From Bryobacteraceae bacterium (GTDB taxonomy: Bacteria > Acidobacteriota > Terriglobia > Bryobacterales > Bryobacteraceae): a stretch of 64,000 nt of DNA. The notes under the pieces are model-generated. The model was not told the origin of the DNA and did not search any database. It was given only the letters and a program-made list of their open reading frames with translations. Positions 1-64,000 of this stretch are shown here, one piece after another; positions within the stretch are counted from its first letter, which is position 1; every line of letters starts with the position of its first letter. Where the stretch lies: positions 1,550,001-1,614,000 of the forward strand of contig BPGE01000001.1 of assembly GCA_026002875.1 (NCBI GenBank), written 5' to 3'. A program made the position numbers and the translations under genes.

Positions 1-248
1 ACAGACCGCCGGCCGCGGCAACGCGGCAGGCAAGGGTGAAAAGGTGCGGTAAGAGCGCACCGCGTTCCGGGCAACCGGAATGGCAGGGTAAACCCCACGC
101 GGAGCAAGACCAAATAGGGGAGGATGGAGTGGCCCGCTCCGCCTGACTCCCGGGTAGGTCGCTGGAGCCCGTCAGCAATGGCGGGCCTAGAGGAATGACT
201 GCCGCCCGGCCGCAAGGCCGGGTCCAGAAACCGGCTTACAGTCCGGCC
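1..248 (+). ncRNA. rnpB: RNase P RNA, 3' part (5' end outside the window)
   Basis: This is the catalytic RNA of ribonuclease P, which trims the 5' leader of tRNA precursors. The window opens inside the molecule. Recognisable conserved blocks of the bacterial type A RNA are the GGTAAGAGCGCACCG stretch near 47, GGGTAAACCCCACGCGGAGC near 86, AAGACCAAATAGGGG near 105, the CCCGGGTAGGTCGCTGGAGC segment near 149, CCTAGAGGAATGACTG near 186, and the closing CCAGAAACCGGCTTACA near 224. The 3' boundary is estimated a few bases after this last block. The 5' half lies upstream of base 1, so the gene is partial because of the window edge and not because of damage. Confidence 0.93.
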
Positions 249-451
249 GCTCCCCCGCAAAAAAGGGGACAGGAACACAATTCCCCTTTTTCGCCACCGC
301 GCACTCCCCCTCCTGCCGTCCGCCGCAGCGCCCATGCCCGCAGAAAATGCGGTCCGCTCGCTCGTCCAGAGTCTTCGGCTTTCCCCTTCTTGGATCCCGC
401 CATCCTGACCGCCCCCTCGCCATCCGCATTCGCGGTATTCTGGGATACCGA

Positions 452-1204
452 ATGATCCCCATCCGCGACACCATCCCCTCGCGCAATCCCCCCGTCGCCG
501 TGTGGATCCTCATCCTCGCCAACGCCTTCGTCTTCCTGCTTGAATTGGGCATGCCCGAACCCGTGCTGAACGAATTCTTCCGCCTGTTCGGCATTGTCCC
601 GGCGCGCTACACGCATCCGGCGTGGGCCGAAATCTTCGGCTTTCCCGCCGATGATTACTGGCCTTTCCTCACCAGCATGTTTCTTCACGGCGGCTGGATG
701 CACATCATTGGCAACATGTGGACGCTCTGGATTTTCGGCGACAACGTCGAGGACCGCATGGGCCCGGTGCGCTTCACGATTTTCTACCTCCTCTGCGGCA
801 TCGCCGCCGGCGTCGTGCACCTGATGCTGAATCCCCAGTCCACCATCCCCACTGTCGGCGCCAGCGGCGCCATCGCCGGCGTCATGGGCGCTTATTTCTT
901 CCTGTTTCCCCATTCCCGCGTCATCGTTTTCATCCCGGTTCTCTTTCTGCCGTTCTTTTTTGAAGTGCCCGCCGTCACCTATCTCGGCTTCTGGGCGCTG
1001 TCGCAGGTCTTCAGCGGAACGCTCTCGCTGGCCGGTCCGCAGAACGTCGGCGGCGTCGCCTGGTGGGCTCACGTCGGCGGCTTCGCCGCCGGCATCGTGC
1101 TGCACTTCTTCTTCGTCCGCCAGCGTGGTTCTTACCGCCGCCTCTCCCGTGATCAGTACTTTATGGAGATGCCCTACCTGCCGCCCGGATATTGGAGGCG
1201 ATAA
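452..1204 (+). CDS. rhomboid family intramembrane serine protease
   Basis: Predicted 250-residue polytopic inner-membrane protease of the rhomboid family (S54), which cleaves transmembrane segments of substrate proteins. The catalytic serine sits in a GASGAIAG motif around residue 138, and the catalytic histidine in AHVGGFAAG near residue 209. The N-terminal HGGWMHIIGNMW block is the conserved loop/TM2 histidine region. About six hydrophobic segments are visible. I chose the ATG at 452 because the longer in-frame extension (from 347) is arginine-rich and not rhomboid-like. The stop overlaps the start of the next gene (TAATG at 1202-1206), so the two are probably translationally coupled. Substrate unknown. 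Confidence 0.9.
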   Translation: MIPIRDTIPSRNPPVAVWILILANAFVFLLELGMPEPVLNEFFRLFGIVPARYTHPAWAEIFGFPADDYWPFLTSMFLHGGWMHIIGNMWTLWIFGDNVEDRMGPVRFTIFYLLCGIAAGVVHLMLNPQSTIPTVGASGAIAGVMGAYFFLFPHSRVIVFIPVLFLPFFFEVPAVTYLGFWALSQVFSGTLSLAGPQNVGGVAWWAHVGGFAAGIVLHFFFVRQRGSYRRLSRDQYFMEMPYLPPGYWRR

Positions 1205-2052
1205 TGCCGATGAGCCCCACTGACGTCATCTGGTTCTTTTTCCTTGCCTCTGCTTTGCAGCCCGTGCTGCGGCAGCGGTTTCTCGAAGCCGCCCGCCAGC
1301 GCCTGATCGCCAGGATCGAACGCGACCGCCGCTCGCGCGTCATCCTCCTGATCCACCGCCAGGAGACCATGAGCCTGCTCGGTTTTCCGGTCTTCCGCTA
1401 CATCGACGTCAACGACTCGGAAGAGGTCCTGCGCGCCATCCACATGACCGACCCCGACGTCCCCATCGACATCATCCTCCACACGCCCGGTGGTCTCGTC
1501 CTCGCCTCCATGCAGATCGCCCGCGCCCTCCACAAGCACAAGGGCAAGGTCACCGCCTTCGTGCCCCACTACGCCATGTCCGGCGGCACCCTCATCGCCC
1601 TCGCCGCCGACGAAATCGTCATGAGCGAGTACGCCGTCCTTGGTCCCGTCGATCCGCAGCTCGGCCAATACCCCGCCGCCTCCATCCTGAAGGTCCTCGA
1701 ACAGAAGCCCATCGCCGAAGTCAAGGACGAAACCCTGATCCTCGCCGACCAGGCGCGCAAGGCCATGAACCAGATCCGCGAGGGCGTCTTCGAGCTGCTC
1801 CGCAAGAAATGCCCCGAGGCCAAAGCCGAAGAGCTCGCCCGCCTGCTCAGCGAGGGCACCTGGACCCACGACCACCCCATCACCTTCGAAGCCGCCCAGC
1901 AGTACTGCCTGCCCGTCAGCTCCGCCATGCCGCCCGAGATCCTCGAGCTGATGAGCCTCTATCCGCAGCCTGTCCGCCGTCAGCCGACCGTCGAATATCT
2001 GCCAGAACCCCGCCGCTTCTCCGGCGGCGACGGCAGGGCTGCGCTCCCTTAG
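1204..2052 (+). CDS. SDH-family Clp-fold serine protease (PF01972-like)
   Basis: 282-residue protein resembling the serine dehydrogenase proteinase / SppA-like family with a ClpP-crotonase fold. It starts with one hydrophobic segment (residues about 8-22), so it is probably membrane-anchored, followed by the protease core: HTPGGLVLAS around residue 99 and the likely nucleophile serine in HYAMSGGTLIALAADEI around residue 126. GPVDPQLGQYPAAS after it is also typical of the family. The ATG at 1204 overlaps the rhomboid stop and has a GGAGG-type ribosome site just upstream (1194-1198). A TTG at 1192 is also in frame but would place the ribosome site inside the gene. Tight pairing with a rhomboid suggests a joint role in membrane-protein turnover, which is inference. 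Confidence 0.85.
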   Translation: MPMSPTDVIWFFFLASALQPVLRQRFLEAARQRLIARIERDRRSRVILLIHRQETMSLLGFPVFRYIDVNDSEEVLRAIHMTDPDVPIDIILHTPGGLVLASMQIARALHKHKGKVTAFVPHYAMSGGTLIALAADEIVMSEYAVLGPVDPQLGQYPAASILKVLEQKPIAEVKDETLILADQARKAMNQIREGVFELLRKKCPEAKAEELARLLSEGTWTHDHPITFEAAQQYCLPVSSAMPPEILELMSLYPQPVRRQPTVEYLPEPRRFSGGDGRAALP

Positions 2053-2065
2053 CCGCCCCCAGTCT

Positions 2066-2170
2066 GGTTTCCCGCCGCCCCATCCCCCGGGTTTCCCGCC
2101 GCCCTTGGGCGGCGGCTGCATCCCAACCGTGCGCCTGATCTCCGCCGGGGCGGAGCCTGCATCCCAACCG
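2066..2170 (-). repeat. dispersed head-hairpin-tail repeat, two copies plus a half copy
   Basis: Read on the minus strand, one copy (2169 to 2139) has the head GGTTGGGATGCAG, a 7-bp stem CTCCGCC/GGCGGAG and no tail. The next (2128 to 2090) has the same head, a 9-bp stem CCGCCGCCC/GGGCGGCGG with an AA loop, then the tail GAAACC. A further half copy (about 2079 to 2066) keeps only GGCGGCGGGAAACC. The same head, 9-bp stem plus AA loop and tail make up the tandem array at 36634-37080, but with an unrelated stem sequence. The copies lie between the protease gene and the convergent thrC stop. No family name is known to me. Confidence 0.75.
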
Positions 2171-2208
2171 TGCCCGCGGTCCCAGAGCCATCTGGTGACC
2201 CCGCCGCC

Positions 2209-3537
2209 TCACTCCCCCGCGTGCCGCTGCAGCAGCTCCGCAATCGCCTCCACATCCGCAGCCGCCGTCACGGGCTGGTTTGCGAAATTCGGCGAAATCC
2301 GTTCACCGGAAGGCGTGGAAAGCTGCCCCGTGTGGTAGCGGTAGATGTAATCCGGATCCTTCAGCACGTGGCCTGTCAGCACCGCCACGGCGTCTTCTTC
2401 CGCCTTCATCGCTCCGTCAGCAACCAGCTTGCGGATGCCCGCCAGCGTCGCCGCCGATGCCGGCTCGCACCCGATCCCGCACTGCCCGATCACAGCTTTC
2501 GCGTCGGCGATCTCCTGCTCGGACACCTTCTCCACCACGCCGTCCGACTCATCGATCACCTGAATCGCCTTCGGCCAGGACACCGGATCGCCGATCCGGA
2601 TCGCCGTCGCCAGCGTCTCCGGCTTCGTCACGGGTACGAACGAGCCCCGCTTGTGGAAGTATTCGTAAAACGGCGCAGACCCTTCCGCCTGAATCACGGC
2701 GAACCGCGGCAGCCGGTCGATGAAGCCCATTGCAAGCAGTTCTCGAAGGGCTTTTCCAAAAGCGCTGATGTTGCCGAGGTTCCCGCCCGGAAGCACGATC
2801 CAGTCCGGCACGCGCCAGTCGAGCTGATCCAGCAGCTCTGCCATGATCGTCTTCTGCCCTTCAATCCGGAAAGGATTCACGGAATTCAGCAGATAAATCC
2901 CCGTCTTTTCAGCCAGCTCCCGGACCAGTTTCAGGATTTGGTCGAAGTTTGCCTCCACCTGCACCGTCAGCGCGCCGTACTCGAGCGCCTGCGCCAGCTT
3001 CCCGTAGCTGATGTTGCCCTGCGGCAGGAAAATGATCGGCGTCAGTCCGGCGGCGGATGCATACGCCGCCATCGAAGCCGACGTATTGCCCGTCGAAACG
3101 CACGCCACCCGCTTCAGCCCCAGCCGCAGCGCCTGCGAGGCGCCCACGGTCATGCCGTTGTCCTTGAACGAACCCGTCGGGTTGAAGCCCTGATGCTTGA
3201 ACCGCAGCCTGTTCAGCCCTGCATACCGCGCCGCCCGCGGCGCCTCCAGCACGGGCGTGTTGCCCTCCGCCAGCGTCACGATCCGCGTCACGTCCCGGAA
3301 CGGCAGCAGCTCGCGGTAGCGCCACACGCCGGAGCGGTCCTCCGGCGCGTTCGACATCCGCCGCTCCCGCCAGGCGCGTTTCATCGCCGCCGGGTCCAGC
3401 CCCTGGGGCGCGGACGCCTCCAGCAGAGCGCCGCACTTCGGACACGTGTAGATCACCTCGTCCAGCGGAAACCGCGAGGCGCAGGAAGGTTCGATGCAGA
3501 GAAGGCTTGGCGTGGACAACCCTTCAGTGTAAGGCAC
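2209..3537 (-). CDS. thrC: threonine synthase
   Basis: 442-residue PLP-dependent enzyme that converts O-phospho-L-homoserine to L-threonine, the last step of threonine biosynthesis. An N-terminal zinc-ribbon-like segment (CIEPSC and CPKCGALLE, residues about 9-35) is typical of archaeal-type and many bacterial threonine synthases. The PLP lysine lies in FNPTGSFKDNG, and a phosphate-binding ALTGHVLKDP motif is near the C-terminus. The GTG at 3537 gives the start VPYTEGLSTPS, which matches how relatives begin; an upstream in-frame ATG (3627) would add a non-conserved arginine-rich tail. The gene is apparently monocistronic, with rhaM just upstream on the same strand. Confidence 0.93.
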   Translation of the reverse strand: MPYTEGLSTPSLLCIEPSCASRFPLDEVIYTCPKCGALLEASAPQGLDPAAMKRAWRERRMSNAPEDRSGVWRYRELLPFRDVTRIVTLAEGNTPVLEAPRAARYAGLNRLRFKHQGFNPTGSFKDNGMTVGASQALRLGLKRVACVSTGNTSASMAAYASAAGLTPIIFLPQGNISYGKLAQALEYGALTVQVEANFDQILKLVRELAEKTGIYLLNSVNPFRIEGQKTIMAELLDQLDWRVPDWIVLPGGNLGNISAFGKALRELLAMGFIDRLPRFAVIQAEGSAPFYEYFHKRGSFVPVTKPETLATAIRIGDPVSWPKAIQVIDESDGVVEKVSEQEIADAKAVIGQCGIGCEPASAATLAGIRKLVADGAMKAEEDAVAVLTGHVLKDPDYIYRYHTGQLSTPSGERISPNFANQPVTAAADVEAIAELLQRHAGE

Positions 3538-3556
3538 GCGCCCGGTGCGGCGCAGT

Positions 3557-3877
<321 letters not shown>

Positions 3878-3922
3878 GGCGTCATCATACCGGCCCGCCG
3901 CCGCCGGTGTCATCATGTCCGC

Positions 3923-4912
3923 ATGGGACGCACGATGCTGGCGGCATGGATCGAAAACGGCAGCGTGGAGCTGCGCGGGCTCCCCCGTCCGCGCCCCCGC
4001 AAAGGCGAAGCTCTCATCCGCGTCCATTGCGCCGGCATCTGCAACACCGACCTGGAACTGCTCGCCGGCTACTACGGCTTCCGCGGTGTTCCCGGCCACG
4101 AGTTCGTTGGCACGGTGGTCGAAGGCAGCCCGCGGTGGTTGGGCAGGCGCGTGGCGGGCGAAATCAGCCTCGGCTGCGGACGCTGCCCGCAATGCGCTGC
4201 CGGCATGCGCCGCCACTGTCCGCGCCGCCGCGTGCTGGGCATTCTGAATCACCCCGGCGCTCTGGCTGAGTTCCTCGTTCTGCCGGAGGAGAACCTCCAC
4301 GAGATCCCGCGCTCGGTGCCCGACGAAGAGGCAGTCTTCTGCGAGCCGCTCGCTGCAGCCTGCGAAATCCTCGAACAGGTCCGCATCCCGCGCGCCGCGC
4401 CCGTGGCTGTGCTCGGCGACGGCAAGCTCGGCCTTCTCTGCGCGCAGGCGTTGGCCGCCGCCGGGGCGCAGGTCGTCCTGTTCGGCCGCCATCCGGAACG
4501 ATCGCGCTGGCTGGCCCGTCGCCGCATCCGCCTGCTGTGCGGGACCAGGCGGCCCGCGCGCGCGTTCCCCTTCGTCGTCGAGGCGACCGGCACAGCCGCG
4601 GGTCTGCAGGAAGCCCTGCAGCTCGTCGCGCCCCGCGGCACGGTCGTCCTCAAATCCACCACCCATGAACCCGTCCGCGCGGACCTGTCGAAGCTTGTTG
4701 TCGTGCCTGAAGTGACCCTCGTGGGCTCCCGCTGCGGCCCGTTTCCGAAGGCGCTGCGTCTGCTCAGGCAGAGGCGCGTCGAGACCGCGCCGCTCGTGCA
4801 CGGCCGGCTGAATCTGGCGGACGTGGCCGAAGCCTTCCGCAAGGCTGCAGCGCCAGGAGCGCTCAAGGTCCTGGTCGCGTGCCTGACACCAGACGCCAGT
4901 AGCGCTCGATGA
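3923..4912 (+). CDS. zinc-dependent alcohol dehydrogenase (MDR superfamily)
   Basis: 329-residue medium-chain dehydrogenase/reductase that should oxidise an alcohol or polyol with NAD(P). Catalytic zinc ligands are seen in AGICNTDLEL and PGHEFVGTV, and the structural zinc site in CGRCPQCAAGMRRHC. The Rossmann nucleotide-binding segment is VAVLGDGKLGLLCAQALAAA around residue 156. Closest in general layout to threonine/sorbitol dehydrogenase-like MDR enzymes; the substrate cannot be read from the sequence. Two in-frame ATGs (3923 and 3935) are possible and neither has a clear ribosome site, so the true N-terminus may be four residues shorter. Divergent from rhaM, with only 45 bp between the starts. 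Confidence 0.85.
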   Translation: MGRTMLAAWIENGSVELRGLPRPRPRKGEALIRVHCAGICNTDLELLAGYYGFRGVPGHEFVGTVVEGSPRWLGRRVAGEISLGCGRCPQCAAGMRRHCPRRRVLGILNHPGALAEFLVLPEENLHEIPRSVPDEEAVFCEPLAAACEILEQVRIPRAAPVAVLGDGKLGLLCAQALAAAGAQVVLFGRHPERSRWLARRRIRLLCGTRRPARAFPFVVEATGTAAGLQEALQLVAPRGTVVLKSTTHEPVRADLSKLVVVPEVTLVGSRCGPFPKALRLLRQRRVETAPLVHGRLNLADVAEAFRKAAAPGALKVLVACLTPDASSAR

Positions 4913-5612
4913 CCCGCTCCACGTAGTTCAGCGTCTCGCGGTAGGGCGGAACTCCGCTGTAGCGGTCCACCGCGCCCGCGCCCGCATTGTACGCCGCCAG
5001 CGCCCGGCGCACCGGATTCGGCGTGTTCTGATACTTCAGCAGCAGATCCCGCAGCAGCCGCGTGCCGGCTTCGATGTTTTCCCGCAGATCGTGCGGATCG
5101 GCGCCCAGCTGCGCCGCCGTCTGCGGCATCAGCTGCATCACCCCCACGGCGCCTTTCGGCGAAACCGCATGCGGCTGATAGGCGGACTCCGTCGCGGCCA
5201 CAGCGTGGACAAGCTCCGGCGGCAGCCCGTGCCGCAGCGCCGCCTCCGTCACCACCGCGCGCGGATCTTCCGTCCGCCGCGCGGCAGGCGCGGGCGCCGC
5301 CGCGGGCGCTTCAGCCGGACGCGCCGCTTCCGGCAGCCGCTCGATGCGTTCGATCGCCGACGCCGGCATCTCGATCCGCCCGCCCCCGAGATGCAGGATG
5401 CACGCCGGTCCCGCCTCTCCGCACTCGGCCCTGTCCACCGCCATCTGCGCGCCCGTGCGCAGCGTCACCACGTCGGCCGCAGAGAGAGGGAGTACCCAGT
5501 ACAGAAGTAGCGCGAAATGTTTGAACCAGCAGAAGCGCGGATTGTCCGCCTGCGCCGCCGCGCCTCCTGTCGCGTCCCCGGTGCGCCTACTGCAGGTCGT
5601 CCATCCAGTCAT
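4863..5612 (-). CDS. lytic transglycosylase domain protein (SLT/Slt70-type)
   Basis: Secreted or periplasmic murein lytic transglycosylase, predicted to cleave peptidoglycan glycan strands with formation of 1,6-anhydro-MurNAc. A hydrophobic leader (FALLLYWVLPLSAADV, residues 33-48) precedes an alanine/proline-rich linker and a C-terminal SLT domain. The catalytic glutamate is in AVAATESAYQPHAVSPKGA, followed by GVMQLMPQTA and the ALAAYNAGAGAV motif. The ATG at 5612 lies inside the 3' end of the upstream carboxypeptidase gene (26-bp overlap), which leaves an unusually long pre-leader of about 30 residues; a later non-ATG start is possible. The two genes probably share a transcript. Confidence 0.85.
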   Translation of the reverse strand: MTGWTTCSRRTGDATGGAAAQADNPRFCWFKHFALLLYWVLPLSAADVVTLRTGAQMAVDRAECGEAGPACILHLGGGRIEMPASAIERIERLPEAARPAEAPAAAPAPAARRTEDPRAVVTEAALRHGLPPELVHAVAATESAYQPHAVSPKGAVGVMQLMPQTAAQLGADPHDLRENIEAGTRLLRDLLLKYQNTPNPVRRALAAYNAGAGAVDRYSGVPPYRETLNYVERVIERYWRLVSGTRPGP

Positions 5613-8517
5613 CGCCCTCGCTCGCCTGCGGCTTCGCCGCCTCGGCCGCCGGGCGCCCCGCGCCCAGGTGCTCGAAGTGCATCGCCGCGTTCAGCAGAAG
5701 CATGAAGCTGCCCTGCGTCTGCTGCCGCCACATCGGGTTGTTGGCGAACAGCAGCCAGTGGCCTTTGCCCCGCGGCACGTCGATCAGAGCCGGCTTTCCG
5801 GCCAGTTCGCGCCCTCCGGCCAGCATCCCCGACACGAGCAGCTCCCGCTCCTGCGCGAATCGCAGCAGCACGCGCGGCCGCTCGTGCGGCGCAGGCAGGT
5901 ACGGCCGCATCGTTTCCATCATCTCCGCGCTCAGCTCTCCCGGCCGCATCGGCGGCGCGGGCGGGGCAGGCGGGCGTCCCTGGACCACGTCGGGGTCATC
6001 CAGCCCCCCGCGCCCCGACGGACGCGACGGCGGCTGCCCCGCCTGCTGGCCCATGAATCCGCCTCCCATGCCTCCTGTCAGACTGACGTTGAACACCGGC
6101 CCGGCGTTGAAATAGACGGGCAACTTTCCTTCATAACCGTACATCACCGGACTGCCCGCGTCGGCGATGTCCGCGTTCAGCACGGAGCCGCGCGCCCGCA
6201 GCTCGCGCGTCTGCTCGATCGTCACGCCCTCCACCAGCCCGAAATCGATCGGCAGCGACGCATTGCCCGCCACGGTCACAAACAGTCCGCCCTCTTCGAC
6301 AAAGCGGCGGATGTTGGCCAGTCCCTCCAGCTCGATCCCGCCGCGGATGTCGTCGCTCTGATCCGGCGACGTGCCGATGTTCGGCGTCAGCTCCGACGCC
6401 TTCCACGGAATCGGCTCGCCGCGCTTCGGAATCCCGAGCAGCAGCCGCCGCGAATCCGCGTTCACGTGGCCCAGCACGATCACGTCGTATTTCGCCCGCA
6501 GGTTGGGCGTGTCGCGCAGCGCGTGGACGGAAATGTAGTCGTAGGGCACGCCGGTCGACTCGAACCCCAGCCGGAACCAGCCCTCGTTCTGCGTGTTCGT
6601 CCACGTATGCACCAGCGCAATGCGCGGCGCCGCCACCGGATGCGTATCCACCTTCGGCAGCTCCGGCGCCGCCTGCAGCGTCAGTCCGATCTCGCGGGCT
6701 GCCTGATCCAGCCGCGCCCGGAGATCCGCCGGGTTGCCCTCCGCAGGGATCAGGAACGAGCCCGCCGGGTATTTCCGCCCGCCCGCCTCGAACGCTTTCT
6801 CCGCAGCCAGAAACCGCACGTCTTTCAGCCGGAACCGGAACGTGGCCAGCGCCCGGTCCGCGTTGTGCGCCAGCAGATACACGCTGCCCTCGCCCTGCAC
6901 GCCGCCCTCGGGTTTCGGCGGCGCGGCGAGCGGCGTCGCCCGCGCCTTCAGGATCTCCGTGTCGGTCACGCGCGTCACCGGCACGTTCCGCAACGCGCCC
7001 AGCGTCCAGCCCGTGTCGTCATAGGGCGAGGTGTCGTTCGGGTTGTAATATTGCCGGTCCAGGAACATGTCCGCCATGCGCGAATACGGCTGATCCATCC
7101 GCACCAGATACGCGCCGCGCGGGAATTTCGTCTTGCCCGCCTCCGTTTCCTGATCCAGCCTCTGCACTTCCACGCCATGCAGCATCAGCTGCGCGGCGAG
7201 GCTTGCCGCCTCGTTCGGCCGCGGCTCGGGATGGATGACGTACGCCGCAGGGCCTTCCGTCGTCGCCTTCGCCACGCTCCGCTTGCTCTTGAGCCAGAAA
7301 TTCCGCAGAAACGTCTCGCGGTTTTTCGCCGCGAAGTCCATCGAAATCAGCAGCGCCGACTGCTGCAGATTCACGTTGTTCCGGTGGGACCATTTCACTC
7401 TTGGAAGCGGCGGGTTCGGCCTGTACCAGGCCCTCTGCGTCTGCTGCGGGTTCACCGTGCGCTCGCGCGTGTCGGCGCCGCCGTTGCCGAACGTCTCGTA
7501 GAACCGCCCGATCGAGTTGTGCCCGTGCGCCACCTGCATCATGTAGTTGGCGCCCCAGCCGTCATAGAAGCCCCACGTCCACACGCCCGGCACCCCGCGC
7601 TTGGTCATCTCCTCCACCTCGTGCCAGGCCATCTTCTGCCACTCGTTGATCTCGATCGGATCGAACCAGGCGTTGTATGGCCCCATTCCCGTGGACGTGT
7701 ACAGGAACGGCACGGACTCGTGCAGGTCATGCACCACCTGCGGATGGAACTCGAGAAACGTCTTCGTGATGTTCCGGCTCAGCGCCAGCGACAGCGCGAT
7801 GCCGTCGCGGTTGTTGTCATGCGCCACGTACTTGCCCCAGTACAGCAGCGGCGGGGGCGTCTTTCCCGGATTCGCCTTGCGCCAGCGGTAGAGATCCACC
7901 ATGCGCTCCCGCCCGTCCACTTCCACCACCGGCGTGATCATCACCACCAGGTTCCGCCGCAGATTCTCGTAGAACGGCGTCTCCGTCACGGCAAGCCGGT
8001 AAGCCAGCTCCATCAGCATCTCCGGCGCGCCCGTCTCGGGCGAGTGGATCGCACCCGTGGCCCAGTAGAAGGGCACGCCCTCGCGCAGCAGTTTCTCGGC
8101 TTCCGCATCCGGCGTCGTGCGCGGATCGGCCAGCCGCGCTGTGATCTGCTTCAGCCGGTCGAGCCGCTTGAGGTTCTCTTCGCTCGACACGAGCACCACG
8201 ATCATCTCGCGTCCTTCCTCGGTCTGCCCGATCGGTTGCACGCGCACGCGCGGCGACGTGCGCTCCAGCTCGCGCATGTAGCGGTGGATGTCCTTTGCGT
8301 ACGTCAGCCGGTTCTCGGCGCCGGCGATGTAGCCGAGAAACCTCTCCGGCGTCGGCACGGTGCGCGACGCGGGCAGATGATCCACGAATTCCGTCAGGAA
8401 CATCGGCGACGTCGTCGCCTCGCGGATCTGCTTCATGTAGCCCTCGTCGAGAGGCTGTTGCGCCAGCAGAGGCAGGCAGGCCAGCAGGCAAAAAGCGGCG
8501 GATCGGTGCATGGTCAT
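5587..8517 (-). CDS. secreted M14-family zinc carboxypeptidase
   Basis: 976-residue exported metallopeptidase. After a signal peptide (residues about 3-19, ending LLAQQ) comes an M14 carboxypeptidase domain with the zinc-binding ATGAIHSPETGAPE motif and a second metal histidine in VVHDLHESVPF. The rest is a long C-terminal region seen in acidobacterial and Bacteroidetes M14 proteins, with a glutamine-amidotransferase-like segment (VIVLGHVNADSRR, GGLFVTVAGNAS) and a closing GHWLLFANNPMWR stretch. The ATG at 8517 gives MTMHRS; an ATG at 8511 would also keep the signal peptide. It overlaps the downstream transglycosylase. A likely role is degradation of external peptides or proteins; substrate unknown. 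Confidence 0.87.
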   Translation of the reverse strand: MTMHRSAAFCLLACLPLLAQQPLDEGYMKQIREATTSPMFLTEFVDHLPASRTVPTPERFLGYIAGAENRLTYAKDIHRYMRELERTSPRVRVQPIGQTEEGREMIVVLVSSEENLKRLDRLKQITARLADPRTTPDAEAEKLLREGVPFYWATGAIHSPETGAPEMLMELAYRLAVTETPFYENLRRNLVVMITPVVEVDGRERMVDLYRWRKANPGKTPPPLLYWGKYVAHDNNRDGIALSLALSRNITKTFLEFHPQVVHDLHESVPFLYTSTGMGPYNAWFDPIEINEWQKMAWHEVEEMTKRGVPGVWTWGFYDGWGANYMMQVAHGHNSIGRFYETFGNGGADTRERTVNPQQTQRAWYRPNPPLPRVKWSHRNNVNLQQSALLISMDFAAKNRETFLRNFWLKSKRSVAKATTEGPAAYVIHPEPRPNEAASLAAQLMLHGVEVQRLDQETEAGKTKFPRGAYLVRMDQPYSRMADMFLDRQYYNPNDTSPYDDTGWTLGALRNVPVTRVTDTEILKARATPLAAPPKPEGGVQGEGSVYLLAHNADRALATFRFRLKDVRFLAAEKAFEAGGRKYPAGSFLIPAEGNPADLRARLDQAAREIGLTLQAAPELPKVDTHPVAAPRIALVHTWTNTQNEGWFRLGFESTGVPYDYISVHALRDTPNLRAKYDVIVLGHVNADSRRLLLGIPKRGEPIPWKASELTPNIGTSPDQSDDIRGGIELEGLANIRRFVEEGGLFVTVAGNASLPIDFGLVEGVTIEQTRELRARGSVLNADIADAGSPVMYGYEGKLPVYFNAGPVFNVSLTGGMGGGFMGQQAGQPPSRPSGRGGLDDPDVVQGRPPAPPAPPMRPGELSAEMMETMRPYLPAPHERPRVLLRFAQERELLVSGMLAGGRELAGKPALIDVPRGKGHWLLFANNPMWRQQTQGSFMLLLNAAMHFEHLGAGRPAAEAAKPQASEGDDWMDDLQ

Positions 8518-8530
8518 ATTCTTAACACGC

Positions 8531-8582
8531 GCGGCGGGACAGAGAGGCCGATCCCCTGGCATCGGCCTCTCCGCCCCGCCGC
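8531..8582 (-). terminator. large two-step hairpin between receptor and peptidase genes
   Basis: An outer stem GCGGCGGG (8531-8538) pairs with CCCGCCGC (8575-8582), and an inner stem AGAGGCCGAT (8543-8552) pairs with ATCGGCCTCT (8561-8570). It lies just after the stop of the minus-strand TonB-dependent receptor and just before the start of the M14 peptidase gene. There is no run of T after it, so it may be an attenuating or RNA-stabilising structure rather than a true intrinsic terminator. Confidence 0.45.
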
Positions 8583-8607
8583 GGAGATCGCTCCCGGGCC
8601 TCTGGTG

Positions 8608-11600
8608 TCAGAACAGGATTTTGCCGGCCACCTGCAGCTGCCGCATGTTGGTCCGCGTGCCGGTGATCTGGCCGAATCCGCCCGAGGCGATGTTCGTGTT
8701 CGGGTTGCCCCAGTTCGGATGGTTCGGGAAGTTGAACCATTCAAACCGCAGCTGGAACTGCCGCCGCTCGCTGCCCAGCCGGAAATTCTTCAGCGCCGAG
8801 AAATCCCAGCCGATGATCCCCGGTCCGGTCAGCGTGTTGCGGCCGACGTTGCCATGCGTTCCCGGAGCGTTGGGGAAGAACGCCGACGTGTCGAAGAACT
8901 TCTGCGGGTCCTGCTGTCCCCGCGGCAGTTCGGCGTTCTTGCCCGTGGAGTTCGGACGGTCGAAGAACGCGCCCGTGTTCGAGGCGTCCTGGCCGTTGGT
9001 CACGGTGATAGGGAAGCCCGTCTGCAGCGTCAGAATCGAGCTGATCTGCCAGCCGCCCGCAATCGCGTCCAGCGCGCCGTTCTCGATGTTGAACTTCCGG
9101 CCCCGTCCGAACGGCAGGTCCCACAGCGCGCTGGTCACGAACCGGTGCCGCGTGTCGTGGCTCGACCGGGCGCGCTCGCAGTCGCGGCAGTAGCTGTTCT
9201 GCGGGAACAGCGTGTCGCCGCCGTGATTGCGGATGGCCGTCGCCGTATCGATCGCTTTGGCCCACGTGTAGCTGTTCAGGAACGTCAGCCCTCCGCTGTA
9301 CCGCTTCGTGAGCTTGAGGCCCAGGGAGTGATAGTTGCCGTCGCCCCCGTTGTCGACGAGCTGAATGCGTCCGAAATTCGGAAACGGCGAGCGCTCGGGA
9401 ATCGTGCGGCGGTCGACGGCCGGATTGGCCGGCCGCGCTTCGTTCACCGCCCGCAGCGACTCCAGCCGGTGGCTCACATTGCCCAGATAGCCGGCTTCCA
9501 CGACGTAGTCGCTGCCCAGATCCCTCTGGATGTTGAACGTCCACTGGTTCGAGTAGGGCGTGCGCCGGTCGTACGGGTTGGCGAACGTGTACGGACGGAA
9601 GACGTTGGCCACGCCGCCGGCGATCGACGCCAGCGCGTTGTTCCAGTTCAGGTTCGGGAAGTCCGTCCGCGAATTGTCGCGCAGCCGTCCCGCGAGGTTG
9701 CGCGCCATGTCGAACCGCGGGTTGCCCGTGTCCTGGCTGTAGAACGTGCCGAAGCCGGCCCGGATCACCCACCGCGTGTTCGGCGACCACGACAGTCCGA
9801 TGCGCGGCGCGAAATCGTTGCGGTCGATTCCCACCAGCCGTTTCCCAAGGCTGCCGTTGCAGCGCACGTCGATGTCCGGCCAGCGGATATTGACTCCCTC
9901 GTAACAGTTCTGCCGGGCCGGCGCCTGGCGCATGAAGTAAGGGAAGAGGCTCCGGTCGGTCACGTTCGGATTCTCGAGCGTGAGATGCGCGTCGTAAGGA
10001 ACGATGCCGTTGAACAGGTTGCCTGTCTGGTCCGCCCACGGCGGCGTCAGCTCGTAGCGCAGGCCGAAATTCACCGTGAGTTTCGAGCTCACGCGCCATG
10101 TGTCGTCCACGTACAGCGCCATGCTCCAGGTGCGGAATTTTGCATCCGCGATCGACACCGCGGCCTCGGCCTGCGACGTCTCGCCGAGCAGGAAGTCCGC
10201 GAAGTTGTCGCCCGTCCGGCCGGTCATCGCCAGGTTGCGCGTGGCGTTATTGGTGAACGTGAACTGCCCCCGGGCGAACTGGTTGCCCACCTGCGCATAT
10301 TGATCCCGCCGCGCCTCGCCGCCGAACTTGAAGCTGTGCCGGCCGCGGATCCACGAAAAGTTGTTCACAAGCTGCAGCACCGAATTGTTCACTTCATACG
10401 GCCCTTCCGAGTCGTTGCCGAACCCCGAGTAGACGCCCTGGAGCGAGATGTTCGGAATGCCCCACTGCACCGGAGGCCCGCTGTTCAGCCCTGGAATTTT
10501 CAGCGCCCCGACCACATCGCGCGAGAAGGCCAGTTCCGGGCCGTTCGTGTTGTAAAACTGACTGAACGCCACCCGCGCTTCGTTGACCATCGAAGGAGAG
10601 AGTACGCGCGTGTTCGTCACCATGTACTGGTTGAAGTTGGTGACGATCTTGCTGCCATTGAGCCGCAGCGCCTCGGCCGTCTGGTTCTCGTCGCCCCAGC
10701 TATATCGGCCGAACCACTGCGAATTGGCGCTCTCCACCCAGTCGAAGCGGCTCACAAACTGGTCCCTGTTGATCGGCTGGCCCAGCGCCTGCACGCGGTT
10801 GTTGCGCAGGTCCGGATTGGGCAGGTTGGGCTCGGGATAGAACTCGAGAAGCGCCTTTGAGATCGGCGCGATCCGCGAGGCCGGAATCGTGTTGTTGGGG
10901 AACGGCTGGGCCGTGTTGACGCCGTTGACGATCGTGCGCGTCAGCGGGTCGTACACGCCCTGCGTGCGCAACGCCGTGTTCGGCGTCGTGATCACGTCGT
11001 TGAAGTTGCCGTTCCGCATCGCCACCGACGGCAGACTGTAGACAGCCTGCACCTGCCGCCGCTGCCGGAACCACTCGTAGTTGGTCATGAAGAACAGCCG
11101 GTTGCGCCCGTCGAACAGCTTCGGCACGCTCACCGGTCCCCCCAGCGTGAAGCCGAACTGGTTCCACTTGAACGGATCTTTCGGAGGACGCGCCGACGTG
11201 AAAGCGTAGTTCTTGGCGTCGAGCTTCTCGTTCCGAAGGAAGTAGAACAGCGTGCCGTGATATTCGTTGCCGCCGGGCTTCGTGGACATGTTGATCTGCG
11301 TCGCCGCGCGGCCGAATTCCGCCGGATAAATCCCCGTCTGCACCTTGAATTCCTGCAGGGCGTCCACCGACGGCATCACCACGATCGTGTTGAAGTTCGG
11401 ATCCGTGTTTTCCACGCCGTCCAGCGAAAACCGGTTGAACTGCGCGCGCTGGCCGCCAACGGCGATGGATTGATCCGCCCGGATGCCCCCCTGCCGCGCC
11501 CCCGCCTGCCCGGCTGAGGGGAAGCCGAAGCTCACGTTCGGTGCGAGCGATACCAACTGCAGCGCATTGCGCCCGTTCAGGGGCAGTTCGACGATGCGCT

Positions 11601-12003
11601 TGTTCTCGATCACGGTGCCGACCGTGGCGTTTTCCGTCTGCAGGAGCGCGCCCTCGGCCCGCACTTCCACCGATTCGGTCACCGCGCCGACCTGCAGTTC
11701 AATGTCGGCGCGCGCGCTCAACTGGACCTGGATCTCGATGCCGCTCCGGATCGTGGCCCGGAAACCTTCCTTCTCGGCCCGCAGCGTGTACACGCCCGGC
11801 TGCACGGCGCGGAAGCTGTACAGCCCGGCTTCATTGGTTTCTGTCTGACGAACAGCGTTCGTGGCCACATTGGTCAAAGTGATGCGCACGCCGGGAACCA
11901 CAGCCCCCGACGGGTCGCGCACTTCGCCGTACAGATCGCCGAGCGTCTGGGCTGCGGCAAATGTCCATAGCCCCAGGAAAATCACAGCAAAACGCATCCA
12001 CAT
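8608..12003 (-). CDS. TonB-dependent receptor with carboxypeptidase-regulatory domain (Oar-like)
   Basis: 1131-residue outer-membrane receptor of the acidobacterial type. It has a signal peptide (residues 1-19), a carboxypeptidase-regulatory/Cna-B-like beta-sandwich (about 22-105, LYGEVRDPSGAVVPGVRITL), a plug domain with VELPLNGRNALQLVSLAPNV (about 140-165), and a long beta-barrel ending in a terminal phenylalanine (VAGKILF), as outer-membrane barrels do. A good ribosome site (AAGGAGG on the minus strand near 12014-12020) precedes the ATG at 12003. It is divergent from a beta-galactosidase and an aldose epimerase, which suggests uptake of an oligosaccharide; the ligand itself is not readable. 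Confidence 0.9.
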   Translation of the reverse strand: MWMRFAVIFLGLWTFAAAQTLGDLYGEVRDPSGAVVPGVRITLTNVATNAVRQTETNEAGLYSFRAVQPGVYTLRAEKEGFRATIRSGIEIQVQLSARADIELQVGAVTESVEVRAEGALLQTENATVGTVIENKRIVELPLNGRNALQLVSLAPNVSFGFPSAGQAGARQGGIRADQSIAVGGQRAQFNRFSLDGVENTDPNFNTIVVMPSVDALQEFKVQTGIYPAEFGRAATQINMSTKPGGNEYHGTLFYFLRNEKLDAKNYAFTSARPPKDPFKWNQFGFTLGGPVSVPKLFDGRNRLFFMTNYEWFRQRRQVQAVYSLPSVAMRNGNFNDVITTPNTALRTQGVYDPLTRTIVNGVNTAQPFPNNTIPASRIAPISKALLEFYPEPNLPNPDLRNNRVQALGQPINRDQFVSRFDWVESANSQWFGRYSWGDENQTAEALRLNGSKIVTNFNQYMVTNTRVLSPSMVNEARVAFSQFYNTNGPELAFSRDVVGALKIPGLNSGPPVQWGIPNISLQGVYSGFGNDSEGPYEVNNSVLQLVNNFSWIRGRHSFKFGGEARRDQYAQVGNQFARGQFTFTNNATRNLAMTGRTGDNFADFLLGETSQAEAAVSIADAKFRTWSMALYVDDTWRVSSKLTVNFGLRYELTPPWADQTGNLFNGIVPYDAHLTLENPNVTDRSLFPYFMRQAPARQNCYEGVNIRWPDIDVRCNGSLGKRLVGIDRNDFAPRIGLSWSPNTRWVIRAGFGTFYSQDTGNPRFDMARNLAGRLRDNSRTDFPNLNWNNALASIAGGVANVFRPYTFANPYDRRTPYSNQWTFNIQRDLGSDYVVEAGYLGNVSHRLESLRAVNEARPANPAVDRRTIPERSPFPNFGRIQLVDNGGDGNYHSLGLKLTKRYSGGLTFLNSYTWAKAIDTATAIRNHGGDTLFPQNSYCRDCERARSSHDTRHRFVTSALWDLPFGRGRKFNIENGALDAIAGGWQISSILTLQTGFPITVTNGQDASNTGAFFDRPNSTGKNAELPRGQQDPQKFFDTSAFFPNAPGTHGNVGRNTLTGPGIIGWDFSALKNFRLGSERRQFQLRFEWFNFPNHPNWGNPNTNIASGGFGQITGTRTNMRQLQVAGKILF

Positions 12004-12293
12004 GGCTCCATGGCCTCCTTGACAGCAATCGCATGGCTGGGAAAAGAACCCCTAACCAGAGTGCTGGCAACGCTATCACAGAGTCCGCACCCAGTCAAGG
12101 GGGATGCCTGCGCCTGTTGGGGCCGACGCCTGCAACCGCTTTCCCCAAATCGTCCGTCCCGGGTCCGCCCCCCCGCGCCGTCCGGGGCGCTGGCGCCTGC
12201 CGCCGTGCCCCCCGGCGCGCTGCTTCTCAGCCGGCAGAGCGGGCCGGGATGAATGTGATATGGTCTGATTCGGACTCCCGGGAGCGATTTGCC
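12004..12293. promoter_or_regulatory. divergent intergenic region between receptor and beta-galactosidase
   Basis: 290 bp that must hold the promoters of the minus-strand receptor and the plus-strand beta-galactosidase. A GGAGGCC ribosome site for the receptor is visible near 12012-12020. I see no convincing -35/-10 pair or operator palindrome. Confidence 0.4.
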
Positions 12294-15200
12294 ATGGTTT
12301 TCGTCCGACTGATTCCTCTCTGCCTCCTTGGCGGGCTCGCGGCTCTGGGTGCGGCGCCGCCCGAGTGGGACAATCCGGCGGTGACCAGCGTTGGCGTCGA
12401 GCCGCCGCACGCAACGATGATGGTGTACCCGGACGCCCTGACGGCGCGGACGTTTGACCCGGCGAAATCGCCGTGGCGGCTGTCGCTGAACGGCGATTGG
12501 AAATTCCGCGGCGTTCTGCGCCCGGCGGACCGCCCGGCGGGATTCCAGCTTCCCGGCTACGACGACTCGCGCTGGCGCACGATGCCCGTGCCCGGCGTCT
12601 GGCAGATGCACGGCTTCGACATCCCGATCTACTCGAACTGGAACTACCCGTTCCCGCAGGACCGGCGCAAGATGCCCGCGCCGCCCTACGATTTCAACCC
12701 CGTTGGAAGTTACCGCCGGACATTCACGGTGCCGGAAACCTGGAAAGGGCGCACCGTGTATCTGCATTTCGCCGGCGTTGACTCTGCGTTTTACGTCTGG
12801 GTGAACGGGGAATTCGCCGGATACAACGAAGACAGCCGGACGCCCGCGGAGTTCAACATCACAAAATGGCTGAAGCCCGGCGTGAACACGCTGGCGGTTC
12901 AGGTGTACCGGTTCGGCGACGGCGCCTATCTCGAAGACCAGGACATGTGGCGCATGAGCGGCATTTACCGCGATGTCTACCTGTGGTCCACCGCCGCCAC
13001 CCATGTGCGGGACTTCGAGGTGCTGACCGATCTCGACAGCGGATACCGCAACGCGCAGGTCCGGCTGAAAGCGGAGATTCTCGAGCCGAAGGACTGCTCG
13101 CTCACGTTCGAGCTGCGCGATGCCGCAGGCCGCGGTGCGGGCGCGGCTACGGCGCCGTGCGCCGCAAAAGTTGACCTTGCGTTCGAGGTGCCCAACGCGC
13201 GGCTTTGGAGCGCGGAGATCCCGTACCTGTACGAGGGTCTGATCACGCTGAAGGACTCGAAAGGCGCGGTGATCGAGGTGATCCCGCAGCGCGTCGGCGT
13301 CCGCAAGGTCGAGATCCGCGGCGGGAAAATCCACATCAACGGCCGGCCCGTGCTGTTCAAGGGCGTCAACCGGCACGAGCACTCCGCCTTGACTGGCAAA
13401 GTGATGGACCGGGCGTTGATGGTGCGCGACATCGAGCTGATGAAGCGGAACAACGTCAACGCCGTGCGCACGTCGCACTATCCGAACGACCCGCTCTGGT
13501 ACGAGCTGTGCGACATCTACGGACTCTATGTGATCGATGAAGCCAATATTGAAGCGCACCATTACGGCAACGGGCCGAAGGGCAATCTGCTGACGGAATC
13601 GCCCGAGTGGTCGAAAGCCTATCTGGAGCGCGTGCAGCGGATGATCGAGCGCGACAAGAACCATCCGTCGGTGGTGATCTGGTCGATGGGCAACGAGAGC
13701 GGCGACGGACTGAACGCGAGGCTGACCTATGAATGGGCCAAACAGCGCGACCCGTCGCGCCCGTGGCACTACGAGGGATCGAGCGCGAACCGCGGCGTGA
13801 ATTTCGACGTGAATTCCTTCATGTATCCATCGCCGGAGCGCACGGCGCAGGAAGCAGCAAAGCTTCCGGACAAGCCGCTGCTGCTGTGCGAGTACGCGCA
13901 CTCGATGGGCAATTCCACCGGCGGACTGAAGGAATACTGGGACATTTTTTACTCGGGAACCAACGCGCAGGGAGCCTTCGTCTGGGACTGGGTGGATCAA
14001 TCATTGCGCGTGCCCGTGCCTCCGGAGTATAGAAGCAACACGTCCGCCACGCACTTCCTGGCCTATGGCGGCTGGTGGGAGGACAAATCGCACGTTCCGA
14101 ACGACAACAATTTCAACTGCAACGGCCTGGTGTCGGGCGACCGCACGCCGCATCCCGGGCTGGCTGCCATCAAGTATGTCTACCGATACCTGCACGCCGC
14201 GCCCGCGGATCTGAAACAGGGAAAGATCCGCGTGAAAAACTGGTTCCATTTCCTGAACCCGAAGGACTATGCGGCGGGCGAGTGGAGCGTGTCGGCTTCG
14301 GGCAGGACAATCGCCAAGGGCGCGCTGCCGGCGCTCGATATCGAGCCGGGCGAGGAGAAAGAGTTCACGCTGCCGTTGCCGCAGATCGAGGCGGAGCCGG
14401 GGGCCGAATACTGGCTGAACTTGAGTTTCAGGCTCAAGGCGGCCACGCGCTGGGCGCCCGCCGGGCATGAAATCGCTTGGGAGCAGTTCGCTCTCCCTGT
14501 CGAAACGAAGCCCGCGCCGCAGGCCGATTTCAGCAAAGCGCCAAAGCTCGAGATCGGGCGGAAGGGAGCGCTGACCGTGCTGTCGAGCCCGGTGTTCCGG
14601 GCGGCGTTCGACCCTGCGGCGGGCACGCTGATCGATTACCGCTATCAGGGCGCGCTGCTGATGGAGCGCGGTCCGCTGCCGGACTTCTGGCGCGCGCCGA
14701 CGGACAACGATCTGGGCGCGTGGAAGGCGCTGCGGGCGCGGATCGCCAACAATCCCGAGCAGAACTGGATGCTGTGGCGCGAGGCGGCGCCGCGCATGAC
14801 GATCACGGACGCCCGCGTCGAGCGGATCGATGAACGCAGCGCGCGGATCCGCGTCAAAGCGGACCTGTACGGGATGGGCGGCGCTACGGCGGCGTGGACC
14901 CTGACCGTTTACGGCAGCGGCGATGTGATCGTCGAGATGTCGTATGCGCCGGGCGGCGAGAAGCGGGCGATGATGCCGCGCATGGGTAGCGAGCTTGTGC
15001 TGGCGCGCGGCTACGAAAACTGGGCGTGGTACGGCCGCGGACCCGCGGAGACTTACGTGGACCGGCAGTTCGAGCGGATCGGCGTCTACCGCAGCACCGT
15101 GGACAAGGAGTGGTTCGAGTACTCGCGCCCGCAGGAGAACGGCAACAGGACCGGCGTGCGGTGGACGGCGTTCACGAATGCGCAGGGCGCGGGGCTGCTC

Positions 15201-15473
15201 GCCGTAGGCGCGCCGGAGCTGTCTGTCGGCGCGCGGAAGTTCACCAGGGAGGACATGGAACGGGCGGCCTACACGTTCCAGATGCAGGCGCAGGGGCCGG
15301 TGTATGTGAACCTCGATCTGAAGCAGATGGGCGTCGGCGGCATTGACAGCTGGTCGGAGAACGCGCTGCCGATGCCGCCGTACCGGATCGACAGCGGGCA
15401 GGCGATGACGTACCGTTACCGGCTCGCGCCGGTGGCGGGACCGTACGACCGCAAGACAAGGGAGGCATTCTGA
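12294..15473 (+). CDS. secreted beta-galactosidase, glycoside hydrolase family 2
   Basis: 1059-residue GH2 enzyme of LacZ architecture. A signal peptide (MVFVRLIPLCLLGGLAALGA) is followed by the sugar-binding, immunoglobulin-like and TIM-barrel domains and the C-terminal beta-sandwich typical of LacZ (YGRGPAETYVDRQ near residue 915). The acid/base glutamate is E468 in WSMGNESGDG and the nucleophile E533 in LLCEYAHSMGNS. The ATG at 12294 is chosen because the signal peptide begins there and a GGGAGCG stretch precedes it. Galactosides should be hydrolysed outside the cytoplasm. It is followed 3 bp later by galM, so the pair releases and epimerises galactose; the divergent TonB receptor probably imports the substrate. 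Confidence 0.93.
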   Translation: MVFVRLIPLCLLGGLAALGAAPPEWDNPAVTSVGVEPPHATMMVYPDALTARTFDPAKSPWRLSLNGDWKFRGVLRPADRPAGFQLPGYDDSRWRTMPVPGVWQMHGFDIPIYSNWNYPFPQDRRKMPAPPYDFNPVGSYRRTFTVPETWKGRTVYLHFAGVDSAFYVWVNGEFAGYNEDSRTPAEFNITKWLKPGVNTLAVQVYRFGDGAYLEDQDMWRMSGIYRDVYLWSTAATHVRDFEVLTDLDSGYRNAQVRLKAEILEPKDCSLTFELRDAAGRGAGAATAPCAAKVDLAFEVPNARLWSAEIPYLYEGLITLKDSKGAVIEVIPQRVGVRKVEIRGGKIHINGRPVLFKGVNRHEHSALTGKVMDRALMVRDIELMKRNNVNAVRTSHYPNDPLWYELCDIYGLYVIDEANIEAHHYGNGPKGNLLTESPEWSKAYLERVQRMIERDKNHPSVVIWSMGNESGDGLNARLTYEWAKQRDPSRPWHYEGSSANRGVNFDVNSFMYPSPERTAQEAAKLPDKPLLLCEYAHSMGNSTGGLKEYWDIFYSGTNAQGAFVWDWVDQSLRVPVPPEYRSNTSATHFLAYGGWWEDKSHVPNDNNFNCNGLVSGDRTPHPGLAAIKYVYRYLHAAPADLKQGKIRVKNWFHFLNPKDYAAGEWSVSASGRTIAKGALPALDIEPGEEKEFTLPLPQIEAEPGAEYWLNLSFRLKAATRWAPAGHEIAWEQFALPVETKPAPQADFSKAPKLEIGRKGALTVLSSPVFRAAFDPAAGTLIDYRYQGALLMERGPLPDFWRAPTDNDLGAWKALRARIANNPEQNWMLWREAAPRMTITDARVERIDERSARIRVKADLYGMGGATAAWTLTVYGSGDVIVEMSYAPGGEKRAMMPRMGSELVLARGYENWAWYGRGPAETYVDRQFERIGVYRSTVDKEWFEYSRPQENGNRTGVRWTAFTNAQGAGLLAVGAPELSVGARKFTREDMERAAYTFQMQAQGPVYVNLDLKQMGVGGIDSWSENALPMPPYRIDSGQAMTYRYRLAPVAGPYDRKTREAF

Positions 15474-15476
15474 GAC

Positions 15477-16640
15477 ATGTTGAAGTTCACCCGCCGCGAG
15501 GCGCTGCGGGCGGCTGTGCCGGCTGCCGCGCTGCTGACGGCATGCAAATCCACTGACCGAGGAGTGAAAGGATCCGTGACACAGCAGGAATTCGGCAAGA
15601 TGCCCAACGGCGAGAGCGTGCAGCTTTTCACGCTGAAGAATAAAAACGGGGTCGAGATTTCGATCACGAACTACGGCGGCATCATCGTGACGCTGAAGAC
15701 GTTCGACGGCAAAGGGCTGCTGGCCGACGTCGCGCTCGGCTTCGACACGCTGGAGCGGTATCTGCAGCCGCATCCGTATTTCGGGGCGATCATCGGCCGC
15801 TACGGGAACCGGATCGGCAAGGCGCGCTTCACGCTGGACGGCGTGACGTACACGCTGGCGAAGAACAACGGCGAAAACTCGCTGCACGGCGGCAACGAAG
15901 GGTTCGACAAGAAGTTGTGGAAGGCGCGCGCCGAGCAGGGCGATGCCGCGCAGACGCTGGTGCTCGAGTATGCAAGCCCGGATGGAGAAGAAGGCTATCC
16001 GGGCACGCTGCGCACGGAGGTGCGTTACACGCTCGCCGACGACGACAGCCTGCGGATCGATTACCGCGCCACGACGGACAAGAAGACGGTGGTCAATCTG
16101 ACGAATCACACGTATTTCAATCTGGCGGGGCAGGGAAACGGCGACATCCTGAATCACGAAATCGAAATCCGGGCCAGCCGTTTCACGCCCGTGGACGCGG
16201 GGCTGATTCCGACGGGCGAACTGCGGAGCGTCGAGGGAACGCCTTTTGATTTCCGCAAGCCGCACCGGATCGGGGAGCGGATCGATGCCGACGACGAGCA
16301 GATCCGGCTGGGCGGCGGCTACGATCACAATTTCGTGCTGGACCGAGAGGGCGGCGGGCTGTCGCTGGCGGCGCGCGTGGTGGAGCCGTCGACCGGACGC
16401 GCGCTGGAAGTGTGGACGACGGAGCCCGGCATGCAGTTCTATACCGGGAATTTCCTGGACGGCACGATCACGGGCAAGGGCGGGAAGGTGTATCCGCGGC
16501 GGTCGGGCTTCTGCCTGGAGACGCAGCATTTCCCCGATTCGCCAAATCAGCCGGCGTTTCCCTCGACTGTGCTCGAGCCGGGACAGGAGTACCGTTCCGC
16601 CACGGTGTGGAAGTTCATGGCCGTGGCGCCCCGGAAATAG
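15477..16640 (+). CDS. galM: aldose 1-epimerase (mutarotase), exported lipoprotein
   Basis: 387-residue galactose mutarotase, interconverting alpha and beta anomers of glucose or galactose. The N-terminus has a twin-arginine-like RREALR and a lipobox-like ALLTAC (C22), so the enzyme is probably exported and lipid-anchored, matching the secreted beta-galactosidase next to it. Family motifs are NYGGIIVTLKTFD, GRYGNRIGKARFTLDG, the catalytic histidine region NLTNHTYFNLAGQG, and the C-terminal QHFPDSPNQPAFPSTVLEPG with the catalytic glutamate. Length is as usual with an added leader. It starts 3 bp after the beta-galactosidase stop, so the two are surely one operon. Confidence 0.94.
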   Translation: MLKFTRREALRAAVPAAALLTACKSTDRGVKGSVTQQEFGKMPNGESVQLFTLKNKNGVEISITNYGGIIVTLKTFDGKGLLADVALGFDTLERYLQPHPYFGAIIGRYGNRIGKARFTLDGVTYTLAKNNGENSLHGGNEGFDKKLWKARAEQGDAAQTLVLEYASPDGEEGYPGTLRTEVRYTLADDDSLRIDYRATTDKKTVVNLTNHTYFNLAGQGNGDILNHEIEIRASRFTPVDAGLIPTGELRSVEGTPFDFRKPHRIGERIDADDEQIRLGGGYDHNFVLDREGGGLSLAARVVEPSTGRALEVWTTEPGMQFYTGNFLDGTITGKGGKVYPRRSGFCLETQHFPDSPNQPAFPSTVLEPGQEYRSATVWKFMAVAPRK

Positions 16641-16642
16641 GA

Positions 16643-17260
16643 TCATCGCAGAGTCCGGTTCAGCTCCCCGGCGAGCAGAGCGGCGCGGCGCGCGAGTCCG
16701 GCGGCAGCCGAGAGGTCGCGCGCGCGCAGCTGCTGCGCCTGTTGCAGGAATGCGCGGATGCGGGCGGCGAGGTCAGCCTGTTCTCGGCTGAGGCGCCGCC
16801 CGCGGATGCGGTCGAGCACCTGGCTGGCGGCGGCGGAATCCCGGGCGAACTGCTGTTCGAGCCTGCGGGCGACTTCGCCGGGCAGGACCTCGCCGAGGCG
16901 GATTTCGGGGGCGGGCTCGGCGGGAACTTCCGGAGCGGTTTCTTCAGGCTCCGGTTTGGCGGCAGGGGCGGGCGGGCGGCGGCGGACGGGACGCGGGGGC
17001 GGAGGAACCCTCGAGAGCGCGGGCGGGAGGGGCGGAGGCGGCAAAACAGAAACAGGCGGTTGTGTTTCGGCGATCTGGGGCTCTGCGAGGACGACGGCGG
17101 CGGGAACGATGGCGGGAGGCGGGCTGAAAGTCCGGACGGGGCGGGGCGGGGGCGCGGGAGCGGGAGCGCGCCAGGCGCGGCAGCCGGCGGCGAGCAGCGA
17201 GGCGGCGAGCAGGGCGCAGGCGGCGAGCAGGGCGCAGGCGGGCAGGAGGCGCGGACTCAT
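16643..17260 (-). CDS. proline-rich putative lipoprotein, function unknown
   Basis: 205-residue protein with an alanine/leucine-rich signal peptide ending in a lipobox (LLAAGC, C27), then a proline-rich low-complexity linker (about 30-110) and a C-terminal helical region (about 115-205) with REQADLAARIRAFLQQAQQL, suggestive of a coiled coil. I recognise no enzymatic domain. Its ATG overlaps the stop of the sensor kinase gene (ATGA at 17257-17260), so it is the third gene of the two-component operon. A role as an envelope accessory or sensor partner of that kinase is inference from position only. Confidence 0.7.
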   Translation of the reverse strand: MSPRLLPACALLAACALLAASLLAAGCRAWRAPAPAPPPRPVRTFSPPPAIVPAAVVLAEPQIAETQPPVSVLPPPPLPPALSRVPPPPRPVRRRPPAPAAKPEPEETAPEVPAEPAPEIRLGEVLPGEVARRLEQQFARDSAAASQVLDRIRGRRLSREQADLAARIRAFLQQAQQLRARDLSAAAGLARRAALLAGELNRTLR

Positions 17261-19086
17261 GCGGCCACCTCCTCGGCCAGGGGGAGGCGGATGCGGAAGA
17301 CCGCGCCCGAGCCCGGCTGTCCGCCGATCTCGATGGAGCCGTTGTGCAGCTGGATGGCGCGGTAGGTCATGGCGAGGCCGATGCCGGTGCCATTCTGCTT
17401 GGTTGTGTAATATAACTGGAAAATCTTATCACGGACATCCGGAGAAATTCCAGGGCCAGTATCGGAGATTTCGAGCTCGGCATTTTGGCCGGATTTTTCA
17501 AGGCGAACGGCGAGTTTTCCCCCCGAGGGCATGGCTTCGAGGGCGTTGCGGAGGATGTTGAGGACGGCCTGCTGGAGGAGGCCGGAGTCGCCGCGGAGGG
17601 GAGCGGGCTGATCGAGGCCGGAGGTTTCGATGACGATGTTGTGCTGATCCGCTTCGGGGCGGACAAGGTCGAGGAGGCGGCGGGCGAGGGCGGCGAGGTC
17701 GAGGTCTTCGGCCTGGAGCTCGACGGGGCGCGTGAAATCGAGGAAGGTGCGGACGACGCGGTCGAGGCGGACGATTTCCTGGGCGATGATGTCGAACTCG
17801 GGCTGCGCTTCGGGCACTTCGGGCAGGACGCGGGAGCGGAGCAGCTCGAGGCGGAGGGCGATGGAATTGAGAGGGTTCTTGATTTCGTGGGCGACGCCCC
17901 CGGTGAGGCGGCTGATGGCGGCGAGACGGGAGCTGAGGCTGAGCTGGTCTTCGACGAGGCGGCGTCCTTCGGCATCGCGGAGGCGGAGAAGGGAAGCTCC
18001 CTGAGGGAGGGGGTCGAAGCTGACGAGGAAGCGTCCGGCGCGGGTCTCCTTGAGCGGGGTGCGGGCGAGCAGAACCGGGGCGAGCAGGGAGCCGACGGGA
18101 CCCTCGGGCGGGAAAAGATCCTGGATATGAAGGCCGCTGATTTCGGCGCGGGAGAGTCCGAGCAGCCGCTCGGCGGCTTCGCTGGAGACGACGAGGCGGC
18201 CCTGGCTGTCGAACAGGAGGAGGGCCTGTTCGAGGCCCTGGATCATCTGCTGCACGCTGGAGCGGAGCTGGCTGGCGCCTTCCTGCGCGCCGCGGAACTG
18301 TTCGCCGAGGAGGCGGAGCTTTTCCTGGACGGCGGCGAGCTCGCGGGAGGACGGGGGCTCGACGACGGGGTCGGGTTCGCCGCTGCGGATGCGGTCGATG
18401 GTCTGGCTGATGCCCTTCAGAGGCAGGAGGGCAACCTGGGCGGTGAGGGAGGCGATGGCGATGGCGAGAAGGAAAAGGGGCAGGGAAGCGAGAGCCGATC
18501 GGCGGACTTCCGGAAGAATGGCGTCGCGCAGCAGGACGGAAGAGACGAGAACCTGGATGAGAAAAACGACATTTCGCTGCGAACCATTGCCGGGGATTTC
18601 CACGCCTAATTCGACGCGATTTTCATAGTCGATCTGGCTGCCAAGGACGGCCTGGAATTTGTCGAGGGGGCCGAGTTCGAGGAGGTCTTTCAGGGGCAGG
18701 CGCGGCTGGACGAGCTGTCCCCTGCGCGCCGGGTTGGAGGAGGCGAGGATGACGCCGCGGCCGTCGGCGACCGAAATTTCAATGATGGCCCGGGTCTGGG
18801 CGAGGGTGGATGTCAACAGCTCCGGCAGTTCCGAGTCGGCGCCGATGGCCTCCTGCCACTCGGCGATGCGCTGCTCGAGGGTGGCGACATGGCCGGCTTC
18901 GCGGCTGCGCTGCTGGGCGCGGTCGAGCACGTAGCGTTTGACGAACTGCGCGGTCATGTGGGCGCGGTCGCTGGCGTGCTGGAGGGAGACGGAGATGAGG
19001 GTATGGAGCTCGACGAGGATGAGCGTGAGGGCGACGGCGGCGACGAGGCCGACGGTCATCAGCATGACGCGCGCGCGGAGCGACAT
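17257..19086 (-). CDS. membrane sensor histidine kinase (NtrB-like, PAS-HisKA-HATPase)
   Basis: 609-residue sensor kinase. A first membrane helix (about 7-25) is followed by a roughly 160-residue extracytoplasmic sensing region, a second helix near residues 190-212, a HAMP-like segment, a PAS-like domain (ALLLFDSQGRLVVSSEAAERLLGLS) and a HisKA domain with phosphoacceptor H400 in GGVAHEIKNPLNSIALRLELL. The C-terminal HATPase has N and G boxes (LRNALEAMPSGG, DTGPGISPDV, NGTGIGLAMTYRA). It starts 3 bp after the sigma-54 regulator and is followed by a small lipoprotein. Together they form an NtrC-family two-component system; the stimulus is unknown. Confidence 0.92.
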   Translation of the reverse strand: MSLRARVMLMTVGLVAAVALTLILVELHTLISVSLQHASDRAHMTAQFVKRYVLDRAQQRSREAGHVATLEQRIAEWQEAIGADSELPELLTSTLAQTRAIIEISVADGRGVILASSNPARRGQLVQPRLPLKDLLELGPLDKFQAVLGSQIDYENRVELGVEIPGNGSQRNVVFLIQVLVSSVLLRDAILPEVRRSALASLPLFLLAIAIASLTAQVALLPLKGISQTIDRIRSGEPDPVVEPPSSRELAAVQEKLRLLGEQFRGAQEGASQLRSSVQQMIQGLEQALLLFDSQGRLVVSSEAAERLLGLSRAEISGLHIQDLFPPEGPVGSLLAPVLLARTPLKETRAGRFLVSFDPLPQGASLLRLRDAEGRRLVEDQLSLSSRLAAISRLTGGVAHEIKNPLNSIALRLELLRSRVLPEVPEAQPEFDIIAQEIVRLDRVVRTFLDFTRPVELQAEDLDLAALARRLLDLVRPEADQHNIVIETSGLDQPAPLRGDSGLLQQAVLNILRNALEAMPSGGKLAVRLEKSGQNAELEISDTGPGISPDVRDKIFQLYYTTKQNGTGIGLAMTYRAIQLHNGSIEIGGQPGSGAVFRIRLPLAEEVAA

Positions 19087-19089
19087 GGT

Positions 19090-20490
19090 TCATTCCCCAG
19101 ACTGCCCGGCGCCGTATTCGCGGAGCTTGTTGAAGAGCGTTTTCTGGCTGATGCCAAGGATGGCGGCGGCGCGGGTCCGGTTGTTGCCGGTGTGGCGGAG
19201 CGTGGCTTCGATGAGAGCGCGTTCGGCTTCGTCGACGGTGGCGCCGATGGGGATGCGGATTTCGTTCAGGGCGGGCGGGGCGGGCTGCTGCGGGCGGGAC
19301 GGGGACTGCGGGGCGAGATTGAGGAAGTGGCGGGGCTCGAGGAGGCCGGCGCCGGCGAGGATGACGGCGCGCTCGAGGGCGTTGCGGAGTTCGCGGACGT
19401 TGCCCGGCCAGGAGTGGGCCTGGAGGATTTCCAGCGCCTGCGCGGAGACGCCTTCGACCTGGCACTGATGGCGCTCGTTGAAGTCGCGGATGATGGCTTC
19501 GCAGAGGGCGGGCAGGTCGCCGGGGCGCTCGCGGAGGGGAGGCATGCGGATCTCGAAGACCTGGAGGCGGAAGTAGAGGTCCTCGCGGAAGCGGCCGGCG
19601 CGCACCTCTTCCTGAAGGCTGCGGTTGGAGGCGGCGAGCACGCGGACGTCGACGTCGATTTCGCGGGCGCCGCCGAGGCGGCGGACGCGGCGTTCTTCGA
19701 GGACGCGGAGAAGCTTGGCCTGGGTGGCGAGGGGCATTTCGCCGATTTCGTCGAGCAATAATGTCCCGGAATGGGCGAGTTCAAAACAGCCGCGGCGGCG
19801 CTCGATGGCGCCCGTGAAGGCGCCTTTTTCGTGCCCGAACAGTTCGCTTTCGATGAGGGTTTCGGGCATGGCGGCGCAGTTGATGGCGACAAAGGGACCG
19901 TCGCGGCGGGGGCTGAGCTGGTGGAGGGCGCGCGCGGCGAGTTCCTTTCCGGTGCCGGATTCACCCGTAATCAGGACTGTGGCGGACGTGGGCGCGACCT
20001 GGCGGATGAGAGAAAAGACCTCCTGCATCTGGGGCGAGCGGCCGACCAGTTCGCCGAGGACGCCGCGGGAGGAGAGCTGGCGTTCGAGCGACTCGCTGTA
20101 TTCGGCCAGGCGCCGCTGGGCGACGGCGCGCTCGAGGAGAAGGCGGAGGGCGCCGGTCTGCACGGGTTTTTCGAGGAACCAGAAGGCGCCGAGGTCGTGG
20201 ACCATGCGGATGGCGGTTTCGATGTTGCCGAAGGCGGTGAGGACGATTGCCGGTGGAGCGTTGCCCTGTTCCTTGAGGCGGCGGAGGAGTTCGGCGCCGT
20301 CGATGCCGGGCATCATGAGGTCGGTAATGATGGCGGCGGCGGGGAATTCCTTCAGGATTTCGAGAGCTTCGCCGCCGTCGGCAGCGGTGGCGGCGGCGTA
20401 GCCCCAGGCTTCCAGCATGGAGGCAAGAGCGGTGCGCTGGTTGAGTTCGTCATCGACGACGAGGACGCCGGGCTTGCTGGATTCGGGCAT
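19090..20490 (-). CDS. sigma-54-dependent response regulator, NtrC family
   Basis: 466-residue transcription activator: receiver domain (residues about 9-120, phosphoacceptor D57 in IITDLMMPG), AAA+ domain (about 145-375) and a Fis-type helix-turn-helix at the end (NRTRAAAILGISQKTLFNKL). Walker A is GESGTGKE, and the sigma-54 contact loop GAFTGA is intact in HEKGAFTGAIE, so it should activate RpoN promoters. Walker B is TLLLDEIGEMPL. The ATG at 20490 (MPESSKPGVLVVDDE) is chosen because the receiver begins directly after it. The frame stays open upstream to 21501, but that part is proline-rich and not part of a receiver. First gene of the kinase/lipoprotein operon. Confidence 0.94.
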   Translation of the reverse strand: MPESSKPGVLVVDDELNQRTALASMLEAWGYAAATAADGGEALEILKEFPAAAIITDLMMPGIDGAELLRRLKEQGNAPPAIVLTAFGNIETAIRMVHDLGAFWFLEKPVQTGALRLLLERAVAQRRLAEYSESLERQLSSRGVLGELVGRSPQMQEVFSLIRQVAPTSATVLITGESGTGKELAARALHQLSPRRDGPFVAINCAAMPETLIESELFGHEKGAFTGAIERRRGCFELAHSGTLLLDEIGEMPLATQAKLLRVLEERRVRRLGGAREIDVDVRVLAASNRSLQEEVRAGRFREDLYFRLQVFEIRMPPLRERPGDLPALCEAIIRDFNERHQCQVEGVSAQALEILQAHSWPGNVRELRNALERAVILAGAGLLEPRHFLNLAPQSPSRPQQPAPPALNEIRIPIGATVDEAERALIEATLRHTGNNRTRAAAILGISQKTLFNKLREYGAGQSGE

Positions 20491-21417
20491 GGATCCTTTA
20501 CAGACTATACCTGTGGCTGGGGCGCTAGGATGGCGGTGAGGCGACATTGACGATGGAGTGGACGCGGCGCGGGTTCGTGGGCGCCTGGACAGCAGGGCTC
20601 TGGGCGCGGGAGCGGCGGGTTTCGGCTGAGAGCCGGCGGGACCGCGTGCGGCTCGTCTCGGGATCGCCGTGGAGGGAGCTGGAGGAAGCTTGGGCGCGAC
20701 TGGAGTTGGGCGCGCCGGCGCGGGTGGTGGCGCGGGCTTGCGCCGGGTGGTGGCCGGCGGGGCGATTGCTGCCGGACCGGTGGGAGGCGTGGGTGGAGTT
20801 TCAGGACGGGCGGGTTCTGGTAGCGGAGTGCCGACCGCGCGAGAGGGTTTGGGAGGCGGGGCCGAGGCGGGGTTTTGCGGGAGGGGAGGCGGTGGCGGAG
20901 GCGTTGCGGGGCTCGTAAGAGTGCCGGAACGAACTCGGTCTGAACCGGAACAAATGGGGTTTTGGGAGGGAACGAAAGTCGTTTCGGCGGCGGGGGGGAA
21001 TTGGGCGTCACTATTTGTGTTTTCTTCCTGTTGGCTGGGGTGAACCGGGGGCTTCGTTTCGAGTTCGTTGTGGAACGATTTTTGGGGGTCAAGTTCCGTC
21101 TTTTGAGAGGAATGGAAAGAATTACCGGGGAGGGCACCCCCCTGTGTGGTGGAATTCGGGGACGATTCAGGCGAAGATGGGGCAAAGACGGCTTTGGGGC
21201 TGAGCGGGGTTCCGGCATTGGGTTTGGCAGCGCGGAGATTGCGCATGACGGCCTCATAGAGGGCTGGAGAGTCGACATAGAGGTCGAGGAGGGTGAGGGA
21301 ATAGCGGCCGTGTTTCAGGGCGTTGAGGGAAGAGCGGCGTTTGCCCTGCGGGGTTTTGGGGCCGCGGGGTCTGGAGGGGAGGAGGGTGGATCTGCGCTTC
21401 CTTTTCCGTCTGGCCAT
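20491..21417 (-). other. open frame upstream of the response regulator with a GPKTPQGK..NALKHG motif
   Basis: The frame of the sigma-54 regulator has no stop upstream and from an ATG at 21417 reads a basic start, then GPKTPQGKRRSSLNALKHG, a signature I associate with short uncharacterised acidobacterial and planctomycete proteins (TPEGK..S..NALKHGL). After about 60 residues it becomes Ser/Pro/Thr-rich and then pure Pro/Ala low complexity until the regulator. I think a small gene begins at 21417, but no stop codon marks its end, so it is either fused to the regulator or has lost its stop. Its 3' half is opposite to a plausible plus-strand gene (20553-20918). Confidence 0.35.
20553..20918 (+). 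CDS. small hypothetical protein with a Tat-like N-terminus
   Basis: 121 residues, starting MEWTRRGFVGAWTAGLWA, which resembles a short twin-arginine leader although the hydrophobic part is weak. The rest is Arg/Trp/Ala-rich with no domain I recognise. Codon third positions are strongly G/C as in neighbours, which supports coding, but the opposite strand is also open. The ATG at 20553 is 62 bp from the divergent regulator start. A TTG at 20547 is an alternative start. Confidence 0.45.
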   Translation: MEWTRRGFVGAWTAGLWARERRVSAESRRDRVRLVSGSPWRELEEAWARLELGAPARVVARACAGWWPAGRLLPDRWEAWVEFQDGRVLVAECRPRERVWEAGPRRGFAGGEAVAEALRGS

Positions 21418-21936
21418 GGAGCCGGTCTCCGGGCGGATTGTAGGGGACACCATGAAGCTCCGCGTCAAAGGTTTTTGCACGGCGGCAAATAAGCCGTGCA
21501 AGAACAGCGGGATGGGGAGAAGAAAAAAAGGCGCAAAGAAGGGGACGGAACTTTCGTCCAGGAACGGGTTCCAGCCCTCTGCCGGGGCTGGCCCGCACTC
21601 GCACGCGTTGTCCTGAGCCAGATTTCAGGCGCGAGGCTCATCCTGTGAGCCCTTGCCGCCGTACACTGCTGAACGAATGCAGGGCAGACCGTCACCGGAG
21701 CACCCGGCTCTGTCCGGAGCGGACGCGGCGCGAGGATGGCGAACGAACCTGCCATCAGTCCGGCGGTCCGGCGGCAGCAAGGCGCACCGGACAGCGCACA
21801 GCCCGGACCGGCGGGAGGCTGGGAAGGCTTGAGATGCGGGGATGCGGGATGTTTCCCGCCGAGACTCATGGCAGCGGGATTTCTGATATTTTCAACGGGA
21901 ATCAAAACGCTGCGAATTCATGGGAGGAACGAGCCA
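21418..21936. other. intergenic region upstream of cas3
   Basis: About 520 bp without a convincing gene. It contains a short hairpin GCACGGC/GCCGTGC (21477-21499), AT-richer patches near 21500-21545 and an AT-rich segment (21880-21905, TTTCTGATATTTTCAACGG) just upstream of the GGGAGGAACGAGCC ribosome site of cas3. The promoter of the cas operon should lie in the last 100 bp. The cas3 frame is open through much of it (from 21736), but the upstream residues do not look like Cas3. Confidence 0.4.
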
Positions 21937-24525
21937 ATGCCCTTGCCGCGCACGCCAGGGCCGGCGCAGGTGGAGAATCAGCTTCCTGAGGGCTTGGAAT
22001 TCTGGGCCAAAACGACCGAGGACGGCAGGCCCGGCATCTCCGTGCTGGAGCACTGCCTGAACGTCGGCGCCGTCGCGCGGGCCCTGCTGGAGCGTTTTCC
22101 TTCGCCATGGGGTGAAAATGACCCGGCATTTTACGCAGTTCTCGCGGCGATGCATGACGCCGGAAAAATCACGCCGGGCTTTCAGGCGCAGTGCGAGGCC
22201 TGGCTTGTGCAGCACGGCCTGAGAGAAATGGCGCTGAAGCAGCGCTGGACCGAGCTGGAAAGGGACCATGCGAAAGTTTCCCAGCACACGCTGCAGACGT
22301 TGTGCGAGGGGAGAGAAACACGGCACTGGGCGCCAGCGCTCGGAGCGCATCACGGCCGTCCGAAGGGCCCGCGCGTGCTGTGTTCGAGGGAATGGCTGGA
22401 ACACCGGCGGAGGCTGGTGGAAGCCATCGAGGCACGGATGGGCCGGCTCCCGGAGCGGGGGCCGCGATCGGAAACGGAGCTCTGCTGGGCGGCGGGCCTG
22501 ATCACGGTGGCCGACTGGATCGGCTCCGACGCGCGGTTTTTTCCGCCGGATGGCAGAAATTCCGGACGGGACCGCGAGGAAGCTGCTGCAAGTGCGCTCG
22601 AACAGATCGGCTGGAGAAGGCCGGAAATCCGCCGCGGTCTGCGCTTTGAGGAACTGTTTCCGGGACTACGGCCGAATGCGCTGCAAGAGGCGGCGCAGAG
22701 GGAGATCCGCGAGCCGGGAGTCTATGTCATCGAAGGGCCGATGGGCTGCGGCAAGACGGAAGCGGCGCTGGCGGCGGCGTACGGCCTGCTGGAAAGCGGC
22801 CAGGCGTACGGCCTGTATTTCGGCCTCCCGACCCAACTGACCAGCAACCGGATTTATCTGCGGGTGAAAGATTTCATTGGCCGGATCACGGACGGCAAGA
22901 CGGGCGTCCGGCTGGCGCACGGCACTTCATGGCTGCTGGAGCCGAAGCTGGCTCTTCAAGCCGGCAGGATCGGCTATGACGAAGAGGGCCGGCCGACGGG
23001 CGGCGCGGATTGCCGTTCCTGGTTCGCCTCGAGCCGCAGGGCGCTGCTGGAGCCGTTCGGAGTGGGCACGGTGGATCAGGCGCTGCTGGGCGTGGTGGCG
23101 GCGAAGCACTTTTTCCTGCGGCAATTCGCGCTGGCGGGCAGGGTTGTGATTCTCGATGAAGTGCATTCCTATGATCTGTACACCGGCACGCTGGTCGACG
23201 CTTTGATCCGGAGGCTGCGGGAGCTGGGGGCGACGGTGATCGTGCTGTCGGCCACGCTCACGAAGGCCCGCAGGGCGCAGGTGCTGGGCGTGGAGAAGAC
23301 GGCGGCGGCGAGCAACGCCTACCCGCTGGTCTCGGCATCCGGGCCCAGCGTGCGCGAGGCGGCCTGCAAAGCGCCCCGGGACCGGAAGGTGGCGGTGCGG
23401 TGGCTGGAGGAGAGCGCACTGGCGCTGGAGGCGCTGAAGGCGGCTGAGAGGGGGCGGTGCGTGCTGTGGATCCGCAATACGGTCGCCGAGGCGCAGGAAA
23501 CTTACAGGGCGCTGAAATCCGCACGCCGGGAGGGAGGACCGGAGATAGGGCTGCTGCATTCCCGATTTCCGCTTTACCGGCGGGAGGAAATCGAAAACCG
23601 CTGGATGGAGGCGCTGGGCCGGAACGGACAACGGCCGGGAGGGTGCGTGCTGGTGGCGACGCAGGTGGTGGAGCAGAGCGTGGATGTGGACGCGGATCTG
23701 CTGATCACGGATCTGGCGCCGACCGACATGCTGTTTCAGCGGATCGGGCGGCTGCACCGACACCAGCGCGACAACCGGGCGCCTGGGCGGGCGGAAGTGA
23801 TCCTCCGCCGACCGTGCGACGAGGCCTGCCTGCAGGGAGATGATCCGGCGGCGATCCGCGAGAGCCTCGGCAGAAGCGCCCGCGTGTACCCGCCGTACGT
23901 GCTGCTGCGGACGTGGAGCGAGTGGCGCGAGCTGACTTCGGTCAGGGTGCCGGGGCAGATCCGTGAAATCCTCGAGCGGACGTATGAGGAACGGAACAGC
24001 GAGCCGGCGGCGTGGGAGCAGCTGCGCGAAAAGATGCGGCAGAAGATGGCGGAGCTGCGGGGGAAGGCGGAAAACGCGACCCGCGTCTGGGATCTGCCCT
24101 CGCTCGAAGATGACGAGGGAGTGCAGACGCGGTATGAGTCGACACCGACGGCGCACATCCTGCTGGCGCACACGATCGAGCCCCGGGGGCAGGAGACCGT
24201 GCTGACGCTTCCGCCGGGAGAGCGGATTGTCTGCCGGGAAAGTACGTGGGAATTCGCCGCGGCCAAAGCGATTCACCGGCATCTGATCCGGGCGCCTTTT
24301 TGGGCGCTGAAGGAGGGACTCGAGCGGCCGCCGCAATGGTTGAAAACATACGCCGATTCCTGCGCGGCGGGGCTGCTCCGTCATGACGGAAAAATCGTCT
24401 GGACGGATGGCGAAACAGAGGCTGGGATGACATACTCGGAGGAAATGGGACTTTGGATCGAGCCGGAAAAGCTAAAGACAATTTCCCGAATGGAAGGCGA
24501 GGCTTGGAATGAATCTTGTTTCTGA
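21937..24525 (+). CDS. cas3: type I-E CRISPR helicase-nuclease Cas3
   Basis: 862-residue effector nuclease that is recruited by Cascade and degrades the non-target strand. An N-terminal HD nuclease domain has H39 (SVLEHCLNV) and the H73-D74 pair (AAMHDAGK), and HHGRPKG supplies further metal ligands. The superfamily 2 helicase has Walker A GPMGCGKTEAA, the DEVH box in VILDEVHSYD, motif III LSATL and motif VI QRIGRLHRH. The ATG at 21937 is preceded by GGGAGGAAC, a strong ribosome site, and gives a length normal for I-E Cas3. It opens the cas operon; its 3' end overlaps cse1 by 17 bp. Confidence 0.95.
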   Translation: MPLPRTPGPAQVENQLPEGLEFWAKTTEDGRPGISVLEHCLNVGAVARALLERFPSPWGENDPAFYAVLAAMHDAGKITPGFQAQCEAWLVQHGLREMALKQRWTELERDHAKVSQHTLQTLCEGRETRHWAPALGAHHGRPKGPRVLCSREWLEHRRRLVEAIEARMGRLPERGPRSETELCWAAGLITVADWIGSDARFFPPDGRNSGRDREEAAASALEQIGWRRPEIRRGLRFEELFPGLRPNALQEAAQREIREPGVYVIEGPMGCGKTEAALAAAYGLLESGQAYGLYFGLPTQLTSNRIYLRVKDFIGRITDGKTGVRLAHGTSWLLEPKLALQAGRIGYDEEGRPTGGADCRSWFASSRRALLEPFGVGTVDQALLGVVAAKHFFLRQFALAGRVVILDEVHSYDLYTGTLVDALIRRLRELGATVIVLSATLTKARRAQVLGVEKTAAASNAYPLVSASGPSVREAACKAPRDRKVAVRWLEESALALEALKAAERGRCVLWIRNTVAEAQETYRALKSARREGGPEIGLLHSRFPLYRREEIENRWMEALGRNGQRPGGCVLVATQVVEQSVDVDADLLITDLAPTDMLFQRIGRLHRHQRDNRAPGRAEVILRRPCDEACLQGDDPAAIRESLGRSARVYPPYVLLRTWSEWRELTSVRVPGQIREILERTYEERNSEPAAWEQLREKMRQKMAELRGKAENATRVWDLPSLEDDEGVQTRYESTPTAHILLAHTIEPRGQETVLTLPPGERIVCRESTWEFAAAKAIHRHLIRAPFWALKEGLERPPQWLKTYADSCAAGLLRHDGKIVWTDGETEAGMTYSEEMGLWIEPEKLKTISRMEGEAWNESCF

Positions 24526-26014
24526 TGGCTGGATTCCAGTGGTCATGCAGGATGGCGCTGCTTTGCAGGTCAGCCTGAAAGATGCGTTCCGGCGAGGCTG
24601 GGAGATCCGCGATCTGGCGGTGCGTCCGGATGAACGGGTGGCGCTGATGCGGCTGCTGATTGCTGTGGCGCAGGCGGCGCTGGACGGGCCTGTGGACGAG
24701 GATGACTGGAAAAAGTGCAAGTCCCGTTTGCAGGATGCTGCGTGCGCTTATCTGGAGAAATGGCGGCCTGCATTCGAGCTGTTCGGAGACGGGCAGAGAT
24801 TTCTGCAGGTGGCCGGGCTGGAGCTGCAGGAAGACAAATGGGTGCCCACGAGCAAGCTGGATTTTGCTCTGGCGACGGGGAATAACCCTACCCTGTTTGA
24901 CAATGGGGGCGGGGAGGAGCGGCGGTTCGAGGCGGAGTATCTCGCGCGTCGGCTGCTGGCTTTCCAGTGTTTTTCGCCGGGAGGACGGATTGGCGTGGCG
25001 CAATGGGGCGGCAGGCCCACATCCGGCGACGGATCGAGCCAGCATGCGCCATGCCTGCCCGGATCGATGGTTCATGCCTATATCCGGCGCGCGAATCTCC
25101 TGGAAACCGTTCATGTCAACCTGATTTCCCGCAGGATTGCCGGGCTGGTTTATAGCGAGGAAGGCTGGGGGAAGCCGATCTGGGAGCGGTTGCCCTCCGG
25201 CCCCGACGACCGCGCTGCCGCAGATCAGGTCACGCGAACCTATCTGGGACGCCTGGTTCCGCTGAGCCGCGCCATCCGGCTTGGAGAAGACGGCCGGCGC
25301 ATGATCCTTGCAAACGGGCTGAGCTATCCGTCGTTCGACACTGGCGGTCTGCGCGAGCCGGAGGCCACAGTGGTGGTCCGGAAACGGCAGGGGAAGGAAG
25401 AGCATGGCCTCCTGCCGCTGCGGCAGGAGGCTGCACTGTGGCGCGAGCTGCATTCCATGCTGGTGAAATGCCGCGCGGGGAGCGGAGCCGGAGGCCCGCT
25501 GGCCCTGGCCAACCTCAGCGAGGACGAGAGCTTCGATCTTTGGGCCGGCGGGATGATTGCGGACCAGGCCAAGCCGATCGAGCTGGTGGAGTCTGTGTTC
25601 CATGTCCCGGCGGGCCTGCTGCTGGACGCGAAGCAGAAGGTTTACGAAAGAGGGGTGGAGCTGGCCAGTGAGATCGCCGGGGCGCTGGAGAAAGCGGCGG
25701 AGGCGTACGCACGGGCGTTGAGCTCAGACGGGGGATCTCCCGGGGGGGCGGCGGTCAGTCCTGCGGGGCTGCGGCAGAAGATGCGGTTCCTGTACTGGTC
25801 CGATGTCGATCTGTCCGTGCAGGATCTCATCGATTTTGCGGCTGGGGCGGGCGGGGAGGCGAGTCTGGCGCAATCGCGGTGGGGCCGGACGCTGCGGCGT
25901 GCCGCCCTGCAGGCGTTCGAAGCTGCCTGTCCGGCCGAAGGCGTGCGGCAGATGCGCGCCTATGCGGTCGCGGAGCAGGAGTTGCGGGGGCGGATCGCGC
26001 AACTGTTGAGCTAG
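24509..26014 (+). CDS. cse1: Cascade large subunit Cse1 (CasA, Cas8e)
   Basis: 501-residue large subunit of the type I-E Cascade complex, which reads the PAM and recruits Cas3. It starts MNLVSDGWIPVV, the typical CasA opening (NLI..WIPV). Further conserved features are ALMRLLIAVAQAALDGP, a segment with QHAPCLPGSMVHAYIRRANLLETVHVNL, and the C-terminal four-helix bundle (about 360-500). Overlap with cas3 and the 16-bp gap to cse2 show one operon. Length is normal for the family (about 500). Confidence 0.93.
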   Translation: MNLVSDGWIPVVMQDGAALQVSLKDAFRRGWEIRDLAVRPDERVALMRLLIAVAQAALDGPVDEDDWKKCKSRLQDAACAYLEKWRPAFELFGDGQRFLQVAGLELQEDKWVPTSKLDFALATGNNPTLFDNGGGEERRFEAEYLARRLLAFQCFSPGGRIGVAQWGGRPTSGDGSSQHAPCLPGSMVHAYIRRANLLETVHVNLISRRIAGLVYSEEGWGKPIWERLPSGPDDRAAADQVTRTYLGRLVPLSRAIRLGEDGRRMILANGLSYPSFDTGGLREPEATVVVRKRQGKEEHGLLPLRQEAALWRELHSMLVKCRAGSGAGGPLALANLSEDESFDLWAGGMIADQAKPIELVESVFHVPAGLLLDAKQKVYERGVELASEIAGALEKAAEAYARALSSDGGSPGGAAVSPAGLRQKMRFLYWSDVDLSVQDLIDFAAGAGGEASLAQSRWGRTLRRAALQAFEAACPAEGVRQMRAYAVAEQELRGRIAQLLS

Positions 26015-26030
26015 GAGGCCAGGAATCATC

Positions 26031-26576
26031 ATGAAGCCAAACACGACCGATCTGAAACGAAGAGCCGGGCAGCTGTTGGAACGGCTGCGGGCGGCCTCTT
26101 TCGACCGGGGCCAGATGGCGGACCTGCGGTGCGCCTGGAGCCGGGCCAGGCAGGTGCGGGCGTGGCCGTTGCTGGGGCCGTTGGGCCTGATTGGCAGCGA
26201 ACCCGCATTGACGGTGGCTGGCGGATTCGGCTTCCACCCGGAGACGGCGGCGGAGGGCACCTTCGGCACGGCCTGCCGGCGGCTCGCGAATTCGGGGAGT
26301 TTTTCGGCTGACGTCGTGAGCCAGCGGCTGCTGCGGCTGCTGGGGGCGGACCGCAACGAGGCCTGCCGTCTGGTGCGGCCGCTGATCCTGGCGATGCGGT
26401 CGGCCGGGGTGCCGGTGAATTACCGCCGGCTCTTTACGGACCTGACCTACTGGACGCCCCGCATCCGGCAGCAGTGGGCGGCGGAGTTCTGGGCGCCGGG
26501 CGCAGCTTCTTCCGGTTCTGCGGACGGCGTGCAGGGTGCGGATGAGGCGGCCGGCGGACCGCCGCAGGAGAGTTGA
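26031..26576 (+). CDS. cse2: Cascade small subunit Cse2 (CasB)
   Basis: 181-residue helical small subunit; two copies form the belly of Cascade and stabilise the R-loop. Recognised from position between cse1 and the other cas genes, size, and family-like stretches DRGQMADLRCAWSRARQVRAWPLL and FGTACRRLANSGSFSADVVSQRLLRLLGADR. The ATG at 26031 follows GGAGGCCAGGAATCATC. Sequence conservation of CasB is low in general, so the call leans on context. The last 20 residues (Ser/Gly/Ala-rich) are probably a disordered tail. Confidence 0.9.
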   Translation: MKPNTTDLKRRAGQLLERLRAASFDRGQMADLRCAWSRARQVRAWPLLGPLGLIGSEPALTVAGGFGFHPETAAEGTFGTACRRLANSGSFSADVVSQRLLRLLGADRNEACRLVRPLILAMRSAGVPVNYRRLFTDLTYWTPRIRQQWAAEFWAPGAASSGSADGVQGADEAAGGPPQES

Positions 26577-26586
26577 AGGAGGCGCC

Positions 26587-27219
26587 ATGTATCTGACGGA
26601 AGCCTGGCTGGGGATGCGCGACGCCATGGCCCGCAAACTGTACGACGCCTACGACTGGCATCAGGCCGTGTGGGAGCTGTTTCCGGGCCATGCGGACGAC
26701 GCGCGGGAGTTTCTGACGCGCATCGACGAAATCCAGGGCCGGTACCGGCTCTATATCGTTTCGCGCTGGGAACCGTCGCCGCCCCCCTGGTGGCGCGCGC
26801 CGGACCGGACGTGGCGGACGCGGACGATCCCGGATTCCTTTTTCGGCCACCGCGCCTACGCGTTTCAGCTGCGGGCGAATCCGACCCGGAAGGTGGTGAA
26901 ACTGGACGCCGCCGGCCAGCCCACCAAGAACGGGCGGCGGGAGCCGCTGCGGACGCGGGAGGAGCTGGAGGCCTGGATGCAGAGGAAGGCGCAGGACAGC
27001 GGGTTCGAGGTGGACCTCACAAGCCTGCGCATCACGCCTGCAGGGCGGAGTTATTTCCGCAGGAAGGAGGCGGCGGGGCATCACGCGGCTGTCGAGTACC
27101 GCGGAACGCTGCGCGTGACGGACGCGGCGCGGTTCCGCGAAGCGTTCGAGAAGGGCATCGGACCGGCAAAAGGGTTCGGGTTCGGACTGCTGGTGCTGGC
27201 GCCGTTGCCGGAGGGTTGA
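26587..27219 (+). CDS. cas6e: CRISPR RNA endoribonuclease Cas6e (CasE, Cse3)
   Basis: 210-residue endoribonuclease that cuts each repeat of the pre-crRNA 3' of its hairpin. It starts MYLTEAWLG; the probable catalytic histidine is H25 (YDAYDWHQAVWELFPG), at the position of the known catalytic His in Thermus Cse3, and the glycine-rich RNA-binding loop GIGPAKGFGFGLLVLAP is at the C-terminus. The ATG at 26587 has GAAGGAGG directly upstream. The gene sits between cse2 and cas7e rather than after cas5e, an uncommon order. The repeat of the adjacent array has the expected 16-nt palindrome for cleavage. Confidence 0.92.
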   Translation: MYLTEAWLGMRDAMARKLYDAYDWHQAVWELFPGHADDAREFLTRIDEIQGRYRLYIVSRWEPSPPPWWRAPDRTWRTRTIPDSFFGHRAYAFQLRANPTRKVVKLDAAGQPTKNGRREPLRTREELEAWMQRKAQDSGFEVDLTSLRITPAGRSYFRRKEAAGHHAAVEYRGTLRVTDAARFREAFEKGIGPAKGFGFGLLVLAPLPEG

Positions 27220-27266
27220 GGTTCGGATTGAGTTCAGGGAATCGAGAGACAGAAAGAGAGGCGAGC

Positions 27267-28484
27267 ATGAGACTGATAGAACTGCACATTCTGCAATCTT
27301 TTCCGGTGTCGTGCCTGAACCGGGACGATGTCGGGGCGCCGAAGACGGCCATCTTCGGCGGGGTGAACCGGGCGCGGATCTCCAGCCAGTGCCTGAAGCG
27401 GGCCATCCGGCTGGCGATGCACGAACTTGCGCCGGAGCAATGCGCGGGCGAGCGGAGCCGCCTGATCGTGGACCCGCTGACCGACCGCATCGAGGCGGAA
27501 ATGAAACGGCGCCTCGCCACGACGGCCGAGCCGGACGAGCGCCTCCGGGCCGCAGCTGAAAGTCTCGCCAGCGAGTTTTGCCACCGGCTCGCGAACTTCG
27601 ATGAAGAGGCGAAGCAGAGGAAAGGCTTGCGGCGCGTGAAGACGATGATGTTTCTTTCTCCCGGAGACCTGGCAGCGGCAGCGGCTGCGCTGGCCGAGAC
27701 AGCGATTGCGGATCCTGAATGGGGCGAGAAACTGGGAGCGAACGAAAAGGCGGGCAAGGAGGAAAAGAGGGGGAAGAAGTCGAAAGACGACGGCCAGAAA
27801 TGGATGGACGGCGTGATGAGCCGTGGATTCAAAGCGCTGCGGGAGCCCGGCTGCAAGGATGCTGCAGACATCGCCGTCTTCGGGCGCATGGTGGCCAACG
27901 ACCCCTCTCTGAACGTCGAGGGCGCGGCCATGTTCAGCCATGCTCTGTCGACGCATCGGGCGGACAATGAAATCGATTTTTTCACCGCTGTCGACGACCT
28001 GCAGGCAGCGGACCCGACGGTGGCCGAGGAGGACCGGGCTGGCAGCGGGATGATGGGCACGCTGGAATTCTCCTCGGCGACGTATTACCGTTATGCGGCG
28101 CTGAATCTGGGGCTGCTGGAGGACAGCAAGCATCTGGGCGCGTTTACGCTGGAGGAGAGGCGGAAAGTGGTGGACGCCTTCGTGCGGGCGGTGCTGCTGA
28201 GCGTTCCGGGTGCGCGGAAGAACTCGATGAACGCCAACACGCTGCCGGGTTTCGTGCTGGGACTGTACCGGGATCACGGGCATCCGGTACAACTGGTGAA
28301 CGCCTTCGAATCGCCGGTCAAGGCGAAAAAGGACGGGCTGCTGGCGCCGTCCGTGGAGGCGCTCGAGAAGCATCTTCGGGAGCTGAGGCAGACGTGGGGC
28401 CTGACGCCGGCGGCGGAAGTGCGGCTGCCCTCGGAGGGAATGACGCTCGACAGATTCTGCCAGGAGCTGGTGCGCCATGTCTGA
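27267..28484 (+). CDS. cas7e: Cascade backbone subunit Cas7e (CasC, Cse4)
   Basis: 405-residue RAMP protein; six copies form the crRNA-binding backbone of Cascade. It opens MRLIELHILQSFPVSCLNRDD and has the conserved GGVNRARISSQCLKRAIR (residues about 28-45) and HALSTHRADNEIDFFTAVDD. A lysine/glutamate-rich segment (about residues 151-180, NEKAGKEEKRGKKSKDDG) is inserted in the middle, which makes the protein longer than the roughly 350-370 usual; it is probably an exposed loop. The ATG at 27267 follows AGAGAGGCGAGC. The 3' end overlaps cas5e by 8 bp. Confidence 0.93.
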   Translation: MRLIELHILQSFPVSCLNRDDVGAPKTAIFGGVNRARISSQCLKRAIRLAMHELAPEQCAGERSRLIVDPLTDRIEAEMKRRLATTAEPDERLRAAAESLASEFCHRLANFDEEAKQRKGLRRVKTMMFLSPGDLAAAAAALAETAIADPEWGEKLGANEKAGKEEKRGKKSKDDGQKWMDGVMSRGFKALREPGCKDAADIAVFGRMVANDPSLNVEGAAMFSHALSTHRADNEIDFFTAVDDLQAADPTVAEEDRAGSGMMGTLEFSSATYYRYAALNLGLLEDSKHLGAFTLEERRKVVDAFVRAVLLSVPGARKNSMNANTLPGFVLGLYRDHGHPVQLVNAFESPVKAKKDGLLAPSVEALEKHLRELRQTWGLTPAAEVRLPSEGMTLDRFCQELVRHV

Positions 28485-29172
28485 GACGGCCCATCTGGCG
28501 CTGCTGTTCGACGCTCCCATGCAGAGCTGGGGCGTGTCGAGCAAGTTTCAGAACCGCGGCACCCTGCCCCACCCGACGCGCAGCGCGATTCTGGGGCTGT
28601 TCTGCGCGGCGGCGGGGGCGGCGAAGGGTTCCAGAGAGGAGAAGGAGCTGCTGGAGGCGCTGGCGGGCGCGCGGATCACGACGGTCGAGATCCCGCGCCG
28701 CGCCGCGGATGGGGAACGGCGCGTGCCGATCCGGCGCCTGCGGGACTTTCACACGGTGCTGGGGACACGAACCGCTGACGGCAAGCCCAACGCGAATGCG
28801 GTGGTGACGCTCAGGGACTACCTGACGGACGCGCGGTTCGGCGTCGTCGTCAGCGGGCCGAATGAGCTGGTGACCCGGCTGCAGCGGTGGCTGGAAGATC
28901 CGGTCTGGGGCGTGTGGTTCGGGCGGAAGTGCTGTCTTCCGGCGGCGCCGATTGTCCGTGGTGTGTTCGGGTCTCGCGAGGAGGCTCTGCTGCACCTGAC
29001 TGAAGGACGGGAGATCCGGCTGTTCACCAGAGTTGAAGACGTGGACCGTTTCGACGAGGGCACAGACAGCCTGTGCGACGTGCCGCTGTCGTTCGGAACG
29101 CCAGACTCCTCATCGGAGGGGCGTGTTTTCGCCTACCGGAGGATCCGCGTCAGTCCGGCGGAGGCGGAGTAA
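28477..29172 (+). CDS. cas5e: Cascade subunit Cas5e (CasD)
   Basis: 231-residue RAMP protein that caps the crRNA 5' handle in Cascade. Family features are LALLFDAPMQSWGVSSKFQNR at the N-terminus, HPTRSAILGLFCAAAGA, the DYLTDARFGVVV segment and the FGRKCCLPAAPIVRGVF block. The ATG lies inside the end of cas7e (ATGTCTGA), so translation is coupled. Length is normal. Next gene cas1 begins 3 bp after the stop. Confidence 0.93.
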   Translation: MSETAHLALLFDAPMQSWGVSSKFQNRGTLPHPTRSAILGLFCAAAGAAKGSREEKELLEALAGARITTVEIPRRAADGERRVPIRRLRDFHTVLGTRTADGKPNANAVVTLRDYLTDARFGVVVSGPNELVTRLQRWLEDPVWGVWFGRKCCLPAAPIVRGVFGSREEALLHLTEGREIRLFTRVEDVDRFDEGTDSLCDVPLSFGTPDSSSEGRVFAYRRIRVSPAEAE

Positions 29173-29175
29173 GCC

Positions 29176-30009
29176 GTGCCGGTGTTCGAGAAACCGCCGC
29201 TGGAAACGCTCAGCCCGGCGCGCGACCGGTGGACGCCGATTTATCTGGAGCACGGGCGTCTGGAGGTGGACGACTCGAGCGTGAAGTGGATCGGCGCGGA
29301 CATGACCGTGCTGCGGCTGCCGGTGGCGACGCTGTCCGCAATCCTGCTGGGGCCCGGAACCACGGTGACGCACGCGGCGGTGAAGGCGTGCGCGGATTGC
29401 AACACCCCGGTGTGCTGGATCGGCGAAGACGGGATGCGGTTCTATTCGTTCGGCGTGACGCCGAATCACGACAACGAGCGCGCAAGGCGCCATGCGGCCT
29501 GCTGGGCGGACCGGAAGAGGCGGGAAGCGATCGCGAGGCGCATGTTCAGCCGCCGGTTCGGCGAGGAATTGGCCCAGGAACGGACCGTGCGGGAACTGCG
29601 GGGCATGGAGGGACTGCGCGTGCGGACGCTATATGCCGAGCTCGGGCTGAAATACGGCGTCACCTGGAAGGGTCGGAATTACGACAAATCGAACTGGGAT
29701 CTGGCCGACAACATCAACCGGGCGATTTCGGCCGCCAACGCCAGCCTCTACGCATTGTGCTGCGCGGTGGTGTGCACGATGGGTTACATCCCCTCGCTCG
29801 GCATGATCCACGACAGCGGGCCGCTGGCGTTCGTCTACGACGTGGCGGATCTGTACAAGGAATCGACGTCGTTTCCCGCGGCGTTCCAGGCCATCGCCGC
29901 CGATCCGCGGGACCGCGGAGACCTGGTGCGCAAGCTGCTCAAAGAGAGGATCGAGCAGGAGCGCCTGCTGCAGAGGATGCCTGAAGATCTCGAGGAGCTG
30001 TTCCGATGA
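29176..30009 (+). CDS. cas1: CRISPR integrase Cas1 (type I-E)
   Basis: 277-residue spacer-acquisition integrase. The metal-binding residues of the family are visible as E145 (RGMEGLR), H212 (LGMIHDSG) and D225 (VYDVADLYK), with the same 13-residue distance between His and Asp as in the E. coli enzyme. The start is a GTG (29176), 3 bp after cas5e. It acts with Cas2 to insert prespacers at the leader-proximal repeat of the array that begins 360 bp downstream. Confidence 0.95.
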
Positions 30010-30320
30010 CGGTGATTGTGGCGCAGGACACGCCGGACGCCATCCGGGGGATGCTGAAGCGGTGGTTTATTGAGCCCCGGCCGAACGTGTTCGTGGGCAC
30101 GCTGAACCGCCGGACGCACGCCAAGACGCTGGAATACATCAAGAGAAACGCGGAGGGGCTGGGTCTTCTGATTGTCAGCTCGTATCCGAACTGCCAGGGA
30201 TACGTGATCGAGACGACAGGCGAGGTGAACCGGCGGGGTGTGGAGGTGAGCGGACTGTGGCTGGTGGCGGAGAAATGGGCAGGCCAGACCGCGGGCGAGG
30301 AGGACGAAGCGGCGGAGTGA
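30006..30320 (+). CDS. cas2: CRISPR-associated Cas2 (type I-E)
   Basis: 104-residue Cas2 of the I-E (CasX86/Cas2e) type, which bridges two Cas1 dimers in the acquisition complex. The start [39 protein letters not shown] and the C-terminal beta-strand region fit the family. The ATGA overlap with cas1 (30006-30009) indicates coupling. The last 12 residues are acidic and probably disordered. The stop is only 50 bp from the first CRISPR repeat, so the leader may reach into this gene. Confidence 0.94.
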
Positions 30321-30337
30321 AGGGATGATTTTCAGGC

Positions 30338-30365
30338 TTGAGAAGGGGCAAAAATCCCGTAAAAT
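30338..30365 (+). promoter_or_regulatory. putative CRISPR leader promoter
   Basis: The 50 bp between cas2 and the first repeat are A-rich and contain TTGAGA (30338-30343) and TAAAAT (30360-30365) separated by 16 bp, a sigma-70-like promoter that would start transcription at or just inside the first repeat. This short AT-rich segment is probably the core of the leader. Confidence 0.5.
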
Positions 30366-30370
30366 CCAGT

Positions 30371-33300
30371 GTTCTCCCCACGCGCGTGGGGATGGTCCGA
30401 GCTGGTACGGTATACCACGCTCGAATGCCGTGTTCTCCCCACGCGCGTGGGGATGGTCCGCAGTAACGTCCTCATCGATTCACCACCCAAGTGTTCTCCC
30501 CACGCGCGTGGGGATGGTCCGGCAGCGCAGGAATGGCGCGCCAAAACTGTCGGGTTCTCCCCACGCGCGTGGGGATGGTCCGCTGTACCACCGGTGGCGG
30601 CACATCGCTGGCTCGTTCTCCCCACGCGCGTGGGGATGGTCCGCGGCGGAGGAAGCTCCACGAGTTACATCCAGAGTTCTCCCCACGCGCGTGGGGATGG
30701 TCCTGAACCACCGCACTCCAGCAGCCTTGGCAATGCGTTCTCCCCACGCGCGTGGGGATGGTCCGGCTGGTTCAGCGATCGCGGGCGGGGAGGATGGGTT
30801 CTCCCCACGCGCGTGGGGATGGTCCGCATAGATGGTACGAAGCAACCCGTGCCAGAAAGTTCTCCCCACGCGCGTGGGGATGGTCCGTGCCCGCGCTGCC
30901 AGGCGTTCGATTGGCAAAAGTTCTCCCCACGCGCGTGGGGATGGTCCGACCGTATTCCCTGCCGACACCGCTGTCTCGATGTTCTCCCCACGCGCGTGGG
31001 GATGGTCCGGATTTCCGCAATTTCGCGCCATGCGTCCTCAAGTTCTCCCCACGCGCGTGGGGATGGTCCGCGTTGCGCAGCGCCACCCCGGGAGGCTGAA
31101 ACGTTCTCCCCACGCGCGTGGGGATGGTCCGCGTTGCGCAGCGCCACCCCGGGAGGCTGAAACGTTCTCCCCACGCGCGTGGGGATGGTCCGTATTTGAG
31201 CGCTGAGATCGCGGCTTGGGCGATGTTCTCCCCACGCGCGTGGGGATGGTCCGGCTCTCGAAGACCCAGATGCAGCGCTCTTGCGGTTCTCCCCACGCGC
31301 GTGGGGATGGTCCGTCGGACCCGAGGCGGACGCATATCAGCGATGCGTTCTCCCCACGCGCGTGGGGATGGTCCGGTTCGCCACGGCTTCTTCTGTTTGG
31401 CCACGTCGTTCTCCCCACGCGCGTGGGGATGGTCCGTTCGCCGCCCATCGCCGCTGCCCGTCGTCCAGGTTCTCCCCACGCGCGTGGGGATGGTCCGCGC
31501 GCCTACATCAACAATCGCCGGCACCGACAGTTCTCCCCACGCGCGTGGGGATGGTCCGGAGCGTACGTACCCAAGGAGCATTGCATGAGTGTTCTCCCCA
31601 CGCGCGTGGGGATGGTCCGGCATCCGCGCCTTCGGCTCGGAATCCGAGATGGTTCTCCCCACGCGCGTGGGGATGGTCCGTTGATGATCAACTCCTGGCG
31701 GTTGTAGGGCAGGTTCTCCCCACGCGCGTGGGGATGGTCCGGGCACCTTGGCGGCCCAACAGCCATCGGCCGTGTTCTCCCCACGCGCGTGGGGATGGTC
31801 CGGCCTCGGCCGTCAGCGCAATCTCGGGTGGGATGTTCTCCCCACGCGCGTGGGGATGGTCCTTCGAGCTGCTCGAGGTCGGCTACGACATCTACGTTCT
31901 CCCCACGCGCGTGGGGATGGTCCGCCCGATCTGTCCGATGGCAGCGAGCGCCGGGCGTTCTCCCCACGCGCGTGGGGATGGTCCGGGCACCTTGGCGGCC
32001 CAACAGCCATCGGCCGTGTTCTCCCCACGCGCGTGGGGATGGTCCGGCCAACGTCTCGACCCGCAAGGACCGGATCAAGTTCTCCCCACGCGCGTGGGGA
32101 TGGTCCGAGAGCTCGAGCGGCTGGAGGCCGCCGGCCGGCGTTCTCCCCACGCGCGTGGGGATGGTCCGTTTCTGGGCGGCTCGATTACGCTCGCAGCGGC
32201 GTTCTCCCCACGCGCGTGGGGATGGTCCGTAGCGCTTGACTGGCACATCTCCTGGAAGCGCGTTCTCCCCACGCGCGTGGGGATGGTCCGTACCACTGCC
32301 AGCTCCCGCACGACTTGTACCTGTTCTCCCCACGCGCGTGGGGATGGTCCGTACCACTGCCAGCTCCCGCACGACTTGTACCTGTTCTCCCCACGCGCGT
32401 GGGGATGGTCCGGCGGCCTTCTCCGCAGCCTTTGTCATCGATTCGTTCTCCCCACGCGCGTGGGGATGGTCCGACGGCCTTGGCCGTCGAACTGTTCGGC
32501 CGGGGGTTCTCCCCACGCGCGTGGGGATGGTCCGACGGCCTTGGCCGTCGAACTGTTCGGCCGGGGGTTCTCCCCACGCGCGTGGGGATGGTCCGAGGTC
32601 GACGTCATTCGCCAGATCGCGCATCACGTTCTCCCCACGCGCGTGGGGATGGTCCGATCTCTTCAGCGGGCGGACGAGCGTCGATGCCGTTCTCCCCACG
32701 CGCGTGGGGATGGTCCGCACGTTTTTGACGACGGCATACTGCACGATCCGTTCTCCCCACGCGCGTGGGGATGGTCCGCGCCCAGCGGCCCTTCCCCCAC
32801 TATGCCCACGGTTCTCCCCACGCGCGTGGGGATGGTCCGGCCTGGGCCAATCAGAAGCGCGAGGCGTGGATGTTCTCCCCACGCGCGTGGGGATGGTCCG
32901 GGATCGTGCTTGATTGTGACCCGCGCCGCGTCGTTCTCCCCACGCGCGTGGGGATGGTCCGCCGCGGCGGTACTCGAAGACATCCCTGGCTGAGTTCTCC
33001 CCACGCGCGTGGGGATGGTCCGCAGGTCCGCGTGCGCTTCCCGTCCGATGAGGAGTTCTCCCCACGCGCGTGGGGATGGTCCTGCAATGAGCCGGACCTC
33101 GATTTGGCTGTAGTCGTTCTCCCCACGCGCGTGGGGATGGTCCGGTAGACCAGTCTGGCAACAGGCTGATGGGCTTGTTCTCCCCACGCGCGTGGGGATG
33201 GTCCGTTCGCCAAAAATGCGGTTTTGTGCCCGGACCGGTTCTCCCCACGCGCGTGGGGATGGTCCGACCCAGGCTATGGGCGATCGGCAGCAGGGAGTGT

Positions 33301-33571
33301 TCTCCCCACGCGCGTGGGGATGGTCCGGCTGGGGCAGGCCTCCATGGTACGGCGGGATAGTTCTCCCCACGCGCGTGGGGATGGTCCGCACGTTCAGATG
33401 GCGGCTGTGGATCGATTGGCGTTCTCCCCACGCGCGTGGGGATGGTCCGCCTGGCCCCGGGAGCCGAAACCACCGCATTGCGTTCTCCCCACGCGCGTGG
33501 GGATCGTCCGGAAATCGCGAGCAAGCTCAGGCCATCCAGGCCGTTCTCCCCACGCGCGTGGGGGTGGTCCG
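30371..33571 (+). CRISPR. type I-E CRISPR array, 53 repeats and 52 spacers
   Basis: 53 repeats of 28-29 nt begin at 30371 and recur at exactly 61 bp up to 33543, leaving 52 spacers of 32 nt (counting a 29-nt repeat). Each repeat starts GTTCT, has the perfect palindrome CCCCACGCGCGTGGGG, and ends ATGGTCC plus a final base. Cas6e cleavage after the hairpin would leave the 8-nt handle AUGGUCCG. The last two repeats (33482 and 33543) carry one substitution each (GGATCGTCC; GGGTGGTCC), typical of the leader-distal end, so spacers were added at the cas2 side. The 29th base is G in all repeats but three. Four spacers are present twice. Confidence 0.98.
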
Positions 33572-33637
33572 CGGCAGCTGCCAGTTCTTCTCTTCCCGCA
33601 CCCGCAGAAGGGAGCTCCCCGCTCCTGCCGCCAGTAG

Positions 33638-33889
33638 GATGTCCAGTTGTTGCTGGAGCGGAAGTTCAGCCGGAAATTTCAGAGCATCGAAAAAGCAGCG
33701 CGAATCCGCCTGGAACTGCTGAACGCGGCGACCTCGCTTCGGGATCTCGAATTGCCCTGACTCCGGCTCGAAGCGTTGAAGGGTGAGAGAAAAGGCCAAT
33801 ACAGCATCCGGATCAACGACCAGTTCCGGATCTGCTTTGAATGGCGGGATGGCGACGCACATGAGGTTGAAATCGTCGACTATCACTGA
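33638..33889 (+). pseudogene. HigB/RelE-family toxin remnant
   Basis: Reading from GAT at 33638 gives a truncated toxin: residues such as [20 protein letters not shown], then a TGA at 33758, then [20 protein letters not shown] and a DYH end before TGA at 33887. This pattern (RLEALKG..GQ.SIRIN..WRICF....VEI.DYH) is typical of HigB-type mRNA interferases. The N-terminal residues are missing, because a TAG (33635) stands right before the conserved part. The gene lacks a start and carries an internal nonsense codon, so it is dead. It abuts the distal end of the CRISPR array and is followed by a broken higA-like antitoxin. Confidence 0.8.
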
Positions 33890-33931
33890 AGGGAGGAATT
33901 GACATGGCGACGAAAACAGCGAAGCGTTTAG

Positions 33932-35251
33932 CAGGTCGCTGAAAAAACGCCCGCGCGGAGCCGAAAATTGTTCTGTTTTTCGATTTCCGCCCAAGAGGAA
34001 GCCCTGGGAACGGATCGCCCCCCTGCCCACTCGCCTTCCAGCGGCCATTGGAAGGCCGCCGGAAGGCTGTTTCCGCGCTCCTCAGGCAGTCGCCGCCGCC
34101 ATCAGGTTCCTCATCCTCACCAGATTGTATGCGGCTGCCGCCAGCGTGAACAGCCATCCCACCTTCTCCCGCCCCCTCAGCTTCACCTTCCTCAGCCCCG
34201 CCACCACCTTCGCCCATCCGAAGAACTCCTCCACCAGCTTCCGCCTCCTCTGGCTCATCCAGTAGCCTTCATGCCGCGTCGTCCTCCCATCCACCGCGCT
34301 GCGCCGTCCGCTCACGTTCTGCGCCACATGCGGCGTCACGTTCAGATCCTTCATCTGCTCCACAAACTCCCGCGTGTCGTACCCCTTGTCTCCGGCCAGC
34401 GTCACCCGCTTCGTCCCTCCCGGAATCTCCCGCGCCATCTCCACCGCCGCTTCCCGCTCCGCCCGCCCGTAGGCTTTCGTCACCCGCACGTTCACGATCA
34501 GCCCGTGCCGGTTCTCTCCCAGCACGTGTCCCAGATAGCTCAGCTTCGCCTCCGCCGTCTGACTCTTCCGCCACAGCCGCGCCTCCGGATCCGTCACCGA
34601 CTCGTGCGTCTCATTCGACCGCTGCTGCCCCCGGAAGTCCACTTCCCGATTCCGCCCACCCTGTTTCGGTTCGTCCTCATCCGACTTCTCCTGTTTCGGC
34701 CGGAAGCTCTTCTGGCTCGCCCACGCCTCCACCATCGTCCCGTCCACCGAAAAATGCTCGCTCGACATCAGCCCCTGCTGCTTCGCCTGCCGCACGATCT
34801 CGCCAAAGAACTGCCGCGCTACGTCCCCTTCCAGCAGCCGGTCCCGGTTCTTCGTGAACACCGTCGCGTGCCAGACCTCCTCGCTCATCCCCAGACCCAC
34901 GAACCACCGGAACAGCAGGTTGTAGCGCAGCTGCTCGACCAGCATCCTCTCGCTCCGGATTGTGTACAGCAGCATCAGCAACTGCGCCCGCAGCAGCCGC
35001 TCCGGCGCGATCGACGGCCGCCCCACTTCTCCGTAAATCTCATCGAAGGTGTCGTCCAGCCTCTGCAGCGCCTCGTCCACCATCGCCCGGATCGGCCGCA
35101 GCGGGTGATCGGCCGGCACCAGATCCTCCAGGCTCGCGTACAGGAACATCTCTTGCTGCTGACGGTCTTCTCCTCTCATGGCGTCCCTACACTAGGAAAG
35201 ACGCATCAAACATTTCCGAGGTGTCTTGTTCCGGAGTTTTTCAGCGACCTG
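33932..35251 (-). mobile_element. IS5-type insertion sequence, 1320 bp, with TTAG target duplication
   Basis: Both ends carry the same inverted repeat, CAGGTCGCTGAAAAA (15 of 15 bases, 33932-33946 and complement at 35237-35251). The flanking 4-bp TTAG (33928-33931 and 35252-35255) is a direct duplication and fits the YTAR target preference of the IS5 subgroup. One transposase gene fills most of the element. The perfect ends and intact transposase indicate a recent insertion, which interrupts the antitoxin relic. Confidence 0.9.
34082..35179 (-). CDS. IS5 family transposase
   Basis: 365-residue DDE transposase of the IS5 family. It opens MRGEDRQQQEMFLYASLEDL and has an N-terminal DUF772-type domain (HPLRPIRAMVDEAL, GRPSIAPERLLRAQLLMLLY), then DDE residues in HFSVDGTMVEAWASQKSF (first D), VTLAGDKGYDTREFV (second D) and the C-terminal Y-(2)-R-(3)-E-(6)-K-like VEEFFGWAKVVAGLRK. 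No frameshift or internal stop. It lies on the minus strand inside the terminal repeats at 33932 and 35251, so the element is probably still functional. Confidence 0.95.
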   Translation of the reverse strand: MRGEDRQQQEMFLYASLEDLVPADHPLRPIRAMVDEALQRLDDTFDEIYGEVGRPSIAPERLLRAQLLMLLYTIRSERMLVEQLRYNLLFRWFVGLGMSEEVWHATVFTKNRDRLLEGDVARQFFGEIVRQAKQQGLMSSEHFSVDGTMVEAWASQKSFRPKQEKSDEDEPKQGGRNREVDFRGQQRSNETHESVTDPEARLWRKSQTAEAKLSYLGHVLGENRHGLIVNVRVTKAYGRAEREAAVEMAREIPGGTKRVTLAGDKGYDTREFVEQMKDLNVTPHVAQNVSGRRSAVDGRTTRHEGYWMSQRRRKLVEEFFGWAKVVAGLRKVKLRGREKVGWLFTLAAAAYNLVRMRNLMAAATA

Positions 35252-35599
35252 TTAGCTCCCATCCATCCGGGGGAGGTGCTGCAAGAGTTTCTGCGGGAGT
35301 CCGGCCTGACGGCCGATGCGCTTGCCACAGCCCTGCGTGTGCCTGCGAACTGGATCGGAGGCATTGTCAAAGGACAGCGCGGCATCAGCGCCGACACGGC
35401 GCTGCGCCTTGCCCGCTATTTGGGCACCTCGGCTCAGATGTAGCTCAATCTCCGGGCGAGGTAGGACCTGGCGGTGGCAGAAGACGAAGCGGGCAGCCGG
35501 ATGCAGAGGGAAGTTCTGCCGCGCAACGCCGCCTGAGCGTCGATCGAGAAGAAGGCCGCCCTCATCAACGCAATCCAGTTACCTGGCAAATTGGCCCGT

Positions 35600-36297
35600 G
35601 CATTGTGACAGCGACGACAGGGCCGCAGTGGGGATTGAGCTGGTCGGAGGATGGATTCGGCAACCGGTTGGCGCAAAATGTAACGAAGGGGACGGCGCCT
35701 GTGGTTTCGTTGTCGATCAACGCGGCGACAAACCGGATCACGACCAGCGGCTTCGCCTACGATGCGGCGAGCAACCTCGTGCAGTGGCCGGGCGGGACGG
35801 TGACCATCGGGGCCGAGTATGACGTCGAAGGGCGGCTGAGCGTGGTGAAGTGGGACGGGGTGGAGCGCGAGCGCTACTACTACGACGCGCGGAACCTGCG
35901 GGTAGCAGGCGGGGGCTCGTATCAGGTGTACGGCCTGAGTGGCGAACTGCTGGGCGAGTATCAGGCGTCGGCGGGTTTGGTGGTGCCGCGGCTGTGGCGC
36001 GAGCGGGTGTACTTCGCCGGGCGGCTGGTGGCGACGGTGGAGGAAAACGGCAGCGTGGCGGAAGCGAAAACGGACCGCCTGGGATCGTTGAAGGGCTGGT
36101 CCGGCGCGAAACGGTATCCGTACGGCGACGGGAACAACGCCGACAACGACGAATTCGCGACGTACCGGAAGGACACGACGAAGCAGGCGAATCTGGAAGG
36201 CGCATCGCCTGGCGGGGGCATTGGGGGCCGCAATCGGCCTGAAGGGGCTGGCCTGGCTTTCTCAGCGTCTGCAGGGGCATCGGAAAGTGTGAGATGA
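35600..36297 (+). pseudogene. RHS/YD-repeat protein fragment
   Basis: In one frame this stretch reads SWSEDGFGNRLAQNV, TNRITTSGFAYDAASNLVQW, a YDVEGRLSVVKWDG repeat, YYYDARNLRVAG and TDRLGSLKGWSGAKRYPYGD, all typical of the C-terminal part of RHS-repeat proteins just before the core-associated hyperconserved domain. The frame ends prematurely after FATYRKD, where a full protein would continue with LDYA.NRYY-type residues. There is no start codon context and no N-terminal repeats, so this is a fragment. After about 36195 another frame reads AGALGAAIGLKGLAWLSQRL, perhaps the tail of a different gene joined by recombination. Confidence 0.75.
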
Positions 36298-36633
36298 GCG
36301 GGTTGCGAAGACCGCACTGTTGGCGCGGTCGAAGATGATTCGACCGTCTCCAGCGCTGTGAAAGCACGGGGCACTCGTCTGAGATCGGAATTGCGCGTGT
36401 GCTCCCGCCGGCACCGCAACTTCCGCGGACACTGATTTGCGATCAGGAGAATCAGGCAGTCCGAGAAGAGACAGGCGGATTCCGGGCTGGCGCAGGGCGC
36501 CCGGAGGCGACTGAAGGGGGCCTGGAATTGGGCCGCGGCGGGGGCGAAGCCGGTTTCGGTTGGTTTTGCAGATTCCTCGATCGGGGGGATTGCGAGCGGT
36601 GCGGGGAGTGGTTTCCGGGACGGGGACGCAGAG
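36298..36633. other. intergenic stretch without recognisable gene
   Basis: About 335 bp between the RHS fragment and the hairpin repeat array. I see no conserved coding frame, RNA gene or element ends. It may be further debris of the rearranged zone. Confidence 0.4.
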
Positions 36634-37080
36634 TTGGGATGCAGCCCTCGCGCAAGCGCGAGGGGAAATCCGTTGGGGAGGGCGCGGGGACGCAGAGTTG
36701 GGATGCAGCCCTCGCGCAAGCGCGAGGGGAAACCCGTTGGGGAGGGCGCGGGGAACACAGTTGGGATGCAGCCCTCGCGCGAGCGCGAGGGGAAACCCGT
36801 TGGGGAGTGAGCGAGGGGACGGTTGGGATGCAGCCCTCGCGCAAGCGCGAGGGGAAACCCGGGAGGGGGAGGGCGCGGGGACGCAGAGTTGGGATGCAGC
36901 CCTCGCGCAAGCGCGAGGGGAAATCCGTTGGGGAGTGAGCGAGGGGACGGTTGGGATGCAGCCCTCGCGCGAGCGCGAGGGGAAATCCGTTGGGGAGGGC
37001 GCGGGGACGCAGAGTTGGGATGCAGCCCTCGCGCAAGCGCGAGGGGAAACGCGTTGGGATGCAGCCCTCGCGCAAGCGGG
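36634..37080 (+). repeat. tandem array of eight head-hairpin-tail repeats
   Basis: Eight copies of TTGGGATGCAG begin at 36634, 36698, 36761, 36823, 36889, 36951, 37014 and 37054 (steps 64, 63, 62, 66, 62, 63, 40). Each of the first seven is followed by a perfect 9-bp stem CCCTCGCGC/GCGCGAGGG with an AA loop (GA in copies 3 and 6), then GAAA and a linker of one of two kinds (GGCGCGGGGACGCAGAG or TGAGCGAGGGGACGG). The eighth is broken in the hairpin. It is not a CRISPR, because the intervening 30 bp are themselves repeated. Copies with a different stem lie at 2066-2170 on the other strand. Open frames through it are artefacts of the repeat. Confidence 0.88.
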
Positions 37081-37224
37081 TCTGTGAAGAAATCAGGTTT
37101 GAGACGCGGAGGAAGGGGGGGGAGAGATCTGGGAAGCCTCTGGCGGCTGTTGGAAATCGGAATGGCCGGGGCTGGAGCGGCCCCGGCGTGGGGCGTTGGG
37201 CCGGTTTGGCCCGCCCGGGGGCGC

Positions 37225-37905
37225 TCAGCAGGTGGCGGCGGCCAGCGTGGGCGGCGCCGATTCCAGCTTCCTCCACACCAGCCGGATCCACTGCATCACG
37301 TTATAGGCCAGCGCCCACAGCATGCCTTCCTGTCTGACTTTCCGCCAGCCCCTCACATGAAAGCGCCGCAGCCCCAGCACCCCTTTGATCTGCAGCTGCG
37401 GAAACTCTCCGTACCGGCTCCGCTGGCGGTAAAACTGCCGGCCTTCCGGGCTGGCCATCCGCTCCAGGTAGGCCCGCATCGCTTCGCTCTCCTCGGCCCG
37501 CTCCACCCACCGGCCCCGCCCCTCGGCCCGCCCGCAGCAGTCGCGCCGGTGCGGACATGCCGCACAGGCCTCGGCCGCAGCCTCGTACCGCACCTTCCGC
37601 GCCCCGTTCTTCCACCGCGACCGCCCCCGCTTGAGCCGCTCCCCCGCCGGGCAGATCAGCTCGTCGTTCTCCGCGTCATAGACGAAAGCCTGCGGCCCGA
37701 ACTCTTCCCCAATCCCGTTGCGCACCAGCCCGCCCCGGTGCCGCGCCGCGTCCGGCTCCCACGGCGCATACAGCTCGATCCCCTCCCGGTGGGCGTACTC
37801 GACTTTGCGGCGCGACGTGGTGCCCCCATCGGCCAGCATCCGCTCCGGCACCCGCGCCGGGCGCGCCGGGGCGGGGCGCGCGCGGGCGCTCCAGTCGGCG
37901 ACGAG
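37225..37905 (-). pseudogene. IS1182-type transposase, C-terminal remnant
   Basis: The readable part begins around RMLADGGTTSRRKVEYA and includes CPAGERLKRGRSRWKNGARKV-like cysteine region with CAACPHRRDCCG, the segment YLERMASPEGRQFYRQRS, and GVLGLRRFHVRGWRKVRQEG near the end, all typical of the C-terminal half of IS1182 family DDE transposases. The first half, with the N-terminal domain and first Asp, is missing: upstream residues (to an ATG at 38019) are unrelated and overlap the promoter of the next gene. No terminal repeats were found. A dead remnant. Confidence 0.8.
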
Positions 37906-37986
37906 GACGTGCTCGAACACGGGCGTAGTATAGCAGCTGCCACCGGTCCACTCCCGGTGGCGGAGCCGGGCGCGACGCGAAATCCC

Positions 37987-38016
37987 TTGACAGACCTGAC
38001 CGGTCAATACTATACT
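37987..38016 (+). promoter_or_regulatory. sigma-70-like promoter with palindromic operator candidate
   Basis: TTGACA (37987-37992) and TATACT (38011-38016) are separated by 18 bp, a near-consensus promoter for the PEP-CTERM gene starting at 38059. The spacer contains the perfect palindrome TGACCGGTCA (37997-38006), a plausible repressor site. A GGAGGAGA ribosome site follows at 38048-38055. Confidence 0.6.
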
Positions 38017-38058
38017 CACCAGGACCGAAGTAAGTGATTTTTTTGCAGGAGGAGAATC

Positions 38059-38799
38059 TTGCGCTCAGCTATATCGGCTTTCCTGTTCCTCGCCGTTCTC
38101 GTTCCGGTCACCAGTACCGCGGGGGTCGTGATCGTGAACCACGATGAATGGACCCTTTCCGATTCTGGCGTTAACGCCGCCCAATTCGGCGCCAACATCG
38201 CCAACTATTTCGCCGGAGGGCCGGGCGGGAATTTTCTGATTTATTCGGATGATACTTTTGCGCTGGCCAACAGCACATTGATCAATGCCATCACATCCGC
38301 CGGGCACACTGTCACGGTCAATACGGGCATCACCTTCGATCTGCCGACGCTGTCCGCCTACACCGGCGTTTTTCTTGGAGGATATACCGGCTCATACAAC
38401 GCAACGGTGCTGACGAATTACGTCAACAACGGCGGGAACGTATACCTGGCAGGCGGCACGGGCCGGATCGCCAATGAAGACACGTTCTGGGATTCTTTTC
38501 TGGCCAATTTCGGATTCGATTATGGAACCTCGTACAACACGATCCTGGGCGCGTACGCTCCAACCACGAACCACCCCATTTTTAACGGCGTTTCCAGTCT
38601 GTTTTACTTCTATGGCAACACGGTCATTCTGACGGGCAGCACTCCGTACGCCCAGTTGATCGCGATCGAGCCGTCGAGCGGCGCCGGCATGATCGGCATC
38701 TATGACGACCGGCAATTGGGCGGCGAGATTCCGGAGCCTTCCACTTTGTCGCTGCTGGGGTTGGGGCTTCTGGCAGCCGGCTGGCTGCGGCGGCGCTGA
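38059..38799 (+). CDS. PEP-CTERM sorting domain protein, function unknown
   Basis: 246-residue exported protein. An N-terminal signal peptide (AISAFLFLAVLVPVTSTA) and a C-terminal PEP-CTERM signal, IPEPSTLSLLGLGLLAAGWL followed by RRR, mark it for exosortase-dependent processing at the cell envelope. The middle (about 25-215) is Gly/Asn/Thr-rich and beta-like (FLGGYTGSYNATVLTNYVNNGG); the NGGNVYLAGGTG stretch resembles a flavodoxin/GATase-like fold seen in some such proteins, but I cannot assign a function. The start is TTG at 38059, chosen because AGGAGGAGA stands 4-12 bp upstream and the signal peptide begins there. It has its own promoter and lies among mobile-element debris, so it may have been acquired. 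Confidence 0.85.
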   Translation: MRSAISAFLFLAVLVPVTSTAGVVIVNHDEWTLSDSGVNAAQFGANIANYFAGGPGGNFLIYSDDTFALANSTLINAITSAGHTVTVNTGITFDLPTLSAYTGVFLGGYTGSYNATVLTNYVNNGGNVYLAGGTGRIANEDTFWDSFLANFGFDYGTSYNTILGAYAPTTNHPIFNGVSSLFYFYGNTVILTGSTPYAQLIAIEPSSGAGMIGIYDDRQLGGEIPEPSTLSLLGLGLLAAGWLRRR

Positions 38800-38853
38800 G
38801 GCGGGGGGGAGCGCTCCCTCGAAAATCGACCGGTCGGCGAAGGCCGTGCGGGT

Positions 38854-39230
38854 GGCCGCTTACTGCGGCCGCTGGGGCGGCCTTCGTGCGCGGCACTGAA
38901 CCCGCCGCAGAGGGCAGGGATTTTCATCCCTGCTGATGTCGGGCAGGGGCATGGCGGCTCGGACGAAAATCGGCCGCTGGGGCGTGCCGGGCCGGGCCTG
39001 GCCGCGCGGGGGGCCGCTTATTCCGGGCGCTTCGCGCCCTTCATGCGCGGCATCGAATCGAGCTGGCGCGGCCTACGGGCGCGGCACAGTCGTGCCGGGG
39101 ATGGTCCGGTCGCGCCTGCGGCGCGATGCGGATGTTTCGGTGGGTGGGAGGATGCGTGGACCGCTTGGTCGCAGCTCTTTGGGCTGCTCCCGCGCGGCTC
39201 TGAACCCGCTGCAGGGCGGGGCGGTTTTCA
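38854..39230 (+). repeat. three degenerate hairpin repeats in a gene-free region
   Basis: The 510 bp between 38800 and 39309 contain no gene I can support. Three units share a head (CCGCTT near 38856, 39014 and 39161) and a tail (GCGCGGC followed by a GAACC-like end), but have different stems: GGCCGC/GCGGCC (38867-38882), GGGCGC/GCGCCC (39025-39039) and GCAGC/GCTGC (39171-39187). Units 1 and 3 also share CTGAACCCGC(C/T)GCAG and a downstream TTTTCAT. A further hairpin GCAGGGAT/ATCCCTGC lies at 38912-38931 and may act as terminator for the PEP-CTERM gene. Confidence 0.55.
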
Positions 39231-39309
39231 TTTCTTTCAGCGGGCTCCAGGCGGGAGTTGCATTCCTGAATCGCTGAAGGAATCCTGACAGGCGGCATCA
39301 GGGCACGCT

Positions 39310-39663
39310 TCACTCCTGGCGCAGGATCTTCTCCATCGGGCGTCCCTTGGCCAGTTCATCGATGAGCTTGTCGAGGTAGCGGATCTCCTGCATGAGCGGA
39401 TCGGAGATCTCTTCGACGCGGATGCCGCAGACGACGCCCTTGATCAGCCGCCGGTTCGGGTTCATGGCGGGCGCCTGGGCGAAGAAGGTTTCGAAGTCGG
39501 TCAGCTGCCGGATCTGCCGGCGCAAGCCAGCCTCGTCATAGCCGGCGAGCCAGCAGATGATCTGGTCGACTTCCTGCTGCGTGCGGCCTTTCCGCCGAGC
39601 CTTCTGGACATACGCCGGATAGACCCTGGCGAAAGGCATGGAGAAGATCCGATGTCTGGTCAA
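39310..39663 (-). CDS. DUF2200 family protein
   Basis: 117-residue protein matching the DUF2200 family: [20 protein letters not shown] at the N-terminus, [20 protein letters not shown] in the middle, then [19 protein letters not shown] and [29 protein letters not shown]. Length and motif order are as in known members, which are small cytosolic proteins of unknown function. No operon partner: convergent hairpin repeats lie downstream and a gene-poor region upstream. Confidence 0.9.
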
Positions 39664-39840
39664 ATGGAGACGATTCCTTCCGGTTGTGGTGATCCACTCA
39701 ATTTACTCGCAGGCTGGCGCCGGGTGGGCGGCGTGGCTGTGCGCATCGCGGGGCCGGGACGGAAGTTCCAGAGCAGTGGGCCTTTCCTGTAAAGGGAAAA
39801 CGCCTTACCTTATTTCAGAAACAGCCACCAGGAGGAGGAG

Positions 39841-40050
39841 ATGGTGGAAAAGAGAGGGAAGAAGTGTGCTGGCGCTGAGGAGTGGCGTCTCCGGCCGGGC
39901 GGCAATCAGAGGGGATGGGAGAATCCGGTTCCGGCGAGCGCGGCGCTGTTTGCTTGGCTGCCGTATTTACCCTTCCGCTTCGACACGCCTGAGCCGCTGA
40001 CGCTGGCCCTGTTCGGCGCCGCGTTTCTAATGATCGCGTGGCGGATCTGA
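39841..40050 (+). pseudogene. possible PEP-CTERM tail remnant
   Basis: A 69-residue open frame whose end, FDTPEPLTLALFGAAFLMIA, then a single arginine, looks like a PEP-CTERM sorting signal (PEP motif, hydrophobic helix, basic end). The upstream residues are Lys/Arg-rich and lack a signal peptide, so an exported protein is not encoded. I read it as the 3' end of a lost PEP-CTERM gene. GAGGAGGAG before the ATG is a good ribosome site, so expression of a small peptide is possible. Confidence 0.4.
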
Positions 40051-40159
40051 CGGCGGAACTGACCGCCGCCGCCCGCGAGGACTTCCGGACGGCGCCCGCA
40101 GCAGGGGCATGGAGCGGCACGCGCCAAGTGTGTAGAATCAAGGCGAGACAAGGAGCGCC

Positions 40160-41122
40160 ATGATGTATCGCCGAATGTTCCTGTTGCTTACTTTCGCAGC
40201 CACCCTGTGCCTGTGGATCCCTGCCGTGCAGGCAGCGGGGCCGAAGATTCCGGTCATGATTCTGACCGGAGAGCAGGGCGGGCCCTACCATGCGTGGGAG
40301 GAGACCACGCCGTATCTGAAGCGGATGCTCGAGGAGACGGGGCTGTTCGAAGTCAGCGTCGTGGTGGCGCCGCCAAGGGGCGGGGATTTCTCGAACTTCC
40401 GGCCCGAGTGGGGCAAGTACAAGGCCGTGGTGGGCAACTATGACGCGCCGGACGAGCGCTGGCCGGACGAGCTGAAGGCGTCGTTCGAGGCATATGTGCG
40501 CAACGGCGGCGGATTCGTCTCCGTTCATGCGGCGGACAACGCATTTCCCAACTGGCGCGAGTACAACCTCATGATTGGCGTCGGCGGCTGGCGCGGCCGC
40601 ACGGAGAAGCACGGCCCCTACTGGTATGTGAAAGACGGCAAGGTGATCAGCGATACGTCGCCGGGACCGGCGGGCAGCCACGGGGCGAGGCTGCCGTTCA
40701 AGATCCGCAATTTCGTCCGGCATCATCCGGTGACGGAAGGGCTCCCGGAAGAGTGGATGCACGCCGCCGATGAGCTGTACGCCCATATGCGCGGGCCGGG
40801 GGAAAAGATGACGATGCTTTCGGTTGCGTTTTCGGATCCGTCCAACCGCGGGACGGGCAGGGAAGAGCCGATTCTGATGGCGATTGAATATGGCAAAGGG
40901 CGGGTGTTCCATACCGTGCTGGGCCACGATATCGCAGCCATGAACTGTGTCGGGTTCATCACGACATTCCAGCGGGGCACGGAGTGGGCGGCGACGGGCA
41001 AAGTGACGCAGAAAGTGCCGCCGGATTTTCCGACGGCGACGGAGGTGCGGACGCGACCTGAATACAATCCGCCGCCCGGGTGGACCTCGCCGGGCGCGAT
41101 GCCGCGGAACCGGAAGCAGTAG
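40160..41122 (+). CDS. secreted ThuA-domain protein
   Basis: 320-residue exported protein: signal peptide (residues about 1-25, ending VQAAG) and a ThuA / trehalose-utilisation domain with a glutamine-amidotransferase-like fold. Visible family features are VMILTGEQGGPYHAWEET near the N-terminus, VRNGGGFVSVHAADNAF, HPVTEGLPEEWMHAADELYA and GKGRVFHTVLGHD at the C-terminal half. These proteins are common in acidobacteria and planctomycetes near sugar-catabolic genes; the biochemical activity is not firmly known. Two adjacent ATGs are possible (40160 and 40163). Convergent with a TonB-dependent receptor and separated from it by a terminator. Confidence 0.88.
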   Translation: MMYRRMFLLLTFAATLCLWIPAVQAAGPKIPVMILTGEQGGPYHAWEETTPYLKRMLEETGLFEVSVVVAPPRGGDFSNFRPEWGKYKAVVGNYDAPDERWPDELKASFEAYVRNGGGFVSVHAADNAFPNWREYNLMIGVGGWRGRTEKHGPYWYVKDGKVISDTSPGPAGSHGARLPFKIRNFVRHHPVTEGLPEEWMHAADELYAHMRGPGEKMTMLSVAFSDPSNRGTGREEPILMAIEYGKGRVFHTVLGHDIAAMNCVGFITTFQRGTEWAATGKVTQKVPPDFPTATEVRTRPEYNPPPGWTSPGAMPRNRKQ

Positions 41123-41153
41123 GCGATCCGCGCCCAGCCGGGGCGGATTCATG

Positions 41154-41210
41154 AAAAAAGAACGAGGGCCGCTGAGCCTCCGCCGTTCCGGCGAGGGCCC
41201 AGCGGCCCGT
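41154..41210 (-). terminator. intrinsic terminator of the TonB-dependent receptor gene
   Basis: GGGCCGCTG (41166-41174) pairs with CAGCGGCCC (41200-41208), with partial inner pairing between CCTCCGCC and GGCGAGG. Read on the minus strand it is followed by TTCTTTTTT (complement of 41154-41162), a classical Rho-independent terminator right after the receptor stop at 41234. Confidence 0.75.
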
Positions 41211-41233
41211 TCAGTCTGCGGACTGAGCCCGGT

Positions 41234-44200
41234 TCAGAAGTTGTACTTCAGGCCGAGCTGGATCTTGCGGGAGCCGCTGATGACGCCATCGCGGATGCGG
41301 CCGAAGACGGTTGAGCTCGCCGTCGCGGTGGGGAAGCCGAAGATCGGGTGGTTGAAGACATTGGTCATGTCGGCGCGGAGTTCGAGGTTGGTGCCCTCGG
41401 TGACCATCGTGCGCTTCATGACCGTCATGTCGACGCCCCAGCCGCCGGGACCGCGGAAGAAGTTGCGGCCGGTGTTGCCGATCCAGCCGGGGGCGGGATT
41501 AGTGAACCGGGCTCGCTGTTCGGCGGTGAAGAACCACTTGATGCCGTCGATGTCCTGCACCTTGCCCATGGTGGAGGAGCACCCGGAGCACTCGCCGAAG
41601 CTGTGGACCATGTTGTTGAACGTATAGAATCCGGAGTAAACCGACATCGGCCGCCCGCTCTGGAAGGTGCCCATGCCGGCGACCTGCCAGCCGCCGATCA
41701 GCCGCTGGGTGAAGCCGCTGGCCGACGAGCCGAAGCGCCGGCCGCGCCCGAACGGCAGCTCCCAGATGAAATAGTTCTGCACGACGTGCTTGCGGTCGAA
41801 GTCGCTGGGCGCATAGTTCAGCTTGCGGTTGTAGATGTCGAAGGGCGTGCCGCCGGCCGACTGGGCGTTGGCGGTGGCGACGACGGTGAAAGCCGGGTCG
41901 TAGGAGCGCGTGTCGAGCGACTTGGCGAGCGTGTAGCTCATCTGGAATTCGAGGCCGCCGCTCATGCGCTTCAGGAACTGCACCTGGCCGGCGTGATAGG
42001 TGGAGAAATCGTTCGAGTCGATCACGTTCATGCCGTTGGCGAACTGCGGATAGGACAGGAAGAAATACGGCCCGAGGCCCGCGGCCTCCGCCTGACCGCG
42101 TCCGCCGACGACGCGGCGCGACAGGTCCTGGGCGATGAAGGCGAAATTGTTGTTGCGCAGGTCGACCGAGTAGATGCGGCGCAGCGCCTGCGAGCCGGTC
42201 TCCGTGGCCGTGCGGCGGGAATCGACGCTCATGAGCTGGTTGATCAGCTGGCTTTCGCCGCCGGCATTGACGACGTTGAGCGCGTTGAGCATGCCGTTGC
42301 GGACCCACTCCACCTGGTTGGCGTTGTAGGCGCCGAAGAGGTTGTAGGCGCGGCGGCCGATGTAGTTGACCTCCACCACGGCGTTGCGGAACACCTCGCG
42401 CTGGATGGCGAAGCTCCACTGGTGCGTCGTCGGGATCTGGAAGTCCGGATCGACAACGGTGATCGCGCGGTTGGAGAACGCCGCCGGCTGCGCGAACGAT
42501 TCCGGCGAGACGGCAGGCGGCTTCAACTCCGGCAGGCCTGCGAGGCGTCCGCCGCCCTGGCCGTAGGTGGCGTCGTTCAGGCCGAGGACGATGCCGGGCA
42601 GGTTCTGGAAGACCTGGGAGCTCAGCACGAAGGTGTTGATGCGGTCAAAGGCGACGCGGTAGTTGCTGCGGATCGAGGTCTTGCCCGTGCCGAACGGATC
42701 CCAGGCGAAGCCCACCGACGGTCCCCAGTTGTTGACGGCATTGCGGTAGAGGCTGCCCGGAACCCACTTCAGAGTGTTGGTGGGCGCGCCGCCGGCGGCG
42801 ACGTACTGATCGGGGCGGCGGATGCGGCCGTCGGGATTGGTGGGCGCCGGCTTGACTTCAAGGCGCAGGCCCAGATCCACGGTGAAATTGCGGCTCAGCT
42901 TCCAGGTGTCCTGAATGTAAAAGTCGTATTCGTTGAACCTCGCCAGGAAATCGTAGAGGCCTGCGACGTAGCTGTCCGCGGTCGAAGGGAAGCCGCGGTT
43001 GGTATTGCCGACTCGGCCGAGGAAAAAGTTGATGTCGCGCTCGAGGTTGACGCGGTCGAAGGCCTGATTGATGTCCGCCGGCAGGCCGAAGGCGGCCGCA
43101 TTGACGACATTGACGACGCGCGAGAAATCGGCCTGTTGCGTTGCATTGTAGCCGCCGATGGAGCCGCGCACGTCGCGGTGGCTGCCGAGGCGGAAGTTGA
43201 TTCCGAACTTGATGTTGTGGGGGCCGCGGAGCCAGGAGAAGTTGTCCACGATCTGCCAGGTCTTCAGCCGCCGCGCGTTGCCGAAGGTGTAGACGAACGG
43301 GTTGGCGACGGGCGCCACCAGGCTGACCTTGTTCAGGTCCGCCGTGGGAATGTTGAAGTCGAAGGCGAACTGGTTGAGTCCGACGACGAGCTCGTTCGTT
43401 GTCGTGGGCGTGGGGGTCGTGCGCCAGTTGAAGGCGTAGTTCTTGGGATCGCGCTTCGTGTTCACAATGCAGGGAGCGCCGGGCCAGACGGGCGCGCCGC
43501 CGTTGACGCGGTCGCAATTGGTGTCCTGGCGGCCGAAGCTCACGCGGGCAAAAAACGTGTTGCGGCTGTTGATGATGTAGTCGCCGCGCAGCGTGACGTC
43601 GTGCTGTTTCTCGAACTGGAGCGCGGTGAACGTGTATGCGGCCGTGTTCAGGCCGTCGCCGAGGGTGAAGTTGTTCGGCAGCGGCGCCGCCTGCGCGATG
43701 GCCTTCGTCTGCGGATCCCAGCCGAGCCGCTGCGGGTCGAGCGAGATGACGTTGTAGGTGCCGATGTTGACGCCCGGAAGCACGTTGCCCCGCTCGTCGA
43801 CGACGGCGCCCGCAACGCCCGCCGGCAGGTTGCGGCCCGCGCGGTTGTAGCGCCAGATGCCCTCGCGGGCTTCCTTGGTGTAGACGGTGGAGTTGACGAC
43901 GGCCGATTCGCGCGTGCGCAGGATCTGGAGGTTGCCGTAGTAGAAGAGCTTGTTCTTGATGACGGGGCCGCCGATGCCGACGCCGGGCATGTTCTGCACA
44001 TACTGGCGCTTGCCGACGTTGTTGATGTTGTTTTCCCATTCATTGGCGTTCAGCCGCGGGGTGCGGTAGAACCACCAGGCGGTGCCGTGGATTTCGTTGG
44101 TGCCGCTCTTGGTGACCATGGCCACCTGGCCGCCTGAGTTGCGTCCGTATTCGGCGGTCGTGTTGCCGGTGAGCACGCGGAACTCGCTCAGGGTGTCCGG

Positions 44201-44836
44201 GTTCATGCGGATCGGCGCGAAGTTCGACCCGCCGGCGCTGGTCTCGTTGGCGTCGATGCCGTCGATGGTGAAGTTCCAGGCGCGGTCGCGCGCGCCGTTG
44301 ACGTGAACGCCGCCGCCGGTGTTGGCGCCGCTGACGACGCCGGGCTGGCGGGTGACCAGATCCAGCGGGTTGCGCCCGCGCACGCCGACGATGGGCAGGT
44401 CCCGGATGGCCGTTTCCGTGAACAGGTTGCCGAAATTGCCCGAGGTCGACGTCTGGACCATTTCAGCCGAGCCGGACACCTCGACCACTTCCGTCACCGT
44501 GCCGACTTCCATGGTGACGTTGACCGTCGTCGGTTGGCCGATGGTAACGGGGTTGCGGCGGGACGTGAAGCGCCGGAAGCCTGGAGCTTCGACGGTGATG
44601 GTGTAGGTTCCACTGACAACAGCATCGAAGAAGTAGGCGCCGTTGTCGGCGGTCTTTGTTTCGAAGGTGGCGTTGGTGCCTTCGTTGATCAGCTTGACGG
44701 TAGCGCCGGGGATGCTGGCTCCGCTGGGGTCCGACACGACGCCGACGACGCGGGACGTAGTGCCCTGGCCCAAAGCGAGAGCAGCGGCCACGACTGCAAG
44801 CAAACCGAGATGGAGAACCCTCTGTGGCATCCGCAT
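41234..44836 (-). CDS. TonB-dependent receptor with carboxypeptidase-regulatory domain (Oar-like)
   Basis: 1200-residue outer-membrane receptor. A signal peptide (residues 1-23, ending ALALGQ) precedes a carboxypeptidase-regulatory domain (VVGVVSDPSGASIPGATVKL, about 29-110), a plug with TAIRDLPIVGVRGRNPLDLV (about 140-160) and HVNGARDRAWNFTIDGID, and a long barrel ending LGLKYNF. The start at 44836 (MRMPQRVLHL) fits the signal peptide; an upstream ATG at 44917 would overlap gpsA. It may take up large or siderophore-like nutrients; the ligand is unknown. It is terminated by a hairpin at 41154-41210 and is convergent with thuA. Confidence 0.9.
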   Translation of the reverse strand: MRMPQRVLHLGLLAVVAAALALGQGTTSRVVGVVSDPSGASIPGATVKLINEGTNATFETKTADNGAYFFDAVVSGTYTITVEAPGFRRFTSRRNPVTIGQPTTVNVTMEVGTVTEVVEVSGSAEMVQTSTSGNFGNLFTETAIRDLPIVGVRGRNPLDLVTRQPGVVSGANTGGGVHVNGARDRAWNFTIDGIDANETSAGGSNFAPIRMNPDTLSEFRVLTGNTTAEYGRNSGGQVAMVTKSGTNEIHGTAWWFYRTPRLNANEWENNINNVGKRQYVQNMPGVGIGGPVIKNKLFYYGNLQILRTRESAVVNSTVYTKEAREGIWRYNRAGRNLPAGVAGAVVDERGNVLPGVNIGTYNVISLDPQRLGWDPQTKAIAQAAPLPNNFTLGDGLNTAAYTFTALQFEKQHDVTLRGDYIINSRNTFFARVSFGRQDTNCDRVNGGAPVWPGAPCIVNTKRDPKNYAFNWRTTPTPTTTNELVVGLNQFAFDFNIPTADLNKVSLVAPVANPFVYTFGNARRLKTWQIVDNFSWLRGPHNIKFGINFRLGSHRDVRGSIGGYNATQQADFSRVVNVVNAAAFGLPADINQAFDRVNLERDINFFLGRVGNTNRGFPSTADSYVAGLYDFLARFNEYDFYIQDTWKLSRNFTVDLGLRLEVKPAPTNPDGRIRRPDQYVAAGGAPTNTLKWVPGSLYRNAVNNWGPSVGFAWDPFGTGKTSIRSNYRVAFDRINTFVLSSQVFQNLPGIVLGLNDATYGQGGGRLAGLPELKPPAVSPESFAQPAAFSNRAITVVDPDFQIPTTHQWSFAIQREVFRNAVVEVNYIGRRAYNLFGAYNANQVEWVRNGMLNALNVVNAGGESQLINQLMSVDSRRTATETGSQALRRIYSVDLRNNNFAFIAQDLSRRVVGGRGQAEAAGLGPYFFLSYPQFANGMNVIDSNDFSTYHAGQVQFLKRMSGGLEFQMSYTLAKSLDTRSYDPAFTVVATANAQSAGGTPFDIYNRKLNYAPSDFDRKHVVQNYFIWELPFGRGRRFGSSASGFTQRLIGGWQVAGMGTFQSGRPMSVYSGFYTFNNMVHSFGECSGCSSTMGKVQDIDGIKWFFTAEQRARFTNPAPGWIGNTGRNFFRGPGGWGVDMTVMKRTMVTEGTNLELRADMTNVFNHPIFGFPTATASSTVFGRIRDGVISGSRKIQLGLKYNF

Positions 44837-44913
44837 ATTTGTAAAGAATAACAGAGGAAGCGCAGATGGGGAAGCATTTTCGCGGCCCGGAAGCGCCTCC
44901 TGCGGCCCGGCTG

Positions 44914-45912
44914 TCACTCCTCTTTGAGCGACCGTTCCATCAGTTCGCGGAGACTTTCACGGGGGCTCCTGGCCCCGCGCAGCACGGCGTGCATCTGGGC
45001 CGTGATGGGCATGTCGACGCCGAGGCGTGCGGCCAGCTCCACCGCAGCGTAGGTTGTATGGACGCCTTCGGCCACCATGCGCATGCCGGCAAGGATCTCG
45101 TCGAGCTTCCTTCCGCGGCCCAGCTCGAGGCCCACCGTGCGGTTGCGGCTGAGCTCGCCGTGGCAGGTGAGCACAAGGTCGCCGAGCCCGGCCAGGCCGG
45201 CCAGCGTGCGGGCCTGTCCGCCCGCGGCGACAGCCAGGCGCGTGATCTCTGCCAGGCCGCGGGTGACGAGCGCGGCCAGAGTGTTGGCGCCGAGTCCGAG
45301 TCCGGCGCAGACGCCCGCGGCGATGGCGATGACGTTTTTCAAGGCCGCGCCGAGTTCGACCCCCACGGGATCAGAGTTCGTGTACAGCCGCAAGGAGGGG
45401 CCGGAGAACGCGCGCTGAACGGTCCGCGCCAGATCCGCGTCCTGAGACGAGATGACCACGGCCGCGGGCTCGCCCCGCGCCACTTCGCGCGCGAACGTGG
45501 GGCCGCTGAGCACGCCGATGCGGGGGGTGAACTTTTGCCCGACCACCTCCGATATCACTTCCGACATCCGTTTGAGCGAGCCCTGTTCGATGCCTTTTGT
45601 GGCGCTGACGAACAGCATCTCCGGCGCGAGCCAGGGCAGCATCTCGCCGTAAAGCCGCCGCACATGATCCGACGGCATGACGCTGAGCACGATGCCGGCG
45701 CCTTCGACGCAGGCCTGCAGGACGGACGATGGGGCGATGTTGGGCGGCAGCGTGAAGCCCGGCAGGAAGACGTCGTTGACGCGGGTGCGCCTCATGCGTT
45801 CCGCCAGGTCTGCTTCGTAGACCCACAGGCGGACCTCCTCGAACCGGGGTGCAAGGACGATGGCGAGGGCCGTGCCCCAGCTCCCGCCGCCGATCACCGC
45901 AAGCCGCTTCAC
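44914..45912 (-). CDS. gpsA: NAD(P)+-dependent glycerol-3-phosphate dehydrogenase
   Basis: 332-residue cytosolic enzyme reducing dihydroxyacetone phosphate to sn-glycerol 3-phosphate for phospholipid synthesis. The Rossmann motif is VIGGGSWGTALA (residues about 6-17); the catalytic lysine lies in ELGAALKNVIAIAAG and a LAGLGDLVLTC motif follows; all are typical of GpsA. It is the last gene of thpR-plsY-gpsA on the minus strand and overlaps plsY by 4 bp. The product is the direct substrate of PlsY, so the pairing is functional. Confidence 0.96.
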   Translation of the reverse strand: MKRLAVIGGGSWGTALAIVLAPRFEEVRLWVYEADLAERMRRTRVNDVFLPGFTLPPNIAPSSVLQACVEGAGIVLSVMPSDHVRRLYGEMLPWLAPEMLFVSATKGIEQGSLKRMSEVISEVVGQKFTPRIGVLSGPTFAREVARGEPAAVVISSQDADLARTVQRAFSGPSLRLYTNSDPVGVELGAALKNVIAIAAGVCAGLGLGANTLAALVTRGLAEITRLAVAAGGQARTLAGLAGLGDLVLTCHGELSRNRTVGLELGRGRKLDEILAGMRMVAEGVHTTYAAVELAARLGVDMPITAQMHAVLRGARSPRESLRELMERSLKEE

Positions 45913-46514
45913 TTTTTACCCCCGAAACGGAAGACGTTCTCCGTGCCCGCGCGGAGCCGCTGGATGTTGGAGCGGTGGCGCCAGATGATGAATGCGCCGC
46001 AGAAGCCGACGGCGCTCATGACGGCGGGGCCGGGATGATAGAGGATCCAGACGGCGAACGGGAACAGCCCGGCGCCGAGAATGGAGCCGAGCGAGATGTA
46101 GCGCGTGGCGGCCACGGTGATGACAAAGACGGCGGCCACGGCCGCGAGGGCCCACGGGGCGAGATGCAGCGCCACGCCGACAAAGCTGGCGACGGCCTTG
46201 CCGCCCTGGAATTTGAGGAACACGGGGTAGGCGTGGCCGAGGACGACGGCCACGCCCGCGGCGGCGGTCCACTCCGGCGAGCCGCCGGCGGCCCTCTGCA
46301 TCAGCGCGCAGGCGAGCCAGCCCTTGCCGATATCGAGCAGCAGCGTGAGCACGCCCCATGCGCGGCCCGTGGTGCGGAGCACATTGGTGGCGCCGATGTT
46401 GCCGCTGCCCATCTGGCGCACGTCGCGGCCCGTGCGCAGCTTGACGATCAGATAGCCGAAGGGAATGCCGCCGATCAGATAGGCGGCCAGCAAGGCGAGG
46501 ATGATGCCGGTCAT
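45909..46514 (-). CDS. plsY: acyl-phosphate:glycerol-3-phosphate acyltransferase
   Basis: 201-residue integral membrane acyltransferase that makes lysophosphatidic acid from acyl-phosphate and glycerol 3-phosphate. About five membrane segments are visible. Conserved motifs are GSGNIGATNVLRTTGR (motif 1, about residues 37-52), KFQGGKAVASFVGV (motif 2, around 103) and the third cytoplasmic loop near ISLGSILGAGLFP. Overlaps gpsA (downstream) and thpR (upstream) by 4 bp each. Confidence 0.95.
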   Translation of the reverse strand: MTGIILALLAAYLIGGIPFGYLIVKLRTGRDVRQMGSGNIGATNVLRTTGRAWGVLTLLLDIGKGWLACALMQRAAGGSPEWTAAAGVAVVLGHAYPVFLKFQGGKAVASFVGVALHLAPWALAAVAAVFVITVAATRYISLGSILGAGLFPFAVWILYHPGPAVMSAVGFCGAFIIWRHRSNIQRLRAGTENVFRFGGKK

Positions 46515-47065
46515 TTTGCTGCTAGTGGGAAGCTGGCGATTTTCGTGTAAATGCTGCCGCCCGGGCGCAATTTGCTCTCATACAAATGAAACTGCGTGGC
46601 GGTGAAACGGCCGAAGTGGTCCGAGGGCAGGGTCTCGACCGCCTTCCGCAGCGGAGAGAGATCCACCGGGCGGCGGATGCGGGCCAGGGTGAGATGGGGG
46701 CTGTAGGGCCGGTCCTCGCGCGCGATGCCGAGGGCTTCGCAGGCGTCTTCGGTCATCGCGGCCAGCCGCGGGAGGCTCTCATCCGCGCGGATGCCAGCCC
46801 AGAACACGCGCGGATTTTTCTCGTTCGGGAACCATCCGAGGCCCTGAATGTCGACACGGAATTCGCCCGGCGGAGGGATTTCCGCCAGAGCCTGTTTCAG
46901 GATGTCGAGATCCTCTTCCGGCCATTCGCCGATGAATTTCGTCGTGACGTGAAGATTCGACGGCGGACTCCACTGGATGTCGGCCTTCGGCCGCAGCATC
47001 TGCAGGAGCAGCTCGAGGTTGCGGCGCACTTCGTAGGGCAGGTCGATGGCCACAAAGAGGCGCAT
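46511..47065 (-). CDS. thpR: RNA 2',3'-cyclic phosphodiesterase (2H family)
   Basis: 184-residue member of the 2H phosphoesterase superfamily, opening 2',3'-cyclic phosphates of RNA. Two HxTx motifs are visible, HVTTKFIG around residue 42 and HLTLARIR around residue 125, as required for catalysis. The ATG at 47065 (MRLFVAIDLP) is the canonical start; an ATG 18 bp upstream adds non-conserved residues. First gene of the operon with plsY and gpsA; divergent from mpg with 33 bp between the starts. Confidence 0.93.
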   Translation of the reverse strand: MRLFVAIDLPYEVRRNLELLLQMLRPKADIQWSPPSNLHVTTKFIGEWPEEDLDILKQALAEIPPPGEFRVDIQGLGWFPNEKNPRVFWAGIRADESLPRLAAMTEDACEALGIAREDRPYSPHLTLARIRRPVDLSPLRKAVETLPSDHFGRFTATQFHLYESKLRPGGSIYTKIASFPLAAK

Positions 47066-47098
47066 GGGGCGTGATACTCTCACCTAGCGTAGCGCGAG

Positions 47099-47596
47099 AT
47101 GGCCGCCCGAGTCCTGCCCCGCAGTTTTTACGCCCGGCCCACGATCGAAGTGGCCCGCGGCCTTCTGGGACAAAGGCTGGAATTTCATGGCCGGGGCGGG
47201 CGGATTCTGGAGGTGGAGGCGTACCTGCCGGAAGGCGACGAGGCTGCGCATGCATGGCGGGGGCGCACGGCGCGCACGGAAGTTCTGTTCGGACCGCCTG
47301 GTCACGCGTACGTGTTTCTCGCCTATGGAATGCACCATTGCCTGAACGTGGTGGCAGAGCCCGAGGGCATTCCGGGCTGCGTGCTGATCCGCAGCGTTGA
47401 GGGCTGCGGCGACGGACCGGGCAAGCTGACCCGGGCGCTGGGGATCACGCTGGAACAGAACGGCTGGGATCTGTTGCACAGCCCGCTGCGCATCCTTGCC
47501 GCGGACGAGCCGGGGCGCGAGTCGATCACGGTGACGCCGCGGATCGGCATCCGGCGCTCGGCGCATCTGCCGCTGCGGTTCGTGCTGGAAAGTTGA
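47099..47596 (+). CDS. mpg: 3-methyladenine DNA glycosylase (AAG/MPG family)
   Basis: 165-residue base-excision repair enzyme removing alkylated purines. Motifs are RSFYARPTIEVARGLLGQRL at the N-terminus, ILEVEAYLPEGDEAAHAWRG with the catalytic glutamate, YVFLAYGMHHCLNVV and GPGKLTRALGI. It is shorter than the 190-205 residues usual: the segment between CVLIRSVE and GPGKL, which in other members holds about 20-25 further residues, is nearly absent. The active-site motifs are kept, so it is probably functional. Confidence 0.92.
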   Translation: MAARVLPRSFYARPTIEVARGLLGQRLEFHGRGGRILEVEAYLPEGDEAAHAWRGRTARTEVLFGPPGHAYVFLAYGMHHCLNVVAEPEGIPGCVLIRSVEGCGDGPGKLTRALGITLEQNGWDLLHSPLRILAADEPGRESITVTPRIGIRRSAHLPLRFVLES

Positions 47597-47636
47597 TGGT
47601 TTCGGCGCGATTCCAGTACGCTGGAATTTCAGCCTT

Positions 47637-48809
47637 ATGTTCCGATTCGAAACCGCCGGCGAGAGCCACGGCGAGTGTCTCGTCGCCACGCTCACCGGCC
47701 TGCCCGCGGGCGTGCCTGTTTCCGTAGACGCCGTCAACCGCGAACTGTGGCGCCGCCAGCAGGGCTATGGCCGCGGGGGGCGGATGAAGATCGAGACCGA
47801 CACGGCGGAGATCGTCAGCGGAGTGCGCCACTCGCAGACCACGGGCGCGCCGGTGGCGGTGATCGTGCGCAACCGCGACTGGAAGAACTGGACGGAGGCG
47901 CTGCCGGTCGAAGCCGCTCCGGACAGCGCGGAGAAGCAGAAGCCGCTGAAGCGTCCGCGTCCGGGCCATGCGGACCTGGCCGGGGCGATCAAGTACAACT
48001 ACCACGACGCCCGCTACATTCTGGAACGGGCATCGGCGCGCGAGACCACGGCGCGGGTGGCGCTCGGGGCGCTGGCGAAGCAGTACCTGAAGCAGTTCGG
48101 CATCGAGGTGCTGAGCCATGTGATCCAGGTGGGCCCGGCGCGGCTGGAGCGCCGCGCGGAATGGGAGGAGCTGGCGGCGCTGGCGCAGAAGGACGAAGTG
48201 CTGCTGGGGTGCGTGGATCCGGAAGCCGAGGCGCGGATGAAGGCCGTGGTCGATGAAGCCTACCGCACCGGCGACACCGTGGGGGGCGTGTTCGAGGTGC
48301 GCGCGCACGGGGTGCCGGTAGGGCTGGGCTCGCACATCACGTGGGACTCGCGGCTGGACGGGAAGCTGGCGCAGGCGATCCTGTCGATCCAGGCGGTGAA
48401 GGGCGTCATGATCGGGGAAGCCGAGCTGGCGGCGGAGGAGTTCGGCTCGAAGGTGCAGGACACGATCCACTACGACCGCGAGGGGCGGCGGTTCACGCGG
48501 GGGGCGAACCAGGCGGGCGGGCTCGAAGGGGGCATCACGAACGGGCAGGACATCGTGGTGCGCGGGTACCTGAAGCCGATTTCGACGCTGCGGCGGCCGC
48601 TGGAGAGCGTCGATCTGGACACGCGCGAGCCGGCGCTGGCGGCTTACGAGCGCAGCGACGTCTGCGTCGTGCCGGCCGCCGGCGTGATCGGCGAGGCCAT
48701 GGTAGCCCTGGTGCTGGCCGGCGCGATGGTGGAGAAATTCGGGGGCGATTCGCTCACCGAGGCGCGTCGAAATTTCGACGGCTACATCCAACAGGTGAGG
48801 GAGTTCTAG
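47637..48809 (+). CDS. aroC: chorismate synthase
   Basis: 390-residue FMN-dependent lyase that makes chorismate from 5-enolpyruvylshikimate 3-phosphate, the last common step of aromatic biosynthesis. It opens MFRFETAGESHGECL; signature segments are RPGHADLAGAIKYNYHDAR, ARETTARVALGALAKQYL, and GGLEGGITNGQDIVVRGYLK. Full length for the family. It follows mpg by 40 bp and precedes def by 9 bp, with a GGAAGG ribosome site for def. Confidence 0.97.
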   Translation: MFRFETAGESHGECLVATLTGLPAGVPVSVDAVNRELWRRQQGYGRGGRMKIETDTAEIVSGVRHSQTTGAPVAVIVRNRDWKNWTEALPVEAAPDSAEKQKPLKRPRPGHADLAGAIKYNYHDARYILERASARETTARVALGALAKQYLKQFGIEVLSHVIQVGPARLERRAEWEELAALAQKDEVLLGCVDPEAEARMKAVVDEAYRTGDTVGGVFEVRAHGVPVGLGSHITWDSRLDGKLAQAILSIQAVKGVMIGEAELAAEEFGSKVQDTIHYDREGRRFTRGANQAGGLEGGITNGQDIVVRGYLKPISTLRRPLESVDLDTREPALAAYERSDVCVVPAAGVIGEAMVALVLAGAMVEKFGGDSLTEARRNFDGYIQQVREF

Positions 48810-48818
48810 GAAGGACCG

Positions 48819-49331
48819 ATGATTCTGCGCATCCGCAAATACGGCGACCCGGTGCTGGAGACGAAGGCGGAACCGGTGACGGAGTTCAACGGCGAACTGA
48901 AGCAGCTCGCCGCCGACATGTTCGAGACGATGTACGCCAACAAGGGCATCGGGCTGGCGGCGCCGCAGGTGGGAGTGTCGAAGCGGCTGGCGGTGCTCGA
49001 TCACAGCGCTGGCGAGGACGAGGCGGCGAAGCTCGTGCTGGTGAACCCCGAAATCCTGGTGAAAGAGGGCGTGCAGATCGGCGAAGAAGGCTGCCTGTCG
49101 ATCCCCGGTTTCCGCGAGGACGTGAAGCGCGCCTACCGGGTGCGGGTGCGGGCGCAGGACCTGGACGGGAACTTCTTCGAGACCGAGGGCGAAGAGCTGC
49201 TGGCGCGGGCCATCCAGCATGAGATCGACCATCTGGACGGGATTCTCTTCCTCCAGCACCTGAGCCTGCTGAAGCGGGACCTGATCAAGCGCAAGATCCG
49301 GAAGCTGGTGAAGGCGGGGGAGTGGGATTGA
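48819..49331 (+). CDS. def: peptide deformylase
   Basis: 170-residue metalloenzyme that removes the formyl group from nascent N-terminal methionine. The three family motifs are present: GIGLAAPQVGV (residues about 46-56), EEGCLSIPG with the metal cysteine (around residue 92), and QHEIDHLDG with two metal histidines (around 133). It starts with ATG at 48819 after AGGAAGG and ends 184 bp before a convergent M28 peptidase. Likely cotranscribed with aroC. Confidence 0.96.
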   Translation: MILRIRKYGDPVLETKAEPVTEFNGELKQLAADMFETMYANKGIGLAAPQVGVSKRLAVLDHSAGEDEAAKLVLVNPEILVKEGVQIGEEGCLSIPGFREDVKRAYRVRVRAQDLDGNFFETEGEELLARAIQHEIDHLDGILFLQHLSLLKRDLIKRKIRKLVKAGEWD

Positions 49332-49515
49332 GCGCCCCGGGGGGTGCGTGCTGACGGCCGCACGCGGGGCAGCAGCCGGTCATTCGAAGGGGCGGGGGGC
49401 TGAATCGCGGGCGGGGGATGCACCCGGCTGGTTTGCCGGGGACGGATCCGCGCGGAAACAGGGGCCGCAAGGACTGCCTCAACCGGCAGACCGTTCCACG
49501 GCGCCGCAGCTATCC

Positions 49516-50982
49516 TTATTGTCCGGCGTGCAGCCTGCCGTGCGCCTCGATGTACGGCTTTGTGCGCGGATTGTCGGGAAGCCATGCCGGCTGCTCCTCG
49601 CTGTTGGCAGCGCGCCACACGGCCACGGCGCACGTTCGCACCGCACGCTCCATGTTCGCGTAATCGAGCTTCTCCCACTCGTCTCCCGGGCGGTGGTAAT
49701 CGGGGAACGTCCATGCCACGGACACCGTGATGGCGGGAATTCCGAGATCAGCCAGGGCCTGGTTGTCGCTGCGCGAGAAAAACGAATCGCTGTTCGAGCC
49801 GTCCTTGAAAGCCTCCACGCCCGTATCCTGGCCGGCGAGCGTGAGAAGATCGCCCAGCGTGGTGTAATCGAAGCCGGACGCGGTGAGCTTGCCTGCGCGC
49901 GACCCCGAGTTATCATCCGTGCGGCCCATCTGTTCAAAGTTGAGGTTGGCCACCGTGCGGCGCAGCGGGAACAGCGGATTCCGCGCGTAATACCGCGAGC
50001 CGATCAGACCCTTTTCCTCGCCGAAATAGAGCAGGAACACGAGAGTCCGCCGCGGGCGGTCGGGGTGGCGCGCAAAGGCCTCGGCCAGCGCCAGAACCGT
50101 GGCCGTGCCGCTGGCGTTGTCGTTGGCGCCGTTCATGATGCGGTCGCCTTCGGCGCCCTCGCGCACGCCGACATGATCGTAGTGCGCGGTGAGCAGGATG
50201 AATTCTTCCTTCAGTTTTGGATCGCTTCCTTCCAGTAGCGCCACAACGTTCTTCAGCTCCGCCGGCTGCCGCTCCGGCGCCGGGATGCGCAGGCTGATGG
50301 AGGCGCTGTCTCCGAGAGATTCGAGCGCTTTCGGAAACTCGGTGTCAGAGATCAGCACCAACGGAACCCGGCGCTGGGCAGGGTCCCGCCGTTCCTCCAG
50401 CGTCGTCCTGGGGCGAAATGTGGGGCCAGGGGCAACGACCGCCAAAGGTTCCAACGCCAGAAGTTGCCTGCGCTTCTGGACAAAGGCCGCTCCGCGCGCC
50501 GGGGCGTCCAGCAGCACCACTTTTCCGGCGACGGTCTCGCGTGCGGGCAACGGATCGTCCGGGTTTTTCCACACGACGCGCACCGCGGGCGCGTCTTTCA
50601 GTTCCAGCGCGTCTCCGCCCGTGATGGCAGCGCGCGACGCCTCCGCCGTGTAGCTGCCGGCGTTCCAGCGGATCTCGAGTGCGAAGCCCTCCATGGGCTG
50701 CCGCACGGATTCCATCCGCGCCACCTGGAAGTAGCTGTCTCCGGCTCCCGGCTTCAGCCCCAGCCGCCGGAACTGGCTGGCCAGATATTCGGCCGCGGCA
50801 TCGAGGCCGCGCGAAGGCGTGTCCCGGCCTTCCAGCGCATCGGAGGCGAGGAAAGAGACATGGGCTTTGAGAAGATCCGCGCTGATGGCGGAGGCGAGGC
50901 GCGCCTCTTCCGGCGCAAGCGCAGCAGGAGCCGCGAGGGCCGCCAGGAGGGCGGGCAGGACAGGCAAAACAAATCGTTTCAT
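49516..50982 (-). CDS. secreted M28-family zinc aminopeptidase
   Basis: 488-residue exported metallopeptidase. A signal peptide (residues 1-23) is followed by a PA-type insertion and the M28 core with the zinc ligands in LLTAHYDHVG (His), NGANDNASGTA (Asp), LYFGEEKGLIGSRYY (Glu-Glu), GSNSDSFFSRSDNQAL (Asp) and DYHRPGDEWEK (His). It should cleave N-terminal residues from peptides outside the cytoplasm. The ATG at 50982 overlaps the end of the upstream flavin-binding-like gene by 4 bp; the longer open frame upstream belongs to other genes. Confidence 0.92.
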   Translation of the reverse strand: MKRFVLPVLPALLAALAAPAALAPEEARLASAISADLLKAHVSFLASDALEGRDTPSRGLDAAAEYLASQFRRLGLKPGAGDSYFQVARMESVRQPMEGFALEIRWNAGSYTAEASRAAITGGDALELKDAPAVRVVWKNPDDPLPARETVAGKVVLLDAPARGAAFVQKRRQLLALEPLAVVAPGPTFRPRTTLEERRDPAQRRVPLVLISDTEFPKALESLGDSASISLRIPAPERQPAELKNVVALLEGSDPKLKEEFILLTAHYDHVGVREGAEGDRIMNGANDNASGTATVLALAEAFARHPDRPRRTLVFLLYFGEEKGLIGSRYYARNPLFPLRRTVANLNFEQMGRTDDNSGSRAGKLTASGFDYTTLGDLLTLAGQDTGVEAFKDGSNSDSFFSRSDNQALADLGIPAITVSVAWTFPDYHRPGDEWEKLDYANMERAVRTCAVAVWRAANSEEQPAWLPDNPRTKPYIEAHGRLHAGQ

Positions 50983-51431
50983 TTCTGTTCGGAGGCCGGA
51001 AACTCCCACTCCATGTTCCAGCCGAAGCCCCTTCTGTTGTCGATCAGGCGCATCCAGCGCGGCTCGAGCCGGTACAGACGGCTGCGTCTGATCACCGCGT
51101 CGAGCTCGCCGCCCAGCCGGAATTTCGCCTTGTATTTTTCGATGACCGCCCGGCTTTTGCGCGCCTCGGAAGCCGCGCCGCGGATCTGCACGCCGCGCAG
51201 CTCGTTCCAGTTTTTCGAGGGACGGAACACCGCCGCCGCCGCCATGCCCGTGCGCGCGATTTCGCGGCTGTGCAGGCTGCCCGGAGAGGAGAGCCAGTAG
51301 AGAGAGAACCCCTCGCCGCGCACGAAATACAGGGGCGCAGCGTGAGCGCCGCCGCCTTCCGTGCCGGCGGCCAGAACCATGGTCCACTGCGCGTCCAGCA
51401 GGCGCGCGGCTTCCTCGAGCGGTTGTTTCAT
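50979..51431 (-). CDS. pyridoxamine 5'-phosphate oxidase-like (flavin-binding split-barrel) protein
   Basis: 150-residue protein with the pattern of small PNPOx-like proteins: LDAQWTMVLAAGTEGGGAHAAPLYFV near the N-terminus, LYWLSSPGSLHSREIARTG, and LRGVQIRGAASEARK, which resemble the flavin- or F420-binding half-barrel. The enzymatic activity is unknown; it could be an FMN-dependent oxidoreductase. It overlaps the aminotransferase gene upstream and the M28 peptidase gene downstream by 4 bp each, so all three are one operon on the minus strand. Confidence 0.8.
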   Translation of the reverse strand: MKQPLEEAARLLDAQWTMVLAAGTEGGGAHAAPLYFVRGEGFSLYWLSSPGSLHSREIARTGMAAAAVFRPSKNWNELRGVQIRGAASEARKSRAVIEKYKAKFRLGGELDAVIRRSRLYRLEPRWMRLIDNRRGFGWNMEWEFPASEQK

Positions 51432-52678
51432 GCCGCCTTGTACCCCGCCACTTCGTCGAACAGCGCGAATGCCGCGTCGATGTCGGACGCGCGCAGATGG
51501 ATCGGCGTCGAAATCCGCAGCCGCTGGCTGCCGTACAGCCAGATCCGCCGCTCCTTCGCCTTGCGCCAGAGCTGGGCGAAATCAAAATTCTCGGGAAATG
51601 TCACGGTGACCAGCGCGCCGTAGAGGCTGTCATCGGCGGAGCTGAGCAGCTTCAGATACGGCCGCTGCGCGGCTTGCTGATAGACCCGTTTGGCCAGCTC
51701 GTGGATGCGGGCGTAGACGTGCTCCGGCCCCAGGGATTCGATGAACCGTTTGCCCGCCAACATGCCCGCGATCGTGGCGCGGTTGTTCGTGCCGATTTTC
51801 ATGAAGCGCGCGGCTTTCAGCTCCATCCTGTCCCAATCGCCGGTGACGATGACGGGCCAGTGCCTGTCCAGATGCTCCTCGCGGATGTACATCAGCCCGC
51901 AGCCTGCAGGCGCAAAGAGCCACTTGTGCGGACTGCCGGCGAAGTAGTCGCATTCGAGGTCCTGGAGCCGCAGCGGGACCTGCCCGTTCATGTGGGCTCC
52001 GTCGACCACCGTAAGAACGCCTTTGGCGCGGGCGGCGCGGCAGATCTCGCGCACGGGCATCAGCACGCCGGTCGGGCTGAGGATGCCGCTGAAACTCAGC
52101 ACTCGCGTGCGCGGACGGATCGCGGAAACCACGACGTCGGCGAGCTGTCCGGCGCTCTGCGGCGGATGCGGCAGCTTCACCTCGCGCACGGTAATGCCAT
52201 GCCGCTTCGCCCGCAGCGCCCAGGGCGCGATGCCGCTGGGGTGCTCGTGATCCGTGATCAGGACCTCGTCGCCCGCCTTCAGTTCGATGCCGTTGGCGAT
52301 GACGCTCATCGCTTCCGTCGCGCAGTGCGTGAACGCGAGCTCTTCCTTCTTGCAGCCCACGAACGCCGCCATTTCAGCCCGTTCGGCGTCAAGATCCTCG
52401 TAACCCCAGCGCGGATACTCGTCGTGCACGAGCGCCGCCGCCGTTTCGATGAAGTCCGTCACGGCGCGCACGACAGGGCGCGGCGCGACGCCCAGGCTCC
52501 CGTTGTTCAGAAAGGCGCGCCAGCCGGGCAGGAGGAACTGCTCGCGGCGCACCTGCAGCCAGTATTTTTCCGCGTCCTTTTCGCGCAGCGCAGGATCGGG
52601 CAGCGGCCGGACGTCTCCGGCGGCGCCGCGGGCTGTGATGCCGAACAGAGAGAGCGCGACAGCGTCCCGGCGGTTCAT
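51428..52678 (-). CDS. class V aminotransferase (isopenicillin-N-epimerase/cysteine-desulfurase-like)
   Basis: 416-residue PLP enzyme. The PLP lysine lies in FAGSPHKWLFAPAGCG (about residue 235) and the PLP-aspartate in LTVVDGAHMNGQVPL. Other family features are FLNNGSLGVAPRPVV near residue 55, THCATEAMSVIANG and ITDHEHPSGIAPW. An Arg-Arg leader (MNRRDAVALSLFG) suggests export by Tat, which is common for such proteins in this phylum. The ATG at 52678 is preferred to a longer Arg/Ser-rich alternative from 52753. The substrate is unknown. First gene of the operon with the PNPOx-like protein and M28 peptidase. Confidence 0.9.
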   Translation of the reverse strand: MNRRDAVALSLFGITARGAAGDVRPLPDPALREKDAEKYWLQVRREQFLLPGWRAFLNNGSLGVAPRPVVRAVTDFIETAAALVHDEYPRWGYEDLDAERAEMAAFVGCKKEELAFTHCATEAMSVIANGIELKAGDEVLITDHEHPSGIAPWALRAKRHGITVREVKLPHPPQSAGQLADVVVSAIRPRTRVLSFSGILSPTGVLMPVREICRAARAKGVLTVVDGAHMNGQVPLRLQDLECDYFAGSPHKWLFAPAGCGLMYIREEHLDRHWPVIVTGDWDRMELKAARFMKIGTNNRATIAGMLAGKRFIESLGPEHVYARIHELAKRVYQQAAQRPYLKLLSSADDSLYGALVTVTFPENFDFAQLWRKAKERRIWLYGSQRLRISTPIHLRASDIDAAFALFDEVAGYKAA

Positions 52679-52706
52679 GCCCTCAGCATAGCGCACGCTC
52701 CGCGGT

Positions 52707-53636
52707 TCACTTCTTCGGAACCGAGACGGTGATGTTGCGGAAGCGCACGCCACCGGCGTGATCGCCCTGGATCAGGAACGGACCGGGCAGCTCCTCGTCC
52801 GCGTCCAGCGCGCCTCCGGTGATGCCCTCGATTTCCTGGCGGTCGATCGTCACCACGCCGTTCTGGACCACTGTCAGCGTCCGTCCCACCAGCGTGACGT
52901 CGAACACGTCCCACTGGCCCGGACGGTTGGCGGGCGCAGGCTTCGGGGCGATCCGTCCGTAAATCGAGCCCATTCTGCGCTCGGGCGGGCTCTTGCCTTC
53001 CGGCTCGTTTTCCAGCTGGATCTCGTAGCGGCCGCGCAGGTAGAAGCCGCTGTTGGTGTGCTCGGGCAGCAGCACTTCGAAATGGAGTTTGAAGTCTTCG
53101 AACTTCTCGACGGACTTCAGATTCGAGCCCAGCTTTTCATTCACCAGCTCGCCGTTGAGGGCCTTCCAATGGCTGTTGGCGGGGTTGCCTGCGGGCTCCC
53201 AGCCCGCGAGGTCGCGGCCGTTGAACAGAGGCCGCGGCTCGGTCCATGCGCGAGGCTCGGGCCGTTTCAGTTCCGGCGCCCGCTTGCCCTCGAGCGGCGT
53301 CGTGTTCTCGCCGCGCCGCGCCACGCCGATCAGCCTGTCGCCCTTGGCTTGCAGCTCCCAGACGACGGCCGGGCGCGTCGGGCCAGAAGCCTGAATGTCG
53401 AGAATCAGCCTGCCGCCATCGATCCGCGCTTCCTTCACCTGGAAAACATTGCCGCCCGTCGGCTGGTACCACACTTCCAGCGCGCCGCCGCGCTCGTAGA
53501 TGCCCAGCCAGCTCGCCCGCTGCCCCGCGGGCGTCTGGATATTGAAATTCCACCGGCCGAGAAACGGGTTCGGCTGACCAGCCAGCGCGCCGGCGATCGC
53601 TCCCAGAGCAAGGATCAGATGGCAGAAGACTCGCAT
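52707..53636 (-). CDS. secreted DUF1080 (3-keto-disaccharide hydrolase-like) protein
   Basis: 309-residue exported protein: signal peptide (about 1-20), a beta-rich N-terminal part (about 25-115), and a DUF1080 concanavalin-like domain (about 137-305) opening with PLFNGRDLAGWEPAG and containing HFEVLLPEHTNSGFYLRGRYEIQL and GPFLIQGDHAGGVRFRNI. DUF1080 members bind or hydrolyse sugars and are abundant in acidobacteria and planctomycetes. It ends 28 bp from the aminotransferase gene on the same strand, so a shared transcript is possible. Confidence 0.9.
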   Translation of the reverse strand: MRVFCHLILALGAIAGALAGQPNPFLGRWNFNIQTPAGQRASWLGIYERGGALEVWYQPTGGNVFQVKEARIDGGRLILDIQASGPTRPAVVWELQAKGDRLIGVARRGENTTPLEGKRAPELKRPEPRAWTEPRPLFNGRDLAGWEPAGNPANSHWKALNGELVNEKLGSNLKSVEKFEDFKLHFEVLLPEHTNSGFYLRGRYEIQLENEPEGKSPPERRMGSIYGRIAPKPAPANRPGQWDVFDVTLVGRTLTVVQNGVVTIDRQEIEGITGGALDADEELPGPFLIQGDHAGGVRFRNITVSVPKK

Positions 53637-53700
53637 GTGGTGAGTCTAACGCAAGACCCTGCACCGGGTGGCTGGCTTTCACGGCCGCTATAATCACAAT

Positions 53701-54108
53701 GTGACCCCAGCCAGATGGATCGTCTCCCTCGCGCTGGCCCTGTTGGCCGGCTGCTCGAAGAACATCCAGACGAACGAGGCCGTGCGCGCCGGCGTCATCA
53801 AGCACCTGTCGCAGAACTCCGGTCTGAACCTCTCGCAAATGGACATCGAAGTCACCAGCGTCACCTTCCGCGACAATGAAGCGGACGCCGTCGTCGGCTT
53901 CAAGCCCAAGGGCGGCGGCGCGGCGTCCGGCATGTCCATGCGCTACACGCTGGAGCGGCAGGGCAACGAGTGGGTGGTGAAGAAGAAAGCGGACTCCGGC
54001 ATGGGGCACGGCATGATGCCTCCATCCGGCGAGCCTCCTGCGGGCGAGGGCCAGCTTCCGCCCGGCCATCCGCCGGTGAGCGGGGAAGGCGCGGAGCGCA
54101 AGCAGTGA
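53701..54108 (+). CDS. small putative lipoprotein, function unknown
   Basis: 135-residue protein with a signal peptide and lipobox (LALLAGC, C16), then a folded alpha/beta segment (about 25-90: GVIKHLSQNSGLNLSQMDIE, VTFRDNEADAVVGFK) and a Gly/Met/Pro-rich tail. I recognise no domain by name. The start is GTG at 53701, which opens the signal peptide. Its stop overlaps the start of the next gene (GTGA at 54105-54108), so it is the first gene of an operon with a geranylgeranyl-reductase-like enzyme and hemL. Confidence 0.7.
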   Translation: MTPARWIVSLALALLAGCSKNIQTNEAVRAGVIKHLSQNSGLNLSQMDIEVTSVTFRDNEADAVVGFKPKGGGAASGMSMRYTLERQGNEWVVKKKADSGMGHGMMPPSGEPPAGEGQLPPGHPPVSGEGAERKQ

Positions 54109-55289
54109 AACGCGTCGTGGTGCTCGGCGGCGGACCCGCGGGCGCCATGGCTGCGGCGGGGTTGGCCGAAGCCGGCATCCCCACGGTTCTGCTCGATGAG
54201 AAACTCGCCTGGGAGAAGCCCTGCGGCGGCGGCATCACCTACAAGGCGTACCGCCGCTATCCGTTCCTTCTGGAGAACCCGGTTCCGAAGAAGCAGGTCT
54301 TCGAGACCCGGCTGTCCGAGCCCCGCGGCGGCAGCGTCTCCATGCGCCTGCGGCATCCTCTGCTGATCTATTCACGGAAAGACCTCAACCAGATGCTGCT
54401 CGACCGCGCCGAAGCCGCCGGCGCACAGCTGGAGCGAGAGCGCGTGCTCGCTCTCGAGCAGCTCGAAAACGGCTGGCGCGTCCGCACGCGCAGCGGCGTG
54501 ATCGATGCCGATTTCATCGTCGTCGCCACCGGCGCGCGCAATACGCTGAAAAGCGTCGGCACCGAGTGGAAGCCGGGCGATACGATGTGCGCCATCGGCT
54601 ATTACGTGCCGGAAAACCGGACCTGCGTCGACATTCAGTTCTTCCCGAATTTCGAAGGCTATATCTGGGTCTTTCCGCGCTGCGGCCACCTTTCGGTGGG
54701 CATCTGCGGCAAAGGGGTTTCTTCGCAGCAGGCGCGGGAGCAGCTGCACCGGTACATGGACGAGCATGGGATCTCCCGCGCGGATGCGACCTTTTACGCC
54801 CATGTGATCCCTGCGCTCGAACGCCCGTCCTGGCGGTCCAACCGCATCAGCGGTCCGCGCTGGGTAGCCGCAGGAGACGCCGCCGGGCTGGTCGACCCTG
54901 TCACGGGGGAAGGGCTGTACTACGCCATCCGCTCCGGCGATCTGGCCGCGCAGGCCATCCTGCACGACCGGCTCGAACCTTCCGCGCGGCACACCGTCTA
55001 CAATTCGCTGCTTCACGGCGAATTTCTCGAAGATCTCGCCTATGGAGCGGGACTGGCGAAGCGGTTTTTCATCCAGCAGATCATGTTTTCGAGCGTCCCG
55101 GCACGGATGATTGAACTCATGCGCCACTCGCCGCGGATGCGCGACATCGTGCAGGATCTTTTCGCGGGCACGCAGCGCTATCTGGATCTGAAAGAGCGCC
55201 TCCTGGCCAACCTGAACGGCACAGTGCGGGAGGCCGTTTACGGCGCGCTGCTCGGTCACCGCGTGGCAGGAGAGAGCGGCCAGGCATGA
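54105..55289 (+). CDS. geranylgeranyl reductase family FAD-dependent oxidoreductase
   Basis: 394-residue flavoprotein of the geranylgeranyl reductase/ChlP-like family. The FAD-binding motif [20 protein letters not shown] opens the protein; [18 protein letters not shown], a VATGARNTL motif and [20 protein letters not shown] (second FAD motif) follow. Members reduce isoprenoid side chains of quinones, lipids or chlorophyll; in an acidobacterium menaquinone or membrane lipids are plausible, not proven. The start is GTG at 54105. It overlaps hemL by 4 bp (ATGA). Confidence 0.88.
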
Positions 55290-56545
55290 AGACAGAACGC
55301 AGCGAACAGCTTTTCGCCCGTGCGCAGCAGGTGATTCCGGGCGGCGTCAATTCGCCCGTCCGGGCATTCCGCAGCGTCGGCGGCACGCCGCGTTTCATCC
55401 AGAGCGGCAGCGGCTGCCGCATGACGGACGCCGACGGCAACGAGTACATCGACTACATCTGCTCCTGGGGGCCGCTCATTCTCGGCCACTGCTTCCCGGC
55501 GGTGGTCGAGGCTGTCCGGGAAGCGCTGGAAAATGGCTCCAGCTTCGGCGCTCCTACGGGACGCGAGATTGAACTCGCCGAGCGGATCATCGCTGCGGTG
55601 CCTTCCATCGAGATGGTGCGGCTCGTGAATTCCGGCACCGAGGCCACCATGAGCGCCCTCCGCCTGGCCCGCGGCTTCACCGGCCGGTCGCTTACGGTCA
55701 AGTTTGAAGGCTGCTACCACGGCCACGTCGATTCGCTTCTGGTCAAGGCCGGCAGCGGCGTGGCCACGCTTGGGATCTCCGGCACCGCCGGCGTGCCCGA
55801 GGAATTCGCCCGTACGACCATCGCCCTGCCTTTCAACTCCGTGGACGCCCTGCAGGAGGCCTTCCGGAAGCACGGGGATCAGATTGCCGCCGTCATCGTC
55901 GAGCCCGTGGTCGGCAACATGGGCTGCGTGCCGCCCGAGCCGGGTTTTCTCGAGGCGATGCGCGAGCTCTGCACGCGCCACGGGGCCCTGCTGATCTTCG
56001 ACGAAGTGATGACGGGCTTCCGTCTTTCGCTGGGCGGCGCGCAGCAGCTGTACGGCATCCGCCCGGATCTGACGACGCTCGGCAAGATCATCGGCGGCGG
56101 ACTGCCCATCGCCGCATACGGCGGCCGGGCGGATGTGATGAGACATGTGGCGCCCGCCGGCAACGTCTATCAGGCCGGCACGCTGTCAGGCAATCCCTGC
56201 GCCGTGGCGGCCGGCATTGCCATGCTCCGGCATCTGGCCGAACACCCGGAGATTTACTCCCAACTGGATGCCGTGGCAGCGGAGATCTGCGCCGCGGCGC
56301 CTGCCGGCGTCACGGTGCAGCGCGTCGGGTCGATGTTCACTTTCTTTTTCACGGACCGGCCGGTCCGCTCGTGGGAGGACGCCGCCGCCTGCGATACGCA
56401 GAAGTACGCGGCGTTTTTCCATCATCTGCTGGAAAACGGCGTGTATTTTCCGCCATCGCAGTTTGAAGCGGCGTTCCTGTCGGCGGCGCACGACGCCGAT
56501 GCCGTGTCGCGCACCGTTGCGGCGATCCGCTCGTTTCAGGCCTGA
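55286..56545 (+). CDS. hemL: glutamate-1-semialdehyde 2,1-aminomutase
   Basis: 419-residue PLP enzyme of tetrapyrrole synthesis: converts glutamate-1-semialdehyde to 5-aminolevulinate in the C5 pathway. Typical segments are [61 protein letters not shown], and the PLP-lysine motif [18 protein letters not shown]. Length and motifs are normal. It closes the operon with the lipoprotein and the reductase; convergent with a TPR gene 15 bp away. Confidence 0.96.
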
Positions 56546-56559
56546 CGCCTGCCCGCGCG

Positions 56560-57648
56560 CTACTGCCCCTTTGCGTTCAGCCTGTCGAAAATGGCGCGCT
56601 CCCGCTCGCCGTCCTCCGGCCGGTTCAATTTGAAATACAGCGCCGAAAGCTCGATGTGCGGCTGGGCCCAATCAGGATCAGCCTTCACGACGAACTCCAG
56701 ATGCCTGACCGCCGCTTCGGCGTTTCCGGCCATCCGCTCGAGCCGCCCCATCTGATAGTGCGCCAGCTTGTCGCCGGGCTTCAGTTTGAGCGCCTTTTCC
56801 AGGTGCATCCGCGCGGTTTCCAGATCGCGGTTCACGATGAGAATCGTGCCCATGCCGAGATGGGCTTCCTGATCGTCCTGGTTCGCCTGCAGGGCTTTGC
56901 GGAAGGCCTCCACGGCGCCTTCGTTGTCCGCCAGATAGTGCCGCGCCATGCCGGCCAGCGTCCACACGCCAGGCAGATTCGGGTTGATTTTCAGCGCCAG
57001 CTCGGCATACTCGCGCCCCAGCTCGTACTCGAAGATCTCCATCGCTGTCTGCCCGGCCAGCAGACAGGCCTCGGCGCTGCGCCCCTGCCGCGCGGGCCGG
57101 TCCAACCGCAGGATGCCTTCCTGCTTCTTGCCTGTGCGCACGAGCGCCGCCCCGAGCAGCCATTTCAGCGCCAGGTCGTCCGCGTGAGCGGGCTCCAGGC
57201 GGGTCAGCAGCGCCACGGTCTTCGCCTCCTGTCCCGTGCGGTTGTAGCAGTCGGCCGCGAGCAGGGCCACGCGCAGATCGCCCGGCGCCGCGGCCAACAG
57301 CGGCTCCAGAAGCCGCAGCGCCTCGCGGAAATTCTGCTGCTTGTAATGCGCCAGCGCCAGATTCATCTGCAGGGCCTGGTTCCGGGGCTCGAGCGCCAGA
57401 GCCGCACGGTAGTGGCGGATGGCGTTGTCCAGCTGGCCGAGACGCGCATAGGCCGCGCCCAGATTGGCATGCACTTCGGGAACGTTCGGCGCCAGCTTCA
57501 GCAGGGCCTGATACTTTTCCACCGCCAGCCGGTCGTTGCCCTTCTGCTGGGCCTCGACGGCCTCGCGGAAAAGCTGTTCTGGCGACGGAGGCTGCGTTGC
57601 CGGGGCCGCCAGCGCCGCCAGCAGGAGAAGCGCCCGCATCGCTTCCAT
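56560..57648 (-). CDS. exported tetratricopeptide repeat protein
   Basis: 362-residue TPR protein with a short signal-like leader (MRALLLLAALAAPA) and at least eight TPR motifs (for example VPEVHANLGAAYARLGQLDN, HYRAALALEPRNQALQMNLA, GVWTLAGMARHYLADNEGAV). TPRs are protein-protein scaffolds; no catalytic domain is seen. Start at 57648 (MEAMRAL) or 57639. Its start is 68 bp from a divergent second TPR gene at 57716, an arrangement that may share regulation. Confidence 0.85.
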   Translation of the reverse strand: MEAMRALLLLAALAAPATQPPSPEQLFREAVEAQQKGNDRLAVEKYQALLKLAPNVPEVHANLGAAYARLGQLDNAIRHYRAALALEPRNQALQMNLALAHYKQQNFREALRLLEPLLAAAPGDLRVALLAADCYNRTGQEAKTVALLTRLEPAHADDLALKWLLGAALVRTGKKQEGILRLDRPARQGRSAEACLLAGQTAMEIFEYELGREYAELALKINPNLPGVWTLAGMARHYLADNEGAVEAFRKALQANQDDQEAHLGMGTILIVNRDLETARMHLEKALKLKPGDKLAHYQMGRLERMAGNAEAAVRHLEFVVKADPDWAQPHIELSALYFKLNRPEDGERERAIFDRLNAKGQ

Positions 57649-57715
57649 GATAGCGGCCGCCCGCTGTGCTATGAAGGAAATGGATGAGCGGCGGGCGGGC
57701 AGGGAAGGGAAGCGG

Positions 57716-58858
57716 ATGAAACAATTCGCGCGTCTTCTGTATTTCGCGGCCGCGCTGGCCACAGCGGCCTTCGCACAGTCCTCCCAGTTCGAGCGCTTCG
57801 AACAGCTCTCCCGCCAGGCTGCCGCCGCGCTCGACGCCGACCCCGCGCAGGCCGTCCAGCTCTACCGCGAAGCCCTCAAGATTCGCCCGGCATGGGTCGA
57901 AGGCTGGCTTTACATGGGCGCCGCCCTGCACCGGCTCGAGCGCTACGCCGAGGCCACGCACGCGCTCCGCAAAGGCCTCGAACTCGCCCCCCGCTTCGGC
58001 ACCGCCTGGGCGCTGCTGGCCATGTGCGAAGCCGAGCTCGACAATGCCGAGCAGGCGCTCGCCGATTTCGCCAAAGCCGAACAGCTCGGCCTCGGCGCCA
58101 ACCTTGGTTTCGAGGTTGCCGCCCGCGTCCGCGCCGCGCGCCTCCTGATCTCCGAGGGCCGTTTCGACGAAGCCATGGGCAAGATGTATCCGCTGTCGAA
58201 ACGCAATGTGAACCACCCGGCAATTGAAGAGATCATGGGGCTGGCCGCCCTTGCTGTCGACCGCGATCCCGGCTCGCTCACGCCCGAGCGGCGCGAGATC
58301 GTCACGCTTGCGGGCAAAGCCGCCTGGGCCGGCGGCACAGGCCGGCCAGAGGAGGCCCTCAAGGGATACGACGAGTTGGTCCGCCGGTTTCCGAAAGCTC
58401 CGGGCGTTCACAATGCGCGGGCGCTGTATCTGATGGAGAGCGATCCAAAGTCCGCGCTGGAAGGCTTTCTGGAAGAAGTGCGCAACACGCCGGATCATTG
58501 GCCCGCGCTGCTGATGCTCGCCAACCTGCAAATCCGCCAGGGCATGCCGGACGAAGCGCTCAAACAGCTGGAGCGCGCTCTCGATCTCGTTCCGGTCAGC
58601 TACCGCTGGATCTGCCACGCCAGCATCGGGCAGGCCCATCTCACTGCCGGCAGGCTGGACCAGGCCATCCCGCGGCTGGAGAAAGCCGCGCGCCTCGTCC
58701 AGGGCAACGCGCAGATCCACTACTACCTTTCGCAGGCGTACCGGCGCGCCGGCCGCAAGGAGGATGCGGCCCGCGAAATGGCCGAGTTCCAGCGGCTCAA
58801 GGAAATTGAAGATCCGCTCGCCCTGCCCGCCTACCAGCCAGGCGCGCGGCGCCAGTAG
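57716..58858 (+). CDS. exported tetratricopeptide repeat protein
   Basis: 380-residue TPR protein with a signal peptide (residues about 1-21, LYFAAALATAAFAQ) followed by TPR units (WVEGWLYMGAALHRLERYAE, FGTAWALLAMCEAELDNAEQ, ALLMLANLQIRQGMPDEALK, IHYYLSQAYRRAGRKEDAAR). No enzymatic domain. The ATG at 57716 has GGAAGGGAAGCGG directly upstream; the frame extends upstream to 57536 but runs over the divergent TPR start. Likely a periplasmic scaffold. Confidence 0.85.
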   Translation: MKQFARLLYFAAALATAAFAQSSQFERFEQLSRQAAAALDADPAQAVQLYREALKIRPAWVEGWLYMGAALHRLERYAEATHALRKGLELAPRFGTAWALLAMCEAELDNAEQALADFAKAEQLGLGANLGFEVAARVRAARLLISEGRFDEAMGKMYPLSKRNVNHPAIEEIMGLAALAVDRDPGSLTPERREIVTLAGKAAWAGGTGRPEEALKGYDELVRRFPKAPGVHNARALYLMESDPKSALEGFLEEVRNTPDHWPALLMLANLQIRQGMPDEALKQLERALDLVPVSYRWICHASIGQAHLTAGRLDQAIPRLEKAARLVQGNAQIHYYLSQAYRRAGRKEDAAREMAEFQRLKEIEDPLALPAYQPGARRQ

Positions 58859-58867
58859 CCGGACCGG

Positions 58868-59602
58868 TCAGACCCGTTGAAGCCTCCCCGCAGCTTCTTT
58901 CAGCGCCCGGCCGTAGGCAGAACGCGGCCGAGCCTCCAGCGCGCGGGCCACCGCGCCTGGATCCAACGGCCCCTGGTGCAGGGCGGATGCTGCGCGGATC
59001 ACGGCATCGGAGCGGTCGTAGCGCTCGTCGGCGCGCGCAGCTTCGCGCAGATAGGCCGCCGCCAGCGCGTTCCAGTAGCTCTCCATCGCCTCGTGGAGCC
59101 GGATCAGGCGGACCATCCAGCCCTCCACCTCCGCCTCGTCCGGGATGTAGGTGTGAATGGCAATCAGCACCCGGCGGCTCAGAACATCAAACAAGTCGGC
59201 GATTTCCTGTTTTGACGGCTCGCGCCGCGCCGGCCCTTCGCGGGCGGCCAGTTCTCTGAGCAGCCGTGCGTCCCATTGAAGCCGCTCCGCGGCGCTCCCG
59301 GGTTCGATGGCGGCATAGGCCTCCGCCGCGGCCTGTCCCGCCCGGACTGCCGTCTCCGCCGCCGGCCGATCCGGCGCGGATTGCAGAACGGCGGACGCAA
59401 AATACATCTCGCGCTCGCGGGAGACGGCCCGGGCCACGCGGTCCGGAACCGCCAGCGAGTGCGCCGCCAGCGATGCCGCATCGTCGAGAAAAATGAGCCG
59501 CGCCAGGCTGCCCTCCATGCCTCCCGGCGCCGCGCCGGTTCCGCCGCGGGCGAGCGCCGGAATCGCGGCCGCGAACTGAAGAAAATGCCTTCTTGCAATC
59601 AT
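58868..59602 (-). CDS. Tat-exported hypothetical protein
   Basis: 244-residue, mostly helical, Ala/Arg/Glu-rich protein. It begins ARRHFLQFAAAIPALARGG, a plausible twin-arginine leader. No domain is recognised. The ATG at 59602 overlaps the stop of the upstream gene (59599-59602), so both belong to one minus-strand operon. Its function is probably linked to the neighbour; nothing more can be said. Confidence 0.65.
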   Translation of the reverse strand: MIARRHFLQFAAAIPALARGGTGAAPGGMEGSLARLIFLDDAASLAAHSLAVPDRVARAVSREREMYFASAVLQSAPDRPAAETAVRAGQAAAEAYAAIEPGSAAERLQWDARLLRELAAREGPARREPSKQEIADLFDVLSRRVLIAIHTYIPDEAEVEGWMVRLIRLHEAMESYWNALAAAYLREAARADERYDRSDAVIRAASALHQGPLDPGAVARALEARPRSAYGRALKEAAGRLQRV

Positions 59603-60510
59603 GATTTCTTTCTCCTCGGGTCGAGCTCCGGCGGAACATGCGGCTTGCCGACGTCGCAGCGGGCTTCCAGCTCGCGTTCGTCGATCCGGCGCAGGAAGTA
59701 CTCGCTCGCCGCATGCAGATACCGGTAGGCGCGTTCCAACGCCTGGGCGTACTGGCTCTGGCTGGGCGCCGCGGCGAGAGCCTGCTTCAGGTCGATGTCT
59801 TTTCGGGGCGAGCCCCGCTGGATCGACCGCGCCAGCGCGATCAGCGGGTCCTGCGGGTTGTAGAAATTCGGCTCGAAGATGTAACGCCGGAGCTTGTCCG
59901 GATCGGGAGAATGATACGCCGCCGCATACCGCATCAGGTCGATCCGGTGTGTCTGGAAATGCGCGAGATCCTTTTTCGACTGGATGCCGAGGAGCTGCTG
60001 CTGCCAGGAGGCGAGGACCAGCCGCTCGAGGGCGCCCGCAGGCAGCGCGCCGGCGGCCGGATGCGTCTCCAGCCGGAAGTCCAGCGCGGAAGGCCGGAAC
60101 GGCTCCGCGCGGCCCCTGTCGTACACCTCGCGGAAGACCACAACGTCGTGGTACACGGACACATCGCTGGCGCCGCCCTGCTCGTCGTCGCCCCGCACAT
60201 AGTATTCCGGCTGCAATTGCCTGTAGACGGGCTTGAACGTGCGGTCCGCGGCCAGGTGGCACCGCCAGCCCAGCACGAATGCCAGCTTCTCTTCCGAAAG
60301 ATCCCCGGGCCGCCGTTTCGGCCAATGGTCCCGGAGATCCTTCAGCAGCCGCACGGTGAACATGTCGCCCGACCGCGTCATGGCCGTATAGCGGCAAATC
60401 GCGGCTTTTTCCCGCAGGATTCTCCTGAAGTCCGCGCAGATTTCCGTCGAATGGATCGCCAGCCTTGCGCCGTCGTCCATGACGGCGGTGTGCGTGATGT
60501 GCTCCGACAC
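59599..60510 (-). CDS. putative zinc-dependent phospholipase C-like protein
   Basis: 303-residue protein. The start EHITHTAVMDDGARLA, the MTRSGDMFTVRLL segment and AFVLGWRCHLAADRTFKPVY resemble the zinc-binding helices of the zinc-dependent phospholipase C / PF00882 family, where His and Asp residues of such helices bind metals. I hold this as a weak family match, since not all ligands are identified. The start is GTG at 60510, with GGAGCC a few bases upstream. No signal peptide. Overlaps the Tat-exported hypothetical by 4 bp; a TonB-dependent receptor lies upstream at 60535 on the same strand. Confidence 0.55.
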   Translation of the reverse strand: MSEHITHTAVMDDGARLAIHSTEICADFRRILREKAAICRYTAMTRSGDMFTVRLLKDLRDHWPKRRPGDLSEEKLAFVLGWRCHLAADRTFKPVYRQLQPEYYVRGDDEQGGASDVSVYHDVVVFREVYDRGRAEPFRPSALDFRLETHPAAGALPAGALERLVLASWQQQLLGIQSKKDLAHFQTHRIDLMRYAAAYHSPDPDKLRRYIFEPNFYNPQDPLIALARSIQRGSPRKDIDLKQALAAAPSQSQYAQALERAYRYLHAASEYFLRRIDERELEARCDVGKPHVPPELDPRRKKS

Positions 60511-60534
60511 GAAAGGCTCCTTCTGTTCAGTCGA

Positions 60535-63500
60535 TCAGTACACCAGTCTCAGCCCGAGCTGGAACTCCCGCGGCAGCGTGGGCGAGTTCGTGCTTGTCAC
60601 CCGGCCGAAATTCGCGTCGCGCGGATTCAGGACAGGGCCGCTGAAATGCGGCTTGTTCAGCGCATTGATGGCCTCGGCCCGGAATTGCAGCTTCACCCGT
60701 TCTCCGAAATCGAAGTTCTTGATCACGGACAGATCCAGCAGCGTGATCGCCTGGTCGCGGAAGTTCGAGACGCGCGATGGCAGGGTGCGGATGTTCTGCG
60801 ACAGGTTGATGCGCGTGTCGTTGCGCTGCTTGGTGTAGTCCAGCTGTCCGCCCGTGCGCACGGCGTCGTCCTGGAAATAGAAGCCCGTGGTCTGGATGTT
60901 GGTCCGGAATACGTTGTCTTCGATGTTCGAAGAGCCCAGCACGCCGATGGTCGAGCTCTTGATCACCGGCTTCAGGTCGGAGAGATTCCCGTTGAAATAA
61001 ATGTTGCCAAGCGTCAACGGGCGCCCCGCCTGATATTGCAGGATGCCCTGGAGCTGAAAGCCGCCCAGCAGCGTCTGTTTCCACCCGGACCACGAGGCGC
61101 CGAACGGGCGCCCGCGCCCGAACGGCATCTCGTAGATCCCGCTCAACGCCAGCCGGTGGGGCGAGTCGGCGTCGTTCAGGCGCTTCTCATACTTCGTGTC
61201 GGTCGGATTCAGCAGGGTCATCTCCTCGAGATACTTCGACCAGGCGTAGGTGCCCATCAGCGTGTATCCCTGGGAGAAGCGCTTCTCCGCCCGCGCCTGA
61301 AAAGCATGATAGGAACTGGCCCCGTCGTAGCGCTCCATGGACAGGCCGGTGAAATGCGGATAAGGCCGCAGAAGCTGGCTGCGCGCGATCACCGTGGCCG
61401 TATACAGATTGGTGCCCTCATACCCCGCCACGCCCCGGAACGGATTGGGCACCGGCGTGTCGAGAAAGTTGATCAGAGCCTGGTCGCGCACCGGGCTGGT
61501 CGATTGATACCGCCGCGGAATCGGGTTCGCATCCACGGCGGTCGTCAGATTCGAGCCGCGGTTCCCGATGTAGGCGCCTTCCACCAGCCACCGTCCGGGC
61601 AGCTCGCGTTGCAGGCTGACCTGCCAGCGCTGCACCAGGCCGTTGCGCCGGTTTTCGGGCACGATGGTTCCAGGATTCTGGCCGAGAAGGCTCCGCAGGT
61701 CGCGCTGGATTTCCGGAACATAACCGTTCGGAAAAGGATTTTCCAGCGTGGCCAGAAACGTCAGCCCGCGGTCCGGCGAGGCGATCAGAGGCGTGTTCCG
61801 GCTGAAACCGTTCTGATTCAGCGCGTCCATCACGAACGGCACCATGAACATGCCCCATCCCACGCGCAGGGCCGTCCGCGAGTCGATCTGAAACGCCGCA
61901 CCCAGCCTGGGCTGAACATTGTTCTTGTCGGCGCGGAAGCCGCGCTTGCCCGGCCCGGCGAACACAAGCCCGCCCCGCAGCCGGAACTGATCCACGGGAA
62001 TTTCCGGAATCGGATTCAATGCGTAATTCGCCTTCACCGCCGCCTCGGTCGGATTGACCGCATTGATGTCGAAATCATGGATGCGGCGGTCGTAACGTTC
62101 CGTCGTTCCCAGGTCCACCTCGTATCTCAGTCCCAGATTCACCGTCAGCCTCCGGCTGACGCGCCAGTCGTCCTGAATGAATGCCCCATGATACTTCGCC
62201 GTCGCGGCCCGGTCCGCCAGCAGCGGGAAGTTGCCGCCCGTGGGCAGCCCGAGCAGGAACGACGCCATCGCCTGCGCCTGGATCTGTTCGATCGGCAGCG
62301 ACGGATTCAGGTCGTTCTGCCTGGTGAAATCGTTGCCGAAATTGTACTGGCCCGCCTGATACGTCTGGTCGCGCCGGTTTTCCTGATACACGCGGAAATC
62401 ATAGCCGGCGCGGATCGAATGCGAACCAGCGATCTTCGTCACCGTCGGCTGAAGCGACCACAGGGGCGTCGTGATCTTGTAGCCCGTGGGTTCCACCGGC
62501 GAGGAATAGTTGCTGATGTTGATCTGCGGAAGCGTGTTGGCGGTGAACAGGCGCAGAGCGGCCTCCGAAAAGCCCATCTTCCTGACGTCGTAGTCGAACG
62601 AGGCCAGAGAAAACCGGTCCTGTTTGAAGCGCGTGAATCCGGCCCGCAGATTGACGATGGTCGTCGCCGAAGGCGTATAGACATAATCGAACACCCCGCC
62701 GCGGTTGCCGCGATGACCCAGACGGCCGTTGATTCTGACGCCATTGTTCACGCCTGCTGTCTGCTCGTCGATCTCCGTGCGCCAGCTCTGGGAAAAACGG
62801 CCGAAAAACCGGTTCTTTTCGTTCACGGTGTGGTCGATCCGCACGAGCAGCACGTCGTAGGTGTTGTCGTTGACGCCCCGGCCGACGAAATTGTTGGTGG
62901 TTGCCGCAGTGGCCACATTCGGCAGCGGCAGGAAGGAAAGATAGTTTTTCGCGATCTGGCTGATGCGGTCGGGACAGATCACGTTCAGCCGCCCGTTGCA
63001 TTGCACCGGCTGGCGCACGACGCGCGGTCCCTCCACGCGCGCGGTGAAGGGATCGTAGACATAGAGGGGCGCCGGGCGGTTCAGCAGCGCGCTGAAATCT
63101 CCCCGCCGGAACGCTTCGTCCGGAACGGTCAAGGTCTCCAATTCCGGCGTCAGCGGCCGGATGCGCTCAATGCTGGTGAAGAAAAACGTCCGGTCCCGGC
63201 CGTTGTAGATCCCGGGCAGCAACACGGGCCCGCCCACGGTTCCGCCGAACCGGTTGTACCGCCGCGTCTGCCGCGGGATGCCCTGGCGGTTGTTGAAAAA
63301 CGAATTGGCGGCCAGTTTGTCATTGCGCACGAACTCATACAGCGTGCCCTGCACGCGGTTCGTGCCGGACTTCACGGCCACATCGATGCTGCCGCCGGCG
63401 GTGCGCCCCTGCTGCGCATCGAAGCTGGCCGTGACTACCTTGAACTCCTCCACTGCGTCCGTCGGCGGTTGCAGGCCCACGCGCGCCGCCCCCTGCGTCT

Positions 63501-64000
63501 GCCGGTCTGCTGTATTCGGCGTCCCGTCCAGGGTGAACTCGTTGCCGCCCGGCGAGCCGTTCACCTCGAAATTCGACGGCCCGCTGTTGCTCAGCGCCGA
63601 GTTCGACGTGTAGCCCCCGGTGACGACGATGCCCGGCGCAAGCTGGATCAGCGTCATCGGATTCCCTTCGCCCAGCGGCAGCTCCGTGATCCGCCTCCGG
63701 TCCACGATTTGTCCGCTCGTGGCCGTGCCCAGCTCCAGCAGGGGCGGCTCGGCGGTGACGTTCACCGTCTCCTGCATCGCCCCCAGTTCGAGCTGGATAT
63801 CCAGCGTGATTCTTTCCGAAATGCGCAGCTCGACGTTCTGCCGCGACGCGCGCTTGAATCCCTGCATTTCCACCGTGACGGTATAGACGCCCTGCGGCAG
63901 CAGCGGAATCGTATACACTCCTTCTCCCGTCGTCGTGCCCTGGTAGGCCACGTTGGTCAATGTGTTCACGGCGGTCACCCGGGCCGCCGCAACCGGCGCG
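60535..64000 (-). CDS. TonB-dependent receptor with carboxypeptidase-regulatory domain, N-terminus outside the window
   Basis: At least 1150 residues of an Oar-like outer-membrane receptor. The window edge cuts the carboxypeptidase-regulatory domain (VAYQGTTTGEGVYTIPLLPQ remains); the frame is open to base 64000, so an in-frame GTG or ATG near 63978 is not the true start. The plug has RRITELPLGEGNPMTLIQLA and NEFTLDGTPNTADRQTQG. The barrel ends LGLRLVY. Its stop is 25 bp from the next minus-strand gene, a possible operon with the phospholipase-like and Tat-exported proteins. Ligand unknown. Confidence 0.9.
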   Translation of the reverse strand, partial: APVAAARVTAVNTLTNVAYQGTTTGEGVYTIPLLPQGVYTVTVEMQGFKRASRQNVELRISERITLDIQLELGAMQETVNVTAEPPLLELGTATSGQIVDRRRITELPLGEGNPMTLIQLAPGIVVTGGYTSNSALSNSGPSNFEVNGSPGGNEFTLDGTPNTADRQTQGAARVGLQPPTDAVEEFKVVTASFDAQQGRTAGGSIDVAVKSGTNRVQGTLYEFVRNDKLAANSFFNNRQGIPRQTRRYNRFGGTVGGPVLLPGIYNGRDRTFFFTSIERIRPLTPELETLTVPDEAFRRGDFSALLNRPAPLYVYDPFTARVEGPRVVRQPVQCNGRLNVICPDRISQIAKNYLSFLPLPNVATAATTNNFVGRGVNDNTYDVLLVRIDHTVNEKNRFFGRFSQSWRTEIDEQTAGVNNGVRINGRLGHRGNRGGVFDYVYTPSATTIVNLRAGFTRFKQDRFSLASFDYDVRKMGFSEAALRLFTANTLPQINISNYSSPVEPTGYKITTPLWSLQPTVTKIAGSHSIRAGYDFRVYQENRRDQTYQAGQYNFGNDFTRQNDLNPSLPIEQIQAQAMASFLLGLPTGGNFPLLADRAATAKYHGAFIQDDWRVSRRLTVNLGLRYEVDLGTTERYDRRIHDFDINAVNPTEAAVKANYALNPIPEIPVDQFRLRGGLVFAGPGKRGFRADKNNVQPRLGAAFQIDSRTALRVGWGMFMVPFVMDALNQNGFSRNTPLIASPDRGLTFLATLENPFPNGYVPEIQRDLRSLLGQNPGTIVPENRRNGLVQRWQVSLQRELPGRWLVEGAYIGNRGSNLTTAVDANPIPRRYQSTSPVRDQALINFLDTPVPNPFRGVAGYEGTNLYTATVIARSQLLRPYPHFTGLSMERYDGASSYHAFQARAEKRFSQGYTLMGTYAWSKYLEEMTLLNPTDTKYEKRLNDADSPHRLALSGIYEMPFGRGRPFGASWSGWKQTLLGGFQLQGILQYQAGRPLTLGNIYFNGNLSDLKPVIKSSTIGVLGSSNIEDNVFRTNIQTTGFYFQDDAVRTGGQLDYTKQRNDTRINLSQNIRTLPSRVSNFRDQAITLLDLSVIKNFDFGERVKLQFRAEAINALNKPHFSGPVLNPRDANFGRVTSTNSPTLPREFQLGLRLVY

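What the first reader, a model, noticed from the sequence alone, without database searches (positions are those of the whole stretch)
36634..37080. Hairpin repeat family with conserved flanks and a completely exchanged stem
Eight tandem copies here and two more (plus a half) at 2066-2170 on the opposite strand share the head GGTTGGGATGCAG and tail GAAACC around a 9-bp stem with an AA loop. The stem is CCCTCGCGC/GCGCGAGGG here but CCGCCGCCC/GGGCGGCGG at 2096-2115. Keeping stem length, loop and flanks while every stem base pair may change is the mark of selection for structure, as an RNA or DNA hairpin. I know of no named family with this design. It may be a palindromic mobile element, a small-RNA unit or a protein-binding hairpin.
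Basis: seen in the sequence. Interest (0 to 1): 0.75.

Follow-up and report, generated by a model that had tools for sequence, protein, structure and literature searches.

The report
Mobile hairpin repeats with transposase relative
The tandem hairpins are copies of a short repeat, present hundreds of times in this genome, that most likely spreads with the help of a small single-strand DNA transposase encoded elsewhere in the same genome, a poorly studied relative of a known kind of bacterial mobile repeat.

Summary
The hairpins are real and far above chance: the exact head GTTGGGATGCAG occurs 378 times in the genome (reversed-pattern control 1). They form a REP-like family (repetitive extragenic palindrome). 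Among 160 distinct copies only pairs 3, 4, 7 and 8 change on both sides; there are four perfect stem classes. Changes are compensatory (98% of cells paired, 86% after shuffling), though template switching could also cause that. Copies flank, on both sides and in one orientation, a 149-aa HUH/Y1 transposase gene with motifs of the little-known "class 3" TnpA_Y1. Four of 256 order relatives carry the head-hairpin-tail design; three, of another genus, also encode short-form relatives of the enzyme near hairpins of this kind. All 39 multi-copy clusters examined are head-to-tail. Where both sides of a class 3-like gene have matching hairpins, orientation is direct (8 of 8 gene places, six loci; 29 other places have none), unlike classical RAYT/REP pairs. 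Class 3 genes with high-copy hairpins were described in 2018, so this is a new variant of a known kind. Mobilisation is inferred.

The parts
36633..36671 (+). REP copy 1: head, 9-bp hairpin CCCTCGCGC with AA loop, tail GAAATCC
36697..36735 (+). REP copy 2
36760..36798 (+). REP copy 3 (loop GA)
36822..36860 (+). REP copy 4
36888..36926 (+). REP copy 5
36950..36988 (+). REP copy 6 (loop GA)
37014..37052 (+). REP copy 7, abutting copy 8 at 39-nt spacing
37053..37077 (+). REP copy 8, cut in the hairpin by an insertion sequence end
37078..37850 (-). Remnant of the insertion sequence (end GGGTCTGTGAA at 37078); similarity to the 500-aa transposase frame at L063 7899-9401 stops at about 37850 by eye, within the frame 37225-38019
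2090..2127 (-). REP copy with stem CCGCCGCCC/GGGCGGCGG; no such repeat at the matching site of relatives G143 and G144
2140..2168 (-). Head with a different 7-bp hairpin and no tail (degenerate or variant copy)
2066..2080 (-). Half copy: tail plus one stem arm

Best explanation
The array is part of a REP-like family of mobile hairpins whose partner is the class 3 HUH/Y1 transposase P0001 (149 aa, genome 2167717-2168166). Shown: hundreds of copies, compensatory stem classes, copies on both sides of the gene, head-to-tail orientation in the clusters read, and the same design near related genes in another genus. Inferred: the enzyme binds one strand of the folded hairpin in single-stranded DNA, reads mainly the flanks (foot TTTC and 3' tail CTGCATCCCAAC on the gene's sense strand) and needs a short GC stem of any of several sequences. 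It cuts and joins there in the manner of IS200/IS605 ends, so that units run from hairpin to hairpin on the same strand. Arrays then also grow by ordinary tandem duplication. Any present use to the host is unproven.
For: 378 exact heads. P0001 is Y1_Tnp above the Pfam cut-off (28.1 against 23 bits) with THVH, W-A and YVVEKQ, matching the class 3 signature NHVH / W[TA] / Y----Q except N to T. A fold model of a relative (L153, 35% identical to P0001; pLDDT 75.6) matches IS200/IS605 transposases and the E. coli RAYT 4ER8: all 30 chains at E <= 0.001 are transposases of this kind by their titles. REP hairpins lie 67 and 135 nt downstream of P0001, and a one-mismatch head about 100 nt upstream, all in one orientation. 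Pattern head-any stem-tail: 5 of 257 genomes of the order (own 304, G208 18, G201 4, G205 4, G145 4; reversed control 0). Of eight short-form gene places examined in G201, G205 and G208, seven have a hairpin of this kind upstream. Compensation: 160 distinct own copies, 98.0% of cells paired, shuffles 86.0% mean and 87.9% maximum; other genus, 56 distinct copies, 98.4%, shuffles 84.4% and 87.3%. 39 of 39 multi-copy clusters are single-orientation. Own paralogs at 2182253 and 800893 are flanked by two other hairpin families, also direct; an exact pattern for the first family has 59 places.
Against: No activity, transcription or new transposition was observed. 29 of 37 class 3-like gene places had no matching hairpin pair on both sides under my criteria, and the eight that do are six loci (three are tandem copies in G208). 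One short-form gene of G208 (L148) had no hairpin near it. G145 has 4 pattern hits but its best P0001 match is only 35% identical over residues 30-144; G206 and G202 encode short forms but have no pattern hit, their flanks showing a different hairpin or no pair. The published class 3 foot CnGA is not at the stem: CGGA or CGGG lies 4 nt outside it. Exact insertion boundaries and any target duplication could not be read, because relatives are too diverged. Higher-order repeats (for example 771 bp at 33-36 kb, positions) show that local tandem duplication also happens. About 165 of the 378 exact heads were not read.
Confidence: 0.72

Rival explanations
1. The array is mainly a passive minisatellite: one inserted hairpin multiplied by replication slippage or unequal exchange, with stem pairing kept by template switching in the palindrome and not by any protein or RNA function.
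For: Higher-order repeats within arrays. Only four perfect stem classes exist in what was read, and one-sided intermediates are present. Template switching can create and maintain hairpins (PMC8794818, search listing only).
Against: The same unit sits at 45 clusters between 0.03 and 2.37 Mb of the genome, so it spreads between loci. Copies flank the Y1 gene. Similar flanks recur with other stems in another genus.
Confidence: 0.2
2. A classical REP/REPIN family moved by a class 2 RAYT such as P0002 (3427295), the genome's other gene found with the Pfam Y1 family.
For: P0002 scores 78.7 bits against the NCBIfam RAYT model (cut-off 80).
Against: No exact head lies in the 18 kb around P0002; one head with a mismatch there is no more than chance gives (1 found, 1.8 expected). 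The element has no GT[AG]G foot (it has GCAG and TTTC), and no cluster read is inverted.
Confidence: 0.05
3. A functional RNA or regulatory hairpin (terminator, mRNA stabiliser, small RNA) that spread because it is useful to the host.
For: The copies at 2066-2170 lie between the ends of converging frames 1192-2052 (+) and 2209-3627 (-); REPs are often downstream of genes and may act in transcripts (PMC3733652, abstract passage). A few G-T pairs occur in the stems.
Against: No Rfam match in the window except RNase P at the gathering threshold. Clusters of up to 23 copies and absence of the pattern from 252 of 257 genomes suggest a mobile origin. No expression data.
Confidence: 0.08

Closest known systems
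Class 3 TnpA_Y1 genes with REP-like hairpins (PMC6006769, 2018; ~600 copies in Solibacter usitatus Ellin6076)
   Same: Y1 HUH protein with W[TA] and Y----Q motifs, gene flanked by atypical hairpins that are abundant in the genome; published in Acidobacteria, to which the named relatives L153-L155 belong
   Different: P0001 is a shorter form (149 aa; an 18-column gap in the N-terminal part of the alignment; THVH in place of NHVH). The CnGA foot is not at the stem. Direct orientation, compensatory stem classes and long head-to-tail arrays are not described in the passages I read.
GTAG REPs and RAYTs (class 2 TnpA_REP)
   Same: Short GC palindrome with conserved foot, hundreds of copies, alternative complementary stem residues, clusters, species-restricted families (PMC2817692 and PMC3733652, passages)
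   Different: No GT[AG]G foot; gene flanked by direct, not inverted, copies (for the inverted rule); P0001 scores 19 bits against the RAYT model (cut-off 80)
IS200/IS605 insertion sequences
   Same: Fold of the enzyme; same-strand hairpins near both gene ends (the IS200/IS605 layout is recalled)
   Different: P0001 scores 27.9 bits against the IS200 model (cut-off 55). Most copies carry no gene, and hairpins far outnumber genes.

Membership tests
Class 3 TnpA_Y1 system | HUH motif NHVH | tested here: inconclusive
   THVH in P0001; both H invariant in 18 of 18 aligned
Class 3 TnpA_Y1 system | W[TA] and Y----Q motifs | tested here: met
   WADY and YVVEKQ in P0001; W108, Y129 and Q134 invariant in 18 of 18
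Class 3 TnpA_Y1 system | Gene flanked by hairpins that are abundant in the genome | tested here: met
Class 3 TnpA_Y1 system | 5' tetranucleotide foot CnGA | tested here: inconclusive
   CGG followed by A (86 of 316 at that column) or G (204 of 316) lies 4 nt from the stem, not at its foot
Class 3 TnpA_Y1 system | Membership by the authors' own class 3 profile or tree | not tested
   profile not available here
GTAG REP / RAYT (class 2) | GT[AG]G foot next to the palindrome | tested here: not met
   conserved GCAG on one side and TTTC on the other
GTAG REP / RAYT (class 2) | REPs in inverted orientation around the gene | tested here: not met
   P0001: direct; direct in 8 of 8 gene places with a pair (six loci), among 37 places
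GTAG REP / RAYT (class 2) | Enzyme matches REP_Tyr_transpos | tested here: not met
   19 against 80 bits
IS200/IS605 | Enzyme matches transpos_IS200 | tested here: not met
   27.9 against 55 bits
IS200/IS605-like mechanism | Single-strand cleavage at the hairpin by Y and HUH | not testable with these tools
   needs biochemistry
CRISPR array | Unique spacers between repeats | tested here: not met
   the stretches between hairpins are near-copies of one another

The most novel reading that the evidence does not exclude
Short-form class 3 enzymes are living intermediates between IS200 transposases and REP systems. They recognise two-sided flanks and tolerate many stems, and they move same-strand hairpin-to-hairpin units (about 60 nt, or whole gene units as in the 810-bp triple array of G208) as single-stranded circles. 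This would seed head-to-tail arrays, with no inverted REPINs.
Probability: 0.3. Interest if true: 0.65.

Novelty: new variant of a known kind. Interest (0 to 1): 0.45.

Why it matters
How REP elements spread, and how IS200-type transposases turned into their mobilisers, is an open question. This genome offers three class 3-like genes, each beside its own hairpin family, with the enzyme's likely recognition signals separated from a partly variable stem. That makes binding and cleavage tests simple to design.

Tried and rejected
Covariance model: not built, because own (9-bp) and other-genus (8-bp) stems did not align in register; patterns were used instead. Empty site of the P0001 locus: matches to its left side were not beside those to its right in G142-G145. 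Empty sites within L138: conserved blocks lie apart in the relatives. A concatenated flank query was prepared and not used. CRISPR, classical REP/RAYT and Rfam families were rejected as in the tables. An outer GGTT/AACC helix was considered; pairing is partial and it is not claimed. The genome-contig scan gave three named loci and did not name the window's own species. Papers: PMC6006769 (passages, and one section), PMC3733652 (passages), PMC2817692 (passages); PMC8794818 and PMC8450116 in search listings only. Searches for prior reports.

Full report
Observation. The window holds eight tandem heads GTTGGGATGCAG at 36633-37064 and two on the other strand at 2116-2127 and 2157-2168. Genome-wide the exact head occurs 378 times (210 + 168) against one for the reversed pattern. 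I read 33 stretches of the genome (206133 bases) plus the window: 213 of the 378 exact heads, and 316 heads with up to two mismatches and full context. The stretches follow the places listed, which stop near 2.3 Mb; one listed place (1273278) was left out of these counts and, read apart in L029, has the stem CCGCCGCCC. Of the heads read, 279 have at least 8 of 9 stem pairs.

Stem. Only four perfect stems occur in what was read: CCCTCGCGC 165, CCCTCGGCC 59, CCGCCGCCC 15, CCATCGCGC 5. After dropping 31 of 316 rows with fewer than 6 of 9 pairs, 160 distinct 43-mers remain. Pairs 3, 4, 7 and 8 show changes on both sides (20, 17, 33 and 56 sequences); pairs 1, 2, 5, 6 and 9 show none. 98.0% of cells pair, against a shuffled mean of 86.0% and maximum of 87.9% (300 shuffles) and at most 65% when the 3' side is slid by 1-3 bases. 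Shared ancestry of classes and template switching both weaken the step from compensation to selection.

Unit. In the outermost flanks of 45 clusters, CACG before the head and GAAA(C/T)CCG after the hairpin are conserved, with a weaker stretch to about 25 nt after the hairpin. This fits the commonest spacings of 62-64 nt; the shortest common spacing is 39-40. All 45 clusters read (39 with more than one copy) have a single orientation.

Partner gene. Two Y1_Tnp hits over the cut-off exist in the genome. P0002 at 3427295 has no exact head in the 18 kb read around it. P0001 at 2167717-2168166 has hairpins 67 and 135 nt downstream and an upstream copy, now split by an insertion sequence, with a one-mismatch head about 100 nt before the start. 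Two more distant paralogs, at 2182253 and 800893, are flanked by different hairpin families, also in direct orientation. At the second of these, identical 12-base flanks surround two different stems (GCGGTCC and GCGCGCC).

Enzyme type. P0001 falls below the NCBIfam cut-offs for IS200 and for RAYT. It carries W-A and Y----Q, which the 2018 survey gives for class 3, and H-x-H. A model of a short-form relative from L153, 35% identical, matches 30 chains at E <= 0.001, by title IS200/IS605-type transposases and the E. coli RAYT with REP DNA.

Relatives. The exact head is near background in the other 256 genomes of the order (highest 10). The pattern head-any stem-tail is found in 5 of 257 genomes. 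In G208, G201 and G205 a related pattern gives 66, 20 and 18 places, and 0 in six other genomes of that genus. 56 of the 57 distinct strings show five perfect stems, with 98.4% of cells paired against at most 87.3% in 500 shuffles. Of eight short-form gene places examined in these three genomes, seven have a hairpin of this kind upstream (three of them, tandem copies in G208 at an 810-bp period, also downstream) and one, L148, has none; other P0001 matches in these genomes were not examined. The same-genus genome G145 has four full copies and cousins that keep a TTC[stem]CTGC core with other outer tails. Of 37 class 3-like gene places, 8 (six loci) have matching hairpins on both sides, all direct, and 29 have no such pair by my criteria.

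Mobility. The window's copies at 2066-2170 lie between the ends of converging frames (1192-2052 + and 2209-3627 -). In G144 only 34 bases separate the conserved blocks and in G143 111, and the repeat is missing there. Exact ends cannot be read.

Insertion target. Of ten GGGTCTGTGAA sites in the genome, eight lie at the loop of a REP hairpin, one follows a REP-like tail and half stem, and one lies elsewhere. The eight are about five events: two are the ends of one element and three are tandem duplicates. Insertion sequences in REPs are known (ISPpu9; PMC8450116 abstract in the search listing).

Judgement. This is a REP-like family, most probably mobilised by a class 3 TnpA_Y1. The direct layout and two-sided flanks are what I did not find described in the passages read. 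Mechanism is inference.

Noticed in passing
window 37078; L063 7825-9548; L138 17608-18216: An insertion sequence and a short related element with the same end (GGGTCTGTGAA) sit in REP hairpin loops; a 4-base duplication can be read at L063 (GCTT) and L138 (AAGC).
   Followed up: partly
G000 2182253 (L144) and 800893 (L145): Two further class 3-like genes, each flanked by its own hairpin family; an exact pattern for one family has 59 places genome-wide, the other shows two stems in identical flanks.
   Followed up: partly
L146 4836-6902 (G208): Three tandem copies of a class 3-like transposase gene at an 810-bp period, embedded in hairpin arrays.
   Followed up: partly
window 30371-33500: A separate CRISPR-like array with repeat GTTCTCCCCACGCGCGTGGGGATGGTCCG.
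   Followed up: no
L140 (G000 about 2116-2117 kb): Another CRISPR-like repeat, GTCTCAATCCCCTTTTGAACGGGGCTCAGGTCTGAC, near a REP cluster (seen in the printout).
   Followed up: no
L065 (G000 33-36 kb): A 771-bp higher-order repeat that holds copies of two REP families (positions).
   Followed up: no
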